Origin: Thermopolyspora flexuosa
Lineage (GTDB): Bacteria > Actinomycetota > Actinomycetes > Streptosporangiales > Streptosporangiaceae
NCBI RefSeq assembly: GCF_006716785.1
Contig: NZ_VFPQ01000001.1
Span: 4,278,001-4,342,000, forward strand
Direction: 5' to 3'
Length of the DNA: 64,000 bases
The translations under genes and the position numbers were made by a program. Every line of letters starts with the position of its first letter. The first letter of the stretch is position 1. Positions 1-64,000 of this stretch are shown here, piece by piece. The notes below the pieces were generated by a model. The model made no database searches. It saw only the letters and a program-made list of their open reading frames with translations, and had not been told where the DNA came from.

Positions 1-190
1 CGGCGCCGCCGTGGTGACCGGAAGCATCTATGTCGGCGCCAAGGTCGTCGAGAACTGGGACGATATCAAGGCCGGGGCGAAGAAGGCCGCCGACGCCGTC
101 GGCAAGGGCCTGCAGAAGGCGGGCGACGCGATCGGCGGCGGCCTGAAGAAGGCCGGCGACGCCCTCAAGAGCCTCAACCCGTTCGGCTAG
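1..190 (+). CDS. C-terminal fragment of a helical T7SS-type 'NPFG' protein (5' end outside window)
   Basis: Reading from base 2, an open frame runs into the window and stops at TAG 188-190, giving about 62 residues. The tail has a small glycine/valine-rich hydrophobic stretch (VVTGSIYVGAKVV), then NWDDIKAGAKKAAD, two lysine-rich amphipathic helices and a terminal SLNPFG. The same layout ends the second copy at 3139-4504 (HWDDIKAGAQKAAN ... NINPFG), so this is a family rather than chance. Helical tails of this kind occur on WXG/LXG-type secreted proteins, and the EspG-like gene 30 bases downstream fits a T7SS substrate. Function is not established; a membrane-acting effector is only a guess. 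Base composition is as GC-rich as the chromosome, unlike the second copy. Confidence 0.75.
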   Translation, partial: GAAVVTGSIYVGAKVVENWDDIKAGAKKAADAVGKGLQKAGDAIGGGLKKAGDALKSLNPFG

Positions 191-220
191 GACCTTCGGT
201 AGGAGTGATCAGGAGACGAC

Positions 221-1045
221 ATGCCGTCCTTCGACAGCGCACGTGAGCGGTTCCGGCTGGGAGCCGACCATCTGAAGGTCCTCGGCCACCTGTACGACGG
301 CGAGGCGATCCCCGAGGATCTCGTGCCGGCGCGTGACGCCATGCGGGAGGCGGGCCTGCTGAGCGAGGAGGACGCGGTCCTGCCCGAGCTCGCCACCCTC
401 ACCCGGACGCTCGCCGACACCGTCATGCTCGTGCAGATCGAGGTGACCGGCGGCCAGGGAACGACGCTGCACGGCGCCCTGGTCGGCCAGGACGCCTGCT
501 ACACCTACGAGACCTGGCCGGGCGAGGAGGAGTCGGAGTACGTCCCGACCGACCTCGGCACCCTCGTGTGGTCGCTCGCCCGCGCGGTCGGCCTGCGGAA
601 CCGGGACGGCAAGCCGCCGCAGGCCCCGATCGTCACCACGACCGTCGGCGTGCTCGACGCGGGCTTCGCCGCCCTCGCCCAGATGAACGCCGAGTCCGTG
701 GAGGAGGCCGCCGAGCGGCTGCGCGCCGCGCTCAGCGAGGCCGGCGCCCCCGGCGACCCCGAGCTGACCGTCCTCACCCACCTGATCCTCCAGCTCAACT
801 CGAACTGGCGGATGACCGTGGCCTTCCAGAACCGGTCCGGTCAGAACACCGAGATCCGCGGCATCGCCGTACTCGACTGCGGGCCGCTCGGGTACTGGCT
901 GCGGGAGCGCCCGGCCGAGCCGATCATGCCGGGCGGGGTCGACCCCTCCGCCGAGCTGCGGCTGGTCTACGTCGAGCCGAAGGATCTGTGGGATCTGATC
1001 ACCAACCTGATCCCGGACCGGGACGAGCTGCGCATCGTGGCATGA
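221..1045 (+). CDS. EspG-like ESX secretion-associated protein (tentative)
   Basis: 274 residues from ATG 221, preceded by AGGAGA. No signal peptide or membrane segment; predicted cytosolic, mixed alpha/beta. The layout recalls the EspG family: an early helix with AMREAGLL, then leucine-rich helix LATLTRTLAD, strands ending HGALVGQDACY, and a C-terminal part with a strand GPLGYWLRER followed by LRLVYVEPKDLWDLITNLIP. EspG proteins are cytosolic chaperones that bind T7SS substrates, which fits its place just after a helical NPFG substrate-like gene. It overlaps the next gene by four bases (ATGA), so the two are translationally coupled. Similarity is by eye and weak; a structure search could give another answer. 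Confidence 0.5.
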   Translation: MPSFDSARERFRLGADHLKVLGHLYDGEAIPEDLVPARDAMREAGLLSEEDAVLPELATLTRTLADTVMLVQIEVTGGQGTTLHGALVGQDACYTYETWPGEEESEYVPTDLGTLVWSLARAVGLRNRDGKPPQAPIVTTTVGVLDAGFAALAQMNAESVEEAAERLRAALSEAGAPGDPELTVLTHLILQLNSNWRMTVAFQNRSGQNTEIRGIAVLDCGPLGYWLRERPAEPIMPGGVDPSAELRLVYVEPKDLWDLITNLIPDRDELRIVA

Positions 1046-1605
1046 GCGTCGAGTTCACGCTCACCGGCCGTAAGCTGCGGGGCCGCGAGAAGCACGAGTT
1101 CTTCCTCGTGCTCACCGGTACGGCAGGGCCGTACGGCGAGGCGACGGTCAGCGTGGGCGCCCTCTCCCGGCGGGCCGAGCTGTCCTGCCCGGCCCTGCCC
1201 GGGGCGTGGGTCGACCATCCCGGCGGCGATCCGCACGGGCTGATCCCCGTCGACGAGCGCACCCGGCTGGTCGTGGACGGCCGGCAGGCCGTACTCACCC
1301 AGAACCGGCGTGCCCTCAGCCGGGAGGGGCGTGCGCTGCGCATCGCCCTCGGCGAGCGCCGCTACGCCTACCTCGCCACCGGCACCGGCAAGGAGGAGCT
1401 CCGCGACGAGACGCGAGGTGCTCTCGTGCGGGTCCGCATCCCGCCGCGCGTCGAGCGCGTGTTCACCGTCCTCCCCGCGGCCGACCCCGTCGACGTCGCC
1501 CTCGCCCTCATCCTCCAGGGCGCCGACCTGCGCGCGCTCACCCTCACCCGCGCCGCGCTCACCGGCGCCCTCTCCTTCCTCGACACGGGCAGAGGAGAGG
1601 GCTGA
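1042..1605 (+). CDS. Unrecognised 187-residue family, copy A
   Basis: 187 residues, ATG 1042 inside the stop of the EspG-like gene. I do not recognise the family. It is soluble, without signal peptide or membrane helix, and looks beta-rich. Features shared with the three paralogues at 4.7-6.7 kb: an N-terminal M-x-F-x-F start, the block GPYGEAT, AELS, HP, QNRRAL, an RY/HY-x-YL strand, EELRD and RG, then an acidic ADPVDVALALILQGAD segment and a helical tail. The exact length (187) is the same in all four copies. Copy A is GC-rich like the chromosome while B-D are not. Context suggests a partner of the NPFG/EspG-like genes, possibly an immunity protein, but nothing in the sequence proves this. 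Confidence 0.8.
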   Translation: MSVEFTLTGRKLRGREKHEFFLVLTGTAGPYGEATVSVGALSRRAELSCPALPGAWVDHPGGDPHGLIPVDERTRLVVDGRQAVLTQNRRALSREGRALRIALGERRYAYLATGTGKEELRDETRGALVRVRIPPRVERVFTVLPAADPVDVALALILQGADLRALTLTRAALTGALSFLDTGRGEG

Positions 1606-1682
1606 CGCAAGGCCGTCCCCGGCCGCGGTGTCGGCCACCGGACAGCGGCGGCGTGTCGGTGCCCGGCCCGCTCAGGCGGTCC

Positions 1683-2522
1683 TCATCCGGTCGCATGCTC
1701 CGCCACGCCGGTTCGTACGGCGGTCGCCACCACTGCGGTGTAGCGCATGGTGAACCCGCCCCCGAACGCGTCGATGGCGGCGCCGATGGCCGCGAGGAGG
1801 TTCCGCAGCGTGTCGGCGGGGAGCCGGGAGTGCACGGAATGGGTGGGCACCAGGTCGAGCCACTCGTCCCGGGTGTAGTGCCGCTCCCAGCCGAACCGCC
1901 ACTCCTCGGGCTCGCCGAACCCGCCCGCCCGGCGCAGGCCGTCGGCCGTCGTGTGGAAGAACGGCGTGTGCCCGCCGGAGACGGGCATCCACCGGCGAGG
2001 AGGCGGCGTGCCGGGCGCCACCCGCGCGTACACCTCGGCGAAGGCCTCGGCGATCTCCGCGGGCGGCTGCGCGACGTTCCAGAACACCGCGAGGCGGCCA
2101 CCGGGCCGCAGCACCCGCGCCGCCTTGGCCGCACCCGCGACCGGCTCCACCCAGTGCCAGGCCTGCGCGGAGATCAGCGCGTCGAACCGCCGCCCCGCAG
2201 GGTCCCACTCCTCGAAGCTCGCCACCTCGACCTCGATGCCGTGCCGCCGGGCGACCTCGGCCATGCGGGCGTCGACGTCCACGCCGAGCACCCGGCAGCC
2301 CGCATCCCGGAACTGACGGGCCGCGATGCCGGTCCCGCAGCCGACGTCGAGGACCTCGGGCCCGGGGCTGCCCGCCACGATCGCCTCGACCATGGCCTCC
2401 GGATAGCGCGGCCGGGACCGGTCGTAGCGCTCGGCGTCCGCGCCGAACGACTCGGCGGCGTGCCGGTAGAGGTGCGGCCGTTCACCAAGAGGATGAATCC
2501 AGTGCGGGGGTACGGTCGGCAC
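1683..2522 (-). CDS. Class I SAM-dependent methyltransferase (Methyltransf_11 type)
   Basis: 279 residues from GTG 2522. The frame stays open to ATG 2627, but the extra 35 residues look non-conserved. Motif I is VLDVGCGTG followed by the acidic end of strand 2 (GVDVDARM); motif II region is FDALISAQAWHWV, and motif III is VLRPGGRLAVFWN. The preceding YDRSRPRYP is typical of UbiE/Tam-like small-molecule methyltransferases. Substrate is unknown. It is convergent with copy A (77-base gap) and has no same-strand partner nearby. The start is uncertain because no strong ribosome site is visible at either candidate. Confidence 0.8.
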   Translation of the reverse strand: MPTVPPHWIHPLGERPHLYRHAAESFGADAERYDRSRPRYPEAMVEAIVAGSPGPEVLDVGCGTGIAARQFRDAGCRVLGVDVDARMAEVARRHGIEVEVASFEEWDPAGRRFDALISAQAWHWVEPVAGAAKAARVLRPGGRLAVFWNVAQPPAEIAEAFAEVYARVAPGTPPPRRWMPVSGGHTPFFHTTADGLRRAGGFGEPEEWRFGWERHYTRDEWLDLVPTHSVHSRLPADTLRNLLAAIGAAIDAFGGGFTMRYTAVVATAVRTGVAEHATG

Positions 2523-3138
2523 AAACCCACGGTAACCGGGCCCGTACCGATACAACAGGCACCGCGCCGGTCCCGCACCGCCCTTTCCCCCCGCCCGACC
2601 GTTCGCATGGGTCACATGGCAGCGCATGCATCGCCGGGCCCGCCTGCTCCACCGATCCGCCGTCCTGGCGGGCCGCCATCCCCATTGGTTCGTAGCGGGC
2701 CTGCCAATGAAGACCGCCGTTCAGATCGCCCGAGCAGCCCGGGATCGAGGAGCACGACGAGAGAAATCGCCGTAAGCCCTTCATTCGGATACGACTGAGG
2801 ACGCACCTCGGTTCAACGGATTCCAGATAATGACGCAACGCCCGCCCCAAACAGCGAATTATGGCCGAGTCATTATTCCGGACGACTTTCTCAACAGGCA
2901 CGGCGGTCACTGCCACCACCCCCGTCAGCGCCCGAGCCAGCCATGAAGAACCCGCAGGTCATCGACCTCTTCACGGCACCCGCCCCGGCGCGGCCAGCGG
3001 TTTTCTCACCTATCCGTGACGATTATCGACCTGACCTCCCGCCACCTTGATCCGCATGATCAGGACGCGACATACGCCGTTCCAACTTTCTCGCCAAAAA
3101 CACCCATTCTCCCGACAGATCACATATAAAGTTTGGCC
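2523..3138. other. Non-coding gap, partly AT-rich
   Basis: No convincing gene. The half nearest 3139 is clearly lower in GC than the flanks, with runs such as CAGATCACATATAAAG just before the ATG at 3139. It marks the beginning of the AT-richer block that runs to about 6.7 kb, so it may be one border of an acquired segment. I saw no inverted or direct repeats that would define ends of a mobile element. Confidence 0.5.
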
Positions 3139-4504
3139 ATGGGCGGAGGTGGCTTTCGCGGTTTCCATCCTGACCAGCTCGAACGGCTCGCCGACCTGAT
3201 GGATGATCTCTTCATCTCCGCCGACGAGGCATTCGTCCGCGCCTCGAGGCTCGAGGTCTCCTCACTCCTCGTCCCCATCCGGGAAATGCCCCGCTGGGCC
3301 ACGGACACCGGGCGCGACCTACGCCGCCGCGCCGCGATCGGCCGACTCCAGACCGGCGACCCCTTCGCCGGCCTCGCCTGGGCAGGATTCACCCCGTTAG
3401 AGATCGCCGCTAAGGGCGACAAGCTCGACCCCGCGTCCCTCGTCTACGTCAATTCCGTCGCCGAGTGGGCCATCCAGACCGGCAAACCGACTACACCCGC
3501 AAACCCGGCGAATCCCTCGACGACTACTTCAAACGATTACAGGCCGCACTTCTGGCCAAGGCCATCCCCGCCCTGGGCCCCATCAGGCCACCGTCGCCAA
3601 CATCCTCGAGATCGTGGGCGACATCCGCCAGATCGGCGTGACCGTCCGGGTGGTCGCCACTCAGAGTTTCAGCCTTGGCCACGTCCTGTTCGCCAACAAA
3701 GTCTGGCGGCCGCTGCTCGCACAACTCACTCAAGGCACTCCGTTACAAGGGATGGTACGGACGGTCGCACCGGTACGTTCGCTGACGGCTCCCGGGACCT
3801 ACCTCAGCTCTCTGATGCGCAATCTGTTCATGCGCAGCAGGCTCTATCGCGACTATGTGGCCCGTCTCCCCAATCACGGAGAAATGGATCTCGCCGGAAA
3901 GGCCGTAAAGGCGGGTCGGGCGATTGCGGGAATGCGCGTCAATCAGTTCCTCGATATTGCTTTCGGCAATGACCGTCTCGCCGCCCTGCTAGGCGGAAAA
4001 ACGCATTCCGGCGTAGATGTGGCGACCTCCGGTCAGGCAAACCTGCTCAAGGTCTGGCGCGCAACCGCGGATCCAAAGAAGCTGGAGGCCGCGGCCGACA
4101 TCCTGAAGGTCAAACCGACCGAGCTCAGCAGGATAGGTGCGGTGGCCCGGACCGCGGGCGGGCTGAGGGTGCTCGGCATCGCCGGTAGTGCAGCATACGC
4201 CGCCTATGGCGCTGCAAACCTTATTTCTCAAGGCGATCCTCGAGAGGCGTTCAAGCGCCGAGGCGCGGGTTATATCGCGGACATCGCGGAGTTCGGATTC
4301 AACGCATCGCTGACCGCGGCGATGATCGCCCCCACGCCACTCACCATAGGAGCGACGGTTGTCACGGGCGCACTGTACGTCGGCGCCAAGGCGGTGGAAC
4401 ATTGGGATGACATAAAGGCTGGAGCACAAAAGGCGGCCAACGCGCTCAGTACCGGCCTGAAGAAAGCCGGTGACTTTATTAAGAACATTAACCCGTTCGG
4501 GTAG
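3139..4504 (+). pseudogene. Second 'NPFG' helical T7SS-type protein, broken by two single-base deletions
   Basis: The coding sense runs through three frames. Frame 1 from ATG 3139 (MGGGGFRGFHPDQLERL, helical, DUF/WXG-like start) is sensible to about 3486. Frame 3 then continues with DYTRKPGESLDDYFKRLQ to about 3578. Frame 2 resumes with HQATVANILEIVGDIRQIGV and runs to TAG at 4504, ending NINPFG. Each switch needs one missing base, at AAA 3484-3486 and at CCCC 3578-3581. Restoring both gives 455 residues. The C-terminal part has a glycine/alanine hydrophobic region (SAAYAAYGAANLI, then MIAPTPLTIGATVVTGALYVG) before the helical tail. Either a decayed gene or two homopolymer under-calls. AT-richer than its neighbours. 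Confidence 0.75.
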
Positions 4505-4760
4505 ACGCACAATGAGGAGCAATAGGCAATCGATGAGATCGGACTCGACCTCCCTAAGGTCGTCCTCGCCGCTCTGTTTCATCCGATCCCCGGTGGTGGT
4601 AGTAGTGAGTGTGATCCCTGATCCCCTACCACATCAAAGTTGCGCTGGTGCTTCGACGGCAAGGATCAACGAAGATCATATCCGTCGAGCGGCTTGAGAG
4701 AATGACCGGCACGTAGATACATTCTACACAGGAGCACTTTTCATTCGTTCGGTGGGCATC
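4505..4760. other. 256-base gap where an EspG-like gene would be expected
   Basis: In the first block the NPFG protein is followed by an EspG-like gene and then copy A. Here only a short spacer separates the NPFG protein from copy B. A short open stretch (IDEIGLDLPKVVLAAL, about 4530-4580) could be a scrap of a coding region, but I could not match it to the EspG-like protein. An AGGAG at about 4730-4734 lies some 25 bases before the ATG of copy B. Confidence 0.4.
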
Positions 4761-5324
4761 ATGGGTTTCGAATTCGACCTCAGTCGAAAGCGACTGCCTC
4801 GGCGTCAAAGACGCGGGGTCTACGACGCGTACACCGGAATCGCCGGTCCTTACGGAGAGGTGACCATCATCATAACGATGGGACCTCAGAAAGCCGAGTT
4901 GTCCTCGACCACCTTGCCATCCGCATCGATCCTGCATCCCGAAGATCGTCGACAAAGTCCGGTCACACTCGATGACAAGACCTACTTCGTGGTAGGCGAT
5001 CAGGAAGCGAAAATCGTCCAAAACCGCCGCGCCCTCCGTAAGGAGGACAGGGCACTACACATCTATCTCGGCGACCGCCACTACGAATACTTAGTCCCCA
5101 AGTTCAACGTGGAGGAACTCCGCGACACCGAACGCGGCACACTCCTCCGAATGACGAGTCCACCCAAGGTGATCTCACGGGTCACCGTATTTCCCAGTGC
5201 CGATCCCACCGACATCGCACTCGGACTGATCCTACATGGCGCCGATACAAGCGGACTGACCCTCGCACGAACGGTGACCTCAAACATCTGGTATCTGTTC
5301 AATAACGGGGAAGGCCAGCTCTGA
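4761..5324 (+). CDS. Unrecognised 187-residue family, copy B
   Basis: 187 residues from ATG 4761 (MGFEFDLSRKRLPRR). An in-frame GTG at 4752 sits closer to the AGGAG at about 4730, but the ATG gives exactly the family length and the conserved M-x-F-x-F start. Family blocks are present: GPYGEVT, KAELSS, QNRRALRKEDRALHI, GDRHYEYL, EELRDTERG, SADPTDIALGLILHGAD and SNIWYLFN. Closest to copy D (both start RKRLPRRQRRGVYDAYTG), so B and D look like a recent duplication. Soluble, no export signal. Codon use is AT-richer than in copy A. Role unknown; repeated copies after an effector-like gene resemble immunity gene arrays. Confidence 0.8.
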   Translation: MGFEFDLSRKRLPRRQRRGVYDAYTGIAGPYGEVTIIITMGPQKAELSSTTLPSASILHPEDRRQSPVTLDDKTYFVVGDQEAKIVQNRRALRKEDRALHIYLGDRHYEYLVPKFNVEELRDTERGTLLRMTSPPKVISRVTVFPSADPTDIALGLILHGADTSGLTLARTVTSNIWYLFNNGEGQL

Positions 5325-5534
5325 TGCTCTCGCTGGGAGTTACCTCCCGATGCCACATCGGCCGTCTATCGACCTGTGTATGGATGCCATTTCCTGAACC
5401 TCATGGAGCAGGCATGACAAGCCCGAGCGAAGGAGTCAGGCCACACGAAACGACATCCGCTGTTTGATGGTCAACGACGAGCGCCGAGGGAATGAACGGA
5501 CAGCGCAGAGGGAGTAGGCGCAACCACGACCTCC

Positions 5535-6098
5535 ATGAGCTTCTATTTCGATCTGGATATAAAGTCGCCATCTCGACGTCGGATGCGTGACATCCACAAC
5601 GTGTTCACAGGAGTGGCCGGCCCGTACGGCGAGGTGACCATCACCGTCACCCGGGTGCCCAGAAAGGCCGAGTTGTCCTCCACGACTTTGCCATCTGCCT
5701 GGATCCTTCATCCTCTCGGAATCCGAGAAGGGCTGGTAACCATCGACGAAACGACACGCCTTGTGGTGGGTGACCACGAGGCCGAACTCGTCCAGAATCG
5801 TCGCGCCCTCCGCAAAGAGGATCGAGGGCTGCACATCCACACCGGCGACCGCAACTACCAGTACCTCGCCGTCAAGCCTCGGAAGGAGGAACTAAGCGAC
5901 ACCTTACGTGGCCCCGTATGTCGGATCGAGCGTACGCCAAAGGTATTGATGCGAGTGACAGTCCTTCCCAATGCTGATCCGACCGACATCGCTCTCGCGC
6001 TGATCCTACAAGGTGCTGATAGGCATAACCTGACCCTCGCTCGGGCGGTCGCGTCCAATATCTGGTACTTCTTCAACAACGGCACGGCGCCGACCTGA
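5535..6098 (+). CDS. Unrecognised 187-residue family, copy C
   Basis: 187 residues from ATG 5535 (MSFYFDLDIKSPSRRR). It has the same blocks as the other copies: GPYGEVT, KAELSST, SAWILHP, QNRRALRKEDRGLHI, GDRNYQYLAV, NADPTDIALALILQGAD and SNIWYFFNNG. It lies about 210 bases after copy B and 54 before copy D, in the same orientation, so the three could be one transcript. The N-terminal 20 residues differ from B and D while the core is kept. No catalytic signature or membrane segment is visible. The upstream site GAGGGAGTAGG is some 20 bases from the ATG, so translation initiation is not well explained. Confidence 0.8.
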   Translation: MSFYFDLDIKSPSRRRMRDIHNVFTGVAGPYGEVTITVTRVPRKAELSSTTLPSAWILHPLGIREGLVTIDETTRLVVGDHEAELVQNRRALRKEDRGLHIHTGDRNYQYLAVKPRKEELSDTLRGPVCRIERTPKVLMRVTVLPNADPTDIALALILQGADRHNLTLARAVASNIWYFFNNGTAPT

Positions 6099-6152
6099 CA
6101 AACACTCTGAGACGTGTCCTTGTGAGGACTTCATCGCCGCGGAATGATTCAG

Positions 6153-6715
6153 ATGCATTTCGAGTTCGATCTCGGCCGAAAACGGCTGCCTCGCCGTCAA
6201 AGACGAGGTGTCTACGACGCGTACACCGGAGTCGCCGGCCCATATGGTGAGGTGACCATCACCGTCACGAAGGTTCCTCAAAAGGCCGAGTTATCCTCGG
6301 CCACCCTGCCATCCGCATGGATTCTTCATCCCGAAGGGCTGCGGGAAGGACGGGTCTATATCGATGACACGACACGCCTTGCGGTGGGCGACCAGGAAGC
6401 CAAGCTCACCCAGAACCGCCACGCCCTCCGTAAGGAAGACCGGCACTGCACATTCACCTCGGCGACCGCCACCACGAGTATCAGGCCGTCAAAACCGGCG
6501 TGGAGGAACTTCGTGACGCCGAACGCGGTCCCCTACTCCGAGTCCGATTTCCGCCCAAGGTGGTAGCGCGGGTCACGGTACTCCCCCAGGCCGACCCGAT
6601 CGACATCGCCCTGGGCCTGATCCTGCAGGGCGCTGATAGAAGCATCCTCACCCTCACAGGAACGGTCCTCTCGAACATCTGGCACTTTTTCAACACCGGC
6701 AAAGCGGACATTTGA
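6153..6715 (+). pseudogene. 187-residue family, copy D, single-base frameshift
   Basis: From ATG 6153 (MHFEFDLGRKRLPRR; a second ATG at 6144 is in frame) the protein follows copy B to ALRKEDR, then loses the family sequence. One base on in phase, it continues with LHIHLGDRHHEYQ, VEELRDAERG, QADPIDIALGLILQGAD and SNIWHFFN, ending at TGA 6715. All intact copies read R-A/G-L here (AGGGCA, CGAGGGCTG), whereas copy D has CGGCACTG at 6441-6448, so one G is missing. Adding it gives 564 bases, exactly 187 codons plus stop. Hence one recent deletion or a base-calling error. Confidence 0.8.
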
Positions 6716-7195
6716 TCGTGGGGTCAGGATCTGCAACCCCGGCGGCCCGCTGCCCGGCGACCCATTGGGGTGCGACCTTCGACCCAGGCTCGGCAGGACG
6801 ACAGCCGAGAGGTCGGAGAGGCAGGTCATCGACGACGAAGGTTTGGTCTGCCCGCTCTCCCGCCAGGCCCGCGTGAGAGAAACAGGACCGTTGGTCGGCA
6901 GTGCGGTCGAGAGCTCAGGGAAGCGTTGCCGGAGGTCGGTGAGCGGCGGGCTCCAGGGCGTTCTGCGGGCGGGTCGGACGACGTTGCAGGTGTGAGGCCG
7001 CGGGAGCGCATCCGATGGTCGACGGCCGAGGGAGGCCCCAGGCGCTCGGTCGTGGTGACGAGCGCGGCCGGACGGGGCCGGGTGATGAACTCCGGGCGGC
7101 GGGGCCGACGGGCGGTCTTCTCGGCGTTTCCTGAATCAGTGGCACGAAAACCCTAGGCTGGGTCTTACTCCACAGGAACCCCGCGAGAGGACAGG
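6716..7195. other. 480-base gap before eccC
   Basis: Base composition returns to the chromosomal level. Short open frames on both strands have no recognisable content. The end of the gap carries GAGAGGACAGG directly before ATG 7196, a good ribosome site for the large ATPase. A promoter for that gene should lie in this gap, but I cannot single out a -35/-10 pair. Confidence 0.5.
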
Positions 7196-10100
7196 ATGCG
7201 CATCTCTCTCACGGCTCTCACCCCCAACGGCGCGCACGACGTCGTGGTGACCGGCGACGACGGCACCACGGTCGGCGTGCTCGCGGAGGCGCTGGTGGAG
7301 CGGCTGACGGGGCACGCCCAGCACGTGCCCATGCCGCAGTACGGCCAGGGCCCCGTGCCGGTGGTGCCGCAGCAGCGGCCGGGTGCGGCCGGGTACCCGC
7401 AGCGGCCCCCGGTGGAGCTGTGGGTGAACGGGCGGCGGCTCGATCCGGCGGCGCCGGTGACGCGGGTGCTGCGCGACGGCGACGTGGTCGCGTTCGACCC
7501 GGCGGGCGCCGCGGCCACCTGGCGGCACGAGCCGACCGGCGTCGTCGAGGTGCGGATCTCCAGCGGGCCGGGCGCCGGCACCGTGCACCGGCTCGGGTTC
7601 GGGCCCGCCACCCTCGGCAGCGACCGCGGCTGCACCATGCCGGTCGCCGACCCGCACATGGCCCCGCACGTGGCCACCGTGTACGTCACCGCCCAGAACG
7701 TGACGATCGAACCGGTGCCGGGCGTGGCGGTCACCCTCGACGGCGAGCCGATCACCGAACCCGTGCACTGGCCGATCGGCGGTGTGCTGATCAGCGGCTC
7801 GTCGGTGTTCACGCTGCGGCCGCCGGAGGCGCCCGACGCCCACCTGACCCCGATGCCGGACGGCGGGCTCGCCTACAACCGGCCGCCCCGGCTGTCCGGG
7901 CCGAGCCGTACCAAGACCATCGAGGTCCCGGCCGAGCCGCGCCGCCCGGAGAACTACCGGCTGCAGCTGCTCTCCTCGATGGTCTTCGCGGTCGGCGGCG
8001 TGGTGATGGCGGTGGTGCTCAAGCAGCCGTGGTTCCTGCTGATGACGCTGCTCACCCCGCTGTCGATGATCGCCCAGTGGTGGAGCGACCGCCGGTACGG
8101 CCGCAAGCGGTACCGGCAGGCGCTGAAGGAGTACCGGCAGCGCCAGGCCGCGTTCGCCGAGGAGGTCGAGCGGCTGCGGCAGGCCGACCAGGCCGAGCGC
8201 CGCTCCGAGTGCCCGGACCCGGCCGAGGTGCTGCTCACCGCGATCGGGCCGCGGCGGCGGCTGTGGGAGCGCCGCATCCACGACGCCGACACCCTCCACC
8301 TGCGGCTGGGCCTCGCCGACCTGCACTCCCGCATCGAGTTCACCGCCGAGCGCGGCACGTACTCCTCCGACCCCAAGGAGCTGCCCCCGGTCCCGGTCTC
8401 GCACGCGGTGCCGGTCACCGTGCCGCTCCCCCAGGTCGGCGTGCTCGGCATCACCGGGATGCGGCAGGTCTCCCGCGCGCTCGCCCGCTGGCTCGTCGCC
8501 CAGGCCGCCGCGCTGCACAGCCCGCGCGACCTGGAGATCGTCGTGCTCAGCGCGGACGCCGAGGCCGCGCAGAGCTGGAACTGGGTGCGCTGGCTGCCGC
8601 ACTGCGCGCCGCACGAGGGCGAGGACTGCGTGGCGCTCGTCGGCACCGACCCGGACAGCACGGCGCGCCGCATCAGCGAGCTGCTCAACAAGATCAACGA
8701 GCGGCGCGCGGCGCAGTCCCGGAGCCTCGGCCCCTTCGGCGGCCTCGACGGCGGCGGCCAGGGCGCCGCCAACCCGTTCGCGCAGGGGTACGCCACGCAG
8801 CGGCCGTACAACGTGCTCGTGGTGCTCGACGGCGCCCGGGTGCTGCGCGGCATGCCGGGCATGCCGCAGGTGCTGCAGTTCGGCCCCACCGTGGGCGTGT
8901 ACGCGATCTGCGTCGACGACGACCAACGGCTGCTGCCCGAGGAGTGCACCACGGTCGCGGCCTGCATGTTCGAGAAGCCCGGATTCGTCCGGCTGTACGG
9001 CGGGCGCGTGGTCGACGAGCTGCCGCCGGACACCGAGGTCGTCGCCGACCAGGTGAGCGTGCCGTGGTGCGACCGGACGGCCCGCGCGATGGGGCCGCTG
9101 CGCGACGTGAGCCGCGACGACGCCGACTCGGTGATCCCCAACTCGGCCCGGCTGCTCGACCTGCTCGGCATGCCGGACCCGCGGCCGGAGCAGATCCACG
9201 CCTACTGGCGGCGGGGCCGTACCACCCGGGTGCCGATCGGCGTCGGCGCGGAGGGCATGTTCACCATCGACCTGCGGCTCGACGGGCCGCACGGGCTCGT
9301 CGCCGGTACCACCGGCGCGGGTAAGTCGGAGCTGCTGCAGTCGCTCATCGCCTCGCTCGCGGTGGCGAACCGGCCCGACGAGATGACGTTCGTGCTCATC
9401 GACTACAAGGGCGGCAGCGCGTTCAAGGACTGCGCCAAGCTGCCGCACACCGTGGGCATGGTGAGCGACCTCGACGGGCACCTCACCGAGCGGGCGCTGG
9501 AGTCCCTCGCCGCGGAGCTGAAGCGGCGCGAGCACATGCTGCTGCGCGCGAACGCCAAGGACATCGAGGACTACAACGACCTGCGGGACGCGGGCGAGCC
9601 GCTGGAGCCGATGCCCCGGCTCGTGCTCGTGATCGACGAGTTCGCGGCGATGGTGCAGGAGCTGCCCGACTTCATGGTGGGCCTCGTCGACATCGCCCGG
9701 CGGGGCCGCTCGCTCGGCGTGCACCTCATCCTCGCCACCCAGCGCCCGGCCGGCGTGGTCACCCCGGAGATCGCGGCGAACACGAACCTGCGGATCTCGC
9801 TGCGGGTGACGAGCGCCCAGGAGTCGACCGACGTGATCAACGCGCCGAACGCGGTGTCGATCTCGAAGGACACCCCGGGCCGCTGTTACGTGCGCTCGGG
9901 CGCCTCCTCGCTGCACCTGGTGCAGTCGGCCCGGATCGGCGGCCGGCGGCCCGGCGCCGCGTCGGCGCGGCCGGACCCGGTGCACGTGGTCCCGGTGGGG
10001 TGGCAGCACCTGGGCATGCCGCTGCCCGCGCCGCCGGAGGACGACGAGGACGACTCGACGATGGTGACCGACCTCGCCGTGCTCGTCGACGCGATCTCCG

Positions 10101-11701
10101 CCGCGGCCCGGCAGCTCGGCATCGACCGGCAGCGCAGCCCGTGGCTGCCGCCGCTGCCGGACCAGGTCACGCTGCGCGAGCTGCCGATGGAGCACCCGAC
10201 CCGGCTGCCGTTCGGCCTCGCCGACATCCCCGCCGAGCAGCGGCGCGCCGTCGAGTGCTTCGACCTGTCCGGCGGGCACCTGCTGGTGTGCGGGGCGAGC
10301 CGCAGCGGCCGGTCCACCGTGCTGCGCGCGATCGCGGGCTCGGTGGGCGTTCACACCTCCCCGCGCGACGTGCACCTGTACGCGGTGGACTGCGGCAACA
10401 ACGCGCTGCTGCCGCTGGTGCGCATGCCGCACACCGGCGCGGTGGTCGGCCGGGACTCGCCCGACCGGCTCAGCCGGCTCACCGACCGGCTGCTGGAGGA
10501 GATCTCCCGCCGCCAGCAGATCCTCGCCGCGCAGGGCTTCGCCGACGTCACCGAGCAGCGCGCCGCGGTGCCGCCCGAGCAGCGCATGCCGTACCTGCTG
10601 GTGCTGTTCGACCGGTGGGAGGGCTTCGTCGCGGCGTTCGAGAACTACGACAACGGGCGGCTCGTCGACCAGTGGCTGCAGATCCTGCAGGAGGGCTCGG
10701 GCGCCGGGGTGAAGGTGGTGATGACCGGCGACCGGTCCACCCTCGTCGGCCGCGTCTCCACGCAGTTCGACGACCGGCTCGTGCTCAAGCTCACCGACGC
10801 CATGGACTACACGTACGTCGGCATGAAGACCAAGGACGTGCCGGAGCACTTCCCGCCCGGCCGGGGCTTCCGGGCCACCACCGGGCTGCGCGAGGTGCAG
10901 GTCGCCCTGCTGACCGACGACCCGGCGGGTACCGCGCAGGTCGCGGCGCTGCACGAGATCGCCCGGATGGCACGGGAGCGGGTGGGCGATATTCCGCGCC
11001 CGCTGCGGCCGTTCCGGGTCGACGCGCTGCCGCCGGTGATCGACCTGGCCGAGGCGCTCAGGCTGGACGACGAGCCGGTCCCGGCCGACGCGGTGGTGTT
11101 CGGCGTGGGCGGCGACGCGCTCGGCCTGCGTTACTTCCGCGCCGAGGAGCACGGCCCCGGCATCGTGGTCGCCGGGCCGCCGAAGAGCGGGCGCAGCACC
11201 GCGCTGTGCACGATGGCGACCTGGCTGCTCGGCCGCGGGTACGAGGTCGCGCTGATCACGCCGCGGCGCAGCCCGCTGCGCGACCTCGCCGGGCGGCCGG
11301 GGGTGCTCGGCTCGTTCACCGCCGACGACCCCGTGGACGCGGTGCGGAAGGCGGTGGCGGGCGCGGGACGGCACGTCCTGCTCATCGACGACCTCGAGCT
11401 GCTCGGCAACGACAGCGAGCTCGCCGAGTGGGTCACCGAGTACGTCGGCGAGCTGCGGGACACCGGCAACCTGGTGATCGGGGCGGGCAGCGTGGACGAC
11501 CTCGACAGCATGTACCGGGGGCCGGTGGTGGCGATGAAGAAGTCCCGCAACGGGCTGCTGCTGCGGCCCACCTCGACCGGCCAGGGCGACCTGCTCGGGG
11601 TACGGCTGCCGCGCAGCGTGGCGAGCGGCGCCGGGCCGGTGGGCCGCGGGCTGTTCGTGGTCGGCGGCCAGTGGGAGCAGATCCAGGTCGCCCGGGTGTG
11701 A
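7196..11701 (+). CDS. eccC: Type VII secretion FtsK/SpoIIIE ATPase, EssC/EccC family
   Basis: 1501 residues. This is the motor of the membrane-bound ESX/T7SS complex that drives WXG100-type substrates. Residues about 1-100 form a YukD/FHA-like domain and about 118-212 a second FHA-like domain, followed by the EssC-like linker YNRPPRLSGP. Two membrane helices lie at about 260-300 (MVFAVGGVVMAVVL; FLLMTLLTPLSMI). ATPase 1 has Walker A GTTGAGKS (about 704-711) and Walker B LVLVIDEF (about 809). ATPase 2 (CGASRSGRST, about 1032) and ATPase 3 (GPPKSGRST, about 1327; VLLIDDLELL) carry Arg where Walker A has Lys. Length and twin N-terminal domains are nearer EssC than the roughly 1300-residue actinobacterial EccC. 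No eccB, eccD, eccE or mycP is in the window. Confidence 0.93.
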   Translation: MRISLTALTPNGAHDVVVTGDDGTTVGVLAEALVERLTGHAQHVPMPQYGQGPVPVVPQQRPGAAGYPQRPPVELWVNGRRLDPAAPVTRVLRDGDVVAFDPAGAAATWRHEPTGVVEVRISSGPGAGTVHRLGFGPATLGSDRGCTMPVADPHMAPHVATVYVTAQNVTIEPVPGVAVTLDGEPITEPVHWPIGGVLISGSSVFTLRPPEAPDAHLTPMPDGGLAYNRPPRLSGPSRTKTIEVPAEPRRPENYRLQLLSSMVFAVGGVVMAVVLKQPWFLLMTLLTPLSMIAQWWSDRRYGRKRYRQALKEYRQRQAAFAEEVERLRQADQAERRSECPDPAEVLLTAIGPRRRLWERRIHDADTLHLRLGLADLHSRIEFTAERGTYSSDPKELPPVPVSHAVPVTVPLPQVGVLGITGMRQVSRALARWLVAQAAALHSPRDLEIVVLSADAEAAQSWNWVRWLPHCAPHEGEDCVALVGTDPDSTARRISELLNKINERRAAQSRSLGPFGGLDGGGQGAANPFAQGYATQRPYNVLVVLDGARVLRGMPGMPQVLQFGPTVGVYAICVDDDQRLLPEECTTVAACMFEKPGFVRLYGGRVVDELPPDTEVVADQVSVPWCDRTARAMGPLRDVSRDDADSVIPNSARLLDLLGMPDPRPEQIHAYWRRGRTTRVPIGVGAEGMFTIDLRLDGPHGLVAGTTGAGKSELLQSLIASLAVANRPDEMTFVLIDYKGGSAFKDCAKLPHTVGMVSDLDGHLTERALESLAAELKRREHMLLRANAKDIEDYNDLRDAGEPLEPMPRLVLVIDEFAAMVQELPDFMVGLVDIARRGRSLGVHLILATQRPAGVVTPEIAANTNLRISLRVTSAQESTDVINAPNAVSISKDTPGRCYVRSGASSLHLVQSARIGGRRPGAASARPDPVHVVPVGWQHLGMPLPAPPEDDEDDSTMVTDLAVLVDAISAAARQLGIDRQRSPWLPPLPDQVTLRELPMEHPTRLPFGLADIPAEQRRAVECFDLSGGHLLVCGASRSGRSTVLRAIAGSVGVHTSPRDVHLYAVDCGNNALLPLVRMPHTGAVVGRDSPDRLSRLTDRLLEEISRRQQILAAQGFADVTEQRAAVPPEQRMPYLLVLFDRWEGFVAAFENYDNGRLVDQWLQILQEGSGAGVKVVMTGDRSTLVGRVSTQFDDRLVLKLTDAMDYTYVGMKTKDVPEHFPPGRGFRATTGLREVQVALLTDDPAGTAQVAALHEIARMARERVGDIPRPLRPFRVDALPPVIDLAEALRLDDEPVPADAVVFGVGGDALGLRYFRAEEHGPGIVVAGPPKSGRSTALCTMATWLLGRGYEVALITPRRSPLRDLAGRPGVLGSFTADDPVDAVRKAVAGAGRHVLLIDDLELLGNDSELAEWVTEYVGELRDTGNLVIGAGSVDDLDSMYRGPVVAMKKSRNGLLLRPTSTGQGDLLGVRLPRSVASGAGPVGRGLFVVGGQWEQIQVARV

Positions 11702-11761
11702 CCGGCCGTGGTGTGGCCGGAACGCCCCCGCAATAGCGGCTGAAAAGCCATATAAATATGG

Positions 11762-11787
11762 AAAGAGCCGGGGTGACCCGGCTCTTT
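11762..11787. terminator. Bidirectional rho-independent-type terminator
   Basis: Perfect 11-base arms AAAGAGCCGGG and CCCGGCTCTTT around a GTGA loop, between the converging eccC and WXG100 genes. The A-rich start and T-rich end serve both strands. The clearest intrinsic terminator in the window. Confidence 0.85.
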
Positions 11788-11848
11788 CGATATCCACCCG
11801 CCACCGGCACGGATGACATCCGCGCCGGTGCGCGGTCGGCGACGTATG

Positions 11849-12118
11849 TCAGGCGCCGGTCGCGGCGGCGATCGCCTCGCGGTTCTTGCGGATGCCCTCC
11901 TGGGCCTCGATCAGCGTCTGCTGGACGTTGTCGAAGGTCTTCTTGTAGCTCTCCCAGGCCTGCAGGAACTTCTCGGCGTTCGGGCCGGACCAGGACGCCG
12001 GGATCTTGCGCGCCTCGGCGTCGAGCGCCCGCTGCACGTTCATGATGGCCTCGGCCTGGACCTTGAAGGTCTGCGCCATCTGGTCCATGTCCGCGAGAAC
12101 GCCACCGACCTTGGTCAT
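11849..12118 (-). CDS. WXG100-family T7SS substrate (EsxA/EsxB-like)
   Basis: 89 residues from ATG 12118, chosen because AAAGGGG sits just before it; an in-frame ATG at 12139 is possible but would include that site. Two helices are joined by the hairpin SWSG (W-x-G) at the centre, which is the hallmark of the family: a helical hairpin exported as a dimer by the ESX apparatus. A canonical C-terminal YxxxD/E signal is not evident. It converges on eccC across a shared terminator, so the pair are neighbours but not one transcript. No second esx gene lies beside it, so a homodimer is likely, as for single Esx proteins in other monoderms. Confidence 0.92.
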   Translation of the reverse strand: MTKVGGVLADMDQMAQTFKVQAEAIMNVQRALDAEARKIPASWSGPNAEKFLQAWESYKKTFDNVQQTLIEAQEGIRKNREAIAAATGA

Positions 12119-12424
12119 ATAGTCCCCTTTCAGTCCCACCTTTCACAGGGATGGTCGGTCTACACAATAGGCCCCAAGGTCCCACAAGATGCACGCTTCC
12201 ACAAATCCCGGTCAGGTTTGCTGGCCGATTTCCGTGATGACCGGTGCCGTGACCTGCACGGTCACGGGGGCAGGTGACCGACGAGGGTGGCCGCACGGCT
12301 CCGGCGAAACCCGCGGGCGGCGCGGCCGACTCGCGGTGGGGTGGCTCCGCGTCAGAACGCGGGGACGCTTACACTCCTGTGCCAGGTCCTACAGGGTGCG
12401 GACCGAGAAAGGCGGACGACACAC
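12119..12424. other. Divergent promoter region between WXG100 and acyl-CoA carboxylase genes
   Basis: 306 bases with no gene. It must hold the promoters of both divergent genes. An inverted repeat at 12247-12267 is the only structured element I noticed. AAAGG at about 12409 precedes the GTG start at 12425. Confidence 0.5.
12247..12267. promoter_or_regulatory. Inverted repeat, possible operator
   Basis: Perfect 8-base arms CCGTGACC and GGTCACGG around a five-base centre, about 160 bases before the carboxylase start and 130 before the WXG100 start. No run of T follows, so a protein-binding site is more likely than a terminator. Inference only. Confidence 0.3.
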
Positions 12425-14185
12425 GTGCAGAAGGTCCTGATCGCCAACCGGGGTGAGATCGCCGTCCGGATCGCCCGCGCGTGCCGGGACGCCGGCCTGG
12501 TCAGCGTGGCGGTGTACGCCGACCAGGACCTCGACGCGCTGCACGTCCGCATCGCCGACGAGGCGTACGCGCTCGGCGGCCAGTCCCCCGCCGAGACGTA
12601 CCTCAACATCGGCAAGCTGCTCGACATCGCCCGTTCCGCGGGCGCCGACGCGGTGCACCCCGGCTACGGCTTCCTCGCCGAGAACGCCGACTTCGCGCAG
12701 GCCGTGATCGACGCCGGGCTGATCTGGATCGGCCCGCCGCCCGCCGCGATCAAGGCGCTCGGCGACAAGGTCGCCGCCCGGCACATCGCCCAGCGGGTGG
12801 GCGCGCCGCTCGTCGCCGGCACCCCCGACCCGGTCTCCGGCGTCGACGAGGTGATCGAGTTCGCCAAGAAGCACGGCCTGCCGATCGCGATCAAGGCCGC
12901 GTACGGCGGCGGCGGGCGCGGCCTCAAGGTCGCCCGCACCCTCGAGGAGATCCCGGACCTCTACGACAGCGCGGTACGCGAGGCGGTGACCGCGTTCGGC
13001 CGCGGCGAGTGCTTCGTCGAGCGCTACCTGGACCGCCCGCGGCACGTGGAGACCCAGTGCCTCGCCGACGCGCACGGCAACGTCGTCGTGGTCGGCACCC
13101 GGGACTGCTCGCTGCAGCGGCGGCACCAGAAGCTGGTGGAGGAGGCGCCCGCGCCGTTCCTCACCGCCGAGCAGGTCGAGCTGCTGCGCATTAGCTCCAA
13201 GGCGATCCTCAAGGAGGCCGGGTACGTCGGCGCGGGCACCTGCGAGTTCCTCGTCGGCCAGGACGGCACGATCTCCTTCCTCGAGGTCAACACCCGGCTG
13301 CAGGTCGAGCACCCGGTGACCGAGGAGGTGACCGGCATCGACCTGGTGCGCGAGCAGTTCCGCATCGCCGCCGGGGAGGAGATCGGCTACGACGACCCGG
13401 AGCCGCGCGGCCACTCCATCGAGTTCCGCATCAACGCCGAGGACCCGGGGCGCAACTTCCTGCCCGCGCCGGGCACGCTCGCCACCATGCGCGTGCCGTC
13501 CGGCCCGGGCGTGCGGCTCGACTCGGGCTACGAGGCGGGCATGACCGTGCCGCAGGCGTTCGACTCGCTCATCGCCAAGCTCATCGTCACCGGCCGCACC
13601 CGGGACGAGGCGCTGGCCCGGGCGCGCCGGGCGCTCGCCGAGTTCGAGATCGAGGGCATGCCGACGGTGCTGCCGTTCCACCGCGCCGTGGTCGACGACC
13701 CGGCGTTCACCGGCGAGCCGTTCGGCGTGCACACCCGGTGGATCGAGACCGAGTTCGCCGCGGACATCCCGCCGTACGCCGGGGAGATCGCCGAGGCGGA
13801 GCCCGCCGAGCGGGAGCGGATCACCGTCGAGGTGGGCGGCAAGCGGCTCGAGGTCGTGCTCCCGGCCGGGCTGACCGCGGGCGGGGGCGCGAAGTCCGGC
13901 GGGCGGAACCCGGGCCGTACGGCGAGGCGCTCCGCGCGGCGCGGCGGTCCCGCGCCGGCCGCCGGGGGTGACGCCCTCGTGTCGCCGATGCAGGGCACGA
14001 TCGTCAAGGTGGTCGTCGCCGACGGCGACACCGTGGCCGCGGGCGACACCGTCGTCGTGCTCGAGGCGATGAAGATGGAGCAGCCGATCACCGCGCACAA
14101 GGCGGGCACGATCACCGGCCTGTCCGCGGCGGTGGGCCAGACGGTGAGCGCGGGCGCCACGCTCTGTGAGATCAAGGACGCGTGA
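12425..14185 (+). CDS. Acetyl/propionyl-CoA carboxylase alpha chain (biotin carboxylase plus BCCP)
   Basis: 586 residues from GTG 12425 ([19 protein letters not shown]), the usual start of the family; the frame is open further upstream but that part is not conserved. The biotin carboxylase domain covers about 1-450, with the ATP-grasp glycine loop [10 protein letters not shown] (about 160-169) and the active-site block [14 protein letters not shown] (about 287-300). The C-terminal biotinyl domain has EAMKMEQPI, with biotin lysine at residue 550. It carboxylates biotin with bicarbonate and ATP, and works with a separate beta carboxyltransferase not seen here. A Gly/Arg-rich linker (about 480-515) separates the domains. 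Acc or Pcc assignment cannot be made from this chain alone. Confidence 0.93.
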
Positions 14186-14285
14186 GGTCTTCGGCCACGG
14201 CCGGACCGGCTACGGTGGAAGGGATCCGTGTCGGGAACCCTGACCACTCCCCGTTCGTCCTCATGGGCGAAGGAGGCATCGAGCC

Positions 14286-15692
14286 GTGACCACTGACCTG
14301 CTACGCCGCGCGGGATCCGCACTCCTCGCGCTGCTCACCGGTGTGCTGGTGCTGGTCGCGTTCGCGTCCCCCGCGAGCGCGCGCGCAGCCGCCGCGCCGG
14401 ACACCAACGAGATCGTTTCCTACTGGAAGGACAAGAAGGACCGGCTCTTCGTCGAGTCCGGTTCCCCGTTGACCTCCGACCAGCAGTCGGAGATCCGCGA
14501 CGCGCTCAGCGAGTCGAAGACGAGGATCTACGTCGCCGCGCTGGCCGACTCCTCCATCGCCGACGAGGCCGCCGCGGGCAATCTGATCAACTCGCTGGGC
14601 CAGGCCCTGGAGCGGGAGGGGCGCGGTAAGTTCACCGTGGTCGTCCTCGACGGCACCCGGATCTACTCGCGCTCGAACCTGATCGGCCGGAACGCGGCCA
14701 CGCTCGCCGACCTGGCCGCATCCGCGGCGAACGGCGACATCGCCGCGGGCATGAAGGACTTCATCAACCGCGTCAACCTCGCCGCCGACGGCAACCGCCG
14801 CGCCGCGCTCGACCCCGACAGCACGGTGAGCAGCGACAGTGGCGGCGGTGGCGGCTTCGGCGTGCTCGTCGGCATCCTCGTGCTGTTCCTCGCCGGCGGC
14901 GTCGGCCTGTTCCTCTACTCCCGCAAGAAGCAGCGGGAGCGGGAGGCGCGCGAGGCGGCCGAGCTCGCCGCCGTCAAGCAGACGGTCGAGGAGGACATCA
15001 CCAAGCTCGGCGAGGAGATCACCGAGCTCGACACCGAGGTGAAGCTCGCCGCGTCCCAGGCGGACACCCAGGCCGACTGGCAGCGCGCGCTCGACGCCTA
15101 CGAGCGGGCGAAGGCCGAGCTCGCCGCGGTCAAGCACGTCGACCAGCTGCGCAGCGTGACCGAGGCGCTCGAGGAGGGCCGGTACGCGCTCGCCTGCGTG
15201 CGCGCCCGGGTCAACAACCAGCCGGTGCCCGAGCGGCGTCCCCCCTGCTTCTTCAACCCGCAGCACGGCCCGTCCGTGCGTGACGTGCGCTGGGCCCCGC
15301 CCGGCGGCGCGCCGCGCGACGTGCCCGCCTGCGCCGCCGACGCGCAGCGCGTCGAGCAGGGCTTCGACCCGCACATCCGCGAGGTCATGGTCGACGGCCA
15401 CCGCCGGCCGTACTACGACGCCGGCCCGGCCTACGCCCCCTACGCCTACGGCTACTACGGCGGGTTCGGCGACGTGATGACCGGCATGCTCGTCGGCACC
15501 ATGCTCGGCAGCATGATCGGCGGCGGATTCGGCTTCGGCGGCTTCGGCGCGGGCTACAGCGCCGGGTACGCCGAGGGCGTGCAGGACGCCGGCGGCTTCG
15601 GTGGCGGCGACTTCGGAGGCGGTGACTGGAGCGGCGGCGACTGGACCAGCGGCGGCGACTTCGGAGGCGGCGACTTCGGAGGCGACTGGTAG
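14286..15692 (+). CDS. Secreted/membrane TPM-domain protein with Gly-Asp-Trp-rich tail
   Basis: 468 residues from GTG 14286, with AAGGAGG nine bases before. A Sec signal peptide (1-33, cut near ASA-RA) leads into an extracellular TPM-like domain (about 40-180) and one membrane helix (about 193-213). A charged coiled-coil follows (EREAREAAELAAVKQTVEE ... KAELAAVKHVDQL), then a Pro/Tyr-rich segment (AYAPYAYGYYGG), a second hydrophobic glycine stretch (MLVGTMLGSMIGGGFGFGG) and a repetitive GGGDFGGGDW tail. TPM proteins are linked to photosystem repair and phosphatase activity in plants; in actinobacteria the role is unknown. It stands alone between two intergenic gaps, with a hairpin after it. 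Confidence 0.8.
   Translation: MTTDLLRRAGSALLALLTGVLVLVAFASPASARAAAAPDTNEIVSYWKDKKDRLFVESGSPLTSDQQSEIRDALSESKTRIYVAALADSSIADEAAAGNLINSLGQALEREGRGKFTVVVLDGTRIYSRSNLIGRNAATLADLAASAANGDIAAGMKDFINRVNLAADGNRRAALDPDSTVSSDSGGGGGFGVLVGILVLFLAGGVGLFLYSRKKQREREAREAAELAAVKQTVEEDITKLGEEITELDTEVKLAASQADTQADWQRALDAYERAKAELAAVKHVDQLRSVTEALEEGRYALACVRARVNNQPVPERRPPCFFNPQHGPSVRDVRWAPPGGAPRDVPACAADAQRVEQGFDPHIREVMVDGHRRPYYDAGPAYAPYAYGYYGGFGDVMTGMLVGTMLGSMIGGGFGFGGFGAGYSAGYAEGVQDAGGFGGGDFGGGDWSGGDWTSGGDFGGGDFGGDW
15599..15689 (+). repeat. Tandem Gly-Gly-Asp-Phe/Trp coding repeats
   Basis: The last 30 codons of the TPM-domain gene are near-repeats of GGCGGCGACTTCGGAGGC and relatives, giving GGGDFGGGDWSGGDW and so on. 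This is low-complexity coding sequence rather than a separate element; copy number could vary between strains. Confidence 0.7.
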
Positions 15693-15780
15693 GCCGTCGC
15701 CGACCAGGCCCTTGGCCCCGGTCCGCACGGCGGCCGGCGCCTGAGTGGTCACAGGCCCCGGCGTTCGGAAACGCTTCTCC

Positions 15781-15813
15781 GGCCCCGGGCGGTGCGATCG
15801 ACCGCCCGGGGCC
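15781..15813. terminator. GC-rich hairpin between convergent genes
   Basis: Perfect 13-base arms GGCCCCGGGCGGT and ACCGCCCGGGGCC around a seven-base loop, 88 bases after the TPM gene and 86 after the lpdA stop. No T tract, as is usual for high-GC actinobacteria. Likely a shared terminator. Confidence 0.65.
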
Positions 15814-15898
15814 GTCGCGTGTCCGGGGCCCGGGTCGCGGGCGGCGCGGGGATCGGCGCGTGCGCCGCCCGGTGCGAGGATCGGTGGCGGACCGGGGA

Positions 15899-17290
15899 TC
15901 AGATGCCGACGGAGGCGACCGGCTGCATGAGGCGGCGGGCCGCCTCGGTGATCGACCCGGACAGCGACGGGTAGACGGCGAAGGTGTGCGCGACCTGGTC
16001 GACGGTGAGCCGCTGCTGCACGGCGAGCGAGATCGCGAGGATCAGCTCGGAGGCGCGCGGCGCGACGATCACGCCGCCGAGCACGATGCCGGTGTTGGGG
16101 CGGCAGAACAGCTTGACGAACCCGTCGGTGAAGCCCTGCATCTTCGCCCGGGCGTTGGTGGCCAGCGGCAGCTTGACCACGTTCGCCTCGACCTCGCCGC
16201 GCTCGATCTGGGCCTGGGTGACGCCGACGGCGGCGATCTCCGGGTCGGTGAAGATGTTCGAGGCGACCGTGGCGAGCCGCAGCGGCTGCACCGCCTCGCC
16301 GAGCGCGTGCCAGACCGCGATCCGGCCCTGCATCGCGGCGACCGAGGCGAGCATGAGCACGCCGGTGCAGTCACCGGCCGCGTACACGCCGGGGGCCGAG
16401 GTGCGGGACACCTTGTCCACCTCGACGAACCCGCCGCGGCCGAGCCGTACCCCGGCCTCCTCCAGGCCGATGCCGGTGGTGTTCGGCACCATGCCGACGG
16501 TCATCAGGCAGTGCGTGCCCTCGCAGGTGCGGCCGTCCTCCAGGGTGACGACCACGCCGTCGGCGGTGCGCTTCACCGAGGCGGCGCGGGAACGTGCCAT
16601 GACGTTCATGCCGCGGCGCCGGTAGACCTCCTCGAGCACCTCGGCCGCGTCCTGGTCCTCGTTCGGCATCATGCGGTCGCGCGAGGAGACGAGGGTCACC
16701 TGCGAGCCGAGCGACCGGTACGCGCCGGCGAACTCGGCGCCGGTCACGCCGGAGCCGACCACGATGAGGTGCTCGGGCAGGGTGTCGAGGTCGTAGAGCT
16801 GGCGCCAGTCGAGGATGCGCTCGCCGTCGGGCTCGGAGCCGGGCAGCACGCGCGGCGTGGCGCCGGTCGCGATGATCACGACGTCGGCGCGAATGGTGTG
16901 GTCGCCCACGCGGACCCGCTGCGGGTCGACGAGCCGCCCCTCCCCCTCGATCACCTCGACGCCCTCGGCGGCGAGGCGGTTGGCGATGTCGTTCGACTGT
17001 GCCCGGGCGAGCTCCTTGACCCGCCGGTTCACCTGGGGCAGGTCCACCCGCACCCCGGTGCCGCCGTCGGCGGCGCCGTCGAAGCGCACGCCGAGCGACG
17101 CGGCGTCGAGCAGGGCCTGCTTGCGTACCGATGTGGCGATCAGCGTCTTGGACGGGACGCAGTCGGTCAGCACGCAGGAGCCGCCCGGCCCGTTGCGCTC
17201 GACCACGGTGACCTCCGCGCCGAGCTGTGCCGCCACCAGCGCCGCTTCGTATCCTCCTGGTCCGCCGCCTATGATCACGATCCTCGTCAC
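15899..17290 (-). CDS. lpdA: LpdA-type flavoprotein: NAD(P)H-quinone oxidoreductase of the dihydrolipoamide dehydrogenase family
   Basis: 463 residues from GTG 17290 (VTRIVIIGGGPGGYEAAL), chosen because GGGAGA lies about nine bases before it; ATG 17299 is the alternative. FAD loop GGGPGG (8-13), NAD loop VVGSGVTGAEF, and FAD site YAAGDCTG. It resembles Mycobacterium LpdA (Rv3303c) closely as I recall it, including the end VYPSLSGSITEAARRLM, where true lipoamide dehydrogenases have the His-Pro-x-x-Ser-Glu catalytic pair. The base is thus missing. Unlike my recollection of Rv3303c, both cysteines of the redox pair are kept (C39 and C44 in SCVLTDC). Divergent from the cyclotransferase gene, as in mycobacteria. 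Confidence 0.88.
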   Translation of the reverse strand: MTRIVIIGGGPGGYEAALVAAQLGAEVTVVERNGPGGSCVLTDCVPSKTLIATSVRKQALLDAASLGVRFDGAADGGTGVRVDLPQVNRRVKELARAQSNDIANRLAAEGVEVIEGEGRLVDPQRVRVGDHTIRADVVIIATGATPRVLPGSEPDGERILDWRQLYDLDTLPEHLIVVGSGVTGAEFAGAYRSLGSQVTLVSSRDRMMPNEDQDAAEVLEEVYRRRGMNVMARSRAASVKRTADGVVVTLEDGRTCEGTHCLMTVGMVPNTTGIGLEEAGVRLGRGGFVEVDKVSRTSAPGVYAAGDCTGVLMLASVAAMQGRIAVWHALGEAVQPLRLATVASNIFTDPEIAAVGVTQAQIERGEVEANVVKLPLATNARAKMQGFTDGFVKLFCRPNTGIVLGGVIVAPRASELILAISLAVQQRLTVDQVAHTFAVYPSLSGSITEAARRLMQPVASVGI

Positions 17291-17395
17291 ATATCCCATT
17301 CTCCCGTATCCCGGTGACCGGACCGACCCGGCCCCGAAGCGCCCGTGGGCCGCGCGACCCGGCCGGCCGGCGATCTTGGATTACCCTGGGATGCC

Positions 17396-17848
17396 GTGCC
17401 TGTCTACGCCGCCTACGGCAGCAACATGGATCCCAAGCAGATGGCCCAGCGCGCCCCGCACTCGCCGATGCGCGGCACCGGCTGGCTGCAGGGCTGGCGG
17501 CTGACGTTCGGGGGCGAGGACATCGGCTGGGCGGGCGCGCTCGCCACCATCGTCGAGGATCCCGGTAGCCAGGTGTTCGTGGTGCTCTACGACGTCCCGG
17601 AGTGGGACGAGCCGTTGCTCGACCAGTGGGAGGGGGCCGCGCTCGGCCTCTACCGCAAGATCCGGCTCCCCGTCGCCACGCTCGACGGCGACGTCGTCGC
17701 CTGGTTCTACGTCCTCGACGACTACGAGGGCGGGCTGCCCTCCGCGCACTACCTCGGCATCCTCGCCGACGCCGCGGAGAAGGCGGGAGCGCCCGACGAC
17801 TACGTGCGCGACCTGCGCAACCGCCCCTGCAAGTCACTTGGAGACTGA
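17396..17848 (+). CDS. Gamma-glutamylcyclotransferase-like (GGCT/AIG2 fold) protein
   Basis: 150 residues from GTG 17396 ([12 protein letters not shown]). The YGSNM signature at residues 6-10 forms the substrate loop, and [15 protein letters not shown] supplies the conserved acidic catalytic residue. The family releases 5-oxoproline from gamma-glutamyl dipeptides, though many bacterial members have other or unknown substrates. It ends one base before the next gene begins, so the two are co-transcribed. In M. tuberculosis the matching gene (Rv3304) is also next to lpdA and close to the purine phosphorylase, from memory. No ribosome site is obvious at the GTG. Confidence 0.82.
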
Positions 17849-17849
17849 C

Positions 17850-18689
17850 ATGCTCTCCTCTCACGGGTCCTCCCCCACCGGCGCCGCGTCGCCGGACCCC
17901 TTCGCGACCGCGGCCGAGGCCGCCTCGGCGCTGCTGTCCCGCACGGGCCTCGCCTCGATCGAGATCGCGCTCGTGATGGGCTCGGGCTGGAGCCCGGCGG
18001 CCGACGCGATCGGCGAGGCGATCGCCGAGTTCCCGGTGACCGAGCTGCCCGGCTTCGCCCCGCCCGCCGTGGAGGGCCACGCCGGCCGGGCCCGCGTGGT
18101 CCGCACCGAGGCCGGCCGCCACGTGCTGATCTTCCTCGGCCGCACCCACCTGTACGAGGGCCGCGGCGTCGAGCCGGTGGTGCACGGCGTGCGCACCGCG
18201 ATCGCCGCGGGCGCCCGGGTCGTCGTGCTCACCAACGCCGCCGGAGGCCTGCGGCCGGAGTGGCAGAAGGTCGGCGAGCCGGTGCTGATCAGCGACCACA
18301 TCAACCTCACCGGCGCGAACCCGGTCACCGGCGCGAAGTTCATCGACCTCACCGAGGTGTACTCGGCCCGGCTGCGCGAGCTCGCCCGGGAGGCCGACCC
18401 GTCCCTCGCCGAGGGCGTGTACGTCGCGCTGCGCGGCCCGACGTACGAGACCCCCGCCGAGATCCGCATGCTGCGCACCCTCGGCGGCGACATGGTCGGC
18501 ATGTCCACCGTGCTCGAGGCGATCGCCGCCCGGGAGGGCGGGGCCGAGGTGCTCGGCATCTCGCTGGTCACCAACCCCGGGGCCGGCCTCGTCGGCGAAC
18601 CCCTCGACCACGAGGAGGTGCTCGCCGTGGGCCGGGCCACGGCGAGCCGCATGGGCGCCCTCCTCGCCAGGCTGGTCGACAAGCTGTAG
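17850..18689 (+). CDS. punA: Purine nucleoside phosphorylase (trimeric type)
   Basis: 279 residues from ATG 17850, with TGGAG six bases before; a TTG twelve bases upstream is in frame but would remove that site. Family motifs: phosphate loop [76 protein letters not shown]. This is the low-molecular-mass type that splits inosine and guanosine with phosphate into base and ribose 1-phosphate. Length matches the roughly 270-residue family. The following phosphohexomutase may use the sugar phosphate made here. Functionally it joins the salvage operon at 25-34 kb. Confidence 0.93.
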
Positions 18690-18742
18690 CGGCCCGCCCG
18701 CGCGACGCGGGCCGGCGATCCGAGATGGCGTGAGGGAACGCG

Positions 18743-20383
18743 ATGGCATCCGATGACGTGCTGGTGGCCCGGGCCCGGGAGTGGCTCGCCCAGGACCCCG
18801 ATCCGGAGACCCGGGCCGAGCTGAAGGCGCTGCTCGAGGCCGGGGCGCCGCTGGAGGACCGGTTCGGCGCCGAGCTGCGGTTCGGTACGGCCGGCCTGCG
18901 CGGCGAGCTCGGCGCCGGGCCGAACCGCATGAACCGGGTGACGGTGATGCGGGCGGCGGCCGCGCTGGCGAAGGTGCTCGGCCCGGGCGGGCACGTGGTG
19001 ATCGGCTACGACGCGCGGCACAAGTCCGAGCTGTTCGCCCGCGACTCGGCCGCGGTGCTCACCGGCGCGGGCCTGCGCGTGTCGCTGATGGCCGCGCCCT
19101 GGCCCACCCCGGTGCTCGCGTTCGCGGTGCGGCACCTCGGCTGCGCGGCCGGGGTCATGGTCACCGCGTCGCACAACCCGCCCCGGGACAACGGCTACAA
19201 GGTGTACTGGGGCGACGGCATGCAGATCGTGCCGCCGGTCGACCGGGAGATCGCCGACGCGATCGCCACGGTGGGCCGGGTGGACGAGCTGCCGCTCGGC
19301 TCGGCGTGGGAGACGCTCACCGCCGAGCGCATCGTCGAGCCGTACCTGGAGGCGGTCACCGCGCTGCCCATCGGGGACGCGCGCGACGTGCGGGTCGCCT
19401 ACACCCCGCTGCACGGCGTCGGCGGCGAGGTGCTGACGGCGGCGTTCCGGCGGGCCGGGTTCCCGGAGCCCGCGGTGGTCCCGTCGCAGGCCGAGCCCGA
19501 CCCGGACTTCCCCACCGTCGGCTTCCCCAACCCGGAGGAGCCGGGCGCGATGGACCGCCTGCTCGACCTCGCCGCCGAGACCGGCGCGGACATCGCGATC
19601 GCGAACGACCCGGACGCCGACCGGTGCGCGGTCGCCGTACCCGGGCCGGACGGATCCTGGCGCATGCTCACCGGCGACGAGGTCGGCGGGCTGCTCGCCG
19701 AGCACGTGCTCGCGCGCACCTCGGGCGACGACCGGGTGGTGGCGACGACGATCGTGTCCTCCTCGCTGCTCGGCCGCATCGCCGCGGCCCACGGGGTACG
19801 GCAGGCCGTCACGCTCACCGGGTTCAAGTGGATCGCCCGGGCCGCACGCCCCGGCGAGCGGCTGGTGTTCGGCTACGAGGAGGCGCTCGGCTACACGGTC
19901 GGCACCGACAAGGGCCTGCCGGTGCGCGACAAGGACGGCATCGGCGCGGCGCTCGTCATCGCCGGGCTCGCCGCCGAGGCGAAACGGGACGGCCGCACCC
20001 TGCTCGACCTCCTCGACGACCAGGCCCGCCGGTACGGCGTGCACGCCACGGCCCAGCTGTCGGTGCGGGTCACCGACCTCGGGCGCATCCACCGGTCGAT
20101 GGCGCGGCTGCGCGCCGAGCCGCCGCGCGAGCTCGGCGGCCGGGCGGTGGAGTCCGCCGACGACCTCGCCGAGGGGGTCGACGGGCTGCCCCCGACCGAC
20201 GGGCTGCGCTACCGGCTCGCCGGGGACGCGCGCGTGGTGATCCGGCCCAGCGGCACCGAGCCGAAGCTCAAGTGCTACATGGAGGTGGTGGTCCCGGTCG
20301 CGGGCTCGGTCCCCGACGCGCGGGCGCGGGCCGACCGGGCGCTCGACGCGATCCGGGACGACCTCGCCGCGATCGTGGACTGA
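18743..20383 (+). CDS. pmmB: Phosphomannomutase/phosphoglucomutase family (PmmB-like)
   Basis: 546 residues from ATG 18743. Alpha-D-phosphohexomutase with the phosphoserine loop TASHNPP (Ser143), metal loop DPDADR (about 289-294), sugar loop GYEEALGY and C-terminal phosphate loop RPSGTEPKLK. It moves phosphate between C1 and C6 of hexoses, or C1 and C5 of pentoses for the PGM2-like branch it resembles in length. Next to a purine nucleoside phosphorylase, a phosphopentomutase role (ribose 1-phosphate to ribose 5-phosphate) is plausible, though the usual name is pmmB. Ends six bases from the convergent carboxypeptidase. Confidence 0.88.
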   Translation: MASDDVLVARAREWLAQDPDPETRAELKALLEAGAPLEDRFGAELRFGTAGLRGELGAGPNRMNRVTVMRAAAALAKVLGPGGHVVIGYDARHKSELFARDSAAVLTGAGLRVSLMAAPWPTPVLAFAVRHLGCAAGVMVTASHNPPRDNGYKVYWGDGMQIVPPVDREIADAIATVGRVDELPLGSAWETLTAERIVEPYLEAVTALPIGDARDVRVAYTPLHGVGGEVLTAAFRRAGFPEPAVVPSQAEPDPDFPTVGFPNPEEPGAMDRLLDLAAETGADIAIANDPDADRCAVAVPGPDGSWRMLTGDEVGGLLAEHVLARTSGDDRVVATTIVSSSLLGRIAAAHGVRQAVTLTGFKWIARAARPGERLVFGYEEALGYTVGTDKGLPVRDKDGIGAALVIAGLAAEAKRDGRTLLDLLDDQARRYGVHATAQLSVRVTDLGRIHRSMARLRAEPPRELGGRAVESADDLAEGVDGLPPTDGLRYRLAGDARVVIRPSGTEPKLKCYMEVVVPVAGSVPDARARADRALDAIRDDLAAIVD

Positions 20384-20389
20384 CCCGCG

Positions 20390-21700
20390 TCAGCGGCGGC
20401 GGGCGCGCCGCCCGCGCGACCGGGTCGCGCCCCGCACCAGGCCTGTAACGATCCACAGCAGGGCGGCGAGCAGGGCCGCGCCCACGGTGTACGGCACCAC
20501 GCCGGACGTGGCGGACTCCGCCGAGGCGGCGGCGCCCGGCGCGTCGCCGGTACCGCCGTCCGGGTTCGCCGCGGCCGTGGCGGAGGCGCTCGGGGTGGCG
20601 GCCGGGGCGGCGGCCTTCGGCCCGTCGGGCGACGGGCTGAGCGCGGGCTCCGGCAGCGGGTCGACGAGGTGACCGACGGGCTCGGCCTTGCCGCGCACCG
20701 CGAAGCCCCAGTCGAGCAGCGCGGCGACCTCGTCCCAGAAGTAGCCCTTGTGCCGCATGATCGCGACGATGATCGTGTGGCCGTCGCGCCGCGCCGCGCC
20801 CACGAAGCTCGCCTGCGCCTTCGACGTCCAGCCGTTCTTCACGCCGATCATGCCCTTGTACCGGCCGAGCAGCCGGTTGTGGTTGGCGATCTGGTACGTC
20901 TTGCCGCGCGGCGCGGGGAAGTCGGCGAGCCGGGTGCCGACGTAGCGCCGGAAGTCGGGGTACGCCAGGCCCGCCCGGCTGATCAGCGCGAGGTCGTAGG
21001 CGGAGGTGAGCTGCCCCGGCTTGTCGAGCCCGCTCGGGGTCTTGGCGACCGTGTCGTACGCCTGCAGCCGCCGCGCCTCGGCGTTCATCGCGCGCAGCGT
21101 GGCCGCGAGGCCGCCGTTCGCCTCGGCGAGCGCCATCGCCGCGTCGTTGCCGGAGACCATCATGAGCGCGAGCATGAGGTCGTCGACGGTGTAGATGCGC
21201 TGCGGCTTGAGCCCGACCGCGCTGCCCTCCTGGTTGACCGCGGTGACGCTCGGCTTGACCTTCATGTTCTTGTCGATGCCGGCGCGCAGCAGGGTGACCG
21301 CGGTGAGGATCTTCAGCGTGCTCGCCGGGCGGTAGCGCCCGTGCGGGTCCTTGGCCGCGAGCACCTCGCCGGTGTCGGCGTCGGCGACGACGAACGCGGC
21401 CGCCTTGGTCTTCGGCGGCGGCTTCACCCCGCGGGGCAGCACGAGCCCGCGGCTCGCCAGCCGTTCCCCGCCGACCACGGGCCGCGGCTCCGCCGTACCG
21501 GACCGGCGGGCGGCGGGCCCGTTGGGGAGGCGGTCCCCCTGGGCCGTAGGCTGGACCGTGACCCCGGCCCGGACCATGCGGCCGGAGTCCGGCGCGCCGG
21601 TGGGCGCCTGGAGGGCGTATGCCGGAGCCGCCGGCAGCAGCACACACGCGACGACCACCGAGACCGGACGTACGCCCCAGCACCCCCACAACCTTCGCAT
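20390..21700 (-). CDS. D-alanyl-D-alanine carboxypeptidase, membrane-anchored (S11)
   Basis: 436 residues from ATG 21700, which has GAGGG just before it and begins a signal peptide (MRRLWGCWGVRPVSVVVACV ... AYA). Penicillin-binding motifs: STLK (Ser127, Lys130), SGN (183-185) and KNG (288-290; classic enzymes have KTG). It trims the terminal D-Ala from peptidoglycan stem peptides outside the membrane. The C-terminus has a Pro/Ala-rich linker and one membrane helix (VGAALLAALLWIVTGLV) followed by Arg-rich residues, so the anchor is C-terminal. Divergent from the SCO4848-type gene, an arrangement known in Streptomyces. Confidence 0.92.
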   Translation of the reverse strand: MRRLWGCWGVRPVSVVVACVLLPAAPAYALQAPTGAPDSGRMVRAGVTVQPTAQGDRLPNGPAARRSGTAEPRPVVGGERLASRGLVLPRGVKPPPKTKAAAFVVADADTGEVLAAKDPHGRYRPASTLKILTAVTLLRAGIDKNMKVKPSVTAVNQEGSAVGLKPQRIYTVDDLMLALMMVSGNDAAMALAEANGGLAATLRAMNAEARRLQAYDTVAKTPSGLDKPGQLTSAYDLALISRAGLAYPDFRRYVGTRLADFPAPRGKTYQIANHNRLLGRYKGMIGVKNGWTSKAQASFVGAARRDGHTIIVAIMRHKGYFWDEVAALLDWGFAVRGKAEPVGHLVDPLPEPALSPSPDGPKAAAPAATPSASATAAANPDGGTGDAPGAAASAESATSGVVPYTVGAALLAALLWIVTGLVRGATRSRGRRARRR

Positions 21701-21808
21701 AGAGCCCTCAGCGTAGCGTTCGCGTCCTCGATGGGGAGTGTGATGCCCCGCGGCGCCCATAGGCACCCTCGGAGATCGTCAAGGATACGACAGGGAGATA
21801 GGCCCCAA

Positions 21809-22063
21809 ATGACGCGACGCGGAGCGGCGTTCCTCCTCGGCCTCGCCGCCTTCATGATCATCGAGTGGATCAACCTGGGCTTCAACCTCCAGGACGGCCA
21901 CGAGACCTCGTTCTACGTGATCCACGGCATCCTCATCGTGGTGAACGTGATCCTCGGCGCGATCCTCGGCGTGATCGGCCTGCGCGCCTGGCGGGCCACC
22001 GGGGACGACGCGCGGCGGACCGGCACCGGCGAGCGGACCCCGTCGGGGAGCACCCGGGCCTGA
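21809..22063 (+). CDS. Small SCO4848-family membrane protein
   Basis: 84 residues from ATG 21809, with CAGGGAG upstream. Two membrane helices (AAFLLGLAAFMIIEWINLGF and VIHGILIVVNVILGAILGVIGL) joined by a short loop, with a charged C-terminal tail. Length, topology and the position divergent from a D,D-carboxypeptidase match the Streptomyces SCO4848 family as I remember it. Function unknown; a role next to cell-wall maturation is suggested only by the neighbour. Confidence 0.8.
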   Translation: MTRRGAAFLLGLAAFMIIEWINLGFNLQDGHETSFYVIHGILIVVNVILGAILGVIGLRAWRATGDDARRTGTGERTPSGSTRA

Positions 22064-22375
22064 GCGCACCCGGCGCCGGAACGAGGTGTGCGGAGGGACA
22101 CATGGGACAGGAGTGATGATTCTGACTTAAGTGACAAAATAGATTCCACTCGATGCGCACCTTGAATGGCGCATAACGCACAAAGAGGCATAAATCCCCA
22201 CACTCTGGTACAGGGTGTGCCGACTGTCCAGAACCCGGACGTGATCTAGAAACCTGCCTGTTTGCGGTTCACCATGCACTTGTGCCGCTGTTTCGACCGG
22301 TTTGGTGATGGCCGGAAGTCATGGCGGCGCGAATGGTTGCGCCATCGTTAAGGAGATCACCGGACCGGGAGGTCG
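22064..22375. other. 312-base gap before the YbdK-type ligase gene
   Basis: Locally AT-richer than the surroundings (about 22110-22200). An imperfect inverted repeat CACACTC/GGGTGTG lies near 22200, and GGCGC-N8-GCGCC near 22323-22342. GGGAGG at about 22366 serves ATG 22376. A promoter is likely here, but none can be assigned firmly. Confidence 0.4.
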
Positions 22376-23560
22376 ATGGTGGGGATCGAGTTCACGCCCT
22401 CGCGTGGCGCCAGCCTGGGCGTCGAATGGGAACTCCAGCTCGTGGACCGGCAGACCCGCCGGCTACGGCAGGACGCCGGGGAGGTGCTCGCCGAGATCCG
22501 CGACCTGAGCGAGGCCCCGCGACCCAAGGCGATGCACGAACTGATGCAATCGCAAATCGAGATCGTTACCGGGGTCTGTCACACGGTAGCGGAGGTGCTG
22601 CAGGATCTTAGCGGTACCATCGAACGTATCCGCCAGGTCGTCGAACCGCGGGGCACCGGGCTCGCGTGCACGGGGACGCACGCCATCAGCGATTGGCGTG
22701 AGGCCGTCTACGCCCCCATCCAGCGCTACGCCGAGCTGGTGGAGGAGATGCAGTGGCTGGCATGGCGCATACAAACATTTGGCGTACATGTCCACGTGGG
22801 GGTGCGGGAGAGGGATAAAGTCATCCCCATCGTCAACGCACTCGCGGCCTACCTGCCGCATTTTCTCGCGTTGACGGCCTCCAGCCCGTTCTGGGGCGGT
22901 CAGGACACCGGACTCGCCTCCAGTCGGGCCATCGTTTTTGGAGCCCTGCCCACGGCCGGCCCACCCCACCTGCTGGCCGACTGGGCGGAGTTCGAGGAGT
23001 ACATGGAAACGCTCATGCGTGCCGGGACCATCAAAAGCATCAAGGAGGTGTGGTGGGATGTCCGGCCACACCCCGATCTCGGCACGATCGAGATTCGCAT
23101 GTTCGACGGCATCCCGACCCTCCGCGAGGTCGGGATGGTGACCGCGCTGTCGCAGTGCCTGGTCCACCAGTTCGACCAGCAGCTCGACCGCGGTTACAGG
23201 CTGCCGCGCCCGCCGGCGTGGGTGGTGCGGGACAACAAGTGGCGCGCCACCCGGTACGGCATGGACGCCGTGATCGTCACCGACGACCGCGGCGCCACCG
23301 CGCCGCTGCGCGACGTGCTCTACGAGCTGCACCGGGAGCTCGAGCCGATCGCGGACCGGCTGGGCTGCGCCGAGGAGCTCGCCGTGATGAGCGAGGTTCT
23401 GGAGCACGGCGGGTCGGCCGAGCGACAGCGGGCAGTGATAGCGGAGGGCGGCACGCTCGAGGACGTGGTGGACGCCACGATGATCGAGCTCGCCGAGAAC
23501 CGGTTTGTGACGTCACGACAACACTTGGTGGATGGAACGGTGGATCATGCGGGGACGTGA
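22376..23560 (+). CDS. YbdK-type carboxylate-amine ligase (glutamate-cysteine ligase 2 family)
   Basis: 394 residues from ATG 22376, with GGGAGG five bases before. The start GVEWELQLVDRQTRRL, then GTHAISDWREA, FGVHVHVGVRERDKVIPIVNAL, PFWGGQDTGLASSRA and DVRPHPDLGTIEIRMFDGIPT are hallmarks of the GCS2/YbdK group. These enzymes join glutamate to cysteine or another amine with ATP, weakly in E. coli YbdK. Actinobacteria that make mycothiol usually carry such proteins with unproven roles. Overlaps the next gene by 29 bases, so the two are co-transcribed. Confidence 0.88.
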   Translation: MVGIEFTPSRGASLGVEWELQLVDRQTRRLRQDAGEVLAEIRDLSEAPRPKAMHELMQSQIEIVTGVCHTVAEVLQDLSGTIERIRQVVEPRGTGLACTGTHAISDWREAVYAPIQRYAELVEEMQWLAWRIQTFGVHVHVGVRERDKVIPIVNALAAYLPHFLALTASSPFWGGQDTGLASSRAIVFGALPTAGPPHLLADWAEFEEYMETLMRAGTIKSIKEVWWDVRPHPDLGTIEIRMFDGIPTLREVGMVTALSQCLVHQFDQQLDRGYRLPRPPAWVVRDNKWRATRYGMDAVIVTDDRGATAPLRDVLYELHRELEPIADRLGCAEELAVMSEVLEHGGSAERQRAVIAEGGTLEDVVDATMIELAENRFVTSRQHLVDGTVDHAGT

Positions 23561-24785
23561 ACTGCGGGGGGAACTAGACGCGTTCCTGAGCGCGCGGGAG
23601 GACGAGCTCATCGCCTTCCGCCGTGACCTTCACGCGCATCCCGAGCTGGGATTCGCCGAACACCGCACCACCCAGCGCGTCATGGACCGGCTGATCCGCG
23701 CCGGGCTGGAACCGGCGCGGCTTCCCCGCGGCACCGGCCTCATCTGCGACATCGGCAGCGGCGACGGCCCCACGGTCGCGCTCCGCGCCGATCTTGACGC
23801 GCTTCCCCTCATGGACGAGAAGGACGTTCCCTACCGCTCCACCGTGCAGGGCGTCTGCCACGCCTGCGGCCACGACGTGCACACCACCGTGGTGCTCGGC
23901 GCGGGCCTCTTCCTCGCCCAGCAGGCCGAGGCCGGGCTGCTGCCCGGCCGGGTCCGGCTCGTGTTCCAGCCCGCCGAGGAGGTGCCCGGCGGCGCGCTGC
24001 GGGTGATGGAGGCGGGCGGCATCAGCGGCGTGGACCGCATCTTCGCCCTGCACTGCGACCCGCGCCTCGACGTCGGCCACATCGGCATGCGGGTCGGCGC
24101 GATCACCGCCGCCTGCGACAAGGTCACGGTACGGCTCAGCGGCCCCGGCGGCCACACCGCCCGGCCCCACCTCACCGCCGACCTCGTCTACGCGCTCGCC
24201 AAGATCGTGACCGAGCTGCCCGCGGCGCTCTCCCGCCGGGTGGACCCGCGGTCCTCGCTCTCCCTGGTCTGGGGCCGGGTGCAGGCCGGCTCGGTGGCGA
24301 ACGCCATCCCCGACGACGGCCTCGCCGAGGGCACCGTGCGCTGCCTCGACGAGCAGGCCTGGCACGACGCGCCCGACCTGTTCAAGGCGCTGCTGGAGTC
24401 GGTGGCGAGCGCCTACGGCGTGGAGGCCGACCTCGGCTACGTGCGCGGCGTGCCGCCCACGATCAACGAGGCGACCAGCGTGCAGATGATGCGGGACGCC
24501 GTGGAGCAGGTGCTCGGCCCGGAGGCCGCGATGCCGACCCCGCAGTCGCTCGGCGGCGAGGACTTCGGCTGGTACCTGGAGTCGATCCCGGGCGCGATGG
24601 CCCGGCTCGGCACCCGCACCCCCGGCGACCCGCGCGAGCTCGACATCCACCAGGGCACCTTCGACGTCGACGAGCGCTGCATCGCCGTCGGCGTGCGCAC
24701 CCTCGCGGCCACCGCGCTCACCGCGCTGTGGGAGGGCGGCCGCCCGGTCGGCGAGGAGGCCGCCGCGGAGGCGGTCGTCGCCTGA
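23532..24785 (+). CDS. M20-family amidohydrolase / metallopeptidase (AmiA1/HipO-like)
   Basis: 417 residues from ATG 23532, with ATG 23547 a close alternative. M20D motifs: RRDLHAHPELGF, metal-binding CHACGHDVHTTV (Cys112, His114, His117), QPAEEVPGGA, the dimer domain VRLSGPGGHTARP, and GGEDFGWYLE with the last metal ligand. These enzymes cleave N-acyl or aminobenzoyl amino acids with one or two divalent metals. M. tuberculosis has amiA1/amiB1 in the matching neighbourhood, from memory. Begins inside the ligase gene. Confidence 0.9.
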   Translation: MERWIMRGRELRGELDAFLSAREDELIAFRRDLHAHPELGFAEHRTTQRVMDRLIRAGLEPARLPRGTGLICDIGSGDGPTVALRADLDALPLMDEKDVPYRSTVQGVCHACGHDVHTTVVLGAGLFLAQQAEAGLLPGRVRLVFQPAEEVPGGALRVMEAGGISGVDRIFALHCDPRLDVGHIGMRVGAITAACDKVTVRLSGPGGHTARPHLTADLVYALAKIVTELPAALSRRVDPRSSLSLVWGRVQAGSVANAIPDDGLAEGTVRCLDEQAWHDAPDLFKALLESVASAYGVEADLGYVRGVPPTINEATSVQMMRDAVEQVLGPEAAMPTPQSLGGEDFGWYLESIPGAMARLGTRTPGDPRELDIHQGTFDVDERCIAVGVRTLAATALTALWEGGRPVGEEAAAEAVVA

Positions 24786-25092
24786 GACCCGCCCGGCCGT
24801 CGCGGTGGCGCGGCCGTACCGCCGCCCCACCGCCGTCCGCCTGGTGCCGCCACGTGAAATGCGTCACGCCCCGCCCGGCTCAGGCGATCTCGCCGGGCGG
24901 CTCCGCGGGCGCGCCGGCCGGTGCCGTACCGGGCATGCCGCTGGTCACAGGGTGGCGTGTGCTGCATAACGGACCTGTTGCGGAGCGGTGCCGCCACTTT
25001 GGTACCCGAAGTGCGGAGAACTATCTTCCGTGAAGGGTCGCCCTGCGTAGTTTTCGCCGGGCGATGTTGGTTCGGCACTGAGGGAGTCCACC
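24786..25092. other. 307-base gap with the likely promoter of the nucleoside operon
   Basis: No gene seen. The second half (about 24945-25080) is less GC-rich and ends in AGGGAG six bases before the TTG start at 25093. It should carry the promoter of the salvage operon. No riboswitch-like structure was recognised. Confidence 0.45.
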
Positions 25093-26160
25093 TTGCTCCG
25101 CGATCGAGTTCGCAGACTGGGCGCCGCCGTACTCGCGGGTGCCCTCGTCACCATGGGGGCCGCCGCGTGTGGCGGAGGCGAGGAGAGCAGCGGTGAGGCC
25201 GCTCCGAGCGGCGCCGCGTCCGGGGGTTCGAACCTGAAGGTGGGCCTCGCCTACGACGTGGGCGGGCGCGGTGACCAGTCGTTCAACGACGCCGCCGCGG
25301 CGGGCCTCGACAAGGCGAAGGCGGAGCTGAACCTCGCCGAGGCGCGCGAGCTGTCGGCGGGCCCGGGTGAGACCGACGCGCAGAAGGAGGAGCGGCTGCG
25401 GCTGCTCGCCAGCAGCGGCTACAACCCGATCATCGCGGTCGGCTTCGCGTACTCCGGCGCGCTCGGCAAGGTCGCCAAGGAGTTCCCGGACGTCAAGTTC
25501 GCCATCGTCGACGACGCCGTCGAGGGCTCGAACATCACCAACCTGCTCTTCGCCGAGCACGAGGGCTCCTTCCTGGTCGGCGCGGCCGCGGCGCTGAAGA
25601 GCGAGAAGAACAACATCGGCTTCATCGGCGGCGTGCGCACCCCGCTGATCGAGAAGTTCCAGGCCGGCTACGAGGCGGGCGCCAAGTCGGTGAAGCCGGA
25701 CATCAAGATCCAGTCCGACTACCTCACCGACCCGCCGGACTTCAACGGCTTCAACGACCCGGCCAAGGGCAAGACCACCGCCGAGGGCATGTACGACGCC
25801 GGCGCGGACGTCATCTACCAGGCCGCGGGCGGCTCCGGCGGCGGCGTGTTCGAGGCCGCGAAGGCCGCGAACGCGTGGGCGATCGGCGTCGACTCCGACC
25901 AGGCGAAGACCGCCGACCCGGGCGTGCGGGACGTGATCATCACGTCGATGCTGAAGAAGGTGGACGTCGCCGTCTTCGACTTCATCAAGAGCGTGAGCGA
26001 CGGCTCGGTGCAGGCCGGCCCGAAGGTCTACGACCTGAAGGCGGGCGGCGTCGACTACTCCACCACCGGCGGCAAGATCGACGACATCACCGCCAAGCTC
26101 GACGAGCTCAAGCAAAGGATCATCAGCGGCGAGATCACCGTTCCCGACAAGCTCTCCTGA
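25093..26160 (+). CDS. BMP-family nucleoside-binding lipoprotein of an ABC importer
   Basis: 355 residues from TTG 25093, supported by AGGGAG at the right spacing. Lipoprotein signal peptide with Cys26 in GAAAC. The mature part is a two-lobed binding protein of the BmpA/Med type: KVGLAYDVGGRGDQSFNDAA, VGFAYSGALGKVAKEFPDVKF, IGFIGG, AGADVIYQAAGGSGGGVFEAA and IGVDSDQA. Members bind purine and pyrimidine nucleosides. First gene of a run of nine same-strand genes with overlaps or short gaps (ATPase, two permeases, cdd, deoA, cupin, add, PH-like), so uptake and breakdown of nucleosides are made together. Confidence 0.93.
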   Translation: MLRDRVRRLGAAVLAGALVTMGAAACGGGEESSGEAAPSGAASGGSNLKVGLAYDVGGRGDQSFNDAAAAGLDKAKAELNLAEARELSAGPGETDAQKEERLRLLASSGYNPIIAVGFAYSGALGKVAKEFPDVKFAIVDDAVEGSNITNLLFAEHEGSFLVGAAAALKSEKNNIGFIGGVRTPLIEKFQAGYEAGAKSVKPDIKIQSDYLTDPPDFNGFNDPAKGKTTAEGMYDAGADVIYQAAGGSGGGVFEAAKAANAWAIGVDSDQAKTADPGVRDVIITSMLKKVDVAVFDFIKSVSDGSVQAGPKVYDLKAGGVDYSTTGGKIDDITAKLDELKQRIISGEITVPDKLS

Positions 26161-26161
26161 C

Positions 26162-27673
26162 GTGAAACCCGCCGTCGAACTCCGGGGAATCACCAAACGA
26201 TTCCCCGGAGTGGTCGCCAACAAGAACATCGAGCTCAGCGTCGCCGCCGGCCACGTTCACGCCATCGTGGGCGAGAACGGGGCCGGCAAGTCGACGCTGA
26301 TGAAGATCCTGTACGGCATGCTGCGCCCCGACGAGGGCGAGATCAGGGTCAACGGCGAGAAGGTCACCTTCCACTCCCCGGCCGACGCGATCGCGGCCGG
26401 GATCGGCATGGTGCACCAGCACTTCATGCTCGCCGACAACCTGACCGTGCTGGAGAACGTGATCCTCGGCAGCGAGCCGCGGCGGATGTTCGGCATCGAC
26501 TTCGCCGCGGCCCGCCGCCGGATCAAGGAGATCTCCGAGACGTACGGTCTCGGCGTCGACCCGGACGCGCTCGTCGAGGACATCGGGGTCGGCGAGCGGC
26601 AGCGCGTGGAGATCCTCAAGGTGCTCTACCGGGGCGCGCGCATCCTCATCCTCGACGAGCCCACCGCGGTGCTCGTGCCGCAGGAGGTGGAGGAGCTCTT
26701 CCGCAACCTGCGCTCGCTCGTCGAGCAGGGCCTGACCATCATCTTCATCTCGCACAAGCTCGACGAGGTGCTGTCCGTCGCCGACGCGATCACCGTGATC
26801 CGGCGCGGCGAGACCGTGGCGAACGTCTCCCCCAAGGAGGTCACCGCCCGCAGGCTCGCCGAGCTCATGGTCGGCAGCGAGCTGCCCAGCCCGCAGACCG
26901 GCGAGTCCACGGTTACCGACGAGGTCGCCCTGGAGGTGTCCGGCCTGTCCATGGTCAAGGACGGCCGGCCGCTGCTCTCCGGCATCGACCTGCGCATCCG
27001 CAAGGGCGAGGTGGTCGGCATCGCGGGCGTGGAGGGCAACGGGCAGGCCGAGCTGGTCGAGGCGATCATGGGCATGCGCCCGATCGACTCCGGCACCATC
27101 CGGCTGCTCGGCGAGGACATCACGCACTGGCCCACGCTGCGCCGCCGCGAGCGCGGCATCGCCTACATCCCCGAGGACCGGCACCGGCACGGCCTGCTGC
27201 TCGACGCGCCGCTGTGGGAGAACCGCATCCTCGGCCACCAGACCCGCCGCCCGAACGTCAAGGGCTTCTGGATCGACCGGGCCGGGGCACGCCGGGACAC
27301 CCAGCGCATCGTCGAACGCTACGACGTGCGCACCCCGGGCATCGACGTGGCCGCGTCCGCGCTCTCCGGCGGCAACCAGCAGAAGCTCATCGTCGGCCGG
27401 GAGATGAGCGGCGACCCCGTGGTGCTCATCGCCGCCCACCCGACCCGCGGCGTCGACGTCGGCGCCCAGGCGGCGATCTGGGACCACCTGCGCGAGGCGC
27501 GCGCCAACGGGCTCGCCGTACTGCTCATCTCCGCCGACCTCGACGAGCTCATCGGCCTCTCCGACACGCTCAAGGTGATCCTGCGCGGGCGGCTGGTCGC
27601 CGAGTTCGACCCGTCCCGCGTCACCCCGGACGAGCTCGGGTCGGCGATGACGGGTGCTCAGGAGGTTGCGTGA
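26162..27673 (+). CDS. Nucleoside ABC transporter ATPase, duplicated ABC domains
   Basis: 503 residues from GTG 26162, one base after the lipoprotein stop, so coupled. RbsA/NupA-like fused ATPase. Domain 1 has Walker A GENGAGKST (37-45) and Walker B ILILDEPTAVL. Domain 2 has the usual degenerate loop GVEGNGQAEL, signature LSGGNQQK and AHPTRGVDVGA, where the Walker B Asp-Glu is not kept. One active and one degenerate site is normal for this family. It powers import of the nucleoside delivered by the BMP lipoprotein. Confidence 0.93.
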   Translation: MKPAVELRGITKRFPGVVANKNIELSVAAGHVHAIVGENGAGKSTLMKILYGMLRPDEGEIRVNGEKVTFHSPADAIAAGIGMVHQHFMLADNLTVLENVILGSEPRRMFGIDFAAARRRIKEISETYGLGVDPDALVEDIGVGERQRVEILKVLYRGARILILDEPTAVLVPQEVEELFRNLRSLVEQGLTIIFISHKLDEVLSVADAITVIRRGETVANVSPKEVTARRLAELMVGSELPSPQTGESTVTDEVALEVSGLSMVKDGRPLLSGIDLRIRKGEVVGIAGVEGNGQAELVEAIMGMRPIDSGTIRLLGEDITHWPTLRRRERGIAYIPEDRHRHGLLLDAPLWENRILGHQTRRPNVKGFWIDRAGARRDTQRIVERYDVRTPGIDVAASALSGGNQQKLIVGREMSGDPVVLIAAHPTRGVDVGAQAAIWDHLREARANGLAVLLISADLDELIGLSDTLKVILRGRLVAEFDPSRVTPDELGSAMTGAQEVA

Positions 27674-28779
27674 CCGGTTTCGTCGACCGCCTGCTCGGGC
27701 GGGTCCCGCTCAACGGCGTGCTCGCGATCGTCGCGCCGCTGCTCGCCGTGCTGTTCGCGGCCCTGGTCACCTCGATCGTGCTGATCGTCACCGGCAACCC
27801 GCCGGTCGACACCCTGCTGCTCATGGTCGAGTACGGCACGCGGCCTCGCACGCTCGTGCTCACCATCAACCAGGCCACCACCTTCTACCTGTCCGCGGTC
27901 GCGGTGGCGATCGGGTTCCGGATGAACCTGTTCAACATCGGCGTGGACGGCCAGTACCGGCTCGCCGCGCTGATCGCGGCCGCGGTCGGCGGCGCGGTGG
28001 TGCTGCCCGCGCCGCTGCACATCGCGCTCATCGTCGTGGTGGCGGTGCTCGTCGGCGCGCTCTGGGCGGCGATCGCGGGCGTGCTCAAGGTCACCCGCGG
28101 GGTGAGCGAGGTCATCTCGACGATCATGCTGAACGCGATCGCGACCGGCCTCGGCGCGTGGCTGCTCACCCAGTGGGCGGTGCCGATCTCGGGCAGCAAC
28201 AACATCGGCACCCGGCCGATCCCGGAGTCCGGGCGCTTCCCCGGCTTCGAGCTGATCCCCGGCACCACGCAGCAGGTGTTCGGGTTCATCATCGTCGCCG
28301 CGCTCGTCGGCGTCGGCTTCCACGTGATGCTCAACCACACCCGGTTCGGGTTCGAGCTGCGCGCCACCGGGCAGTCCGAGCCCGCCGCGGTGGCGAGCGG
28401 CGTGAACGTCAAGCGGATGGTCGTCCTCGCGATGATCATCTCGGGCGGTACGGCCGGGCTGGTGGGCATGCCGCAGCTGCTCGGCCACTCCTACACCTAC
28501 AGCCTCGACTTCCCGGCCGGGCTCGGCTTCACCGGGATCGCGATCGCGCTGCTCGGCCGCAACCACCCGGTCGGCATCGTGTTCGCCTCGCTGCTGTGGG
28601 CCTTCCTCGACAACTCCGCCCAGATCCTCGACCTGGAGGCGATCCCCAAGGAGATCGTCACCATCATGCAGGGCACGATCGTGCTCTCCGTCATCGTCGC
28701 CTACGAGCTGGCGCACCGGTACAGCCAGGTGGCGCTGCAGCGCCGCGTCGGCCGTGAGCTGGGGGAGGTGAAGGCGTGA
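27670..28779 (+). CDS. Nucleoside ABC transporter permease 1 (BPD_transp_2)
   Basis: 369 residues from GTG 27670, overlapping the ATPase stop (GTGA), with CAGGAGG upstream. About nine or ten hydrophobic helices. The family block FRMNLFNIGVDGQYRLAAL and the coupling region GFELRATGQSEPAAVASGVNV are typical of RbsC/NupB-like permeases. It forms the membrane channel with the next gene. No oddities seen. Confidence 0.92.
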   Translation: MTGFVDRLLGRVPLNGVLAIVAPLLAVLFAALVTSIVLIVTGNPPVDTLLLMVEYGTRPRTLVLTINQATTFYLSAVAVAIGFRMNLFNIGVDGQYRLAALIAAAVGGAVVLPAPLHIALIVVVAVLVGALWAAIAGVLKVTRGVSEVISTIMLNAIATGLGAWLLTQWAVPISGSNNIGTRPIPESGRFPGFELIPGTTQQVFGFIIVAALVGVGFHVMLNHTRFGFELRATGQSEPAAVASGVNVKRMVVLAMIISGGTAGLVGMPQLLGHSYTYSLDFPAGLGFTGIAIALLGRNHPVGIVFASLLWAFLDNSAQILDLEAIPKEIVTIMQGTIVLSVIVAYELAHRYSQVALQRRVGRELGEVKA

Positions 28780-30050
28780 GCGTCACCGAGGCGGCCCCGC
28801 CGGCGCGGGCCGCGGGCACCGCGGCGCCGTCCCGGTTCCGCATGTCGTGGCAGGTGCTGCTGCTCGGCCTGTTCGGACTGCTCGTGCTGCTGTCGGTCGC
28901 CCGGGTGCTCACCGGGGCGAACGACATCACCTCCGGCGGCACGTTCGGGGCCGCGCTCGGGCTCGCCGTACCGATCGGGCTCGCCGCGCTCGGCGGGTTG
29001 TGGTCGGAGCGGGCCGGGGTGGTGAACATCGGCCTCGAGGGCATGATGATCTTCGGCACCTGGTTCGGGGCGTGGGGGGCGCTGCAGTTCTCCAGCCCCT
29101 GGGCCGGGGTGATCGCCGGGCTGATCGGCGGCGCGCTCGGCGGCCTGCTGCACGCGATCGCCACCGTCACCTTCGGCGTCGACCACATCATCTCCGGCGT
29201 GGCGATCACCATGCTCGGCCAGGGCGTCACCCAGTACCTGTCGAAGCTCGTGTTCGAGGGCATGCCGGGCGGCGGCGAGACCCAGTCGCCGCGGGTGCCC
29301 GCGCCGGAGCGGGTGAGCATCCCGGGCATCGGCGAGCCGCTGCAGACCCTGGAGGCGAAGGGCTGGTTCCTGCTGTCCGACGTGGCCGGGCTGCTGCGCG
29401 GGCTCACCCAGAACGTCTCGCTGCTCACCATCGTGGCGATCCTGCTCGTCCCGCTCAGCTACTGGCTGCTGTGGCGGACGGCGTTCGGGCTGCGGCTGCG
29501 CTCCTGCGGCGAGCGGCCGGTGGCGGCCGAGTCGCTCGGCGTGAACGTCTACTTCTACAAGTACGTCGCGGTGATCGTGTCCGGCGCGCTCGCCGGGCTC
29601 GGCGGGGCGTTTCTCTCCCTGGTCGCGGCGGGCATCTACCGGGAGGGCCAGACCGGCGGCCGCGGCTTCATCGGCCTCGCCGCGATGATCTTCGGGAACT
29701 GGCGGCCGGGCGGGCTCGCCGGCGGCGCGGCGCTGTTCGGGTTCACCGACGCGCTCCAGCTCCGCCAGGGCGGGGTGTCGGTGCACGCGCTGCTGCTGGT
29801 GATCGTGCTGCTGCTCGTGGCGTTCGCGGTCTACCAGGCGGTACGGCACCGCCACGTGCGGGCGGCGGTGATCTCCGCGGCCTGCGCGCTCGCCGTGTTC
29901 GTCGTGTTCGCGGTCACCGACACGGTGCCCGACCAGTTCACCTCGTTCACGCCGCACCTGGCCACGCTGCTCGTGCTGTCGCTCGCCTCGCAGCGGCTGC
30001 GCATGCCGGCCGCGGACGGCGTGCCGTACCGGAGAGGACAGGCGTCATGA
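28776..30050 (+). CDS. Nucleoside ABC transporter permease 2 (BPD_transp_2)
   Basis: 424 residues from GTG 28776, overlapping permease 1 by four bases. An Ala/Pro-rich start precedes the first helix. Family blocks ERAGVVNIGLEGMMIFG and GLRLRSCGERPVAAESLGVNV (coupling helix) are present. The C-terminus is longer than usual, with two extra hydrophobic helices (ALLLVIVLLLVAFAVYQAV and VISAACALAVFVVFAV) after the conserved core. Overlaps cdd by four bases. Confidence 0.92.
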   Translation: MSVTEAAPPARAAGTAAPSRFRMSWQVLLLGLFGLLVLLSVARVLTGANDITSGGTFGAALGLAVPIGLAALGGLWSERAGVVNIGLEGMMIFGTWFGAWGALQFSSPWAGVIAGLIGGALGGLLHAIATVTFGVDHIISGVAITMLGQGVTQYLSKLVFEGMPGGGETQSPRVPAPERVSIPGIGEPLQTLEAKGWFLLSDVAGLLRGLTQNVSLLTIVAILLVPLSYWLLWRTAFGLRLRSCGERPVAAESLGVNVYFYKYVAVIVSGALAGLGGAFLSLVAAGIYREGQTGGRGFIGLAAMIFGNWRPGGLAGGAALFGFTDALQLRQGGVSVHALLLVIVLLLVAFAVYQAVRHRHVRAAVISAACALAVFVVFAVTDTVPDQFTSFTPHLATLLVLSLASQRLRMPAADGVPYRRGQAS

Positions 30051-30478
30051 CCGAAGCGCCGGACCGCGGCGCGACCACCGAGCGGGAGATCGACTGGGGG
30101 CTGCTGCGCGAGCGTGCCGTCGAGGCGATGCGCCGCGCGTACGCGCCGTACTCGAAGTTCCCGGTCGGCGCGGCGGCGCTCGTCGACGACGGGCGCGTGG
30201 TGGTCGGCTGCAACGTCGAGAACGCCTCCTACGGCCTCGGCCTGTGCGCCGAGTGCGGCCTGGTGTCCGCGCTGCACGCCACCGGCGGCGGGCGGCTGGT
30301 CGCGCTCGCCTGCGTGGACGGCAACGGCGAGCCGCTCATGCCGTGCGGGCGGTGCCGGCAGCTCCTGTACGAGCACGGCGGGCCGGAGATGCTGCTGCAG
30401 ACCGCCGAGGGGCCGAAGCGCATGGCGGAGGTGCTGCCGCTCGCGTTCGGCCCGGAGGACCTCGGCCGGGTGCGCTGA
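30047..30478 (+). CDS. cdd: Cytidine deaminase
   Basis: 143 residues from ATG 30047, with GGAGAGGAC upstream. Tetrameric-type cytidine deaminase: substrate loop NVENASYGLGLCAE, zinc ligands Cys67, Cys100 and Cys103 (MPCGRCRQLL), and Glu69 as the proton shuttle. Converts cytidine and deoxycytidine to uridine and deoxyuridine, which deoA can then split. The ATGA overlap with the permease fits a transporter-salvage operon. Confidence 0.95.
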   Translation: MTEAPDRGATTEREIDWGLLRERAVEAMRRAYAPYSKFPVGAAALVDDGRVVVGCNVENASYGLGLCAECGLVSALHATGGGRLVALACVDGNGEPLMPCGRCRQLLYEHGGPEMLLQTAEGPKRMAEVLPLAFGPEDLGRVR

Positions 30479-30488
30479 GCCCTTTCCG

Positions 30489-30521
30489 AACCGGCCCGGC
30501 GCGCCTCGGCCCGGGCCGGTT
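30489..30521 (+). other. GC-rich hairpin within the operon
   Basis: Perfect 10-base arms AACCGGCCCG and CGGGCCGGTT around a 13-base loop in the 67-base gap between cdd and deoA. No T tract. It could attenuate or merely stabilise the transcript; a full terminator is unlikely because the following genes belong to the same pathway. Confidence 0.4.
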
Positions 30522-30545
30522 CCCCGGTGACCTGATGGGGGTTTC

Positions 30546-31829
30546 ATGAGCTTCGACGCGATCGACGTGATCATCACCAAGCGGGACGGCCGCGAGCTGT
30601 CCGACGCGCAGATCGACTGGGTCGTCGACGCGTACACCCGGGGCGAGGTGGCCGACGAGCAGATGTCCGCGCTCGCCATGGCGATCCTGCTCAACGGCAT
30701 GAACCGGCGGGAGATCGCCCGGTGGACCGCGGCGATGGTCGCCTCCGGCACCCGGATGGACTGGTCGGCCCTGGGCGGCCCGACCACCGACAAGCACTCC
30801 ACCGGCGGCGTCGGCGACAAGATCACGCTGCCGCTCGCGCCGCTGGTCGCGGCGTGCGGGGCGTACGTGCCGCAGCTGTCCGGCCGGGGCCTCGGCCACA
30901 CCGGCGGCACGCTCGACAAGCTCGAGTCGATCCCCGGCTGGCGGGCGTCGCTGTCCGCCGACGAGATGCTCGCCGTACTGCGCGAGGCGGGCGCGGTGGT
31001 GTGCGCCGCCGGGGAGGGGCTCGCCCCGGCGGACCGCAAGCTGTACGCGCTGCGCGACGTGACCGGCACCGTGGAGTCGATCCCGCTCATCGCCTCGTCG
31101 ATCATGTCGAAGAAGATCGCCGAGGGCACCGGGGCGCTCGTGCTCGACGTGAAGGTCGGCTCCGGCGCGTTCATGAAGGACGTGGCCTCGGCCCGGGAGC
31201 TCGCCACCACCATGGTCGAGCTCGGCGAGGACGCCGGGGTGCGCACGGTCGCCCTGCTCACCGCGATGGACCGGCCGCTCGGCCGCGCGGTCGGCAACGC
31301 GCTCGAGGTCGCCGAGGCGGTCGAGGTGCTCGCCGGGGGCGGCCCGGAGGACGTGGTCGAGCTCACGGTACGGCTCGCGCGGGAGATGCTCGCCGCCGCC
31401 GGGGTGGACGGCCGGGACCCGGCCGACGCGCTCAAGGACGGCTCGGCGATGGACGTCTGGCGGCGCATGATCCGGGCCCAGGGCGGCGACCCGGACGCCC
31501 CGCTGCCGCGCGCCGCCGAGACCATGGACGTCACCGCCCCGGCCGACGGCGTGCTCGCCCGCCTCGACGCCTACGCGGTGGGCGTCGCCGCCTGGCGGCT
31601 GGGCGCGGGCCGGGCCCGCAAGGAGGACCCGGTGTCGCACGCCGCGGGCGTCACGCTGCACGCCAAGCCCGGCGACCATGTGCGCAAGGGGCAGCCGCTG
31701 CTGACCCTGCACACCGACGAGCCCGCGCGGTTCGACCGGGCCCTGGCGGCCCTTGAGGGCGCGTACGAGATCGGCATGGCGCCCGACCCGGGCCTGCTCC
31801 CGCTGGTGATCGAGCGGGTGACCGCCTGA
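30546..31829 (+). CDS. deoA: Thymidine phosphorylase
   Basis: 427 residues from ATG 30546. Family signature DKHSTGGVGDKITLPLAPL, the phosphate/ribose region SGRGLGHTGGTLDKLESIPG, and SSIMSKKIAEG. The C-terminal domain AGVTLHAKPGDHVRKGQPLLTLH is the expected beta domain. It splits thymidine and deoxyuridine with phosphate. Part of the same run as cdd and the transporter; the 67-base gap before it is the widest in the operon so far. Confidence 0.95.
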   Translation: MSFDAIDVIITKRDGRELSDAQIDWVVDAYTRGEVADEQMSALAMAILLNGMNRREIARWTAAMVASGTRMDWSALGGPTTDKHSTGGVGDKITLPLAPLVAACGAYVPQLSGRGLGHTGGTLDKLESIPGWRASLSADEMLAVLREAGAVVCAAGEGLAPADRKLYALRDVTGTVESIPLIASSIMSKKIAEGTGALVLDVKVGSGAFMKDVASARELATTMVELGEDAGVRTVALLTAMDRPLGRAVGNALEVAEAVEVLAGGGPEDVVELTVRLAREMLAAAGVDGRDPADALKDGSAMDVWRRMIRAQGGDPDAPLPRAAETMDVTAPADGVLARLDAYAVGVAAWRLGAGRARKEDPVSHAAGVTLHAKPGDHVRKGQPLLTLHTDEPARFDRALAALEGAYEIGMAPDPGLLPLVIERVTA

Positions 31830-31860
31830 GCCCGCAGGACCGCGAGAGGACGGGGGAACC

Positions 31861-32217
31861 ATGGTGCGGAAGATCGAGTCGGCCACCCGCATCCCGGTGC
31901 CGGGCGGCAAGATCATCGACGAGTACGTGGGCCGGGTGAACACCGGGGACGAGCGGCTGTCGGTCGCCCACATGGTCGCCCCGCCCGGGTGGACCGAGCC
32001 GCCGCAGACGCCAGAGTTCGCCGAGTTCACCCTGGTGCTGCGCGGCACGCTGCACGTGGAGCACGACGGCGAGGTGATCGAGGTCGGCGCGGGCCAGGCC
32101 GTGGTGACCGAGCCGGGCGAGCGCATCCGGTACGGCGTCGGCCCGGAGGGCGCCGAGTACGTGGCGATCTGCCTGCCCGCGTTCTCGCCGGACACCGCCC
32201 ACCGGGAGGACGAATGA
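31861..32217 (+). CDS. Small cupin-domain protein
   Basis: 118 residues from ATG 31861, with GAGAGG upstream. Single conserved beta-barrel (Cupin_2): FTLVLRGTLHVEHDGEVIEVGAGQAVVTEPGERIRYGVG. The first cupin motif lacks the usual two histidines (PPQTPEFAEFTLVL), so metal binding is doubtful. Lies between deoA and add in the salvage operon, where I know of no standard partner; it could act on a sugar or sense a ligand. Function not assigned. Confidence 0.8.
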   Translation: MVRKIESATRIPVPGGKIIDEYVGRVNTGDERLSVAHMVAPPGWTEPPQTPEFAEFTLVLRGTLHVEHDGEVIEVGAGQAVVTEPGERIRYGVGPEGAEYVAICLPAFSPDTAHREDE

Positions 32218-32262
32218 CGCACGCGGCCGGGCCGTACCGGCGGCGCGGCATAGGATGAGCGA

Positions 32263-33351
32263 ATGGACCAGAAGCCGACTCTAGAGGAGATCCGCAAGGC
32301 GCCGAAGGTACTGCTCCACGACCATCTCGACGGCGGCCTTCGGCCGGAGACGATCGTCGATCTCGCCCGCGAGTCGGGGTACGACCGGCTGCCCAGCACC
32401 GACCCGGACAACCTGCGGCAGTGGTTCCACGAGGCGGCCGACTCGGGCTCGCTCGAACGGTACCTGGAGACCTTCGCCCACACGGTCGGGGTGATGCAGA
32501 CCCGCGAGGCGCTGTACCGGGTGGCGCTCGAGTGCGCCGAGGACCTCGCCGCCGACGGCGTCGTGTACGCCGAGGTGCGGTTCGCCCCCGAGCAGCACAC
32601 CTCGGCCGGGCTCGGCCTCGACGAGGTGGTCCAGGCGGTCCTCGACGGCTTCAAGGACGGCTCGGCGCGGTACGGCATCCGCGTGGGCACGCTGCTCACC
32701 GCGATGCGGCACCAGGCCCGCTCGATGGAGATCGCCGAGCTCGCGGTCCGGTACCGGGACGTGGGCGTGGTCGGCTTCGACATCGCCGGCGCCGAGGCGG
32801 GCTACCCGCCGACCCGGCACCTGGACGCGTTCGAGTACCTGCAGCGGGAGAACGCCCACTTCACCATCCACGCCGGGGAGGCGTTCGGCCTGCCGTCGAT
32901 CTGGCAGGCGATCCAGTGGTGCGGCGCCGACCGGCTCGGCCACGGCGTGCGCATCATCGACGACATCCAGGTCTCCCCGGACGGCACGGCGAAGCTCGGC
33001 CGCCTCGCCGCGTACGTGCGGGACAAGCGCATCCCGCTGGAGATGTGCCCCACCTCGAACCTGCAGACCGGCGCGGCCCCGTCGATCGCCGAGCACCCGA
33101 TCGGCCTGCTGCGGCGGCTCTACTTCCGGGTGACGGTGAACACCGACAACCGGCTGATGAGCAACACCTCGCTGTCCGAGGAGTTCGCCAAGCTCGTCGA
33201 CGCCTTCGGTTACGGCTGGGACGACCTGCAGTGGTTCACGGTGAACGCGATGAAGTCGGCGTTCATCCCGTTCGACGAGCGCCTGGCGCTGATCAACGGC
33301 GTGATCAAGCCGGGCTTCGCCCGGCTGAAGTGGCGGGCGGGCCTGCCATGA
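32263..33351 (+). CDS. add: Adenosine deaminase
   Basis: 362 residues from ATG 32263. Zinc site HDHLDGG (His19, His21), [18 protein letters not shown], the catalytic region DRLGHGVRI, and [18 protein letters not shown]. Converts adenosine and deoxyadenosine to inosine forms, which the purine nucleoside phosphorylase at 17.8 kb can then split. Matches the actinobacterial Add branch (Rv3313c-like), which ends near 360 residues. Overlaps the next gene by four bases. Confidence 0.95.
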
Positions 33352-33968
33352 AGCCCCGCGTGTTCCGGTCGAAGGGCGCGTTCGTCCTCGGCTGGATCTG
33401 GCTGATCTTCGCCGCGCTCAACGCCGTCGACCTGATCGCGCGGGGCAGCATGCCCTCCTCGCTCATCGCCGGTGCCGTGCTCGGCGTGCTCACCGCGGTG
33501 ATCTACGTGACCTGCCTGCGCCCCGGCATCTTCCTGCGCGAGGACGGCGTGCTCGTCCGCAACCCGCTCCGCGACGCGTTCATCCCCTGGTCGGCGCTCG
33601 GCGACGTCCGGGTCACCCACGCGATCCTCATCGAGTCCGGCGGCCGCACCATCCGCTCCTGGACCCCGCAGGTCTCGAACCGGGAACTCATGCGCATGGC
33701 CCGCGACCGGGCCGCCACCCGCCGCGCCGGCGAGCCGGACGGCACGGACGACCGGCCGCCCCGCACCCCGCACGACCACGCCGCGGCCCTCGCCGGCCGT
33801 ACCCACGCCCACTGGGTCGCCGAGCAGATCGTCGAGGAGTCGGCCCGCGCCCGCACCCGCACAGGCGACACCGCGGGCACGCTCACCGTGACCTGGTCCC
33901 CCGTCCCCCTCTCCGCCCTCGGCGCCGCCCTCCTGCTCGTCGCCGCCGCCGTGGTCGCCTCGCTCTGA
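33348..33968 (+). CDS. PH-like membrane protein of unknown role
   Basis: 206 residues from ATG 33348, inside the add stop (ATGA). Two N-terminal helices ([18 protein letters not shown] and [19 protein letters not shown]), then a PH-like beta domain ([29 protein letters not shown]), a basic linker, and a last helix [16 protein letters not shown]. Actinobacteria have many such bacterial PH-domain membrane proteins. Last gene of the salvage operon by position. Function unknown. Confidence 0.75.
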
Positions 33969-34693
33969 CCGGCGACCCGGCCACCCCGGCGGTGGCACGC
34001 CGGGTGGGCATGCCGTACGCCACGGCACTGCGATAACCACCCATGACCTTGACCGACCGTAAAGTTGCAGCGAACCTCCCGGGTCTGCTGCACTACCGGA
34101 GGTTCACTGCAAAACGGCCCTTGCCGACCTTGATCAACAGGCTTTCAATCTGCGCCTTTACCGTCGGGTCCTCATCGCCCCTAAGAGGGGTCGCAACCCG
34201 TTGATGTAGCCGTACCAGCCGTCGGCCTGGTCCTCATCGCCCCTGAGAGGGGTCGCAACGCACCAGACGGGTAGCCCTCACGCATCCGGACGACGAGTTC
34301 TTATCGCGCCGGGCAGATCCAGCCGGAGATCCCAAGCCATTGCGAGCCATGGTGAAACCCATGGCCGAGGCATTGCTGTCGGCCGAGATCGGCATCTTCT
34401 CTGATGCCCTGCAGTGCGATTTGGTCAGTTCACCTCTTTTAGGACTATATCTCGATAAGTGTCGATTTCCGAATTCGAGAGTTAGTTATCCACATTACAC
34501 AACGAGTACGTATAAGCACCACCTCCTTAAGGTGAAAGAATTTCTCCATCACGAGGGACTGACAGATCTCCGCCTTTCCCTCTCATTGACGAGCGATAAG
34601 GCCATACTTGAAGCAGTGCTTACGCATCACCAGCCTCACCCGGCGCATTTGGTGCCTGCTTCGCACCTGCCGGGTTACGCCACGAGGAGACAC
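33969..34693. other. 725-base gap with CRISPR remnant and AT-rich tract
   Basis: Holds the two-repeat array at 34168-34259 and, from about 34430 to 34620, a tract much richer in A/T than the chromosome (for example TAGGACTATATCTCGATAAG). The frame of the XRE gene stays open back to ATG 34340, but the codons there look unlike this genome and the real start is at 34694. No cas gene is near. The AT-rich patch suggests acquired DNA. Confidence 0.5.
34168..34259 (+). CRISPR. Orphan mini-CRISPR: two 30-base repeats and one spacer
   Basis: Two 30-base repeats, 34168-34197 and 34230-34259, beginning GTCCTCATCGCCCCT and ending AGGGGTCGCAAC; they differ by one base in the loop (AAG against GAG). CCCCT/AGGGG form a small stem, as expected of a processed repeat. 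The spacer is 32 bases. A weaker match to the repeat's first half (GTTCTTATCGCGCC) starts at 34297, 37 bases after the second repeat, and may be a decayed third repeat. The GCAAC end is like type I/III repeats. No cas genes or obvious leader in the window. Confidence 0.75.
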
Positions 34694-36022
34694 ATGAACA
34701 GGCCTCCCGCGCCGGCAAGCCCGGATGATTTCGCAGCCGAGATGATGGCCTACGCGATCCGCTGGTGGCGCGAGAGCGTCGCCCGGATGAGCCTTCGCCA
34801 GGCTGGCATGCGCATTCCCCTGAGCCACTCGTATCTCAGCAAACTGGAACGTAACCGGCGGCCTCTAACGGCCGATCTCGTCTCACAGCTGGACCGGGCC
34901 TATCGCGCGGAAGGGAAGATAACGGAGTTTTACTGCCTGATCACTAAATTCGATCACGCATCCCGGTGTACTCTCGCCGTTAGTCCGTCACAAGCCGAGG
35001 AGGACGAAACGGAACGCCGAAGGCTTCTCCAGCTCGCCGCTACCGGCATGGGGGTCGGCGCATTCATCGCACCGGACGAATCGGTGCGCCGCCTGGTCGA
35101 CATCGCGCTCAACACCGCGCCGCGCAGCGTCGAAGACTGGGAATTGGTCCGGGACGACCATCTGCACGCAATTCGCACCCGGCCGGCCGCCGAGGTGCAC
35201 GACGATCTACTGGTCGATCTCCTTCGCATTCACCGCGAACTGCTTCACGCCGACGACGGCGAGCGGACCGAGCTGTACCGCATCGCGGCCGTGCTCGCCG
35301 CATTCCACGCCAGCGTCCTGACGCGCCTGGGCGAACGCGGCGGGGCGTTGCGCTGGTACGAGACGGCACGTGCCGCCGCCGACAGCTCCGGCGACCGCGA
35401 TCTGCGTCTCCTGATCCGCGGCCACGAGGCGGATCACAGCCTCTATGGTCTGCGCAGCCCGGAGGCGGTGCTGCGGTTGACCCAGGATGCGCTGCGTATT
35501 GCGGGTTCGAGCCCGCGTCCCTCGGTCGGCCTGGTATTCGTCACGCGGGCGCAGGCGCACGCGCTCGCACTGACGAACCGCCGCGCCGAGGCCCGGAAGG
35601 CCGTGCAGCGGTTCACCGACATCGCTGAGGCGAATTTTCCCGTCGTGCCGGGATTCTGGGAATCGTCCGACTACCGCATCTACTTCACCCACAGCCAGGT
35701 CTTCTCTGCGATCGGCGACGAGACCGCGGCGGCCAAGGCGCAGGAGTCCATCCTCAAAGGCGACCCGGCCGGCTACCAGGTGCCCATCAACGCGCGCCTG
35801 CACGCCGCGCAGTGCACGGTGGTGAACGGCGGCATCGGCGAAGGCGTTCGGCAGGCCACGGAAGTCCTTGCAGCCATTCCCAGGCCCTACTGCAACCTCA
35901 TGATCACCGAGACGGCGCGCCGCATCCTCCGCGCGGTGCCCGTCCATCAGCGCAACCATCCGGCCGTGGCCGACCTCCATGCGGTTCTCCCCATCACCAC
36001 CGCGAAGGACATTGACGTGTAG
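34694..36022 (+). CDS. XRE-type HTH regulator with TPR-like C-terminal region
   Basis: 442 residues from ATG 34694, with GAGGAG directly upstream. N-terminal helix-turn-helix at about 20-75 (MSLRQAGMRIPLSHSYLSKLERNRRPLTADLVSQLDRAYRA). The following long helical region has repeated Ala-rich helices typical of TPR, for example ALRWYETARAAADSSGDRD and RRAEARKAVQRFTDIAEANF. Such proteins in actinobacteria often control nearby antimicrobial or developmental genes; the usual small DUF397 partner is not seen here. Base composition rises to near-chromosomal in the 3' half, while the first half is AT-richer. Target unknown. Confidence 0.82.
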   Translation: MNRPPAPASPDDFAAEMMAYAIRWWRESVARMSLRQAGMRIPLSHSYLSKLERNRRPLTADLVSQLDRAYRAEGKITEFYCLITKFDHASRCTLAVSPSQAEEDETERRRLLQLAATGMGVGAFIAPDESVRRLVDIALNTAPRSVEDWELVRDDHLHAIRTRPAAEVHDDLLVDLLRIHRELLHADDGERTELYRIAAVLAAFHASVLTRLGERGGALRWYETARAAADSSGDRDLRLLIRGHEADHSLYGLRSPEAVLRLTQDALRIAGSSPRPSVGLVFVTRAQAHALALTNRRAEARKAVQRFTDIAEANFPVVPGFWESSDYRIYFTHSQVFSAIGDETAAAKAQESILKGDPAGYQVPINARLHAAQCTVVNGGIGEGVRQATEVLAAIPRPYCNLMITETARRILRAVPVHQRNHPAVADLHAVLPITTAKDIDV

Positions 36023-36183
36023 TCGGCCACAACCCGGCCAGGATGCGCTAGGTGACGCCACCGCGACGCCCAGCGGCGGACGGTCACCATAAGTCTCAGA
36101 TCGAGCCGTTCGTCGTGAGTGTCGTTGGCCAGTGCGATTGCGCTGCCAGATACGGCAACCGGGAAAACCGCCACAGACGATCT

Positions 36184-36232
36184 GAGCCCCTGGATCACCC
36201 GGGGCGGCATGTCCTCAGGTGATCAGGGGCTC
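36184..36232. terminator. Hairpin between the XRE gene and trpS (convergent)
   Basis: Arms GAGCCCCTGGATCACC and GGTGATCAGGGGCTC pair with one bulged base around an 18-base loop. It ends 20 bases from the trpS stop. Likely terminates trpS and perhaps the XRE gene. Confidence 0.6.
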
Positions 36233-36251
36233 TGCTCGTTCAGGACGCGGG

Positions 36252-37253
36252 CTAGCGCGGGATGGGCAGGAAGCCGACGCGCTCGCGGACCTGCTCCATC
36301 GTCTCCTGGGCGACGGCGCGGGCGCGCTCGGCGCCGATGGCGAGGAGCTTGTCGAGTTCGGCCTCGTCGGCGAGGAGGCGCTGGGTGCGCTCGCGGATCG
36401 GGGTGAAGGTCTCGATCACGGCCTCGGCGACGTCCTTCTTGAACGTGCCGTAGCCCTGGCCCTCGTAGCGCTTCTCCAGCTCGGGGATGGGCGTCTTGGT
36501 GAGCGCGGAGAGGATGCGCAGCAGGTTGGTGATGCCGGGCTTGTTCTCCTCGTCGGCACGGATCTCGGTGCCGGTGTCGGTCACCGCGCGCATGATCTTC
36601 TTGCGCAGCGGGCCGGGCTCGTCGAGCAGGTCGAGGATGCCCTGCGGGCTCGAGGAGGACTTGGACATCTTCGCCGTGGGCTCCTGGAGGTCGGTGATCT
36701 TCTCGACCTCCTTGAGGATGTACGGCTGCGGCAGCCGGAACGTCTCCCCGAACCGGTGGTTGAACCGCTGGGCGAGGTCGCGGGTGAGCTCCAGGTGCTG
36801 CTTCTGGTCGGCCCCGACCGGCACCTGGTCGGCCTGATACAGGAGGATGTCCGCGGCCTGCAGGATCGGGTAGGTGAACAGGCCCACGCCGACGAACTCC
36901 TGCTTGGCGGACTTGTCCTTGTACTGGGTCATGCGCGACGCCTCGCCCATGCCGGTGAGGCAGGTGAGGATCCAGGCCAGCTCGGTGTGTTCGCGCACGT
37001 GGCTCTGCACGAAGACCGTGCACTTCTCCGGGTCCAGCCCGATCGCGAAGAGCTGGGCGGCGGCGACCCGGGTACGGCGGCGCAGCAGCTCCGGGTCCCA
37101 CTCGACGGTGAGCGCGTGCAGGTCGACGACCATGTAGTAGGAGTCGTGCGTCTCCTGCATCTCGACCCACTGGCGCAGCGCGCCCAGGTAGTTGCCCAGG
37201 TGGAAGGAGTCTGCGGTCGGCTGGATGCCGGAGAGAACACGGGGTCTGGCCAT
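36252..37253 (-). CDS. trpS: Tryptophanyl-tRNA synthetase
   Basis: 333 residues from ATG 37253 ([21 protein letters not shown]); an earlier ATG at 37301 would add 16 residues that are not conserved. Class I synthetase: HIGH motif as HLGN near residue 18, KMSKS at 195-199, and the tryptophan-pocket block [18 protein letters not shown]. It charges tRNA-Trp in the cytosol. Thirteen bases after the CNNM gene on the same strand, so possibly one transcript. Confidence 0.96.
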
Positions 37254-37266
37254 ACCCGCAATTGTG

Positions 37267-38679
37267 TCAGGTTCCGGAGGCGTTCTGCGACTCGACGCCA
37301 CCGCCGCCGCGTGGCGGAGAAGGCCCGCCGTCGTCGCCGTCCGGCGGCGCCGGCTCGGCCGTACCGGGCGGTCCGGCGAGGCCCGGTACGGCGGCGCCGG
37401 GCGCGTACGGGGACACCCGCACCCGGGCGACCCGCCGGCCGTCCATCTCGGTCACGGTGAGCAGGTAGCCGCCGATCCGCACCTCGTCCCCGGTCTGGGG
37501 CACCCGGCCGAGCGCGGCCATGATGAAGCCGCCGAGCGTCTCGTACGGCCCGTCCGGCAGCCGCATGCCGGTCTCCGCGGCGAAGCCGTCGAGGTTGACC
37601 AGGCCGTCGAGGTCGAGCTCGCCGGAGACCCGCCGCACCGGCGCGGCGGTGCGGTCGTACTCGTCGCGGATGTCGCCGATCAGCTCCTCGACCAGGTCCT
37701 CGAGCGTGACGATGCCGCTGGTGCCGCCGTACTCGTCGACCACGATGGCGAGGTGGTGGCCCTCGTCGCGCATCTCGGAGAGCGCGGCGAGCACCATCTT
37801 GCTCGCGGGCACGAACTTCACCGGGCGTACCGGCACGAGTTCGCCGAGCGGCTCGTCGTGGCCGCGGAGCGCCGGGTTGAGCAGGTCGCGGATGTGCACG
37901 AACCCGATCACGTTGTCGTGCGAGCCGCGGAACACCGGGAACCGGGAGTGCGGGGAGGCGGCGGCGCGGGCGGCGGCCTGCGCGAACGGCGTGTCGGCGT
38001 CCATGAACTCCACCTCGGTGCGTGGCAGCAGCACCTCGCGCACCTGCCGCTTGCCCGCGGCGAACACCTCGCCGATCAGCCGCCGCTCGTCCGGGGTGAG
38101 CACCTGGCTGCCCACCACCATGTCGCGCAGCTCCTCCACGGTGACCGCGCTGCGGTCGGCGGCCGGGTTGCCGCCGAGCAGCCGCACCACGCCGTCGGTG
38201 GACTTCGACAGCAGCCAGATCACCGGCCGGGAGAGTACGGCGATGCGGTCGATGACGGGGGCCACGACGAGCGCGAGCGAGGCCGAGCGCTGCAGCGCGA
38301 GCCGTTTCGGCGCGAGCTCGCCGAGCACCAGCGACACGTACGAGATGGCGAGCGTGACGAGCACGAGCGCGAGCGGCGCGGCCACCGCCTCGGGCACCCC
38401 GCGGGCGGCGAGCGCGGGCGCGAGGTCGCGGGCGAGGGTGTCGGCGCCGAACGCGGCCGAGAGCATGGTGGCGACGGTGACGCCGATCTGCACCGAGGAG
38501 AGGAAGCGGTTGGGGTCCCGGGCGAGGCGCGCGACCCGGGCGCCGCGGCGGCCGCGCTCGGCGAGGCGGCGCACCTGGCTCTCCCGCAGCGAGACCAGGG
38601 CGATCTCGGCGGCGGCGAAGAAGCCGCCGATCAGGATGAAGAGCAGGACCAGGGCGATGTTCGCGGCGACGGTGCCCAC
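37267..38679 (-). CDS. CNNM/CorC-type membrane protein with CBS pair
   Basis: 470 residues from GTG 38679. DUF21 membrane domain (about 1-190) with [24 protein letters not shown] and the re-entrant FADTLSA-like region ([11 protein letters not shown] ... VLGELAPKR). Two CBS domains follow, with [14 protein letters not shown] and [28 protein letters not shown], then a CorC_HlyC transporter-associated domain ([18 protein letters not shown]). The acidic, proline- and glycine-rich tail is not conserved. Members are linked to Mg2+ or Co2+ efflux. Divergent from galE. Confidence 0.9.
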
Positions 38680-38835
38680 ATCGATGTCCGTTTCCCGAGG
38701 TCAGCTGGGTCGCACAGGCCGGCGGCCTGGTCTGCCAGGGTACCGGGGGCAAAGGCGCGTATGCTGGGCGGCATACCGCAATAGCCTCAAAATCAAACAG
38801 AATCCAACCAAAGTAAAAACCGATGGGGTGATTCC

Positions 38836-39798
38836 GTGAAGCTCCTGGTCACCGGCGGGGCCGGGTACATCGGCAGCGTCGTCGCCGCGCAGCTCCTCGA
38901 GGCGGGGCACGAGGTGACCGTGCTCGACGACCTGTCCACGGGGCATGCGGACGCGGTGCCGCCCGGCGCCCGATTCGAACGGTGCTCGATCACCGAGGCC
39001 GGCCCGGTGCTCGAGCGCGGCTTCGACGCCGTGCTGCACTTCGCGGCAAAGTCCCTGGTCGGCGAGTCGGTGGCGGACCCGGCGAAGTACTGGCACTCCA
39101 ACCTCGGCGGCACGCTCGCGCTGCTGGACGCGATGCGCCGGGCGGGCGTGGACCGGATCGTGTTCTCCTCCACCGCCGCGACGTACGGCGAGCCGGAGCG
39201 CTGCCCCATCGAGGAGACCGACCCCACCCGGCCGACCAACCCGTACGGGGCGTCCAAGCTCGCCATCGACACCGCGCTCACCACGTTCGCGGGCCTGTAC
39301 GGCCTCGGCGCGGTGAGCCTGCGGTACTTCAACGTCGCCGGGGCCTACACGGCCGCGGACGGCCGGGTGTACCGGGAGCGCCACGACACCGAGACCCACC
39401 TCATCCCGAACGTGCTCGCCGTGGCCCGCGGCGAGCGCCCGTCGGTGCGGATCTTCGGCGACGACTACCCCACCCCGGACGGCACCTGCGTCCGCGACTA
39501 CATCCACGTCGCCGACCTCGCCCGCGCCCACCTGCTCGCGCTCGACGCGTGCACGCCGGGCCGCCACGCGATCTACAACCTCGGCAACGGCTCCGGTTTC
39601 TCGGTCAAGGAGGTGATCGAGGTGTGCCGCGCGGTCACCGGGCACCCGATCCCGGCCGAGGTCGCCCCGCGCCGCCCCGGCGACCCGGCGATCCTCGTGG
39701 CCTCCAGCGAGCGCATCCGGCGCGACCTCGGCTGGTCCCCCGAGCACCCGTCGCTGAAGCAGATCGTCGCCGACGCCTGGGCCGCCCTGGCCGGGTGA
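38836..39798 (+). CDS. galE: UDP-glucose 4-epimerase
   Basis: 320 residues from GTG 38836, with GGGGTG upstream. NAD-binding GGAGYIG (7-13), DDLSTGH, catalytic Tyr137 and Lys141 in YGASK, and LRYFNVAGA as for GalE. Interconverts UDP-glucose and UDP-galactose for cell-wall glycans. The leader (about 38785-38830) is unusually A-rich, with AAAATCAAACAGAATCC, and may hold its promoter. Substrate preference (glucose or N-acetylglucosamine) cannot be fixed by eye. Confidence 0.93.
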
Positions 39799-39888
39799 CG
39801 CGGACACGACGGCGGGACCGCCGATGAGACCGGCATCACGCGGATTTCCGCCCCTACCGTCCGGGTTTATGGTGAAATCTGCTCTGTG

Positions 39889-40062
39889 ATGATGAGAGGC
39901 GGCTTATCGCCCCGGCCGCTCCCTTCCTGGTCCCTTCATCTCGCCGCGAGCGCCGTCATCCTCCTCGCCACCCTCCTCACCACCGCCGGGGTGGTGTTCG
40001 TCACTCCCCCGCCCGGCCCGGCCTCCCCCACGCCCACCTGCGTGCCCGGCAAGCGCGGCTGA
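39889..40062 (+). CDS. Small single-helix membrane protein
   Basis: 57 residues from ATG 39889 to TGA 40062 (MMRGGLSPRPLPSW...). One hydrophobic helix (AASAVILLATLLTTAGVVFV) preceded by Arg residues, then a Pro-rich outside tail (TPPPGPASPTPTC). High third-position GC supports coding. I do not recognise the family and the ribosome site is weak. Sits after galE on the same strand, upstream of a strong hairpin. Could be a random open frame. Confidence 0.4.
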   Translation: MMRGGLSPRPLPSWSLHLAASAVILLATLLTTAGVVFVTPPPGPASPTPTCVPGKRG

Positions 40063-40130
40063 CCGCGGGCTCCCCCGCGGCGCGTGCCGTGCCGTACCCG
40101 GACGACCACGGGCCTGTGCGCCCCGGAACG

Positions 40131-40168
40131 CGCATGCGCCGGGCAGGCGGTCCTGCCCGGCGCATGCG
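40131..40168. terminator. Strong hairpin with 17-base perfect arms
   Basis: Arms CGCATGCGCCGGGCAGG (40131-40147) and its exact complement (40152-40168), with a CGGT loop. Between the rightward galE/small gene and the leftward mdh, which ends at 40271. No T tract. Very likely a shared terminator. Confidence 0.75.
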
Positions 40169-40270
40169 GGTCTCGTCAGGTGGGCCGGCGCGTCTCGGAT
40201 GCGCGCCGGCGCCGGACGCGTCGCCGAACCGCGCGGCCCGGCCGTGGCTCGGAAAGGGCTCGGCGGCGGC

Positions 40271-41305
<1,035 letters not shown>

Positions 41306-41394
41306 CTACCCGGCGCCCCTTCTCGGTCCGTCGGAGGGTACGGCCCTGCCGCATCGGCGCACGCCGTGCCGTACGCGGGGCCCGGAACGCCGGG

Positions 41395-42252
41395 CTAGCG
41401 GCGCGGCCGGGGCATGAGCACGGTCCGATCGCCGTCGGGCCCGGACCCGCCGAGCAGGCGGCCGAGGATGTCGAACGCGGTGGGCCGGTCCGCGGGCGTC
41501 TTGCTCAGGCTGGCCCGCACCGCCTCGCCCAGCGGCCCGGGCAGGCCGGTCACGTCGACGTCGTGGGTGAGCACGCGGCTGAGCACGGTCGCGATCGACG
41601 GCCCGTCGAACGGCGACCGCCCGGTCGCGGCGAACATGATCACCGAGCCCCAGGCGAACACGTCGGTGTGCGGCCCCACCGCCGCGCCCGCGATCTGCTC
41701 GGGCGCCATGAACGCCGGGGTGCCGACCGCCCGGCTGGTGACCGTGCCGGTGGAGTCGAGGATGCGGGCGATGCCGAAGTCCACCACCCGCGGCCCGTCC
41801 GGGCCGATGAGCACGTTGTCCGGCTTGAAGTCGCGGTGCACGATGCCGGCCCGGTGGATCTCGGCGAGCGCGGTGGCGGTGCCGACCGCGAGCCGGTCGA
41901 GCTCGGGGCCGCGCAGCGGCCCGTCGGTCTCCACCACCTCACGCAGCGACCGCCCGTCGATGAACTCGCTGGCGATGTACGGCGTGTCGCCGTCGAGGTC
42001 GGCCGCGATCACCCGGGCGGTGTAGGCCGACGAGCCGACCCGGGTGGCGGCGCGCAGCTCCCGGGCGAACCGCGACCGGGCCGCCGCGTCGCCGGTGAAC
42101 TTGACGTGCAGCAGCTTGACCGCGGCCCGCTCCCCGTGGCTGGTGTAGCCGAGGTAGACGGTGCCCTGTCCGCCCTCGCCGATGCGACCGGTCAGCGTGA
42201 AGGGCCCGAGCCGTACCGGGTCGCCCGCCATGAGCGGCGAGATCTGCGGCAT
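41395..42252 (-). CDS. Soluble Ser/Thr protein kinase, no sensor domain
   Basis: 285 residues from ATG 42252. Hanks-type kinase with glycine loop GEGGQGTVYLG, catalytic Lys46 (AVK), HRDFKPDN with Asp141, DFG at 158-160, and APE in MAPEQIAG. The kinase fills almost the whole protein: no membrane helix, PASTA or other sensor follows, only a short GDRTVLMPRPRR tail. Where most kinases have HRDLKPSN or HRDIKP, this has HRDFKPDN, which is common in actinobacteria. It sits between mdh and icd, so control of central metabolism is possible but unproven. Confidence 0.9.
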   Translation of the reverse strand: MPQISPLMAGDPVRLGPFTLTGRIGEGGQGTVYLGYTSHGERAAVKLLHVKFTGDAAARSRFARELRAATRVGSSAYTARVIAADLDGDTPYIASEFIDGRSLREVVETDGPLRGPELDRLAVGTATALAEIHRAGIVHRDFKPDNVLIGPDGPRVVDFGIARILDSTGTVTSRAVGTPAFMAPEQIAGAAVGPHTDVFAWGSVIMFAATGRSPFDGPSIATVLSRVLTHDVDVTGLPGPLGEAVRASLSKTPADRPTAFDILGRLLGGSGPDGDRTVLMPRPRR

Positions 42253-42560
42253 GCCACCGTCCTTGCGTCTGGAAACGTGAATGTGACGTGCATGACTTTA
42301 CGGTGATCTCGGCCCTGCCCGGTGCGGTGGGAGGGACGTTGTCACCCCGGGGTTCGGGCGACGCCGCCGCGCCGGAGGCCCGGCCCGCACCCGGGTACGG
42401 CACAGGGCCGCCCCCGGCACCGGGGACGGCCCCGAACGTCACGTCACGCGCGCACGGCGTGCGCGGGCACGCGGCCGCGGGACGGCCGTCGGGCGGCGAT
42501 GCGTCCTCGGGGAGCGCACCGGGCCACGGGGCGGTCGCGGCCGCGGCTGCGGCGACGTGG
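42253..42560. other. 308-base gap between the kinase start and icd stop
   Basis: No gene. GC-rich, with several imperfect hairpins (for example GGGCCG/CGGCCC near 42410-42430, just after a stretch of proline-like CCG codons). It holds the kinase promoter and the end of the icd transcript. Nothing more can be said. Confidence 0.4.
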
Positions 42561-43778
42561 TCAGACGTTCATCGCGCGCTTGAGGTTCTCGTCGATCGCG
42601 GAGAGGAACTCCTGGGTGGTGAGCCAGGGGGTGTCGCCGCCGACGAGCAGCGCGAGGTCCTTGGTCATCTTGCCGCTCTCGACGGTCTCGATGCAGACCC
42701 GCTCGAGCGTCTGGGCGAACTCGGTCACCTCGGGGGTGTTGTCGAGCTTGCCGCGGTGCTGCAGGCCGCGGGTCCAGGCGAAGATCGACGCGATCGGGTT
42801 GGTGGAGGTGGGCTTGCCCTGCTGGTGCTGGCGGTAGTGCCGGGTCACGGTGCCGTGCGCGGCCTCCGCCTCGACGGTCCGGCCGTCCGGGGTCATGAGC
42901 ACGCTGGTCATCAGGCCGAGCGAGCCGAAGCCCTGCGCCACCACGTCGGACTGCACGTCGCCGTCGTAGTTCTTGCAGGCCCAGACGATGCCGCCCTCCC
43001 ACTTGAGCACCTGGGCGACCATGTCGTCGATGAGCCGGTGCTCGTAGGTGATGCCGGCGGCCTCGAACTCGGCCTTGAACTCGCTCTCGAAGACCTCCTG
43101 GAAGATGTCCTTGAACCGGCCGTCGTACGCCTTGACGATCGTGTTCTTCGTGGACAGGTAGAGCGGGTACTTCCGGTCGAGCGCGTACCGCATGGTGGCG
43201 CGCGCGAAGTCCCGGATGGACTGGTCGAAGTTGTACATGCCCATGGCGACGCCGGGGCCGGTGAACTTCGCGACCTCCATCTCGATCGGCTCGCCGCCGT
43301 CCTCGGGCACGTAGGTGAGGGTCACCGTGCCGGGGCCGGGCACGACGAAGTCCGCCGCCTTGTACTGGTCGCCGTGGGCGTGACGGCCGATGATGATCGG
43401 CTTGGTCCACCCGGGCACGAGCCGGGGGATGTTGGAAACCACGATCGGCTCACGGAACACCACGCCGCCGAGGATGTTGCGGATCGTCCCGTTCGGGGAC
43501 TTCCACATCTTCTTCAGGCCGAACTCCTTGACGCGGGCCTCGTCAGGAGTGATCGTCGCACACTTGACGCCGACGCCGTACTTCTTGATAGCGTGCGCCG
43601 CGTCGATCGTGACCTGGTCGTCGGTGGCGTCGCGGTTCTGGATGCTCAGGTCGTAGTACTTCAGGTCGATGTCCAGGTAGGGCAGGATCAGCTGGTCCTT
43701 GATGAACTGCCAGATGATCCGGGTCATCTCGTCGCCGTCGAGTTCGACGACGGGGCCCGCTACCTTGATCTTCGGCAT
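42561..43778 (-). CDS. icd: NADP-dependent isocitrate dehydrogenase (dimeric, eukaryote-like type)
   Basis: 405 residues from ATG 43778, with AAGGGGAAA upstream. Starts [22 protein letters not shown]. Substrate block [13 protein letters not shown] with the regulatory Ser, [32 protein letters not shown] near the nucleotide site (the NADP-type pocket), and [12 protein letters not shown]. Decarboxylates isocitrate to 2-oxoglutarate, making NADPH. This is the type called Icd1 in mycobacteria. No kinase/phosphatase (aceK) in the window. Confidence 0.96.
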
Positions 43779-43906
43779 GGTGTGTGGTTTCCCCTTCTGA
43801 GCTGACTGGCCAGACCGGTCCTTTTTGAGGCTCGCTGGCCAGTGAGATTATCGGACCCTTACCGGAGATCGGAGCCCGGCCCACCCAGGGTCCACCGGAG
43901 CCCCGG

Positions 43907-43951
43907 CCGGAACGGCCCCGGAATGTCACCGGAGCCGCCCGGCCGTTCCGG
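43907..43951 (-). terminator. Hairpin after the DUF3017 gene
   Basis: Perfect 11-base arms CCGGAACGGCC and GGCCGTTCCGG with a 23-base loop, 25 bases beyond the DUF3017 stop and before icd. Probably terminates the citrate synthase-DUF3017 transcript. Confidence 0.55.
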
Positions 43952-43975
43952 TTCTCCGCTCGGTCACAAGCCCGG

Positions 43976-44248
43976 TCAGAACATGACCATCAGCGCCCCG
44001 CTCAGCACCAACGCGCCCCCGAGGCCCCCGAGCGTCAGCACGTCGAGCGCCTTGGTCCGCACCGCAAGGTCACCGGGCTTCGCCACCACCAGCCGGATGA
44101 GCGCGCCGAGGAGGATCGCCGCGCCCATCACCACCGCTCCGTGCCACACCTGTGGCCCGGTGAGCGCCACGGCCACGCCGGCGGCCGCGCCCGCCAGCAC
44201 CAGCCAGTACGGCCAGCCGATGCGATCCTTCTTCGGCTCCTGCGCCAC
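43976..44248 (-). CDS. DUF3017 membrane protein
   Basis: 90 residues from GTG 44248, directly after the citrate synthase stop. Three hydrophobic helices: WPYWLVLAGAAAGVAVALT, AVVMGAAILLGALIRLVV and LDVLTLGGLGGALVLSGALMV. RLVVAKPGDLAVRTKALDV between them is the conserved part. Found beside TCA genes in actinobacteria. Function unknown. Confidence 0.85.
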   Translation of the reverse strand: MAQEPKKDRIGWPYWLVLAGAAAGVAVALTGPQVWHGAVVMGAAILLGALIRLVVAKPGDLAVRTKALDVLTLGGLGGALVLSGALMVMF

Positions 44249-45379
44249 TTACTCCCTTTCGTCGATCGGCACCCACTTGCGATCGCGCTCGCCGACGTAC
44301 TCGCTGTCCGGCCGGATCAGGCGGTTGTCGGCGTGCTGCTCGATCACGTGTGCGGTCCATCCCGACATCCGGCTGACGGAGAACACCGGGGTGAACAGGT
44401 CCGTCGGAATGCCGAGATAGTGGTAGACGGTCGCCGCGTAGAAGTCCACGTTCGGATAGAGGCCCTTCTCCGCGTGGACGACCTCTTCCATCTCCCTCGA
44501 CATCCGATAGTAGGTGTCGTCGCCGGATGCCTCGGCCAGTTCGCGCGACATCTCGCGCAGATGTGTGGCCCGCGGGTCCTCGGTCCGGTACACCCGGTGG
44601 CCGAAGCCCATGATCTTCTCGCCCGCGGCGAGCTTGGCGCGTACCGCCTCGGCGACCTTGCCGCCCTCGGCCCGGATCGCCTCCAGCGTCCGCATCACCC
44701 GCTCGTTCGCGCCGCCGTGCAGCGGGCCCTTGAGCGTGCCGATCGCCGCGACGATCGCCGAGTGCATGTCGGACAGCGTGGCCGCGCACACCCGGGCGGC
44801 GAACGTCGAGGCGTTCATCGTGTGGTCGGCGTGCAGCACCAGGCAGGTGTCGAAGATCTCGACGTGCCGCGGCTCCGGCCTGCGGCCGGTGATCTGGAGC
44901 AGGAAGTTCCCGGCGATGCCCAGCTCGGGGTCGGGGTCGGGAGCCTTCCCGCCGGTCCGCGCCGCGTGGTAGCGGGCGACGAGGATCGGCTGCTGCGCGA
45001 CCAGCCGCGCCGCCTTGCGCCGGTTGGCCTCGAGCGAGTTGTCGTCCTTGTCGGGATCGTCCGCCCCGGCGAGGGAGACGAGGGTGCGCAACGCCTCCAT
45101 CGGGGCCTGGCGCTCCGCCACGTCGGGGAGGTGCCTCTCCACGAGCGCCCCGAGGGTGCGCCCCCGGGCCAGCTCCTCGCCGTACTCCTGCAGTTGCCGG
45201 CGCGTCGGCAGCGTCCCGCACTGCAGCAGGTAGGCGATCTCCTCGAACGTGGTGCGCCCGGCCAGGTCGTGGATGTCGTATCCGCGGTAGAACAGGCGAC
45301 CGGCCTTGCCGTCGATGTCGCTCAGCGCTGTGGACGCGGCCACGACATCGGCGAGACCCTTGGAAAATTTGTCCGCCAT
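44249..45379 (-). CDS. Citrate synthase (2-methylcitrate/citrate type)
   Basis: 376 residues from ATG 45379, with AGGAAA upstream. Catalytic residues are in LHADHTMNAST (His), FGHRVY (His) and the Asp in DFYAATVYHYLG. GPLHGGANERVM is the usual core. Condenses oxaloacetate with acetyl-CoA. Length near 376 is the short, Gram-positive type, which can include methylcitrate synthases; the sequence alone does not separate them. DUF3017 follows immediately. Confidence 0.93.
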   Translation of the reverse strand: MADKFSKGLADVVAASTALSDIDGKAGRLFYRGYDIHDLAGRTTFEEIAYLLQCGTLPTRRQLQEYGEELARGRTLGALVERHLPDVAERQAPMEALRTLVSLAGADDPDKDDNSLEANRRKAARLVAQQPILVARYHAARTGGKAPDPDPELGIAGNFLLQITGRRPEPRHVEIFDTCLVLHADHTMNASTFAARVCAATLSDMHSAIVAAIGTLKGPLHGGANERVMRTLEAIRAEGGKVAEAVRAKLAAGEKIMGFGHRVYRTEDPRATHLREMSRELAEASGDDTYYRMSREMEEVVHAEKGLYPNVDFYAATVYHYLGIPTDLFTPVFSVSRMSGWTAHVIEQHADNRLIRPDSEYVGERDRKWVPIDERE

Positions 45380-45481
45380 ACGTGTTTCCTCCGCTTAGCG
45401 TTGCGCCGAGTCTACCCGTGACCAGGCAAAATTCCTCGTTGCGGTCAAGACCAAATTTGTTCGGGATTCTGTTTTGGGAAA

Positions 45482-45500
45482 AGGCGATTCTCCATCGCCT
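45482..45500. promoter_or_regulatory. Small inverted repeat in the citrate synthase/FHA intergenic region
   Basis: Arms AGGCGAT and ATCGCCT around a TCTCC loop, in the middle of an AT-richer 180-base region between two divergent genes. A possible operator; not tested against other sites. Confidence 0.3.
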
Positions 45501-45560
45501 CGTTTGGGTAAGCCGGTGCTGTAGCGGAAGTAACGGCGGGCTACCTGGGGAGGAACTGCC

Positions 45561-46211
45561 GTGGAGGGGCCGTTCATACGCATCGAGGACACCGGAGAGG
45601 TGGCCCCGCTGCGCCCCGAGATCACGACTGTCGGACGTGGCCGCGGAGTCGACATCCGCCTGCGGGACCCGAGCGTGTCCCGGCTGCACGCCGAGTTCGT
45701 CCGGCGGGGACCCTACGTGTACGTCGTTGACCTGGGCCTGTCCCGGAACGGCACACGGGTGAACGGCAGGCCGATCGCCCGAAGGGTCCTCGACGACGGC
45801 GACGTCATCTCGTTCGGCGCCGCGCGCTGCCGGATCGGCGGCATACCACGCGAGGATCTCGAGCCGGAGGTCGAGCTGCGGCGCGCCGCCGCGCCCGAGC
45901 TCACCCGGCGGGAGATCGACGTGCTCACGTCGCTGTGCCGGCCCGCGCTGTCGGACGAGGCGTTCGTGTCTCCGGCGACGGCGCGCGAGATCGCCGACGA
46001 CCTCGTGGTCACCGAGGCGGCGGTGAAGCAGCACCTGCTGCGGCTGTACCAGAAGTTCCGCATCCCCGAGGGCAGCAACCGGCGCACCCGGCTGGCCAAC
46101 GAGGTGGTCGCGCTCGGGCTGGTACGGCCCACGCCGGTCGTGCCGCAGCAGCGGGGCAACCCGCCGGCGAACGATCCGCCGCCGCGGGTGGTGAACCGCC
46201 GGGCGAGCTGA
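45561..46211 (+). CDS. FHA-domain protein with C-terminal DNA-binding (LuxR-like) helix-turn-helix
   Basis: 216 residues from GTG 45561, with GGGGAGGA upstream. FHA domain at about 20-90: TVGRGRGVDIRLRDPSVSRLHAEFV, then RNGTRVNG. The second part (about 112-180) reads ELTRREIDVLTSLC ... TAREIADDLVVTEAAVKQHLLRLYQKF, which resembles a LuxR/GerE-type HTH. FHA domains bind phosphothreonine, so the protein may link a Ser/Thr kinase to transcription. Divergent from citrate synthase; the soluble kinase is about 4 kb away in the same metabolic block. No export signal. Confidence 0.8.
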   Translation: MEGPFIRIEDTGEVAPLRPEITTVGRGRGVDIRLRDPSVSRLHAEFVRRGPYVYVVDLGLSRNGTRVNGRPIARRVLDDGDVISFGAARCRIGGIPREDLEPEVELRRAAAPELTRREIDVLTSLCRPALSDEAFVSPATAREIADDLVVTEAAVKQHLLRLYQKFRIPEGSNRRTRLANEVVALGLVRPTPVVPQQRGNPPANDPPPRVVNRRAS

Positions 46212-46223
46212 GGCCGGACGTCG

Positions 46224-47078
46224 TCAGGAGGCGGCCGCGCGCTCGGCCGCCTCGACGACGTTGGTGAGCAGCATCGCCCGGGTCATCGGGCCCACGCCGC
46301 CCGGGTTCGGCGCGAAGAAGCCCGCGACCTCGCGGACCTCGGGCGCCACGTCGCCGACGATGCGTCCGTCGACGCGGGAGACGCCCACGTCGAGCACGGC
46401 GGCGCCGGGCCGGATCATGTCGGGGGTGATGAGGTGCGGAGAGCCCGCCGCGGCGACGACGATGTCGGCCCGGCGGGTGTGCGCCGCCAGGTCGCGGGTG
46501 CCGGTGTGGCACATCGTGACCGTCGCGTTCTCGCTGCGCCGGGTGAGCAGCAGGCCGAGCGCCCGCCCGGCGGTGAGGCCGCGGCCGACCACGACCGCCT
46601 CGGCGCCGTCGAGCGGCACGTCGTACTCGCGCAGCAGGGCGACGATGCCCCGCGGGGTGCACGGCAGGGGGGCGTCGACGGTGTGCACGAGCCGGCCGAG
46701 GTTGACGGGGTGGAGGCCGTCGGCGTCCTTGGCCGGGTCGATGCGCTCCAGCAGCGGCCGCGCGTCCAGGTGGGACGGGAGCGGGAGCTGGATGAGGTAG
46801 CCGGTGCACGCCGGGTCGGCGTTGAGCCGGTCGATCGCCTCCTCGACGTCGGCCTGGCTCGCGTCGGCGGGCAGCTCCACCCGGATCGAGGCGATGCCCA
46901 CCTCGGCGCAGTCGCGGTGCTTGCCGGCCACGTACGCCTGGCTGCCGGGGTCGTCACCCACGAGGATGGTGCCGAGGCCCGGCCGCAGGCCGCGCTCGGC
47001 GAGCGCCGCGACCCGGGCGGTGAGGTCTGCCTTGATCTTCGCGGCGGTGGCCTTGCCGTCGAGAATGCGCGCGGTCAT
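46224..47078 (-). CDS. folD: Methylenetetrahydrofolate dehydrogenase/cyclohydrolase
   Basis: 284 residues from ATG 47078 ([19 protein letters not shown]). Tyr-containing site [17 protein letters not shown] with the catalytic Lys, [30 protein letters not shown] for NADP, and [15 protein letters not shown]. Makes 10-formyl-tetrahydrofolate, the one-carbon donor used by PurN and PurH encoded just upstream on the same strand. Converges with the FHA gene, 12 bases apart. Confidence 0.96.
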
Positions 47079-47199
47079 GACTCGTCATCCTGCCATGCTC
47101 GGTGGGCGGCGGCCGGCAACCGGCCGTCCGCCGCCGGTAAACGGATTCACGAACGTGCCGCCGTGCCCCGCCGGGCGACGGCCCCCGGCCGCGGGCGGA

Positions 47200-47394
47200 T
47201 CAGCCGTCGGCGTTCTCGCCCCGCGGCGTCATGCCGCCCTCGCGCCGCTCCAGCAGCCGGCGGGTGGCGGGGATGTACTCCACGGCCACCCAGCCGACGT
47301 ACGCGGAGGCCACGGCGAGGATGAGCAGCGGGATCGGGCTGCTCCAGAATCCGTCGCCGAGCACGAACGACAGCAGCGGGTTGGTCAGGGACAT
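47200..47394 (-). CDS. Small single-helix membrane protein
   Basis: 64 residues from ATG 47394. One helix (PIPLLILAVASAYVGWVAVEY), then a basic cytosolic tail IPATRRLLERREGG. Same strand and between purH and folD. Unrecognised; ribosome site GGAGCC is modest. Coding is supported by a clean membrane topology and a good fit in the gap. Confidence 0.55.
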   Translation of the reverse strand: MSLTNPLLSFVLGDGFWSSPIPLLILAVASAYVGWVAVEYIPATRRLLERREGGMTPRGENADG

Positions 47395-47484
47395 GAAAGG
47401 CTCCGGGTCCGGGGACGGGACGAGGGAGGGGACCCGAAAAGGTTAACCGGTCACTGACTCACTTTTTGCCACAAACCGTAAGGA

Positions 47485-49032
47485 TCAGTGGAAGAAGTGA
47501 CGCGTGCCGGTGAAGTAGAGCGAGATTCCGGCCGCCTCGCAGGCCGCGATCACGTCCTCGTCGCGGACCGACCCGCCCGGCTGCACGATCGCCTTCACCC
47601 CGGCCTCGGCGAGCACCTTCGGCCCGTCGTCGAACGGGAAGAACGCGTCGGACGCGGCCACCGAGCCCGCGGCCCGGTCCCCGGCCCGGGACACCGCGAG
47701 CCGCGCCGAGTCCACCCGGTTCACCTGTCCCATGCCCACGCCCACGGTCGCGCCGCCGGAGGCGAGCACGATCGCGTTCGACTTCACCGCGCGGCACGCC
47801 CGCCAGGCGAAGGCGAGGTCGGCGAGGGTCCGCTCGTCGGCGGCCGGGCCGGCGCGCAGCTCCCAGTTCGCCGGGTCGTCGCCCGGCGCGTCGATGCGGT
47901 CGGCCTGCTGCACGAGCAGCCCGCCGTCGATCCGGCGGAACTCGACGGCGTTCGCCGGCGGCTCCGGGCAGACCAGCAGCCGGATGTTCTTCTTCTCGCG
48001 CAGCACCTCCACCGCCTCGGGGGCGAAGGCGGGCGCGACCACGACCTCGGTGAAGATCGGCGCGATCTGCCGGGCGAGCTCCACGGTGACCTCCCGGTTC
48101 ACCGCGATCACGCCGCCGAACGCGGACACCGGGTCGCAGGCGTGCGCCTTGCGGTGCGCCTCGGCGATATCCGCGCCGATCGCGATGCCGCACGGGTTGG
48201 CGTGCTTGATGATCGCCACGCACGGCTCGGCGAAGTCCCACGCGGCCCGCCAGGCGGCGTCCGCGTCCACGTAGTTGTTGTAGGACATCTCCTTGCCGTG
48301 CAGCTGCTCGGCGTTCGCCAGCCCGCCGGAGCCCTCGGTGTAGAGCGCCGCGCCCTGGTGCGGGTTCTCGCCGTACCGCAGCACGGCCTTGCGCCGCCAG
48401 GCGGCGGCGCGGAACCGCGGCCAGGCCACGTCGTCGTCCGGGGCGTACGTCTCGGCGAACCACGAGGCCACCGCGATGTCGTACGACGCGGTGTGGGCGT
48501 ACGCCTCGGCCGCGAGCCGCCGCCGCTCCTCGAGCGTGAACCCGCCCTCGGCGAGCGCGCGGATCACGTCGGGGTACCGCGCCGGCGAGGTCACCACCGC
48601 GACGTTCACGTGGTTCTTCGCCGCGGCCCGCAGGATCGCCGGGCCGCCGATGTCGATCTGCTCCACGCACTCGGCGGGCGACGCGCCCGACGCCACGGTC
48701 TGCGCGAACGGGTAGAGGTTGCCCACGACGAGCTGGAACGGCTCGATCTCCAGCTCCTCGAGCTGCTTGGCGTGGCTCGGGTTGGTGAGGTCACCGAGCA
48801 GGCCGGCGTGCACCCGCGGGTGGAGGGTCTTGACCCGGCCGTCGAGGCACTCGGGGAAGTTGGTGAGCGACTCGACCGGGGTGACCGGCACGCCCCAGGA
48901 GGCGATCGCCGCGGCCGTGCCACCGGTGGATACGATCTCCACGTTCGCCGCGTCGAGGGCGCGGGCAAGCTCCTCGAGACCGGACTTGTCGTAAACCGTG
49001 ATCAACGCGCGCCTGATCGCGATCCGGGTCAA
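47485..49032 (-). CDS. purH: Bifunctional AICAR formyltransferase / IMP cyclohydrolase
   Basis: 515 residues from TTG 49032, chosen for GGAAGG seven bases before it and the usual start [21 protein letters not shown]; the frame is open much further but overlaps purN. N-terminal IMP cyclohydrolase (MGS fold, about 1-195) with STGGTA and [14 protein letters not shown]-terminal AICAR formyltransferase with [11 protein letters not shown] and the final [23 protein letters not shown]. The last two steps to IMP, using the folD product. purN lies 29 bases upstream. Confidence 0.96.
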
Positions 49033-49061
49033 ATGTGCGTCCTTCCACGTGTGCCGGTGTG

Positions 49062-49715
49062 TCACCGGCGGCCAGCACCGATCGAAACTATACGGCCGGT
49101 GACCGTCCAGCCCTCGCGCACCATGCGTCCCACGACGTCGACGAGCAGCCGCCGCTCCACGGTCTTGATCCGCTCGTGCAGCGAGTGCTCGTCGTCGCCC
49201 GGCTCGACCCGCACCGGCTCCTGCGCGATCACCGGCCCGGTGTCCACCCCGGCGTCCACCAGGTGCACGGTGCAGCCGGTCACCCGCACCCCGTAGGCGA
49301 GGGCGTCCCGCACCGCGTGCGCGCCCGGGAACGCGGGCAGCAGCGCCGGGTGGGTGTTGACGACGGTGAACTTCCCCAGCACGCGCGGGCCGAGGATCTT
49401 CATGAAGCCCGCCGAGACCACCAGGTCCGGCTCGTGCTCGGCGATCCGTGCGGCGAGCGCCTCGTCCCACGCCTCCCGGGTGGGGTGGTCACCGACCCGC
49501 TCGACGAAGGTCGGCACCCCGGCGCGGCGGGCGCGCTCCAGGCCCGCGATGCCGTCCCGGTCCGCGCCGACCGCCACCACGCGCGCGCCGTACGATTCGT
49601 CGTCTGCCGCATCGAGCAGGGCCTGTAGGTTGGTTCCAGAACCCGAGACCAGCACGACGAGCCGGGCGGCCCGCCGGGCGGGCCCCGTGGCGGCGGCACG
49701 AGGCGAGGATGACAG
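49062..49715 (-). CDS. purN: Phosphoribosylglycinamide formyltransferase
   Basis: About 217 residues if read from CTG 49715. Motifs: [13 protein letters not shown], catalytic [18 protein letters not shown] with Asn-His, and the Asp in [18 protein letters not shown]. No ATG, GTG or TTG lies in frame between the motif start (GTG in [10 protein letters not shown]) and a point far upstream inside the divergent gene. AAAGGAG stands seven bases before the CTG, and the resulting Ala/Pro-rich start resembles Streptomyces PurN. The start is therefore probable but unusual. Adds a formyl group to GAR in purine synthesis. Confidence 0.85.
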
Positions 49716-49863
49716 CTCCGAGCTCCTTTCGCTCTCCGGGAGGGGTACGGCCCGGCGCGCGGGGCAGGTGTCCCCGCACGCCCCGGCCCGGCTCCCGGGC
49801 CGACGCTGCCAGCGTATCGGCCCGCCTGCCCGGCTCCGACGGCCAGGGCATGAAGGAGGCCAT

Positions 49864-50295
49864 GTGACGACCCCCTCACCCACGCCCCAGCGGACCCCGC
49901 GGCAGAGCATCGTCGACACCAGCGGTGGGCGCGCGCTGCTCATCGCGCTCGCCGGTCTCGCGATGGCGATGCTCATTCCCCTGGTCGGCCTGGTGTTCAC
50001 GCTGTTCGCGCTCGGCGTGTCGCTGCGCACCACGCTCGAGCTGCGCCGGGCCAGGGAGCGGATCGGGGCCGCGGTCGCGGGCGTGGCCATCTCGGCGTTC
50101 TCGCTGCTGTTCGCGGGCGGCGCCGCGTTCGTGCAGCTCTACCTCGCCGAGGAGCTCGCCGCCTACTACAACTGCAAGAAGGGCGCGGGCACGTTGAGCG
50201 CCCAGCAGCACTGCGTGGACGAGCTCGAGCGGGCGATCGAGCGCCGCATCCCGGTGCTGGAGCCGGGTCAGTTCGAGCTGCCGTTCGCGCCCTGA
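49864..50295 (+). CDS. Small two-helix membrane protein
   Basis: 143 residues from GTG 49864, with a perfect AAGGAGG upstream. Pro/Thr-rich start, then helices LLIALAGLAMAMLIPLVGLVFTL and AAVAGVAISAFSLLFAGGAAFVQ, then an acidic outside or cytosolic tail with two Cys (YYNCKKG, QHCVDEL). DUF4190-like in look but not assigned. Its end overlaps the convergent GT-C gene by 28 bases. Confidence 0.75.
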   Translation: MTTPSPTPQRTPRQSIVDTSGGRALLIALAGLAMAMLIPLVGLVFTLFALGVSLRTTLELRRARERIGAAVAGVAISAFSLLFAGGAAFVQLYLAEELAAYYNCKKGAGTLSAQQHCVDELERAIERRIPVLEPGQFELPFAP

Positions 50296-51773
50296 CGGGC
50301 GTAGGCGCGCCCGCCCGGCAGCCGCAGCCGCGTCCAGCCCTCCGGCGCCCGCCCGGCGGTCTCCCGGGTGACGAGCACGACCCGCTCGCCGGTGGCGAGC
50401 GCCCGCCGTACCTCCTCGTCGCCCGGCCGCGGGTCGTCGCCGGTGCGCACCGAGCGGCAGCCGGTGAGGTAGCCGAGCTGGATCGCGCCCCGCCCGACGA
50501 TCGCGCAGGGCGGCCGCACGCCCTGGGCGAGCAGCGCGTCCGCCTGCGCCCGCTGCGCGGCGAAGATCGGCTCCACCCGGCCGACCACCCGGTCGAGCGA
50601 GGACTTCTGGCCGTAGACGTGCACGGCGAGCGCGGCGAGGAGCGCCGCGATCGCGGGCACCCGGGTGAGCCGGGACAGCGGCAGCCGGACCAGGGCGGCC
50701 CCGGCGCAGACCGCCAGCAGCGCGTAGGCGGGCTGCAGGAACCGGGGGTTGGCGTAGTCGAACAGCGTCAGGTACGGCAGCGCGAACGTGACCGCGCACG
50801 CCAGCGTGAGGGTGAGCACGGGCCGGGCCGCCTCGGCGAGCACGAACGCCGCGGCGACGAGCACCGGCAGCGTGAACCACCAGGACACCTCGAGCCAGTG
50901 CAGGTCGGAGCAGACGCTCGGCGGGCGGCACAGCAGGGCCGGGCCGTCCACCGCCTCCAGGTGCCGCAGCAGGATGAAGCCGAACCGCGCCTCGTTCACC
51001 TCCGCGCCCGCGCGCAGCCGGGTGATCGGGTCGCCGAACCGCGCGAACGCCTCGGCCACCCACACCGTCCAGCCCACCGCGAGCCCGCCCGCGGCCGCGC
51101 CGAGCAGCGCGGGCCCGCGCGGCGCCCGCCGTACCGCCCGGACCACGCCGGCGACGAGCAGCGGCAGCGCCGCCGCGGCCGCGTCGGCGGGCCGCAGCAG
51201 CGAGGCCGCGGCGAGGGCGACCGCGACGCCGGCGAGCGGCCCGGTACGGCCCGGCTCGCGCAGCGCGCGGCAGAACCAGCCGACCGCGGCGACGAGCGCG
51301 AACGCCAGCCACAGGTTCGGGTAGGCCATCGCGCCGTAGAGCACGGTGCTCCACAGCGTGGCGAGCAGCCCGGCCGCGAGCGGCACGGCGTACGCGGAGA
51401 CCACCGCGGGCCGCTCCCCCAGGCGGTCGCGCCCGGGCTCAGGCGGGCCTGCGGCCACCGGGCCGAACAGGCCGAGCCAGGGGCGGAACGCGGCGTACAG
51501 GCAGACCCCGGCGAGCACCGCCAGGTAGCAGCGGATCACCGGGATCGACTGGGTCAGCGCGGCGACCGGGGCGAGGAGGAGCGGCATGCCCCAGGCGCGT
51601 GGGGCCGACATCGGCACCGCGGGCACGCCCGGCCGCACCTGACTGGCGTAAACCACCTCATCCCAGTTGAACGCCACCAAGGACGGCACCTGGGACAGGG
51701 CGGCACAGCCGTACAGGACCGCGACGACGATCAGCAATCCGTGCGGAGACGTCAAACGTCGCAACAGGCGCAT
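50268..51773 (-). CDS. Polytopic membrane protein, GT-C glycosyltransferase-like
   Basis: 501 residues from ATG 51773 (MRLLRRLTSPHGLLIVVAV). About ten to eleven helices. NWDEVVYASQVRPGV in the first outer loop has the acidic pair expected for the catalytic site of lipid-sugar-using GT-C enzymes, followed by AWGMPLLLAPVAAL. The C-terminal 120 residues form a soluble domain. A role in moving mannose or another sugar to lipid or protein outside the membrane is likely, but the exact family is not recognised. It shares its 3' end with the convergent gene. Confidence 0.65.
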   Translation of the reverse strand: MRLLRRLTSPHGLLIVVAVLYGCAALSQVPSLVAFNWDEVVYASQVRPGVPAVPMSAPRAWGMPLLLAPVAALTQSIPVIRCYLAVLAGVCLYAAFRPWLGLFGPVAAGPPEPGRDRLGERPAVVSAYAVPLAAGLLATLWSTVLYGAMAYPNLWLAFALVAAVGWFCRALREPGRTGPLAGVAVALAAASLLRPADAAAAALPLLVAGVVRAVRRAPRGPALLGAAAGGLAVGWTVWVAEAFARFGDPITRLRAGAEVNEARFGFILLRHLEAVDGPALLCRPPSVCSDLHWLEVSWWFTLPVLVAAAFVLAEAARPVLTLTLACAVTFALPYLTLFDYANPRFLQPAYALLAVCAGAALVRLPLSRLTRVPAIAALLAALAVHVYGQKSSLDRVVGRVEPIFAAQRAQADALLAQGVRPPCAIVGRGAIQLGYLTGCRSVRTGDDPRPGDEEVRRALATGERVVLVTRETAGRAPEGWTRLRLPGGRAYARQGANGSSN

Positions 51774-51925
51774 GCCACTGCGGCACGCTAGCGAACGCCG
51801 CCGCCACCGCGGGCGGAAACCGCGAGAAACGGATCTTTGTCATGCCCGCGCGCGCCCAGGCGGCACGGCGCGTGAAAGGTTCACGCCCGCGCCCGCGGTA
51901 CGGCCCGGCCGCGGCGGCCGGGCGC

Positions 51926-53614
51926 TCAGTCGCGGTCCCAGGCGTACGGGTCCATGTAGATCACGTGTCCGCCGCGGTCGTCGGTCTCGTCCACGATGTC
52001 CCGGCGCGGCGTGGGCCGGGGCGCGGGCTCGGCCTTCTCGGCCCGCCTGCGCCGCGGGATGCCGGGCAGCCGGCGCGGCCGCCTGGCGGGGCCGTCCGCG
52101 GGCGTCACGTCGCCGAAGGCGCCCGCCGCGGCGTCCTCGTCGGCCCGGCCCGCGCGGCGCTTCGGCAGCGGCTGGGTCTCGCACTCGGTGGCGTCGAGCC
52201 AGTGGCCGGGCAGCGGCCGGGACGGCTCGCGCCGCCGGAACAGCCTGGCGAGCGGGCGGGTCCGGCCGTCGGAGGGCTCCACCGGCTCGGCGGGGGCCCG
52301 CACGGCCGCGACCGCCTTCGGCGCGGCGGCGGGCTCGGCGGCGGACACCGCGGCGCTGCGGCGCATCAGCCACCAGTTCGCCACGCCCGCGCTGATGCCC
52401 GCGGCGATGCCCACCTCGAGCGTCACCGAGAACGCCACCTCCCACGGCGACGGGCCGACCGCGGCGAGCCGGTTGCCGCCGAGCGGGCCGCCGGAGAGCG
52501 CGGCGAGCACGCCGGAGGCCGCCCCGGCGCACAGCCCGCAGACGAAGCCCCACATCGGCGCCGCCTCCGGGGTGGGCGTGGGCGCGATGCGCACCACCAC
52601 GACCCCGGCGACCGCGCCGGCGAGGAACGGGATCGCCACCACCCCCATCGCCCAGACCGGCGCGCCGCCCGGCTCGGGCAGCGCGCCGAGCAGCGGCAGG
52701 GTGGGGATCTGGCCCAGCCTCACGCCGGTGGGGGCGACCAGGGTGCCGGTGCCGATGGCGAAGCCCGGGCCGGCGATGTAGGCCATGCCCCACACCACGG
52801 CGTTGACCAGGTACAGCACCTCGACGATGAGCAGCAGCACGCCGCCGATCAGCCCCGGGCCGAGCAGGTCGGTCAGGCGCCTGATCTCGTCGAGGCTCAC
52901 CACGATCGCGCCGACCACGAGCACGAGCCCGGCGGCGAGCAGGATGGCCAGCGCCGCCGCGGTGCCCACCACGAGCGAGCGGGACCGCTCGGGCAGCAGC
53001 CGCAGCATCACCCGCCACGGGCCGATGGTGCGGGCCACGGCGAGCGAGCCCGCGACGAAGGCGAGCAGCAGGTGCCCGGCGAGCACCTCGGCGAGGAACG
53101 GCCGGGTGATCTCGTTCCGCGCCACCAGCGCGACCAGCCCGGCGAGCAGCGCGTACGGCGCGGCGAGCGAGATGCCGGCGCGCGCGATGAGCGCGAGCTG
53201 GGCCCGGCGGCGGGCGTTCTGCTTCTCCTTCGGGGTGCCCTTCGGCAGCCGGGCGGGCAGCCGTACCCGCAGGTCGGCGTCGCGGGCCATCCACAGCCCG
53301 GCCCGGTAGAGCAGCGCCGCCGGCATGATCATCAGGCCGAGCGGCAGCAGGCCGATCCGGCCGCCGCCGGGGATGGCGAACCCGGCGTGGTGCGCGGCCA
53401 GCCAGATCTGGCAGGCCGTGCGGAACACGCCCGGGATGCCCTCGCCGAGGGCGCCCTTGGGGTCGGCGATCCAGCCGAGCAGGGTGAGCGTGGTGAGCAC
53501 GGCGAGCCCGACCCCGAGCGTCCAGGCCGCCGCGAGCATGCCGGACACGGGGAGCGGCCGCCGTACCTCGTCACCGCCGGAGGCCGCCCGAAGCTGGTCG
53601 AGAAGGGCCGTCAC
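51926..53614 (-). CDS. PerM/DUF6350-like integral membrane protein
   Basis: 562 residues from GTG 53614 (VTALLDQLRAASG); the frame is open back to 53683. About ten helices. The first is MLAAAWTLGVGLAVLTTLTLLGW; loops are short, and the C-terminal 150 residues are charged and low-complexity (RRREPSRPLP ... DPYAWDRD). In M. tuberculosis perM (Rv0955) stands between sucCD and purN-purH, as this gene does, so orthology is likely by position as well as topology. PerM is linked to the divisome protein FtsB. The charged tail is not conserved in my recollection. Confidence 0.75.
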   Translation of the reverse strand: MTALLDQLRAASGGDEVRRPLPVSGMLAAAWTLGVGLAVLTTLTLLGWIADPKGALGEGIPGVFRTACQIWLAAHHAGFAIPGGGRIGLLPLGLMIMPAALLYRAGLWMARDADLRVRLPARLPKGTPKEKQNARRRAQLALIARAGISLAAPYALLAGLVALVARNEITRPFLAEVLAGHLLLAFVAGSLAVARTIGPWRVMLRLLPERSRSLVVGTAAALAILLAAGLVLVVGAIVVSLDEIRRLTDLLGPGLIGGVLLLIVEVLYLVNAVVWGMAYIAGPGFAIGTGTLVAPTGVRLGQIPTLPLLGALPEPGGAPVWAMGVVAIPFLAGAVAGVVVVRIAPTPTPEAAPMWGFVCGLCAGAASGVLAALSGGPLGGNRLAAVGPSPWEVAFSVTLEVGIAAGISAGVANWWLMRRSAAVSAAEPAAAPKAVAAVRAPAEPVEPSDGRTRPLARLFRRREPSRPLPGHWLDATECETQPLPKRRAGRADEDAAAGAFGDVTPADGPARRPRRLPGIPRRRRAEKAEPAPRPTPRRDIVDETDDRGGHVIYMDPYAWDRD

Positions 53615-53807
53615 GCCTTCGATGTTCTCAGGCCCCGGCGCTCCCGCGACGGCACCGCGCCGCGTGTCGCACCGTTTGTCCAACGGAATCCCTGCGGACG
53701 CCCATCCGCCGCCCTCCGCGATCCCCGCCGCCCGCCACGGACACCGGCCTCGCCTCCCGGTCGCCCCTCGCCCGCGTCAGCGCCGGGTAGATACCGCGCG
53801 CCCGGCG

Positions 53808-54299
53808 TCAGCACCTGGCCTTGATGGTGTCCATCACCCTGCCGAACCGGCCGGGGTCGTGGTACCGCTCGCTCCAGTCCCGGAAGTGCACCGGCCGCCG
53901 CTCCCCGGTCTCGCTGTCCACGAAGCAGGCCTGCGCCTGGGCGTCGAAGGAACCGACGTGCTCGCGCAGATAATCCGGAATGCGCCCCTCCTCGCTCACC
54001 CCCGGCGTCCAGGTCCAGACCTTGCCGCCGAACCGCCCCTCCGGCCACAGGCAGATCGAGCCGCTGTCACACGTGGGACGCGCCGACGCCGGCGCGGCGT
54101 GCCCGGGCGGATCGATGAACCGGTCGTACAGGTAGAAGCACGCGCTACCGATGCCGAGCACCGTGGCGACGATCGCCGCGATGCCCTCCCATTTCGTCCA
54201 CCATCCTTCCTGGGTGACCTGCCGTGACGTGGAGTCGGAATGCCCACGTGAATTATTATCAAAGGACCCGGCTTTTCCACTGAGTCGCTTTCCGCCCAT
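53808..54299 (-). CDS. Membrane-anchored protein with peptidase inhibitor I36-like domain (tentative)
   Basis: 163 residues from ATG 54299, with GGAAG upstream. A Ser/Asn-rich cytosolic N-terminus, one helix (EGIAAIVATVLGIGSACFYLYD), then an outer domain starting CDSGSICLWPEGRFGGKVWTW and ending CFVDSETGERRPVHFRDWSERY ... DTIKARC. The C-x-S/G-x-x-C-LW-x-E-x-x-F-G-G pattern is like the I36 (SMPI) inhibitors of Streptomyces, and four cysteines could pair. Anchored forms of this domain are less usual. An inhibitory function is inferred from fold resemblance only. Confidence 0.5.
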   Translation of the reverse strand: MGGKRLSGKAGSFDNNSRGHSDSTSRQVTQEGWWTKWEGIAAIVATVLGIGSACFYLYDRFIDPPGHAAPASARPTCDSGSICLWPEGRFGGKVWTWTPGVSEEGRIPDYLREHVGSFDAQAQACFVDSETGERRPVHFRDWSERYHDPGRFGRVMDTIKARC

Positions 54300-54676
54300 T
54301 TTATTCTTCCAGCAACGCGCCTTTCACTCCCCCGCCTCCCGACCAATCTAACGAACTCACCAAGGGAAAGGCGCCGAGTGCGCCGATTTTCCGAATCACC
54401 GCTTGCCAGACAAAACCGCATTTATTGCCATTTTTCTTTTGCGTCATGGCGCGGTACGGCACGGCAGGCGCCCGCTCCGCCGCAGGTCACAGGGGCCGCG
54501 GCGGAACGGCTCGGCCCCAGCCGGGCGGTCAAGGCGCGCGGGCAGGGACGGCGTCCCGGTGACGGGCGCACCGATCGGCACGGAGTTCATCGAGCGGCCC
54601 GTGCGGGGGTTCCTCACCCGGGCGGGTTCCGGGATCGGCCGGGACGGTGGTGACGGAGCGGCGCGCCGGGGCCGCC
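54300..54676. other. 377-base gap, AT-rich at one end
   Basis: The part next to 54300 (to about 54440) is AT-richer than the chromosome and should hold the promoter of the I36-like gene. The rest is GC-rich with no coherent open frame. The gap ends at the DUF5996 stop. Confidence 0.45.
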
Positions 54677-55600
54677 TCACGCCAGCGGGTCGGTGACCCC
54701 GCCGGGGGATCGGGTGGCGTCGATGTCCCATCCGGCCCTGCGGGCGCCCGCCCGGTACGCGCTGTGCAGGAAGTCGAGCACGGTGCCGCGCGGATCGGCG
54801 GCCGAGCGGGCGTCGGCGTAGCGCAGGATCGCGAGGTGGCTGCCGCGGGACGGCATCCAGAACGCCTCCTCGGGGCGGAGCGGTTCCTCGGTGAGGCCGG
54901 CGGGCTCGGGCGCGGTGTAGGAGTAGAAGGCGGGTTCGGGCATGTTCCGGTCGCCGAACCAGAAGCCGGCGCTGATCACCTCTTCGGAGTAGGCCTCGCG
55001 GGTGACCGGGTCGACCTCGGGCCCCTGCTCGACCTTCCGGCCGGAGAATCGGGTGACGGCGATGTCGAAGGTGTGCCAGAAATGGTGGACCGGGCTGGTC
55101 TTGCCGGAGAAGTCCGCCGCGTAGCGTTCCAGCACCTGCGCGACCTGGGCGAGGACCTGCCAGTACCGGGTGACCATGACCGGGTCGTACGCCGCGTGCG
55201 CGGTGTCCTTCGCGAACGGCACGTCGTCGTCGAGATCGAACGGCTCGGCCTTGACGGCGACGTGGATGCCGAGGTGGTCCAGGGCCGCGAACAGCTCGCG
55301 GTGGAACGCGGCCACCGACCGCCCGGGCAACGCGAACGAGACGCTGCGCCCGTCGATCACGTCGACCGTGAGCCGGTGGCCGACGAAGTCGAAGTCGATG
55401 GCGAACACGGGGTTGTCGTCCAGCCCGCCCATCGGACGCGTGGTGATGCCCCGCCCGGTCACGTGGAAGGGGACGTGCCACCAGTGGTTGCGGCGCACGC
55501 TCGCCCCGAGGCGCACCTTCCCGACGATCTGCTCGAACCTGTGCAGCGTGGCCTTCGTGTCCGCCCAGGCGGCCAGCGGGATGTCCGGGAACGGCTCCAT
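54677..55600 (-). CDS. DUF5996 family protein
   Basis: 307 residues from ATG 55600, with GAGGTGATCGC upstream. Family blocks: WADTKATLHRFEQIVGKVRL, NHWWHVPFHVTGRGITTRP, FDFVGHRLTV, GRSVAAFHRELFAALDHLGI, DTAHAAYDPVMVTRYWQVL, FSGKTSPVHHFWHTFDIAVT and REAYSEEVISAGFWFGD. The His/Trp-rich core suggests an enzyme or metal site, but no activity is known to me. Stands alone; the neighbours give no clue. Confidence 0.85.
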   Translation of the reverse strand: MEPFPDIPLAAWADTKATLHRFEQIVGKVRLGASVRRNHWWHVPFHVTGRGITTRPMGGLDDNPVFAIDFDFVGHRLTVDVIDGRSVSFALPGRSVAAFHRELFAALDHLGIHVAVKAEPFDLDDDVPFAKDTAHAAYDPVMVTRYWQVLAQVAQVLERYAADFSGKTSPVHHFWHTFDIAVTRFSGRKVEQGPEVDPVTREAYSEEVISAGFWFGDRNMPEPAFYSYTAPEPAGLTEEPLRPEEAFWMPSRGSHLAILRYADARSAADPRGTVLDFLHSAYRAGARRAGWDIDATRSPGGVTDPLA

Positions 55601-55952
55601 GCGATCACCTCGTCCGACGGGCCCTGGATCCCGCCTTCCCCGAGGTGGACGCGCGATGGTCAGGAAAACGTATGCACCACACCCGGTTGGCGCAGGAGAA
55701 ACGGCCGGAACGTCCAGGCCGGGGTGAAGGACGCCACGGGCGGTTCACGAACGCCGCCGTGGCGGAGGTCCGCCTGGCCACGCCCCGCGTGAGGCGCGAG
55801 AACGTCGGGACGAGCACACGGCCCGGTACGGCGGGTGCACCGCCGACGAGCCGGCAGGGCCGCGGGCCGCGCGGCACCGCGATCGGATTCGCGCAGGGTG
55901 ACGAGCACGCCCGGCGCTCGTACCCGATGCTCGGGCGTTGCGGGACGGCGGG
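55601..55952. other. 352-base gap upstream of DUF5996 and beyond sucD
   Basis: No supported gene; a rightward open frame across it has no recognisable content or ribosome site. It should contain the DUF5996 promoter. Confidence 0.45.
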
Positions 55953-55997
55953 ACGCCGGGATCGCGCGGAGGGGTGGTGCTCCGGCGATCCCGGCGT
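55953..55997 (-). terminator. Hairpin after sucD
   Basis: Perfect 12-base arms ACGCCGGGATCG and CGATCCCGGCGT with a 21-base loop, 15 bases beyond the sucD stop at 56012. Likely end of the sucCD transcript. Confidence 0.7.
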
Positions 55998-56011
55998 ACG
56001 GCCCGGCCCGG

Positions 56012-56898
<887 letters not shown>

Positions 56899-56899
<1 letters not shown>

Positions 56900-58077
56900 C
56901 ACGCACCTACCGCGGCGAGCTCGGCGGCCCGCTTGGCCGCCTCGTCCATCGTGTCCACCAGCTCCACCCGCGGCAGGGCCGCGTCCTGGAGGATCTTCCG
57001 CCCGAGGGCGGCGTTGTTGCCGTCGAGGCGGACCACGAGCGGGTGCTTGACGGACTCGCCCCGCTCCTCGAGGAGCTTGAACGCCGAGACGATGCCGTTG
57101 GCCACGGCGTCGCAGGCGGTGATGCCGCCGAAGACGTTGACGAACACCGACTTGACGTCCGGGTCGGACAGCACGATCTCCAGGCCGTTCGCCATCACCT
57201 CGGCCGAGGCGCCGCCGCCGATGTCGAGGAAGTTCGCCGGACGCTGCCCGCCGAACTCCTCGCCGGCGTACGCGACGACGTCGAGGGTGGACATGACCAG
57301 GCCCGCGCCGTTGCCGATGATGCCGACGGTGCCGTCGAGCTTGACGTAGTTGAGGTCCTTCTCCTTGGCCCGGGCCTCCAGCGGGTCGGTCGTGGCCGCG
57401 TCGACGTACGCCTCGTGCTCGGGCTGCCGGAAGGAGGCGTTGTCGTCGAGCGTGACCTTGCCGTCGAGCGCGCGCACCTGCCCGTCGGCGCTGAGGATCA
57501 GCGGGTTGACCTCGACCAGGGTGGCGTCCTCGTCGACGAAGACCGCCCACAGCTTCTCGATGATCTCGGCGGCGCCCTCGATCGCCTTCTCGGGCAGGCC
57601 GCCGGCCCTGGCGATCTCGCGGGCGCGGGCGCGGTCGACGCCGGTGAGCGGGTTGACCGGGATCTTCGCCACCTTCTCCGGCGTGGCGTGCGCGACCTCC
57701 TCGATGTCCATGCCGCCGGAGGCCGAGCAGATCGCCAGGAAGGTACGGTTCGCGCGATCGAGCAGGAAGGAGAAGTAGTACTCCTCGGCGATCGCGCTCG
57801 CCTCCTCGATCAGGACCTTGTGGACCGTGTGGCCCTTGATGTCCATGCCGAGGATCTCAGTGGCCTTCCGGTAGGCGTCGTCGGCATCCTCGGCCACCTT
57901 GACACCGCCCGCCTTGCCCCGGCCGCCGGTCTTGACCTGGGCCTTCACCACGACCCGCCCGGTCAGCTCCGCGGCCGCGGCACGTGCCTCCTCCGCGGTG
58001 TGCGCGACCTTTCCGCGCGGCACCGGGATGCCGTACTCCGCGAAGAGCTCCTTCGCTTGATGTTCGAACAGGTCCAC
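56899..58077 (-). CDS. sucC: Succinyl-CoA synthetase beta subunit
   Basis: 392 residues from GTG 58077 ([22 protein letters not shown]), the conserved N-terminus; the frame is open to 58287 without conservation. ATP-grasp domain with [20 protein letters not shown] and [11 protein letters not shown]-like ([15 protein letters not shown]), then the CoA-ligase domain with [12 protein letters not shown] and NFLDIGGGA. Nucleotide specificity is not fixed by eye. AAGGACGG precedes the GTG. Promoter should be in the 364-base gap upstream. Confidence 0.97.
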
Positions 58078-58441
58078 GAGGGTCCGTCCTTGCTTTCCGG
58101 CTGACTTGACTGTCGTCAACCAGGCTCGGCCGCCGCGCCCTCCAAGGGCATGCCAGGGGGGTTCTGCCAGGAGCCTGGCGTATTCGCCAGTGAGCCTAGT
58201 CGTCACGCCTCGGTGAAGCGGCATCGGGTCCCGAATGCCCCGGTCCACGCGACGCGCGCGACCACCATTCAGGTACGGAACGGACACCTCACGCGTTCAC
58301 CCGCCCCTCTGTTAACTCCGACTTTCGGAACATCGGGGCAGGGTGTTCGCAGACCGGCGATCCGAACGGCGGGTGCGGAGGCCCGGTAAAGGCCCTCCGG
58401 GCCGCCCGGCGCCGGGAACGGGACCGTGAATGAGACGAAGG
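58078..58441. other. 364-base gap between sucC and the B12-binding gene
   Basis: No gene. It should hold the sucCD promoter on the leftward strand. A less GC-rich patch is around 58300-58340 (TTAACTCCGACTTTCGG). Nothing else seen. Confidence 0.4.
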
Positions 58442-58855
58442 TCATACGCTCGCGGGCACCGCCGAGCGCACCCAGTCCACGATCTCCTCCATGCTCGCCC
58501 CGGGGGTGAAGATCTTCGCCACGCCGAGCCGTTCCAGCTCGGGGATGTCCGCGTCGGGGATGATGCCCCCGCCGAACACGACGATGTCCTCGGCCTGCTG
58601 CTCGCGCAGCAGCTCCAGCACCCGGGGGAACAGCGTCATGTGCGCGCCGGACAGGATCGACAGGCCGATCGCCGCGGCGTCCTCCTGGATCGCGGCCTGC
58701 ACGATCTGTTCGGGCGTCTGGTGCAGCCCGGTGTAGATGACCTCCGCGCCCGCGTCCCGCAGCGCCCGCGCGACGATCTTGGCACCCCGGTCGTGCCCGT
58801 CGAGCCCTGCCTTCGCGATGACCACCCGAATGCCCGCCAGCGGACCGTCGCCCAT
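58442..58855 (-). CDS. Lone cobalamin-binding domain protein (methylmalonyl-CoA mutase small-domain type)
   Basis: 137 residues from ATG 58855, with GAGGTCGGC upstream. B12-binding signature DGHDRG (Asp19-Gly24, with the lower-axial His21), then SILSGAH and GGGIIPD, as in the C-terminal domain of methylmalonyl-CoA mutase. In several actinobacteria this domain is a separate protein pairing with a large catalytic subunit; no such subunit is beside it. The mutase would feed succinyl-CoA to the sucCD step nearby, but the link is only positional. Confidence 0.9.
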
Positions 58856-58891
58856 GCCGACCTCCCAGACCGACGTTTCCTCGGCACAAGG

Positions 58892-59437
58892 CTAGAACGT
58901 CCGGCGCCACCATCCAGGGATCCGGGTGCGTCGTTTGTCCGGGTTGCGTGCTGCGATCGTCGCGTTGAGCGCGGTGGCGAAGGCGGTCCACGCGAGGTAC
59001 GGCGTCAGCGCCGCGGCGGCGCGGCGGTCGGCGCGGCCGAAGCGGCGCAGCAGGTCGAGGTTGGACGCGTTGAGCGCGGCGAGGTCGGCGAGGGCGAGCC
59101 GGGGCGCGTGGGCGCGGAAGAACAGCGGGGTCCACGCGGCGTTGAGCGCGAGGTTGACGGCGAGCGCGCGGGCCACGGCGCCGCGTTCGCCGTTCTCGCC
59201 GTTCTCGCCGGTCGCGGCGAGCGCACGGGCTCCGCCGTACGCGATCAGCCCGTAGAGCACGGGCCACACCACCCCGAACGCCGCCGGCGGCGGCTGCCAG
59301 CGGGGCTTGCGCAGCCGCCGGTACCAGGACGAGCCGGGGTCGGTGGCGATCCCGCCGAGCGCGGCGGCCGCACCGACCGCCGGGGCGGTGCGGAGGAGGT
59401 AGCGGAGGACACGCCGGTTGTGCGCATGGTCGGCCAT
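58892..59437 (-). CDS. TspO/MBR family membrane protein
   Basis: 181 residues from ATG 59437. Five helices. Family marks: GGIATDPGSSWYRRLRKPRWQPPPAAFGVVWPVLYGLIAYG, NLALNAAWTPLFF and LTPYLAWTAFATALNATIA. Members bind porphyrins or other small hydrophobic molecules in the membrane. A loop between helices 2 and 3 has ENGENGE from a 9-base tandem repeat. Follows the B12 gene's start by 36 bases on the same strand, so the two may share a transcript. Confidence 0.9.
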   Translation of the reverse strand: MADHAHNRRVLRYLLRTAPAVGAAAALGGIATDPGSSWYRRLRKPRWQPPPAAFGVVWPVLYGLIAYGGARALAATGENGENGERGAVARALAVNLALNAAWTPLFFRAHAPRLALADLAALNASNLDLLRRFGRADRRAAAALTPYLAWTAFATALNATIAARNPDKRRTRIPGWWRRTF

Positions 59438-59571
59438 GGTCCGGCACTACCCCGCGGCGGGCGGACCATCCGTCGCGGCGCCTGCCGCTTCGCCGGGAAT
59501 TCTGCTATTCACGACATTTCAGTCATAAGTCGCGTCCAACATCGGACGTCACATACGCCCGATACATCACT

Positions 59572-59592
59572 GTGATCTTGGTATGGCAGACT
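59572..59592 (+). promoter_or_regulatory. Conserved upstream element, copy 1
   Basis: A 21-base stretch reading GTGATCTTGG...GGCAGACT, 54 bases before the first exported paralogue. Eighteen of 21 bases match the stretch at 61060-61080, while the flanks do not align well. Similar position and orientation suggest a shared promoter or operator. See the finding on the tandem exported proteins. Confidence 0.45.
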
Positions 59593-59645
59593 CCCGCCCA
59601 CTCTCTACCGACGTCGGCATATGAGCTTTCGAGAGGAATCCCGAT

Positions 59646-60620
59646 ATGAGGCGCCTGACGGCTGGACTGGCCTGTGCCGCCGCCGCCGCGCTGATCACGC
59701 CCACGGCGGCCGCGGCGTACGCGGACGCGGACCGCCCGGAGACGAAGCAGGCGGCGCCGCAGGCCACCGCGAAGAACGCGAAGAAGTCGAAGAGCACCAC
59801 GCCCGACCCGGTCGCCGCGGTCGGCGGGCGGCTCGCCGCCGGGGCCGGCGTGACGTACCGCTCCGCCACGACGGTGCAGGGCACGGTCGTCGCGACCACC
59901 TCCGCCACCTTCCGGCTCGACCGGTCCGGGCTCGCCGCCAGCGACGTCACCTCCCGCCTCACCGTGAAGGCGGCCGCCCTCGGTGAGGACGCCGGGCTCG
60001 CCGTGAAGCCCGAGCGCACGATCAAGATCGGCGACGTCACGTACCTGAACAGCCCGCTGCTCCGCAAGAACCTCCCCACGGACCGCCCGCTGGTGGAGGA
60101 GAACGGCCCGGAGGCCGCCCTGCTCACCGATCCCCTCACCAGCGGCCGGGCGTGGATCGAGACGCGTAACGGCCCGGTCGCCGGCGCGCTCGGCGTCTTC
60201 GGGCAGCTCGTCAACCCCGCCGAGCCCGGCACGCTGAAGGCCCTGCTCGCCACCACCAAGTCCACCCGCTCCGGCGTGGTGCTGGACGGCGCGAAGACCA
60301 CGGTCTACCGCGGCACGGTGACGATCGGGCGGCTGCACAAGGTCTCCCCGTGGCTGCGCGCCACGCTGCCGCTGAAGTCCGCCCCCAAGGCCGCGAACAC
60401 CGCGATCGACTGGGCGCTGTACGTCGGCAAGGACGGCCTGCCCCGCCGGATCGTGACCTCCTGGTCCCCGGCCGCCCTCGGCCTGGGCTCGCAGAAGTTC
60501 ACCGTGGACAGCCGGTTCACCTCGTGGGCCGCGAACGTCCGCGTCAAGCCCCCGGCCGACGACCAGATCGTCCGGGTCGACCCCCGTCACCTCACCACGG
60601 CCTCCCCGCTCGGCCGGTGA
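59646..60620 (+). CDS. Exported LolA/LppX-like protein, paralogue 1
   Basis: 324 residues from ATG 59646, with GAGAGGAA upstream. Sec signal peptide (MRRLTAGLACAAAAALITPT ... AYA) without a good lipobox. Lys/Thr-rich linker, then a beta-rich domain with GVTYRSATT, VKIGDVTYL, FGQLVNPAEPGTLKALLATTKS, TIGRLHKVSPWLR, WALYVGKDGLPRRIVTSWSPAALG and KPPADDQIV. This looks like a LolA/LppX fold, used to carry or sense lipids, but that is by eye. The 506-base gap after it may carry another promoter, as paralogues 2 and 3 are next. Confidence 0.75.
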   Translation: MRRLTAGLACAAAAALITPTAAAAYADADRPETKQAAPQATAKNAKKSKSTTPDPVAAVGGRLAAGAGVTYRSATTVQGTVVATTSATFRLDRSGLAASDVTSRLTVKAAALGEDAGLAVKPERTIKIGDVTYLNSPLLRKNLPTDRPLVEENGPEAALLTDPLTSGRAWIETRNGPVAGALGVFGQLVNPAEPGTLKALLATTKSTRSGVVLDGAKTTVYRGTVTIGRLHKVSPWLRATLPLKSAPKAANTAIDWALYVGKDGLPRRIVTSWSPAALGLGSQKFTVDSRFTSWAANVRVKPPADDQIVRVDPRHLTTASPLGR

Positions 60621-61126
60621 CCTTCGCGGCGCTCGATGACGTCCGGGAGTGACCCGGCGCGCCGTCACTCCCGGACGATTCGGGCGCCGCGCGACCTCCG
60701 GCCACCGCCACGGAACGCGGCCCGCCGCCACGAAACCCCTCACGAACCGGCCGGAGCGAGGCGCGCGTCCCGTCACGCCTGTATCCCAGGCCACCGGCGC
60801 ATCCGCGTCCCCGCCGCCCTCCCCGTCGCGGCCCCGCGGATTCACCGCCCGCGACGCCCGGCACGACCTTGCCGTTTCAGCACACCGCCGGCCGCCGTCA
60901 CGTCATGCGCACGCGCGATTTCGATATCGCGCCGCCAAACGGTATCCGGATTCGCCACACAGTGACGTTCGTCATTTCCTCCGGATGACTTTCGTCATTT
61001 ACCCGCACATTCGTCAAAGATTAAATTACTGCCGATGTTTTCCGTTTTGACATTGACTCGTGATCTTCGTTCGGCAGACTGCGCAGCGCAGGAGAGCAGG
61101 CGAGAATTCGAGAGGAAACCCCCCAG
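60621..61126. other. 506-base gap between paralogues 1 and 2
   Basis: GC-rich to about 60900, then AT-rich to 61080 (for example AAAGATTAAATTACTGCC). The AT-rich end holds TTGACT at 61054-61059 and the conserved element at 61060-61080. No gene. Confidence 0.5.
61060..61080 (+). promoter_or_regulatory. Conserved upstream element, copy 2
   Basis: Reads GTGATCTTCG...GGCAGACT, 46 bases before paralogue 2; matches the copy at 59572-59592 in 18 of 21 positions. TTGACT lies directly before it and CAGACT ends it, so it might overlap a -35/-10 pair with 16-base spacing. The spacing is inference. Confidence 0.45.
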
Positions 61127-61972
61127 ATGAGGCGTGTCACGCCCAAATTAGCCGCGCTCGCCGTCGCGGCGCTGTTCGCGCCCGTGGCGGTGGCCTCCCC
61201 TGCACACGCGAAACCCACCCCCGACCCGCTAACCGCGCTGCGCAAGCAGCTCACCGCCGGCGGCGGCGTGACGTACACGTCCCGCACCACGCTGCGGAAC
61301 AAGCGCATCGCCACCACCACCGGCGCCTTCCGGTTCGGCCGGTCCGGCCTCGCCGCGAGCCGCCTGTCCACCGGCCTTCGCGTGGAACTCCCGAGCCTGC
61401 GCGAGAACCCCCTGCTCGAGGCGCTGCCCGAGGAGACGGTGAAGATCGGCCGCACCGCCTACCTCCGCAACGTGGAACTCGTCCTCCGCCACCGTGAGCG
61501 CCGGCCGTGGGCGCAGGTGAAGGACGGACCCGCCACCGGCCTGTACGGCGTGCTCGGTCAGCTCGTCAACCCCACCGAGCCCGCCACGCTCAAGACCCTG
61601 CTCGCGCAGAGCAGGTCCAAGCGCCCCGGCGGGGTGGTGGGCGGCACGAGGACCACGCTCTACCAGGGCAAGGTGACGATCGGCCGGCTGTACCGGGTCT
61701 CCCCCTGGCTGCGTGACGCGCTGCTGACCAAACCCACCCCGAGGCTGGCGAAGACCACGGTCGACTGGAAGCTGTACGTCGGCGCGGACGGGCTGCCGCG
61801 CCGCGTGGTCTCCTCGTGGTCGCCGGCCGCGCTCGGCGTGACCAAGGGCAGGTTCACCGCCGACAGCACGTTCACCCGGTGGGGCAGGAAGATCTCGATC
61901 AAACCTCCGGCGGACCACGAGGTCATCCAGATACCCAAATCCGAGATCAAGCCCCCGCTCCCTGTGAAGTGA
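61127..61972 (+). CDS. Exported LolA/LppX-like protein, paralogue 2
   Basis: 281 residues from ATG 61127, with GAGAGGAAACC upstream. Signal peptide (MRRVTPKLAALAVAALFAPVAVASPAHA), then the same blocks as paralogue 1: GGVTYTSRTTLRN, RSGLAAS, VKIGRTAYL, GQLVNPTEPATLKTLLAQS, TLYQGKVTIGRLYRVSPWLR, WKLYVGADGLPRRVVSSWSPAALG and KPPADHEVI. The internal linker of paralogue 1 is absent. Shares the 21-base upstream element. Probably extracytoplasmic; ligand unknown. Confidence 0.75.
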   Translation: MRRVTPKLAALAVAALFAPVAVASPAHAKPTPDPLTALRKQLTAGGGVTYTSRTTLRNKRIATTTGAFRFGRSGLAASRLSTGLRVELPSLRENPLLEALPEETVKIGRTAYLRNVELVLRHRERRPWAQVKDGPATGLYGVLGQLVNPTEPATLKTLLAQSRSKRPGGVVGGTRTTLYQGKVTIGRLYRVSPWLRDALLTKPTPRLAKTTVDWKLYVGADGLPRRVVSSWSPAALGVTKGRFTADSTFTRWGRKISIKPPADHEVIQIPKSEIKPPLPVK

Positions 61973-62071
61973 CCGTTCGCGGGACGACACCCGCACTCAC
62001 CCCGACGACATCCGTACGGCGCGCCGACGCGGCCGACGCGTCCCGCTCGCCGTACCCCGTGAAAGGACACC

Positions 62072-62950
62072 ATGAAGAGATTCCTGGCGGTGCTCGCCGC
62101 CACGCTCATCGCACCCACGCTGGTGGCCGCCGCGACCCCGGCGGCCGCCCAGGCCGCGCCGCGCAACCCGGTGGCCGCGGTCCAGAAGCAGGTCGCCAAG
62201 AAGAGCGGCGTGCGGATCAACGAGACCACCCGGGTCACGGTCGACGGGAAGACCCTCCTGACCGCGAAGCAGGTCGGCGTGGTCAGGCTCGACCCCCGCC
62301 GCAAGGAGTTCTACGACGTGACGGGCCGGATCGTCGTCGACAAGGAGAGCGTCAAGCTGCGCATCCTCCGCGCGGGCGGCAAGGAGCACTACCTGCAGAG
62401 CCCGCTGCTCAAGGACGAGCTGCCCGAGGGCAAGACGTGGGTGAGCACCACGGAGTTCGCGTCCCTGCGCGGCCTGTCGACCGTCGACGGGACCAACCCC
62501 AAGGTGCTGAAGGTCCTGCTGGCCGGCGCCAAGTCCAAGGTTTCCGGCGGCAGGCTGGACGGCGTGCGGACCGTGGCCTACCGGGGCACGATCCCGGTCA
62601 GCCGGCTCGCCAAGGTCTCCCCGAACCTTCGCGACTTCGACACCGCGCTCAAGGGTGCCAAGGGCATCAAGCCGCCCTTCATCCGCTGGAAGCTCTACGT
62701 CGGCGGCCGTGACGGGCTCCCCCGCCGGCTCTCCACGGAGCTCGTGCTGTTCGAGGACAAGAAGGTCGGCTCGGTGAAGCTCCTCGACGACGTCCGCTAC
62801 AGCGGCTGGGGCACCAAGGTCAAGATCACGGCGCCGCCCGCCGACCAGGTGATCGACCTCAAGGAGCTGACGAGCGGGGACATCGAGGAGGTCCTCATCC
62901 CGTTCGCCGACCCGTTCAAGGGCCTGAAGCTCGACACCATCGCGGAGTGA
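62072..62950 (+). CDS. Exported LolA/LppX-like protein, paralogue 3
   Basis: 292 residues from ATG 62072, with GAAAGGAC upstream. Signal peptide (MKRFLAVLAATLIAPTLVAAATPAAAQA). Blocks are shared but more divergent: GVRINETTRVTVDGK, SPLLKDELPEGKTWV, WKLYVGGRDGLPRRLSTELV and ITAPPADQVIDLKEL. It lies 99 bases after paralogue 2 without its own conserved upstream element, so the two may be one transcript. Followed by a hairpin at 62990. Confidence 0.75.
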   Translation: MKRFLAVLAATLIAPTLVAAATPAAAQAAPRNPVAAVQKQVAKKSGVRINETTRVTVDGKTLLTAKQVGVVRLDPRRKEFYDVTGRIVVDKESVKLRILRAGGKEHYLQSPLLKDELPEGKTWVSTTEFASLRGLSTVDGTNPKVLKVLLAGAKSKVSGGRLDGVRTVAYRGTIPVSRLAKVSPNLRDFDTALKGAKGIKPPFIRWKLYVGGRDGLPRRLSTELVLFEDKKVGSVKLLDDVRYSGWGTKVKITAPPADQVIDLKELTSGDIEEVLIPFADPFKGLKLDTIAE

Positions 62951-62989
62951 CGTCCCAGCGGTGACCGACCGCAGGTGACGAGTCACACC

Positions 62990-63025
62990 CGGGCCCCGGC
63001 GGCCGTTCCGGCCCGCCGGGGCCCG
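62990..63025. terminator. Hairpin between paralogue 3 and the convergent helicase
   Basis: Perfect 13-base arms CGGGCCCCGGCGG and CCGCCGGGGCCCG with a ten-base loop. Only 18 bases from the helicase stop. No T tract. A shared terminator is likely. Confidence 0.65.
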
Positions 63026-63042
63026 TCACGTTTCCGGGGCGG

Positions 63043-64000
63043 TCAGAGCTTCTCGATGGGCGCGTAGGCGAGCAGCAGGGTCTTCACCCCCAGGCTGCCG
63101 AAGTCGATCTTCGCGCTCGTCTTGTCCCCCGCGCCGTCCACGGACAGCACCGTGCCGAGGCCGAACTTGTCGTGGTTGACCCGGTCCCCGGGCGCGAGGT
63201 TCGGCACCGTCCGGCCGCCCCGCCGCGGCGGTGCCGCCGCCGGGGCCCGGGTCTCGCGGGCGGTCGCCGCCGTGGTGACGGTCTTGCCCGGGTCGGTACG
63301 CCACTCGATCAGCTCCTCGGGCACCTCGGCGAGGAACCGGGAGGCCGGGTTGAACGACGGCGCCCCCCACGCGCTGCGCACCAGGGCCCGGGACAGGTAG
63401 AGGCGGCGCCGCGCCCGGGTGATGCCGACGTAGGCGAGGCGGCGCTCCTCCTCCAGCTCCTGCGGCTCGCCGAGCGAGCGCAGGTGCGGGAAGACCCCGT
63501 CCTCCAGGCCGGTGAGGAACACCACGGGGAACTCCAGGCCCTTGGCGGTGTGCAGGGTCATCAGCGTGACCACGCCCTGCCCGTCGTCGTTGTCCGGCAC
63601 CTGGTCGGCGTCGGCGACGAGGGACACCTGCTCGAGGAAGTCGACGAGCCCGCCCTCGGGGTTCGCCTCCTGGAACTCCTGGGCGACCGCGATCAGCTCG
63701 TTGAGGTTCTCCAGCCGGCTCGCGTCCTGCGGGTCCTCGGAGTTCTCCAGCTCGGCCCGGTACCCGGTGGCGGTGAGCACCTCCTCGGCGAGCTCGGCGA
63801 CCGGCAGCTCCTTGCGGCGCAGCTCCTCGAGCAGCTCGGTGAACTCCCGGATCGCGTTGATCGAGCGGGTGGCGAGCCCGGGCACCTCCTCGGCGCGCCG
63901 CATCGCCTCCCAGAACGGGACGCGCTCCCGCGCGGAGAACGCCTCCAGCATCGCCTCGGCCCGCTCGCCGATGCCCCGCTTGGGCACGTTGAGGATGCGC
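63043..64000 (-). CDS. pcrA: PcrA/UvrD-type ATP-dependent DNA helicase, C-terminal part (5' end outside window)
   Basis: About 319 residues, running off the right edge in the leading frame (RILNVPKRGIGERA). Superfamily 1A motifs: V in MTLHTAKGLEFPVVFLTGLEDGVFP and VI in ERRLAYVGITRARRRLYLSRA. The last 50 residues, after a Ala/Arg-rich linker, form the PcrA-type C-terminal domain (GDRVNHDKFGLGTVLSVDG ... IDFGSLGVKTLLLAYAPIEKL) that binds RNA polymerase in other species. It unwinds DNA 3'-5' in repair and conflict removal. Confidence 0.95.
   Translation of the reverse strand, partial: RILNVPKRGIGERAEAMLEAFSARERVPFWEAMRRAEEVPGLATRSINAIREFTELLEELRRKELPVAELAEEVLTATGYRAELENSEDPQDASRLENLNELIAVAQEFQEANPEGGLVDFLEQVSLVADADQVPDNDDGQGVVTLMTLHTAKGLEFPVVFLTGLEDGVFPHLRSLGEPQELEEERRLAYVGITRARRRLYLSRALVRSAWGAPSFNPASRFLAEVPEELIEWRTDPGKTVTTAATARETRAPAAAPPRRGGRTVPNLAPGDRVNHDKFGLGTVLSVDGAGDKTSAKIDFGSLGVKTLLLAYAPIEKL

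Follow-up and report, generated by a model that had tools for sequence, protein, structure and literature searches.

What kind of proteins are encoded by the three tandem genes near the end of the window (the whole 64,000-nucleotide stretch of Thermopolyspora flexuosa DNA analysed here), and what controls them? The following features, all on the forward strand, frame the question.

59559..59592, +: promoter-like composite upstream of gene 1 (EM motif score, 30.5 bits; 26.2 bits with its own genus held out; E 0.0127 in its own genome), with half-site 1 GATAC (59561-59565), half-site 2 GTGATC (59572-59577) and -10-like CAGACT (59587-59592)
59646..60620, +: gene 1, encoding a 324-aa exported protein without lipobox (ORF, family profile)
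60640..60677, +: inverted repeat, 14 bp and perfect, that follows the gene 1 stop by 19 bases (z -6.16 for the RNA fold across 60621-60700)
61047..61080, +: promoter-like composite upstream of gene 2 (EM motif score, 32.6 bits; 26.5 bits with its own genus held out; E 0.00934 in its own genome), with half-site 1 GACAT (61049-61053), half-site 2 GTGATC (61060-61065) and -10-like CAGACT (61075-61080)
61127..61972, +: gene 2, encoding a 281-aa exported protein with predicted LppX/LprG-like fold, without lipobox (ORF, AF2 model)
62072..62950, +: gene 3, encoding a 292-aa exported protein with predicted LppX/LprG-like fold, without lipobox (ORF, AF2 model)

Three exported proteins and their predicted fold

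All three translations begin with M-[RK]-R, followed by a hydrophobic stretch and A-x-A. BLASTP relates gene 1 to gene 2 (47%, E 6e-80), gene 1 to gene 3 (34%, E 2e-28) and gene 2 to gene 3 (31%, E 4e-19). Together, the signal-like N-termini and these similarities bear out the claim of an earlier note that the genes are tandem exported paralogues. Translations and a regular expression reveal no lipobox in any of the three proteins; the cysteine at residue 10 of gene 1 lies too early and outside a lipobox pattern. The missing lipobox is consistent with proteins that would be free in the wall or medium.

AF2 models, based on 5 sequences and covering genes 2 and 3, reach pLDDT 77.0 and pTM 0.75 for gene 2, and 72.5 and 0.73 for gene 3. 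Both adopt the half-barrel of LprG and LppX that characterizes PF07161. In structure comparisons, LprG is the best match of either model (Z 12.9 for gene 2, 14.8 for gene 3), LppX reaches Z 10.8 and 12.5, respectively, and Foldseek gives TM-scores to LprG of 0.42-0.66. LprG is also matched by a sequence profile (E 2e-4). The lipid-carrier fold of LolA/LppX type that had been proposed is therefore supported, with the predicted models nearest to LprG, LprF and LppX rather than to LolA. LolA shares the same kind of half-barrel, with best Z values of 9.4 (gene 2 model) and 10.4 (gene 3 model), below LprG; to our knowledge, LolA-type sorting of outer-membrane lipoproteins is not expected in this host.

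LppX and LprG are membrane-anchored handlers of mycobacterial envelope lipids. The window proteins share with mycobacterial LppX, LprF and LprG (PF07161) the predicted fold, as top structural matches, and a profile-level similarity to LprG, whereas they lack the lipobox, match no Pfam model, have longer chains and occur in tandem copies. In fact, each of the three matches no Pfam family at E up to 10, PF07161 LppX_LprAFG included, and PF07161 matches 5 of 70 collected relatives at E <=0.01. (The list of relatives omits 7 of the 78 family ORFs, and their alignment omits one more, leaving 70 of 71.) The profile of the SCO4651 family lipoprotein, NF053532, is matched by 61 of the 70 relatives at E 0.001. 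It scores 36.1, 34.4 and 49.7 bits for genes 1, 2 and 3, all under the curated cut-off of 65, over the C-terminal half of the first two proteins and nearly the whole length of the third; these, unlike a lipoprotein, are without lipobox.

Judging from the models, the proteins may bind lipid. We consider it unlikely that, with the same fold, they serve to sense lipid or to bind a partner, as RseB/MucB do, instead of acting as carriers: RseB and MucB are among the structural matches (Z about 8-9), but both rank below LprG/LprF/LppX (Z 10.8-14.8).

A 34-bp element conserved before the LprG-like family

The 21-base element pair reported before the first two genes (59572-59592 and 61060-61080) is confirmed by identity at 18 of 21 bases. 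Its reported distance to the ATG holds for gene 2 (46 bases), while that of gene 1 counts as 53 bases instead of 54. The 21-mer makes up the right-hand portion of a composite of 34 bp, so the conserved element is longer than the earlier note described. It reads CG[TA]GA[CT]-N6-GTGATC-N9-[CG]ANN[AC]T, that is, two half-sites 11 bp apart and then a -10-like hexamer.

Run on the upstream regions of 73 family genes from 21 related genomes, motif discovery gave a log-likelihood of 368 (40 restarts), compared with 105-113 for 4 shuffled sets (15 restarts). The starts of 5 of the 78 family ORFs could not be placed, and these were left out of both discovery and hold-out scoring. When genomes were held out singly, 25 of the 73 upstreams, spread over 15 of the 21 genomes, score at least 10 bits, compared with 0/73 when reversed and 0/73 as reverse complement; in this procedure the scoring matrix alone was held out, the motif register being derived from all sequences. 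For two of these 25 sites (L112, the only one of its genome, and L113), the distance to the chosen start is 6-7 bases, and they may be spurious. The 23 sites ending more than 20 bases before the start, hereafter training sites, score 11.6-28.6 bits (box score).

Across the 23 sites, direct half-sites with an 11-bp period occupy positions 3-7 and 14-18, and the flanks are near background. The fifth base of the second half-site is T in 91% of the sites; the first base of the hexamer is C in 17, G in 6 and never T. In the elements of the window, the first half-sites (GATAC, GACAT) are the weakest part, and the 11-bp repeat is weaker there.

Across 27 family loci found later there were 9 matches, each on the coding strand: 8 lie 35-106 bases and one about 410 bases before a family-like start. 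Seven of the nine are in genomes not used for the model, and seven such genomes carry the element. Six of the 23 training sites are found outside the sucCD-pcrA block, so the element goes with the gene. Its bearers are spread over the family tree, in which 48 of 71 genes are without a training site (7 of the 78 ORFs are left out of the tree, a slightly different seven from those omitted from the list of relatives). The composite element is conserved before the LprG-like family across many genera of the same bacterial family.

Scarcity of the element elsewhere

A pattern built from both 21-mers, at up to 3 mismatches, matches twice in the window (shuffled mean 0.03) and 4 times in the 5.77-Mb genome: the two window elements exactly and two others at 3 mismatches. 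As a probe across genomes, this pattern is uninformative because it matches 60 of 60 genomes, and a loose two-part pattern allowing 2 mismatches returned too many matches for use (66 in the own genome versus 8 for the reversed control). The full model, with 150 of 1169 first-look candidates scored, finds the window pair alone at E <1, the next match standing at E 6.6. A general promoter, the adverse outcome envisaged for this genome search, is not supported. The same absence of any other own-genome match at E <1 among the candidates scored, along with conservation before relatives in other genera, supports the common regulation that the note had suggested.

Over 16 genomes, the best 17 matches (E <0.38, a cut picked after the list was seen) all precede family genes and comprise 15 training sites and 2 new ones; just 5 of the 57 matches at E 0.38-10, from 74 in total, do so. 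Among 35 further genomes, 12 of 20 matches at E <=0.5 lie elsewhere than upstream of a family gene, 13 of the 20 family-bearing genomes are without a family-preceding match, and two of the 15 family-less genomes have a match, one at E 0.016. We inspected 12 matches away from the family from each search; one in the first set (L179) proved to be a family gene. All 12 from the 35-genome search fall inside some open frame of more than 150 codons, which is weak evidence in GC-rich DNA because two family-preceding matches also do so. Outside the bacterial family of the bearers, which we take to be Streptosporangiaceae, 21 loci from a class-level search gave 0 matches at E 1. The element is scarce elsewhere than before family genes. 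The literature searched, which was covered in part, yielded no such element and mentioned SCO4651 in one paper.

A putative activator-dependent promoter and its regulator

The reading that we favour, and hold to be reasonably probable, is an activator-dependent promoter from which unanchored proteins of the LppX/LprG fold would be expressed, the activator probably being a response regulator of the OmpR type. The elements would form the promoter core: the two half-sites 11 bp apart would be bound by a dimer of the regulator, most likely one of the OmpR/PhoB type of response regulators, and RNA polymerase would use the -10-like hexamer nine bases downstream of GTGATC, with no conserved -35 box. 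Gene 1 would be one transcription unit, and gene 2, probably with gene 3, a second. In fact, genes 2 and 3 are 99 bases apart, a gap from which we infer that they are probably co-transcribed, and gene 3 has no element of its own (best upstream motif score, -10.5 bits). The proteins would be exported and released as soluble half-barrels of the LppX/LprG/LprF fold, where they would carry or hold lipid or lipoglycan outside the membrane.

The AfsQ1, PhoP and MtrA boxes of Streptomyces are likewise direct repeats with an 11-bp period: PhoP and AfsQ1 sites are documented as 11-nt direct repeats (PMC6988585) and MtrA sites as a pair of short direct repeats with five bases between them (PMC5650626), and AfsQ1 and MtrA also have GTnAC-like half-sites. 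In contrast to these boxes, the element described here has GTGATC as its second half-site, a fixed -10-like hexamer 9 bases on, and strong matches nearly all before one gene family. The AfsQ1 box GTnAC-n6-GTnAC is absent from the 23 sites, which show 1 to 5 mismatches to it, the second half being GTGAT versus GTnAC.

The composite might instead be the promoter of an alternative (e.g., ECF) sigma factor, as a single composite of fixed spacing before each gene, linked to just one gene family, would suggest; we regard this as improbable. The gap to the hexamer is 9 bases from the end of GTGATC, the best conserved block, and 21 bases from that of the first block; these distances fit the usual -35/-10 spacing badly, and a sigma site leaves unexplained why the blocks resemble each other at an 11-bp period. 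SCO4651, name-giver of the NF053532 family, does appear among sigma-E targets in a table (PMC6767563), but the promoter given there is of sigma-E type and built differently from the composite element. This listing is the sole hint at the envelope-stress response raised in the earlier note. No sigma-70 consensus promoter was found in 59400-63100, and no Rfam match at E 0.1 in 58800-63200.

Equally doubtful, in our estimate, is a global OmpR-type factor such as MtrA, for which the family would be one ordinary target among many. The own genome contains a gene that we take to be MtrA-like (L193); the best box in the stretch around it scores 7.5 bits, below all 23 training sites, and strong matches concentrate on the LprG-like family under the full model, which includes the -10, so that other box arrangements would escape detection. 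The S. coelicolor MtrA site, given as G/T-T-G/A-A-C-C-N5-G-T-G/T-A-C in PMC5650626, is nevertheless close to the composite motif. That the two window elements are functionless leftovers of tandem duplication, as might be thought since genes 1 and 2 group with their same-genus orthologues (SH-aLRT 100), is very improbable and largely refuted by held-out-genome scoring: the same columns are retained upstream of distant paralogues, in other genera and outside the locus, whereas the flanks are not.

Returning to the activator-dependent promoter, one two-component system co-occurs with the family and has a repeat upstream of its own response-regulator gene; it is a candidate regulator, named from these two observations only. 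We tentatively envisage a dedicated circuit in Streptosporangiaceae, a possibility to which we give less credence than to the promoter itself, in which one two-component system, possibly G000:C1:365511-366188 (response regulator, adjoining kinase gene), would act on two conserved targets, its own operon and an expanded family of LprG-fold lipid carriers that are soluble and unanchored, the operator travelling with the carrier genes via duplication and relocation. If true, bacteria lacking a mycobacterial outer membrane would possess a secreted response for handling lipids. An LppX/LprG-like branch in other actinomycetes that is large, unanchored and under common regulation, with a single defined operator and a candidate regulator, would offer a direct genetic route to the cargo and to the envelope condition that triggers the response.

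Among 14 of the 30 own-genome PF00486 places, no response-regulator gene is listed within 97 kb of the cluster. A one-strand box scan of the same number of places gave a best score of 18.1 bits, between a response-regulator stop and its kinase gene; a score of 18 is reached at 1 of 355,616 positions in other loci. We do not count this box as evidence because its same-genus copy scores 9.5 bits.

TGAC-N4-GTCA palindromes before gene 2 are not conserved in the same-genus genome. A terminator scan returned nothing at the inverted repeat after gene 1, which is without a T run; the repeat is possibly a terminator or 3' end structure, and its stem is largely conserved in the same-genus genome.

The tandem genes and their protein family

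The three genes at the end of the window are, as the earlier note proposed, tandem exported paralogues: window ORFs and protein comparison reveal intact, mutually homologous reading frames with N-termini of exported type.

59646-60620, (+), gene 1, 324 aa
61127-61972, (+), gene 2, 281 aa
62072-62950, (+), gene 3, 292 aa

None of the three has a Pfam match, and all match the NCBIfam SCO4651 lipoprotein family below its cut-off; of 70 collected relatives, 61 match this family at E 0.001. The earlier suggestion of a lipid-carrier kind of fold agrees with structure prediction. For AF2 models of genes 2 and 3, LprG is the best match both in Foldseek (E 1.1e-7 and 5.8e-10, respectively) and in VIA-align (gene 2, Z 12.9, rmsd 3.9 over 177 residues; gene 3, Z 14.8, rmsd 4.0 over 192 residues), and a profile of the 70 relatives matches the LprG sequence with E 2e-4. 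A table of sigma-E targets includes SCO4651, described there as a putative lipoprotein (PMC6767563); that entry hints at envelope stress, though the promoter type differs.

The cluster is also present in the same-genus genome G057 (record QGUZ01000036.1, an actinobacterial MAG), with orthologue identities of 84% for gene 1 and 81% for gene 3, while its gene 2 copy (L069 / L089) is internally shortened and altered at the C-terminus. A perfect 14-bp hairpin 3' of gene 1, largely kept in G057, may mark the end of the gene 1 transcript. Genes 2 and 3 are separated by 99 bases.

A composite element upstream of the family

The 21-base element noted earlier before genes 1 and 2 (59572-59592, 61060-61080) proves to be part of a 34-bp composite (59559-59592, 61047-61080) that recurs before relatives in other genera; none was found upstream of gene 3. 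In the 5.77-Mb own genome, whose contig 1 carries the window from 4,278,001 to 4,342,000, the combined 21-mer pattern has only two further matches, both with 3 mismatches. Upstream DNA of relatives carries the signal too: G057 has one perfect copy and one with 1 mismatch (the latter before the shortened gene 2 copy), G003 has it with 2 mismatches before a short remnant-like ORF, and others show it more weakly. A profile search finds five family members in the own genome, namely genes 1-3 and two unlinked ones, neither of whose places is among the own-genome element-model matches listed:

C1:150027, L104, unlinked family member; no element site found in its upstream
C1:2802139, L109, unlinked family member; start not placeable

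Of 78 family ORFs collected, we retained the 73 whose start could be placed; they come from 21 genomes. An EM motif search of the 125 bases upstream of each returned the composite, with a log-likelihood of 368 versus 105-113 in four shuffled sets and an estimated presence in 45% of the sequences. In the 23 family-upstream copies used to build a sequence model (training sites), three blocks are conserved, CG[AT]GA[CT] at positions 2-7, GTGATC at 14-19 followed by [TA][TC], and [CG]ANN[AC]T at 29-34; other positions are close to background. These sites end 31-71 bases before the gene start. When one genome was left out per round (own-genus genomes together), 25 of 73 upstreams, spread over 15 of the 21 genomes, scored at least 10 bits. 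Reversed and reverse-complement controls each gave 0/73 at this level, and random pieces drawn from these loci gave 11 of 3600, some possibly overlapping genuine sites.

The sequence-only model was then run on 16 genomes, with up to 150 candidates scored in each, and gave at least 74 matches at E ≤10. The best 17 of 74 (E below 0.38) all lie upstream of family genes, 15 being training sites and two new ones preceding short or broken family copies; of the other 57 listed, five are upstream of family genes. A second scan covered 35 further genomes, none the source of a training site, with the same number of candidates. At E ≤0.5 it gave at least 20 matches, of which 8 precede a family gene or remnant and 12 lie elsewhere, with family-preceding matches in at least 7 of 20 family-bearing genomes. 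At E ≤0.05, six of the seven matches listed precede the family, and the seventh (E 0.016) lies in a genome without it. Among the 15 family-less genomes (no match to the 70-relative profile at 1e-10), at least two have a model match. A smaller search of 27 loci found nine matches, each on the coding strand and seven of them in genomes unused for the model. A separate scan of 21 loci outside the family gave none. The element is, beyond what the earlier note described, a conserved composite tied to one gene family across genera.

Some placements are unusual. In two genomes of genus g4 (L079 4761-4781; L220 2720-2752, (-)), the element precedes a short ORF or remnant about 250-410 bases 5' of the family gene. 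At L247, near 1501, a match possibly due to chance (E 0.10) stands 31 bases 5' of a 448-aa ORF, presumably a UbiB/AarF-type kinase. Upstream of the gene 2 element, TTCGTCA occurs three times at 60963-61016, twice inside TGAC-N4-GTCA palindromes; these repeats and palindromes are not conserved in G057.

Genomic neighbourhood and age

The family recurs in the gene order sucD-sucC-B12 protein-[family]-pcrA; in 77 loci searched, PcrA and the B12-binding protein were each found near family genes in 21 and SucC in 24. One neighbour is more restricted, found by tblastn among the 77 loci in G057 only:

58892-59437, (-), TspO/MBR gene (Pfam E 9.7e-41), between the B12-binding protein gene and gene 1

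A 163-aa protein (53808-54299, (-)) gives a below-threshold hit (E 0.00046) to peptidase inhibitor I36.

Six of the 23 training sites (L073, L085, L102, L106, L118, L124) lie elsewhere in their genomes, away from this block. On a quick family tree of 71 rows, with good support for 29 of its 68 branches, the 23 site bearers require 12 changes versus a shuffled mean of 19.6, with 0/500 shuffles as low; bearers are clustered, yet occur on distant branches too. Judged from sequence, this pattern is as would be expected of an old promoter retained with its genes and frequently lost. The six relatives with a lipobox all lack a training site.

A promoter-like layout and a candidate regulator

The two similar blocks of the composite are 11 bp apart, the spacing given for PhoP and AfsQ1 sites in PMC6988585 and close to that of the MtrA sites described in PMC5650626. 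In the third block the sequence is like a -10 hexamer, although its first base is never T, and no -35 is conserved among the sites. Paired similar blocks with a -10-like hexamer and no -35 are the layout of a response-regulator-activated promoter, as in PhoB-type promoters. By this analogy the element would be built like a promoter activated by an OmpR-type regulator, likewise new relative to the earlier note. For its regulator there is one candidate that can be tested, a two-component system, which is a lead rather than a result:

G000:C1:365511-366188 (own genome, contig 1), candidate response regulator with an adjoining kinase gene

A co-occurrence profile of this one regulator covers 18 family-bearing genomes, with identities of 87-100% in 17 of them and 68% in the remaining one; another family-bearing genome, G039, has it at 86%, whereas the best match in family-less genomes is only 47-58% (5/5). 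Because the family-less genomes belong to other genera, shared ancestry may explain this co-occurrence. Within 75 bases 5' of the regulator gene, 10 of 17 orthologues carry GTnAC-N6-GTnAC with at most one mismatch (0/17 reversed; shuffled mean 0.3, maximum 3/17 over 200 shuffles), a direct repeat with an 11-bp period, similar in kind to the element's; the seven in which this search found none include both own-genus copies. By NCBIfam score the regulator is nearest to CseB (267 bits, cut-off 350), then MtrA (245, cut-off 300), below both cut-offs; it looks AfsQ1-like. In 15 of the 17 orthologues (L287-L303), a TGTGA-N6-TCACA palindrome, presumably CRP-like, lies 87-175 bases 5' of the gene.
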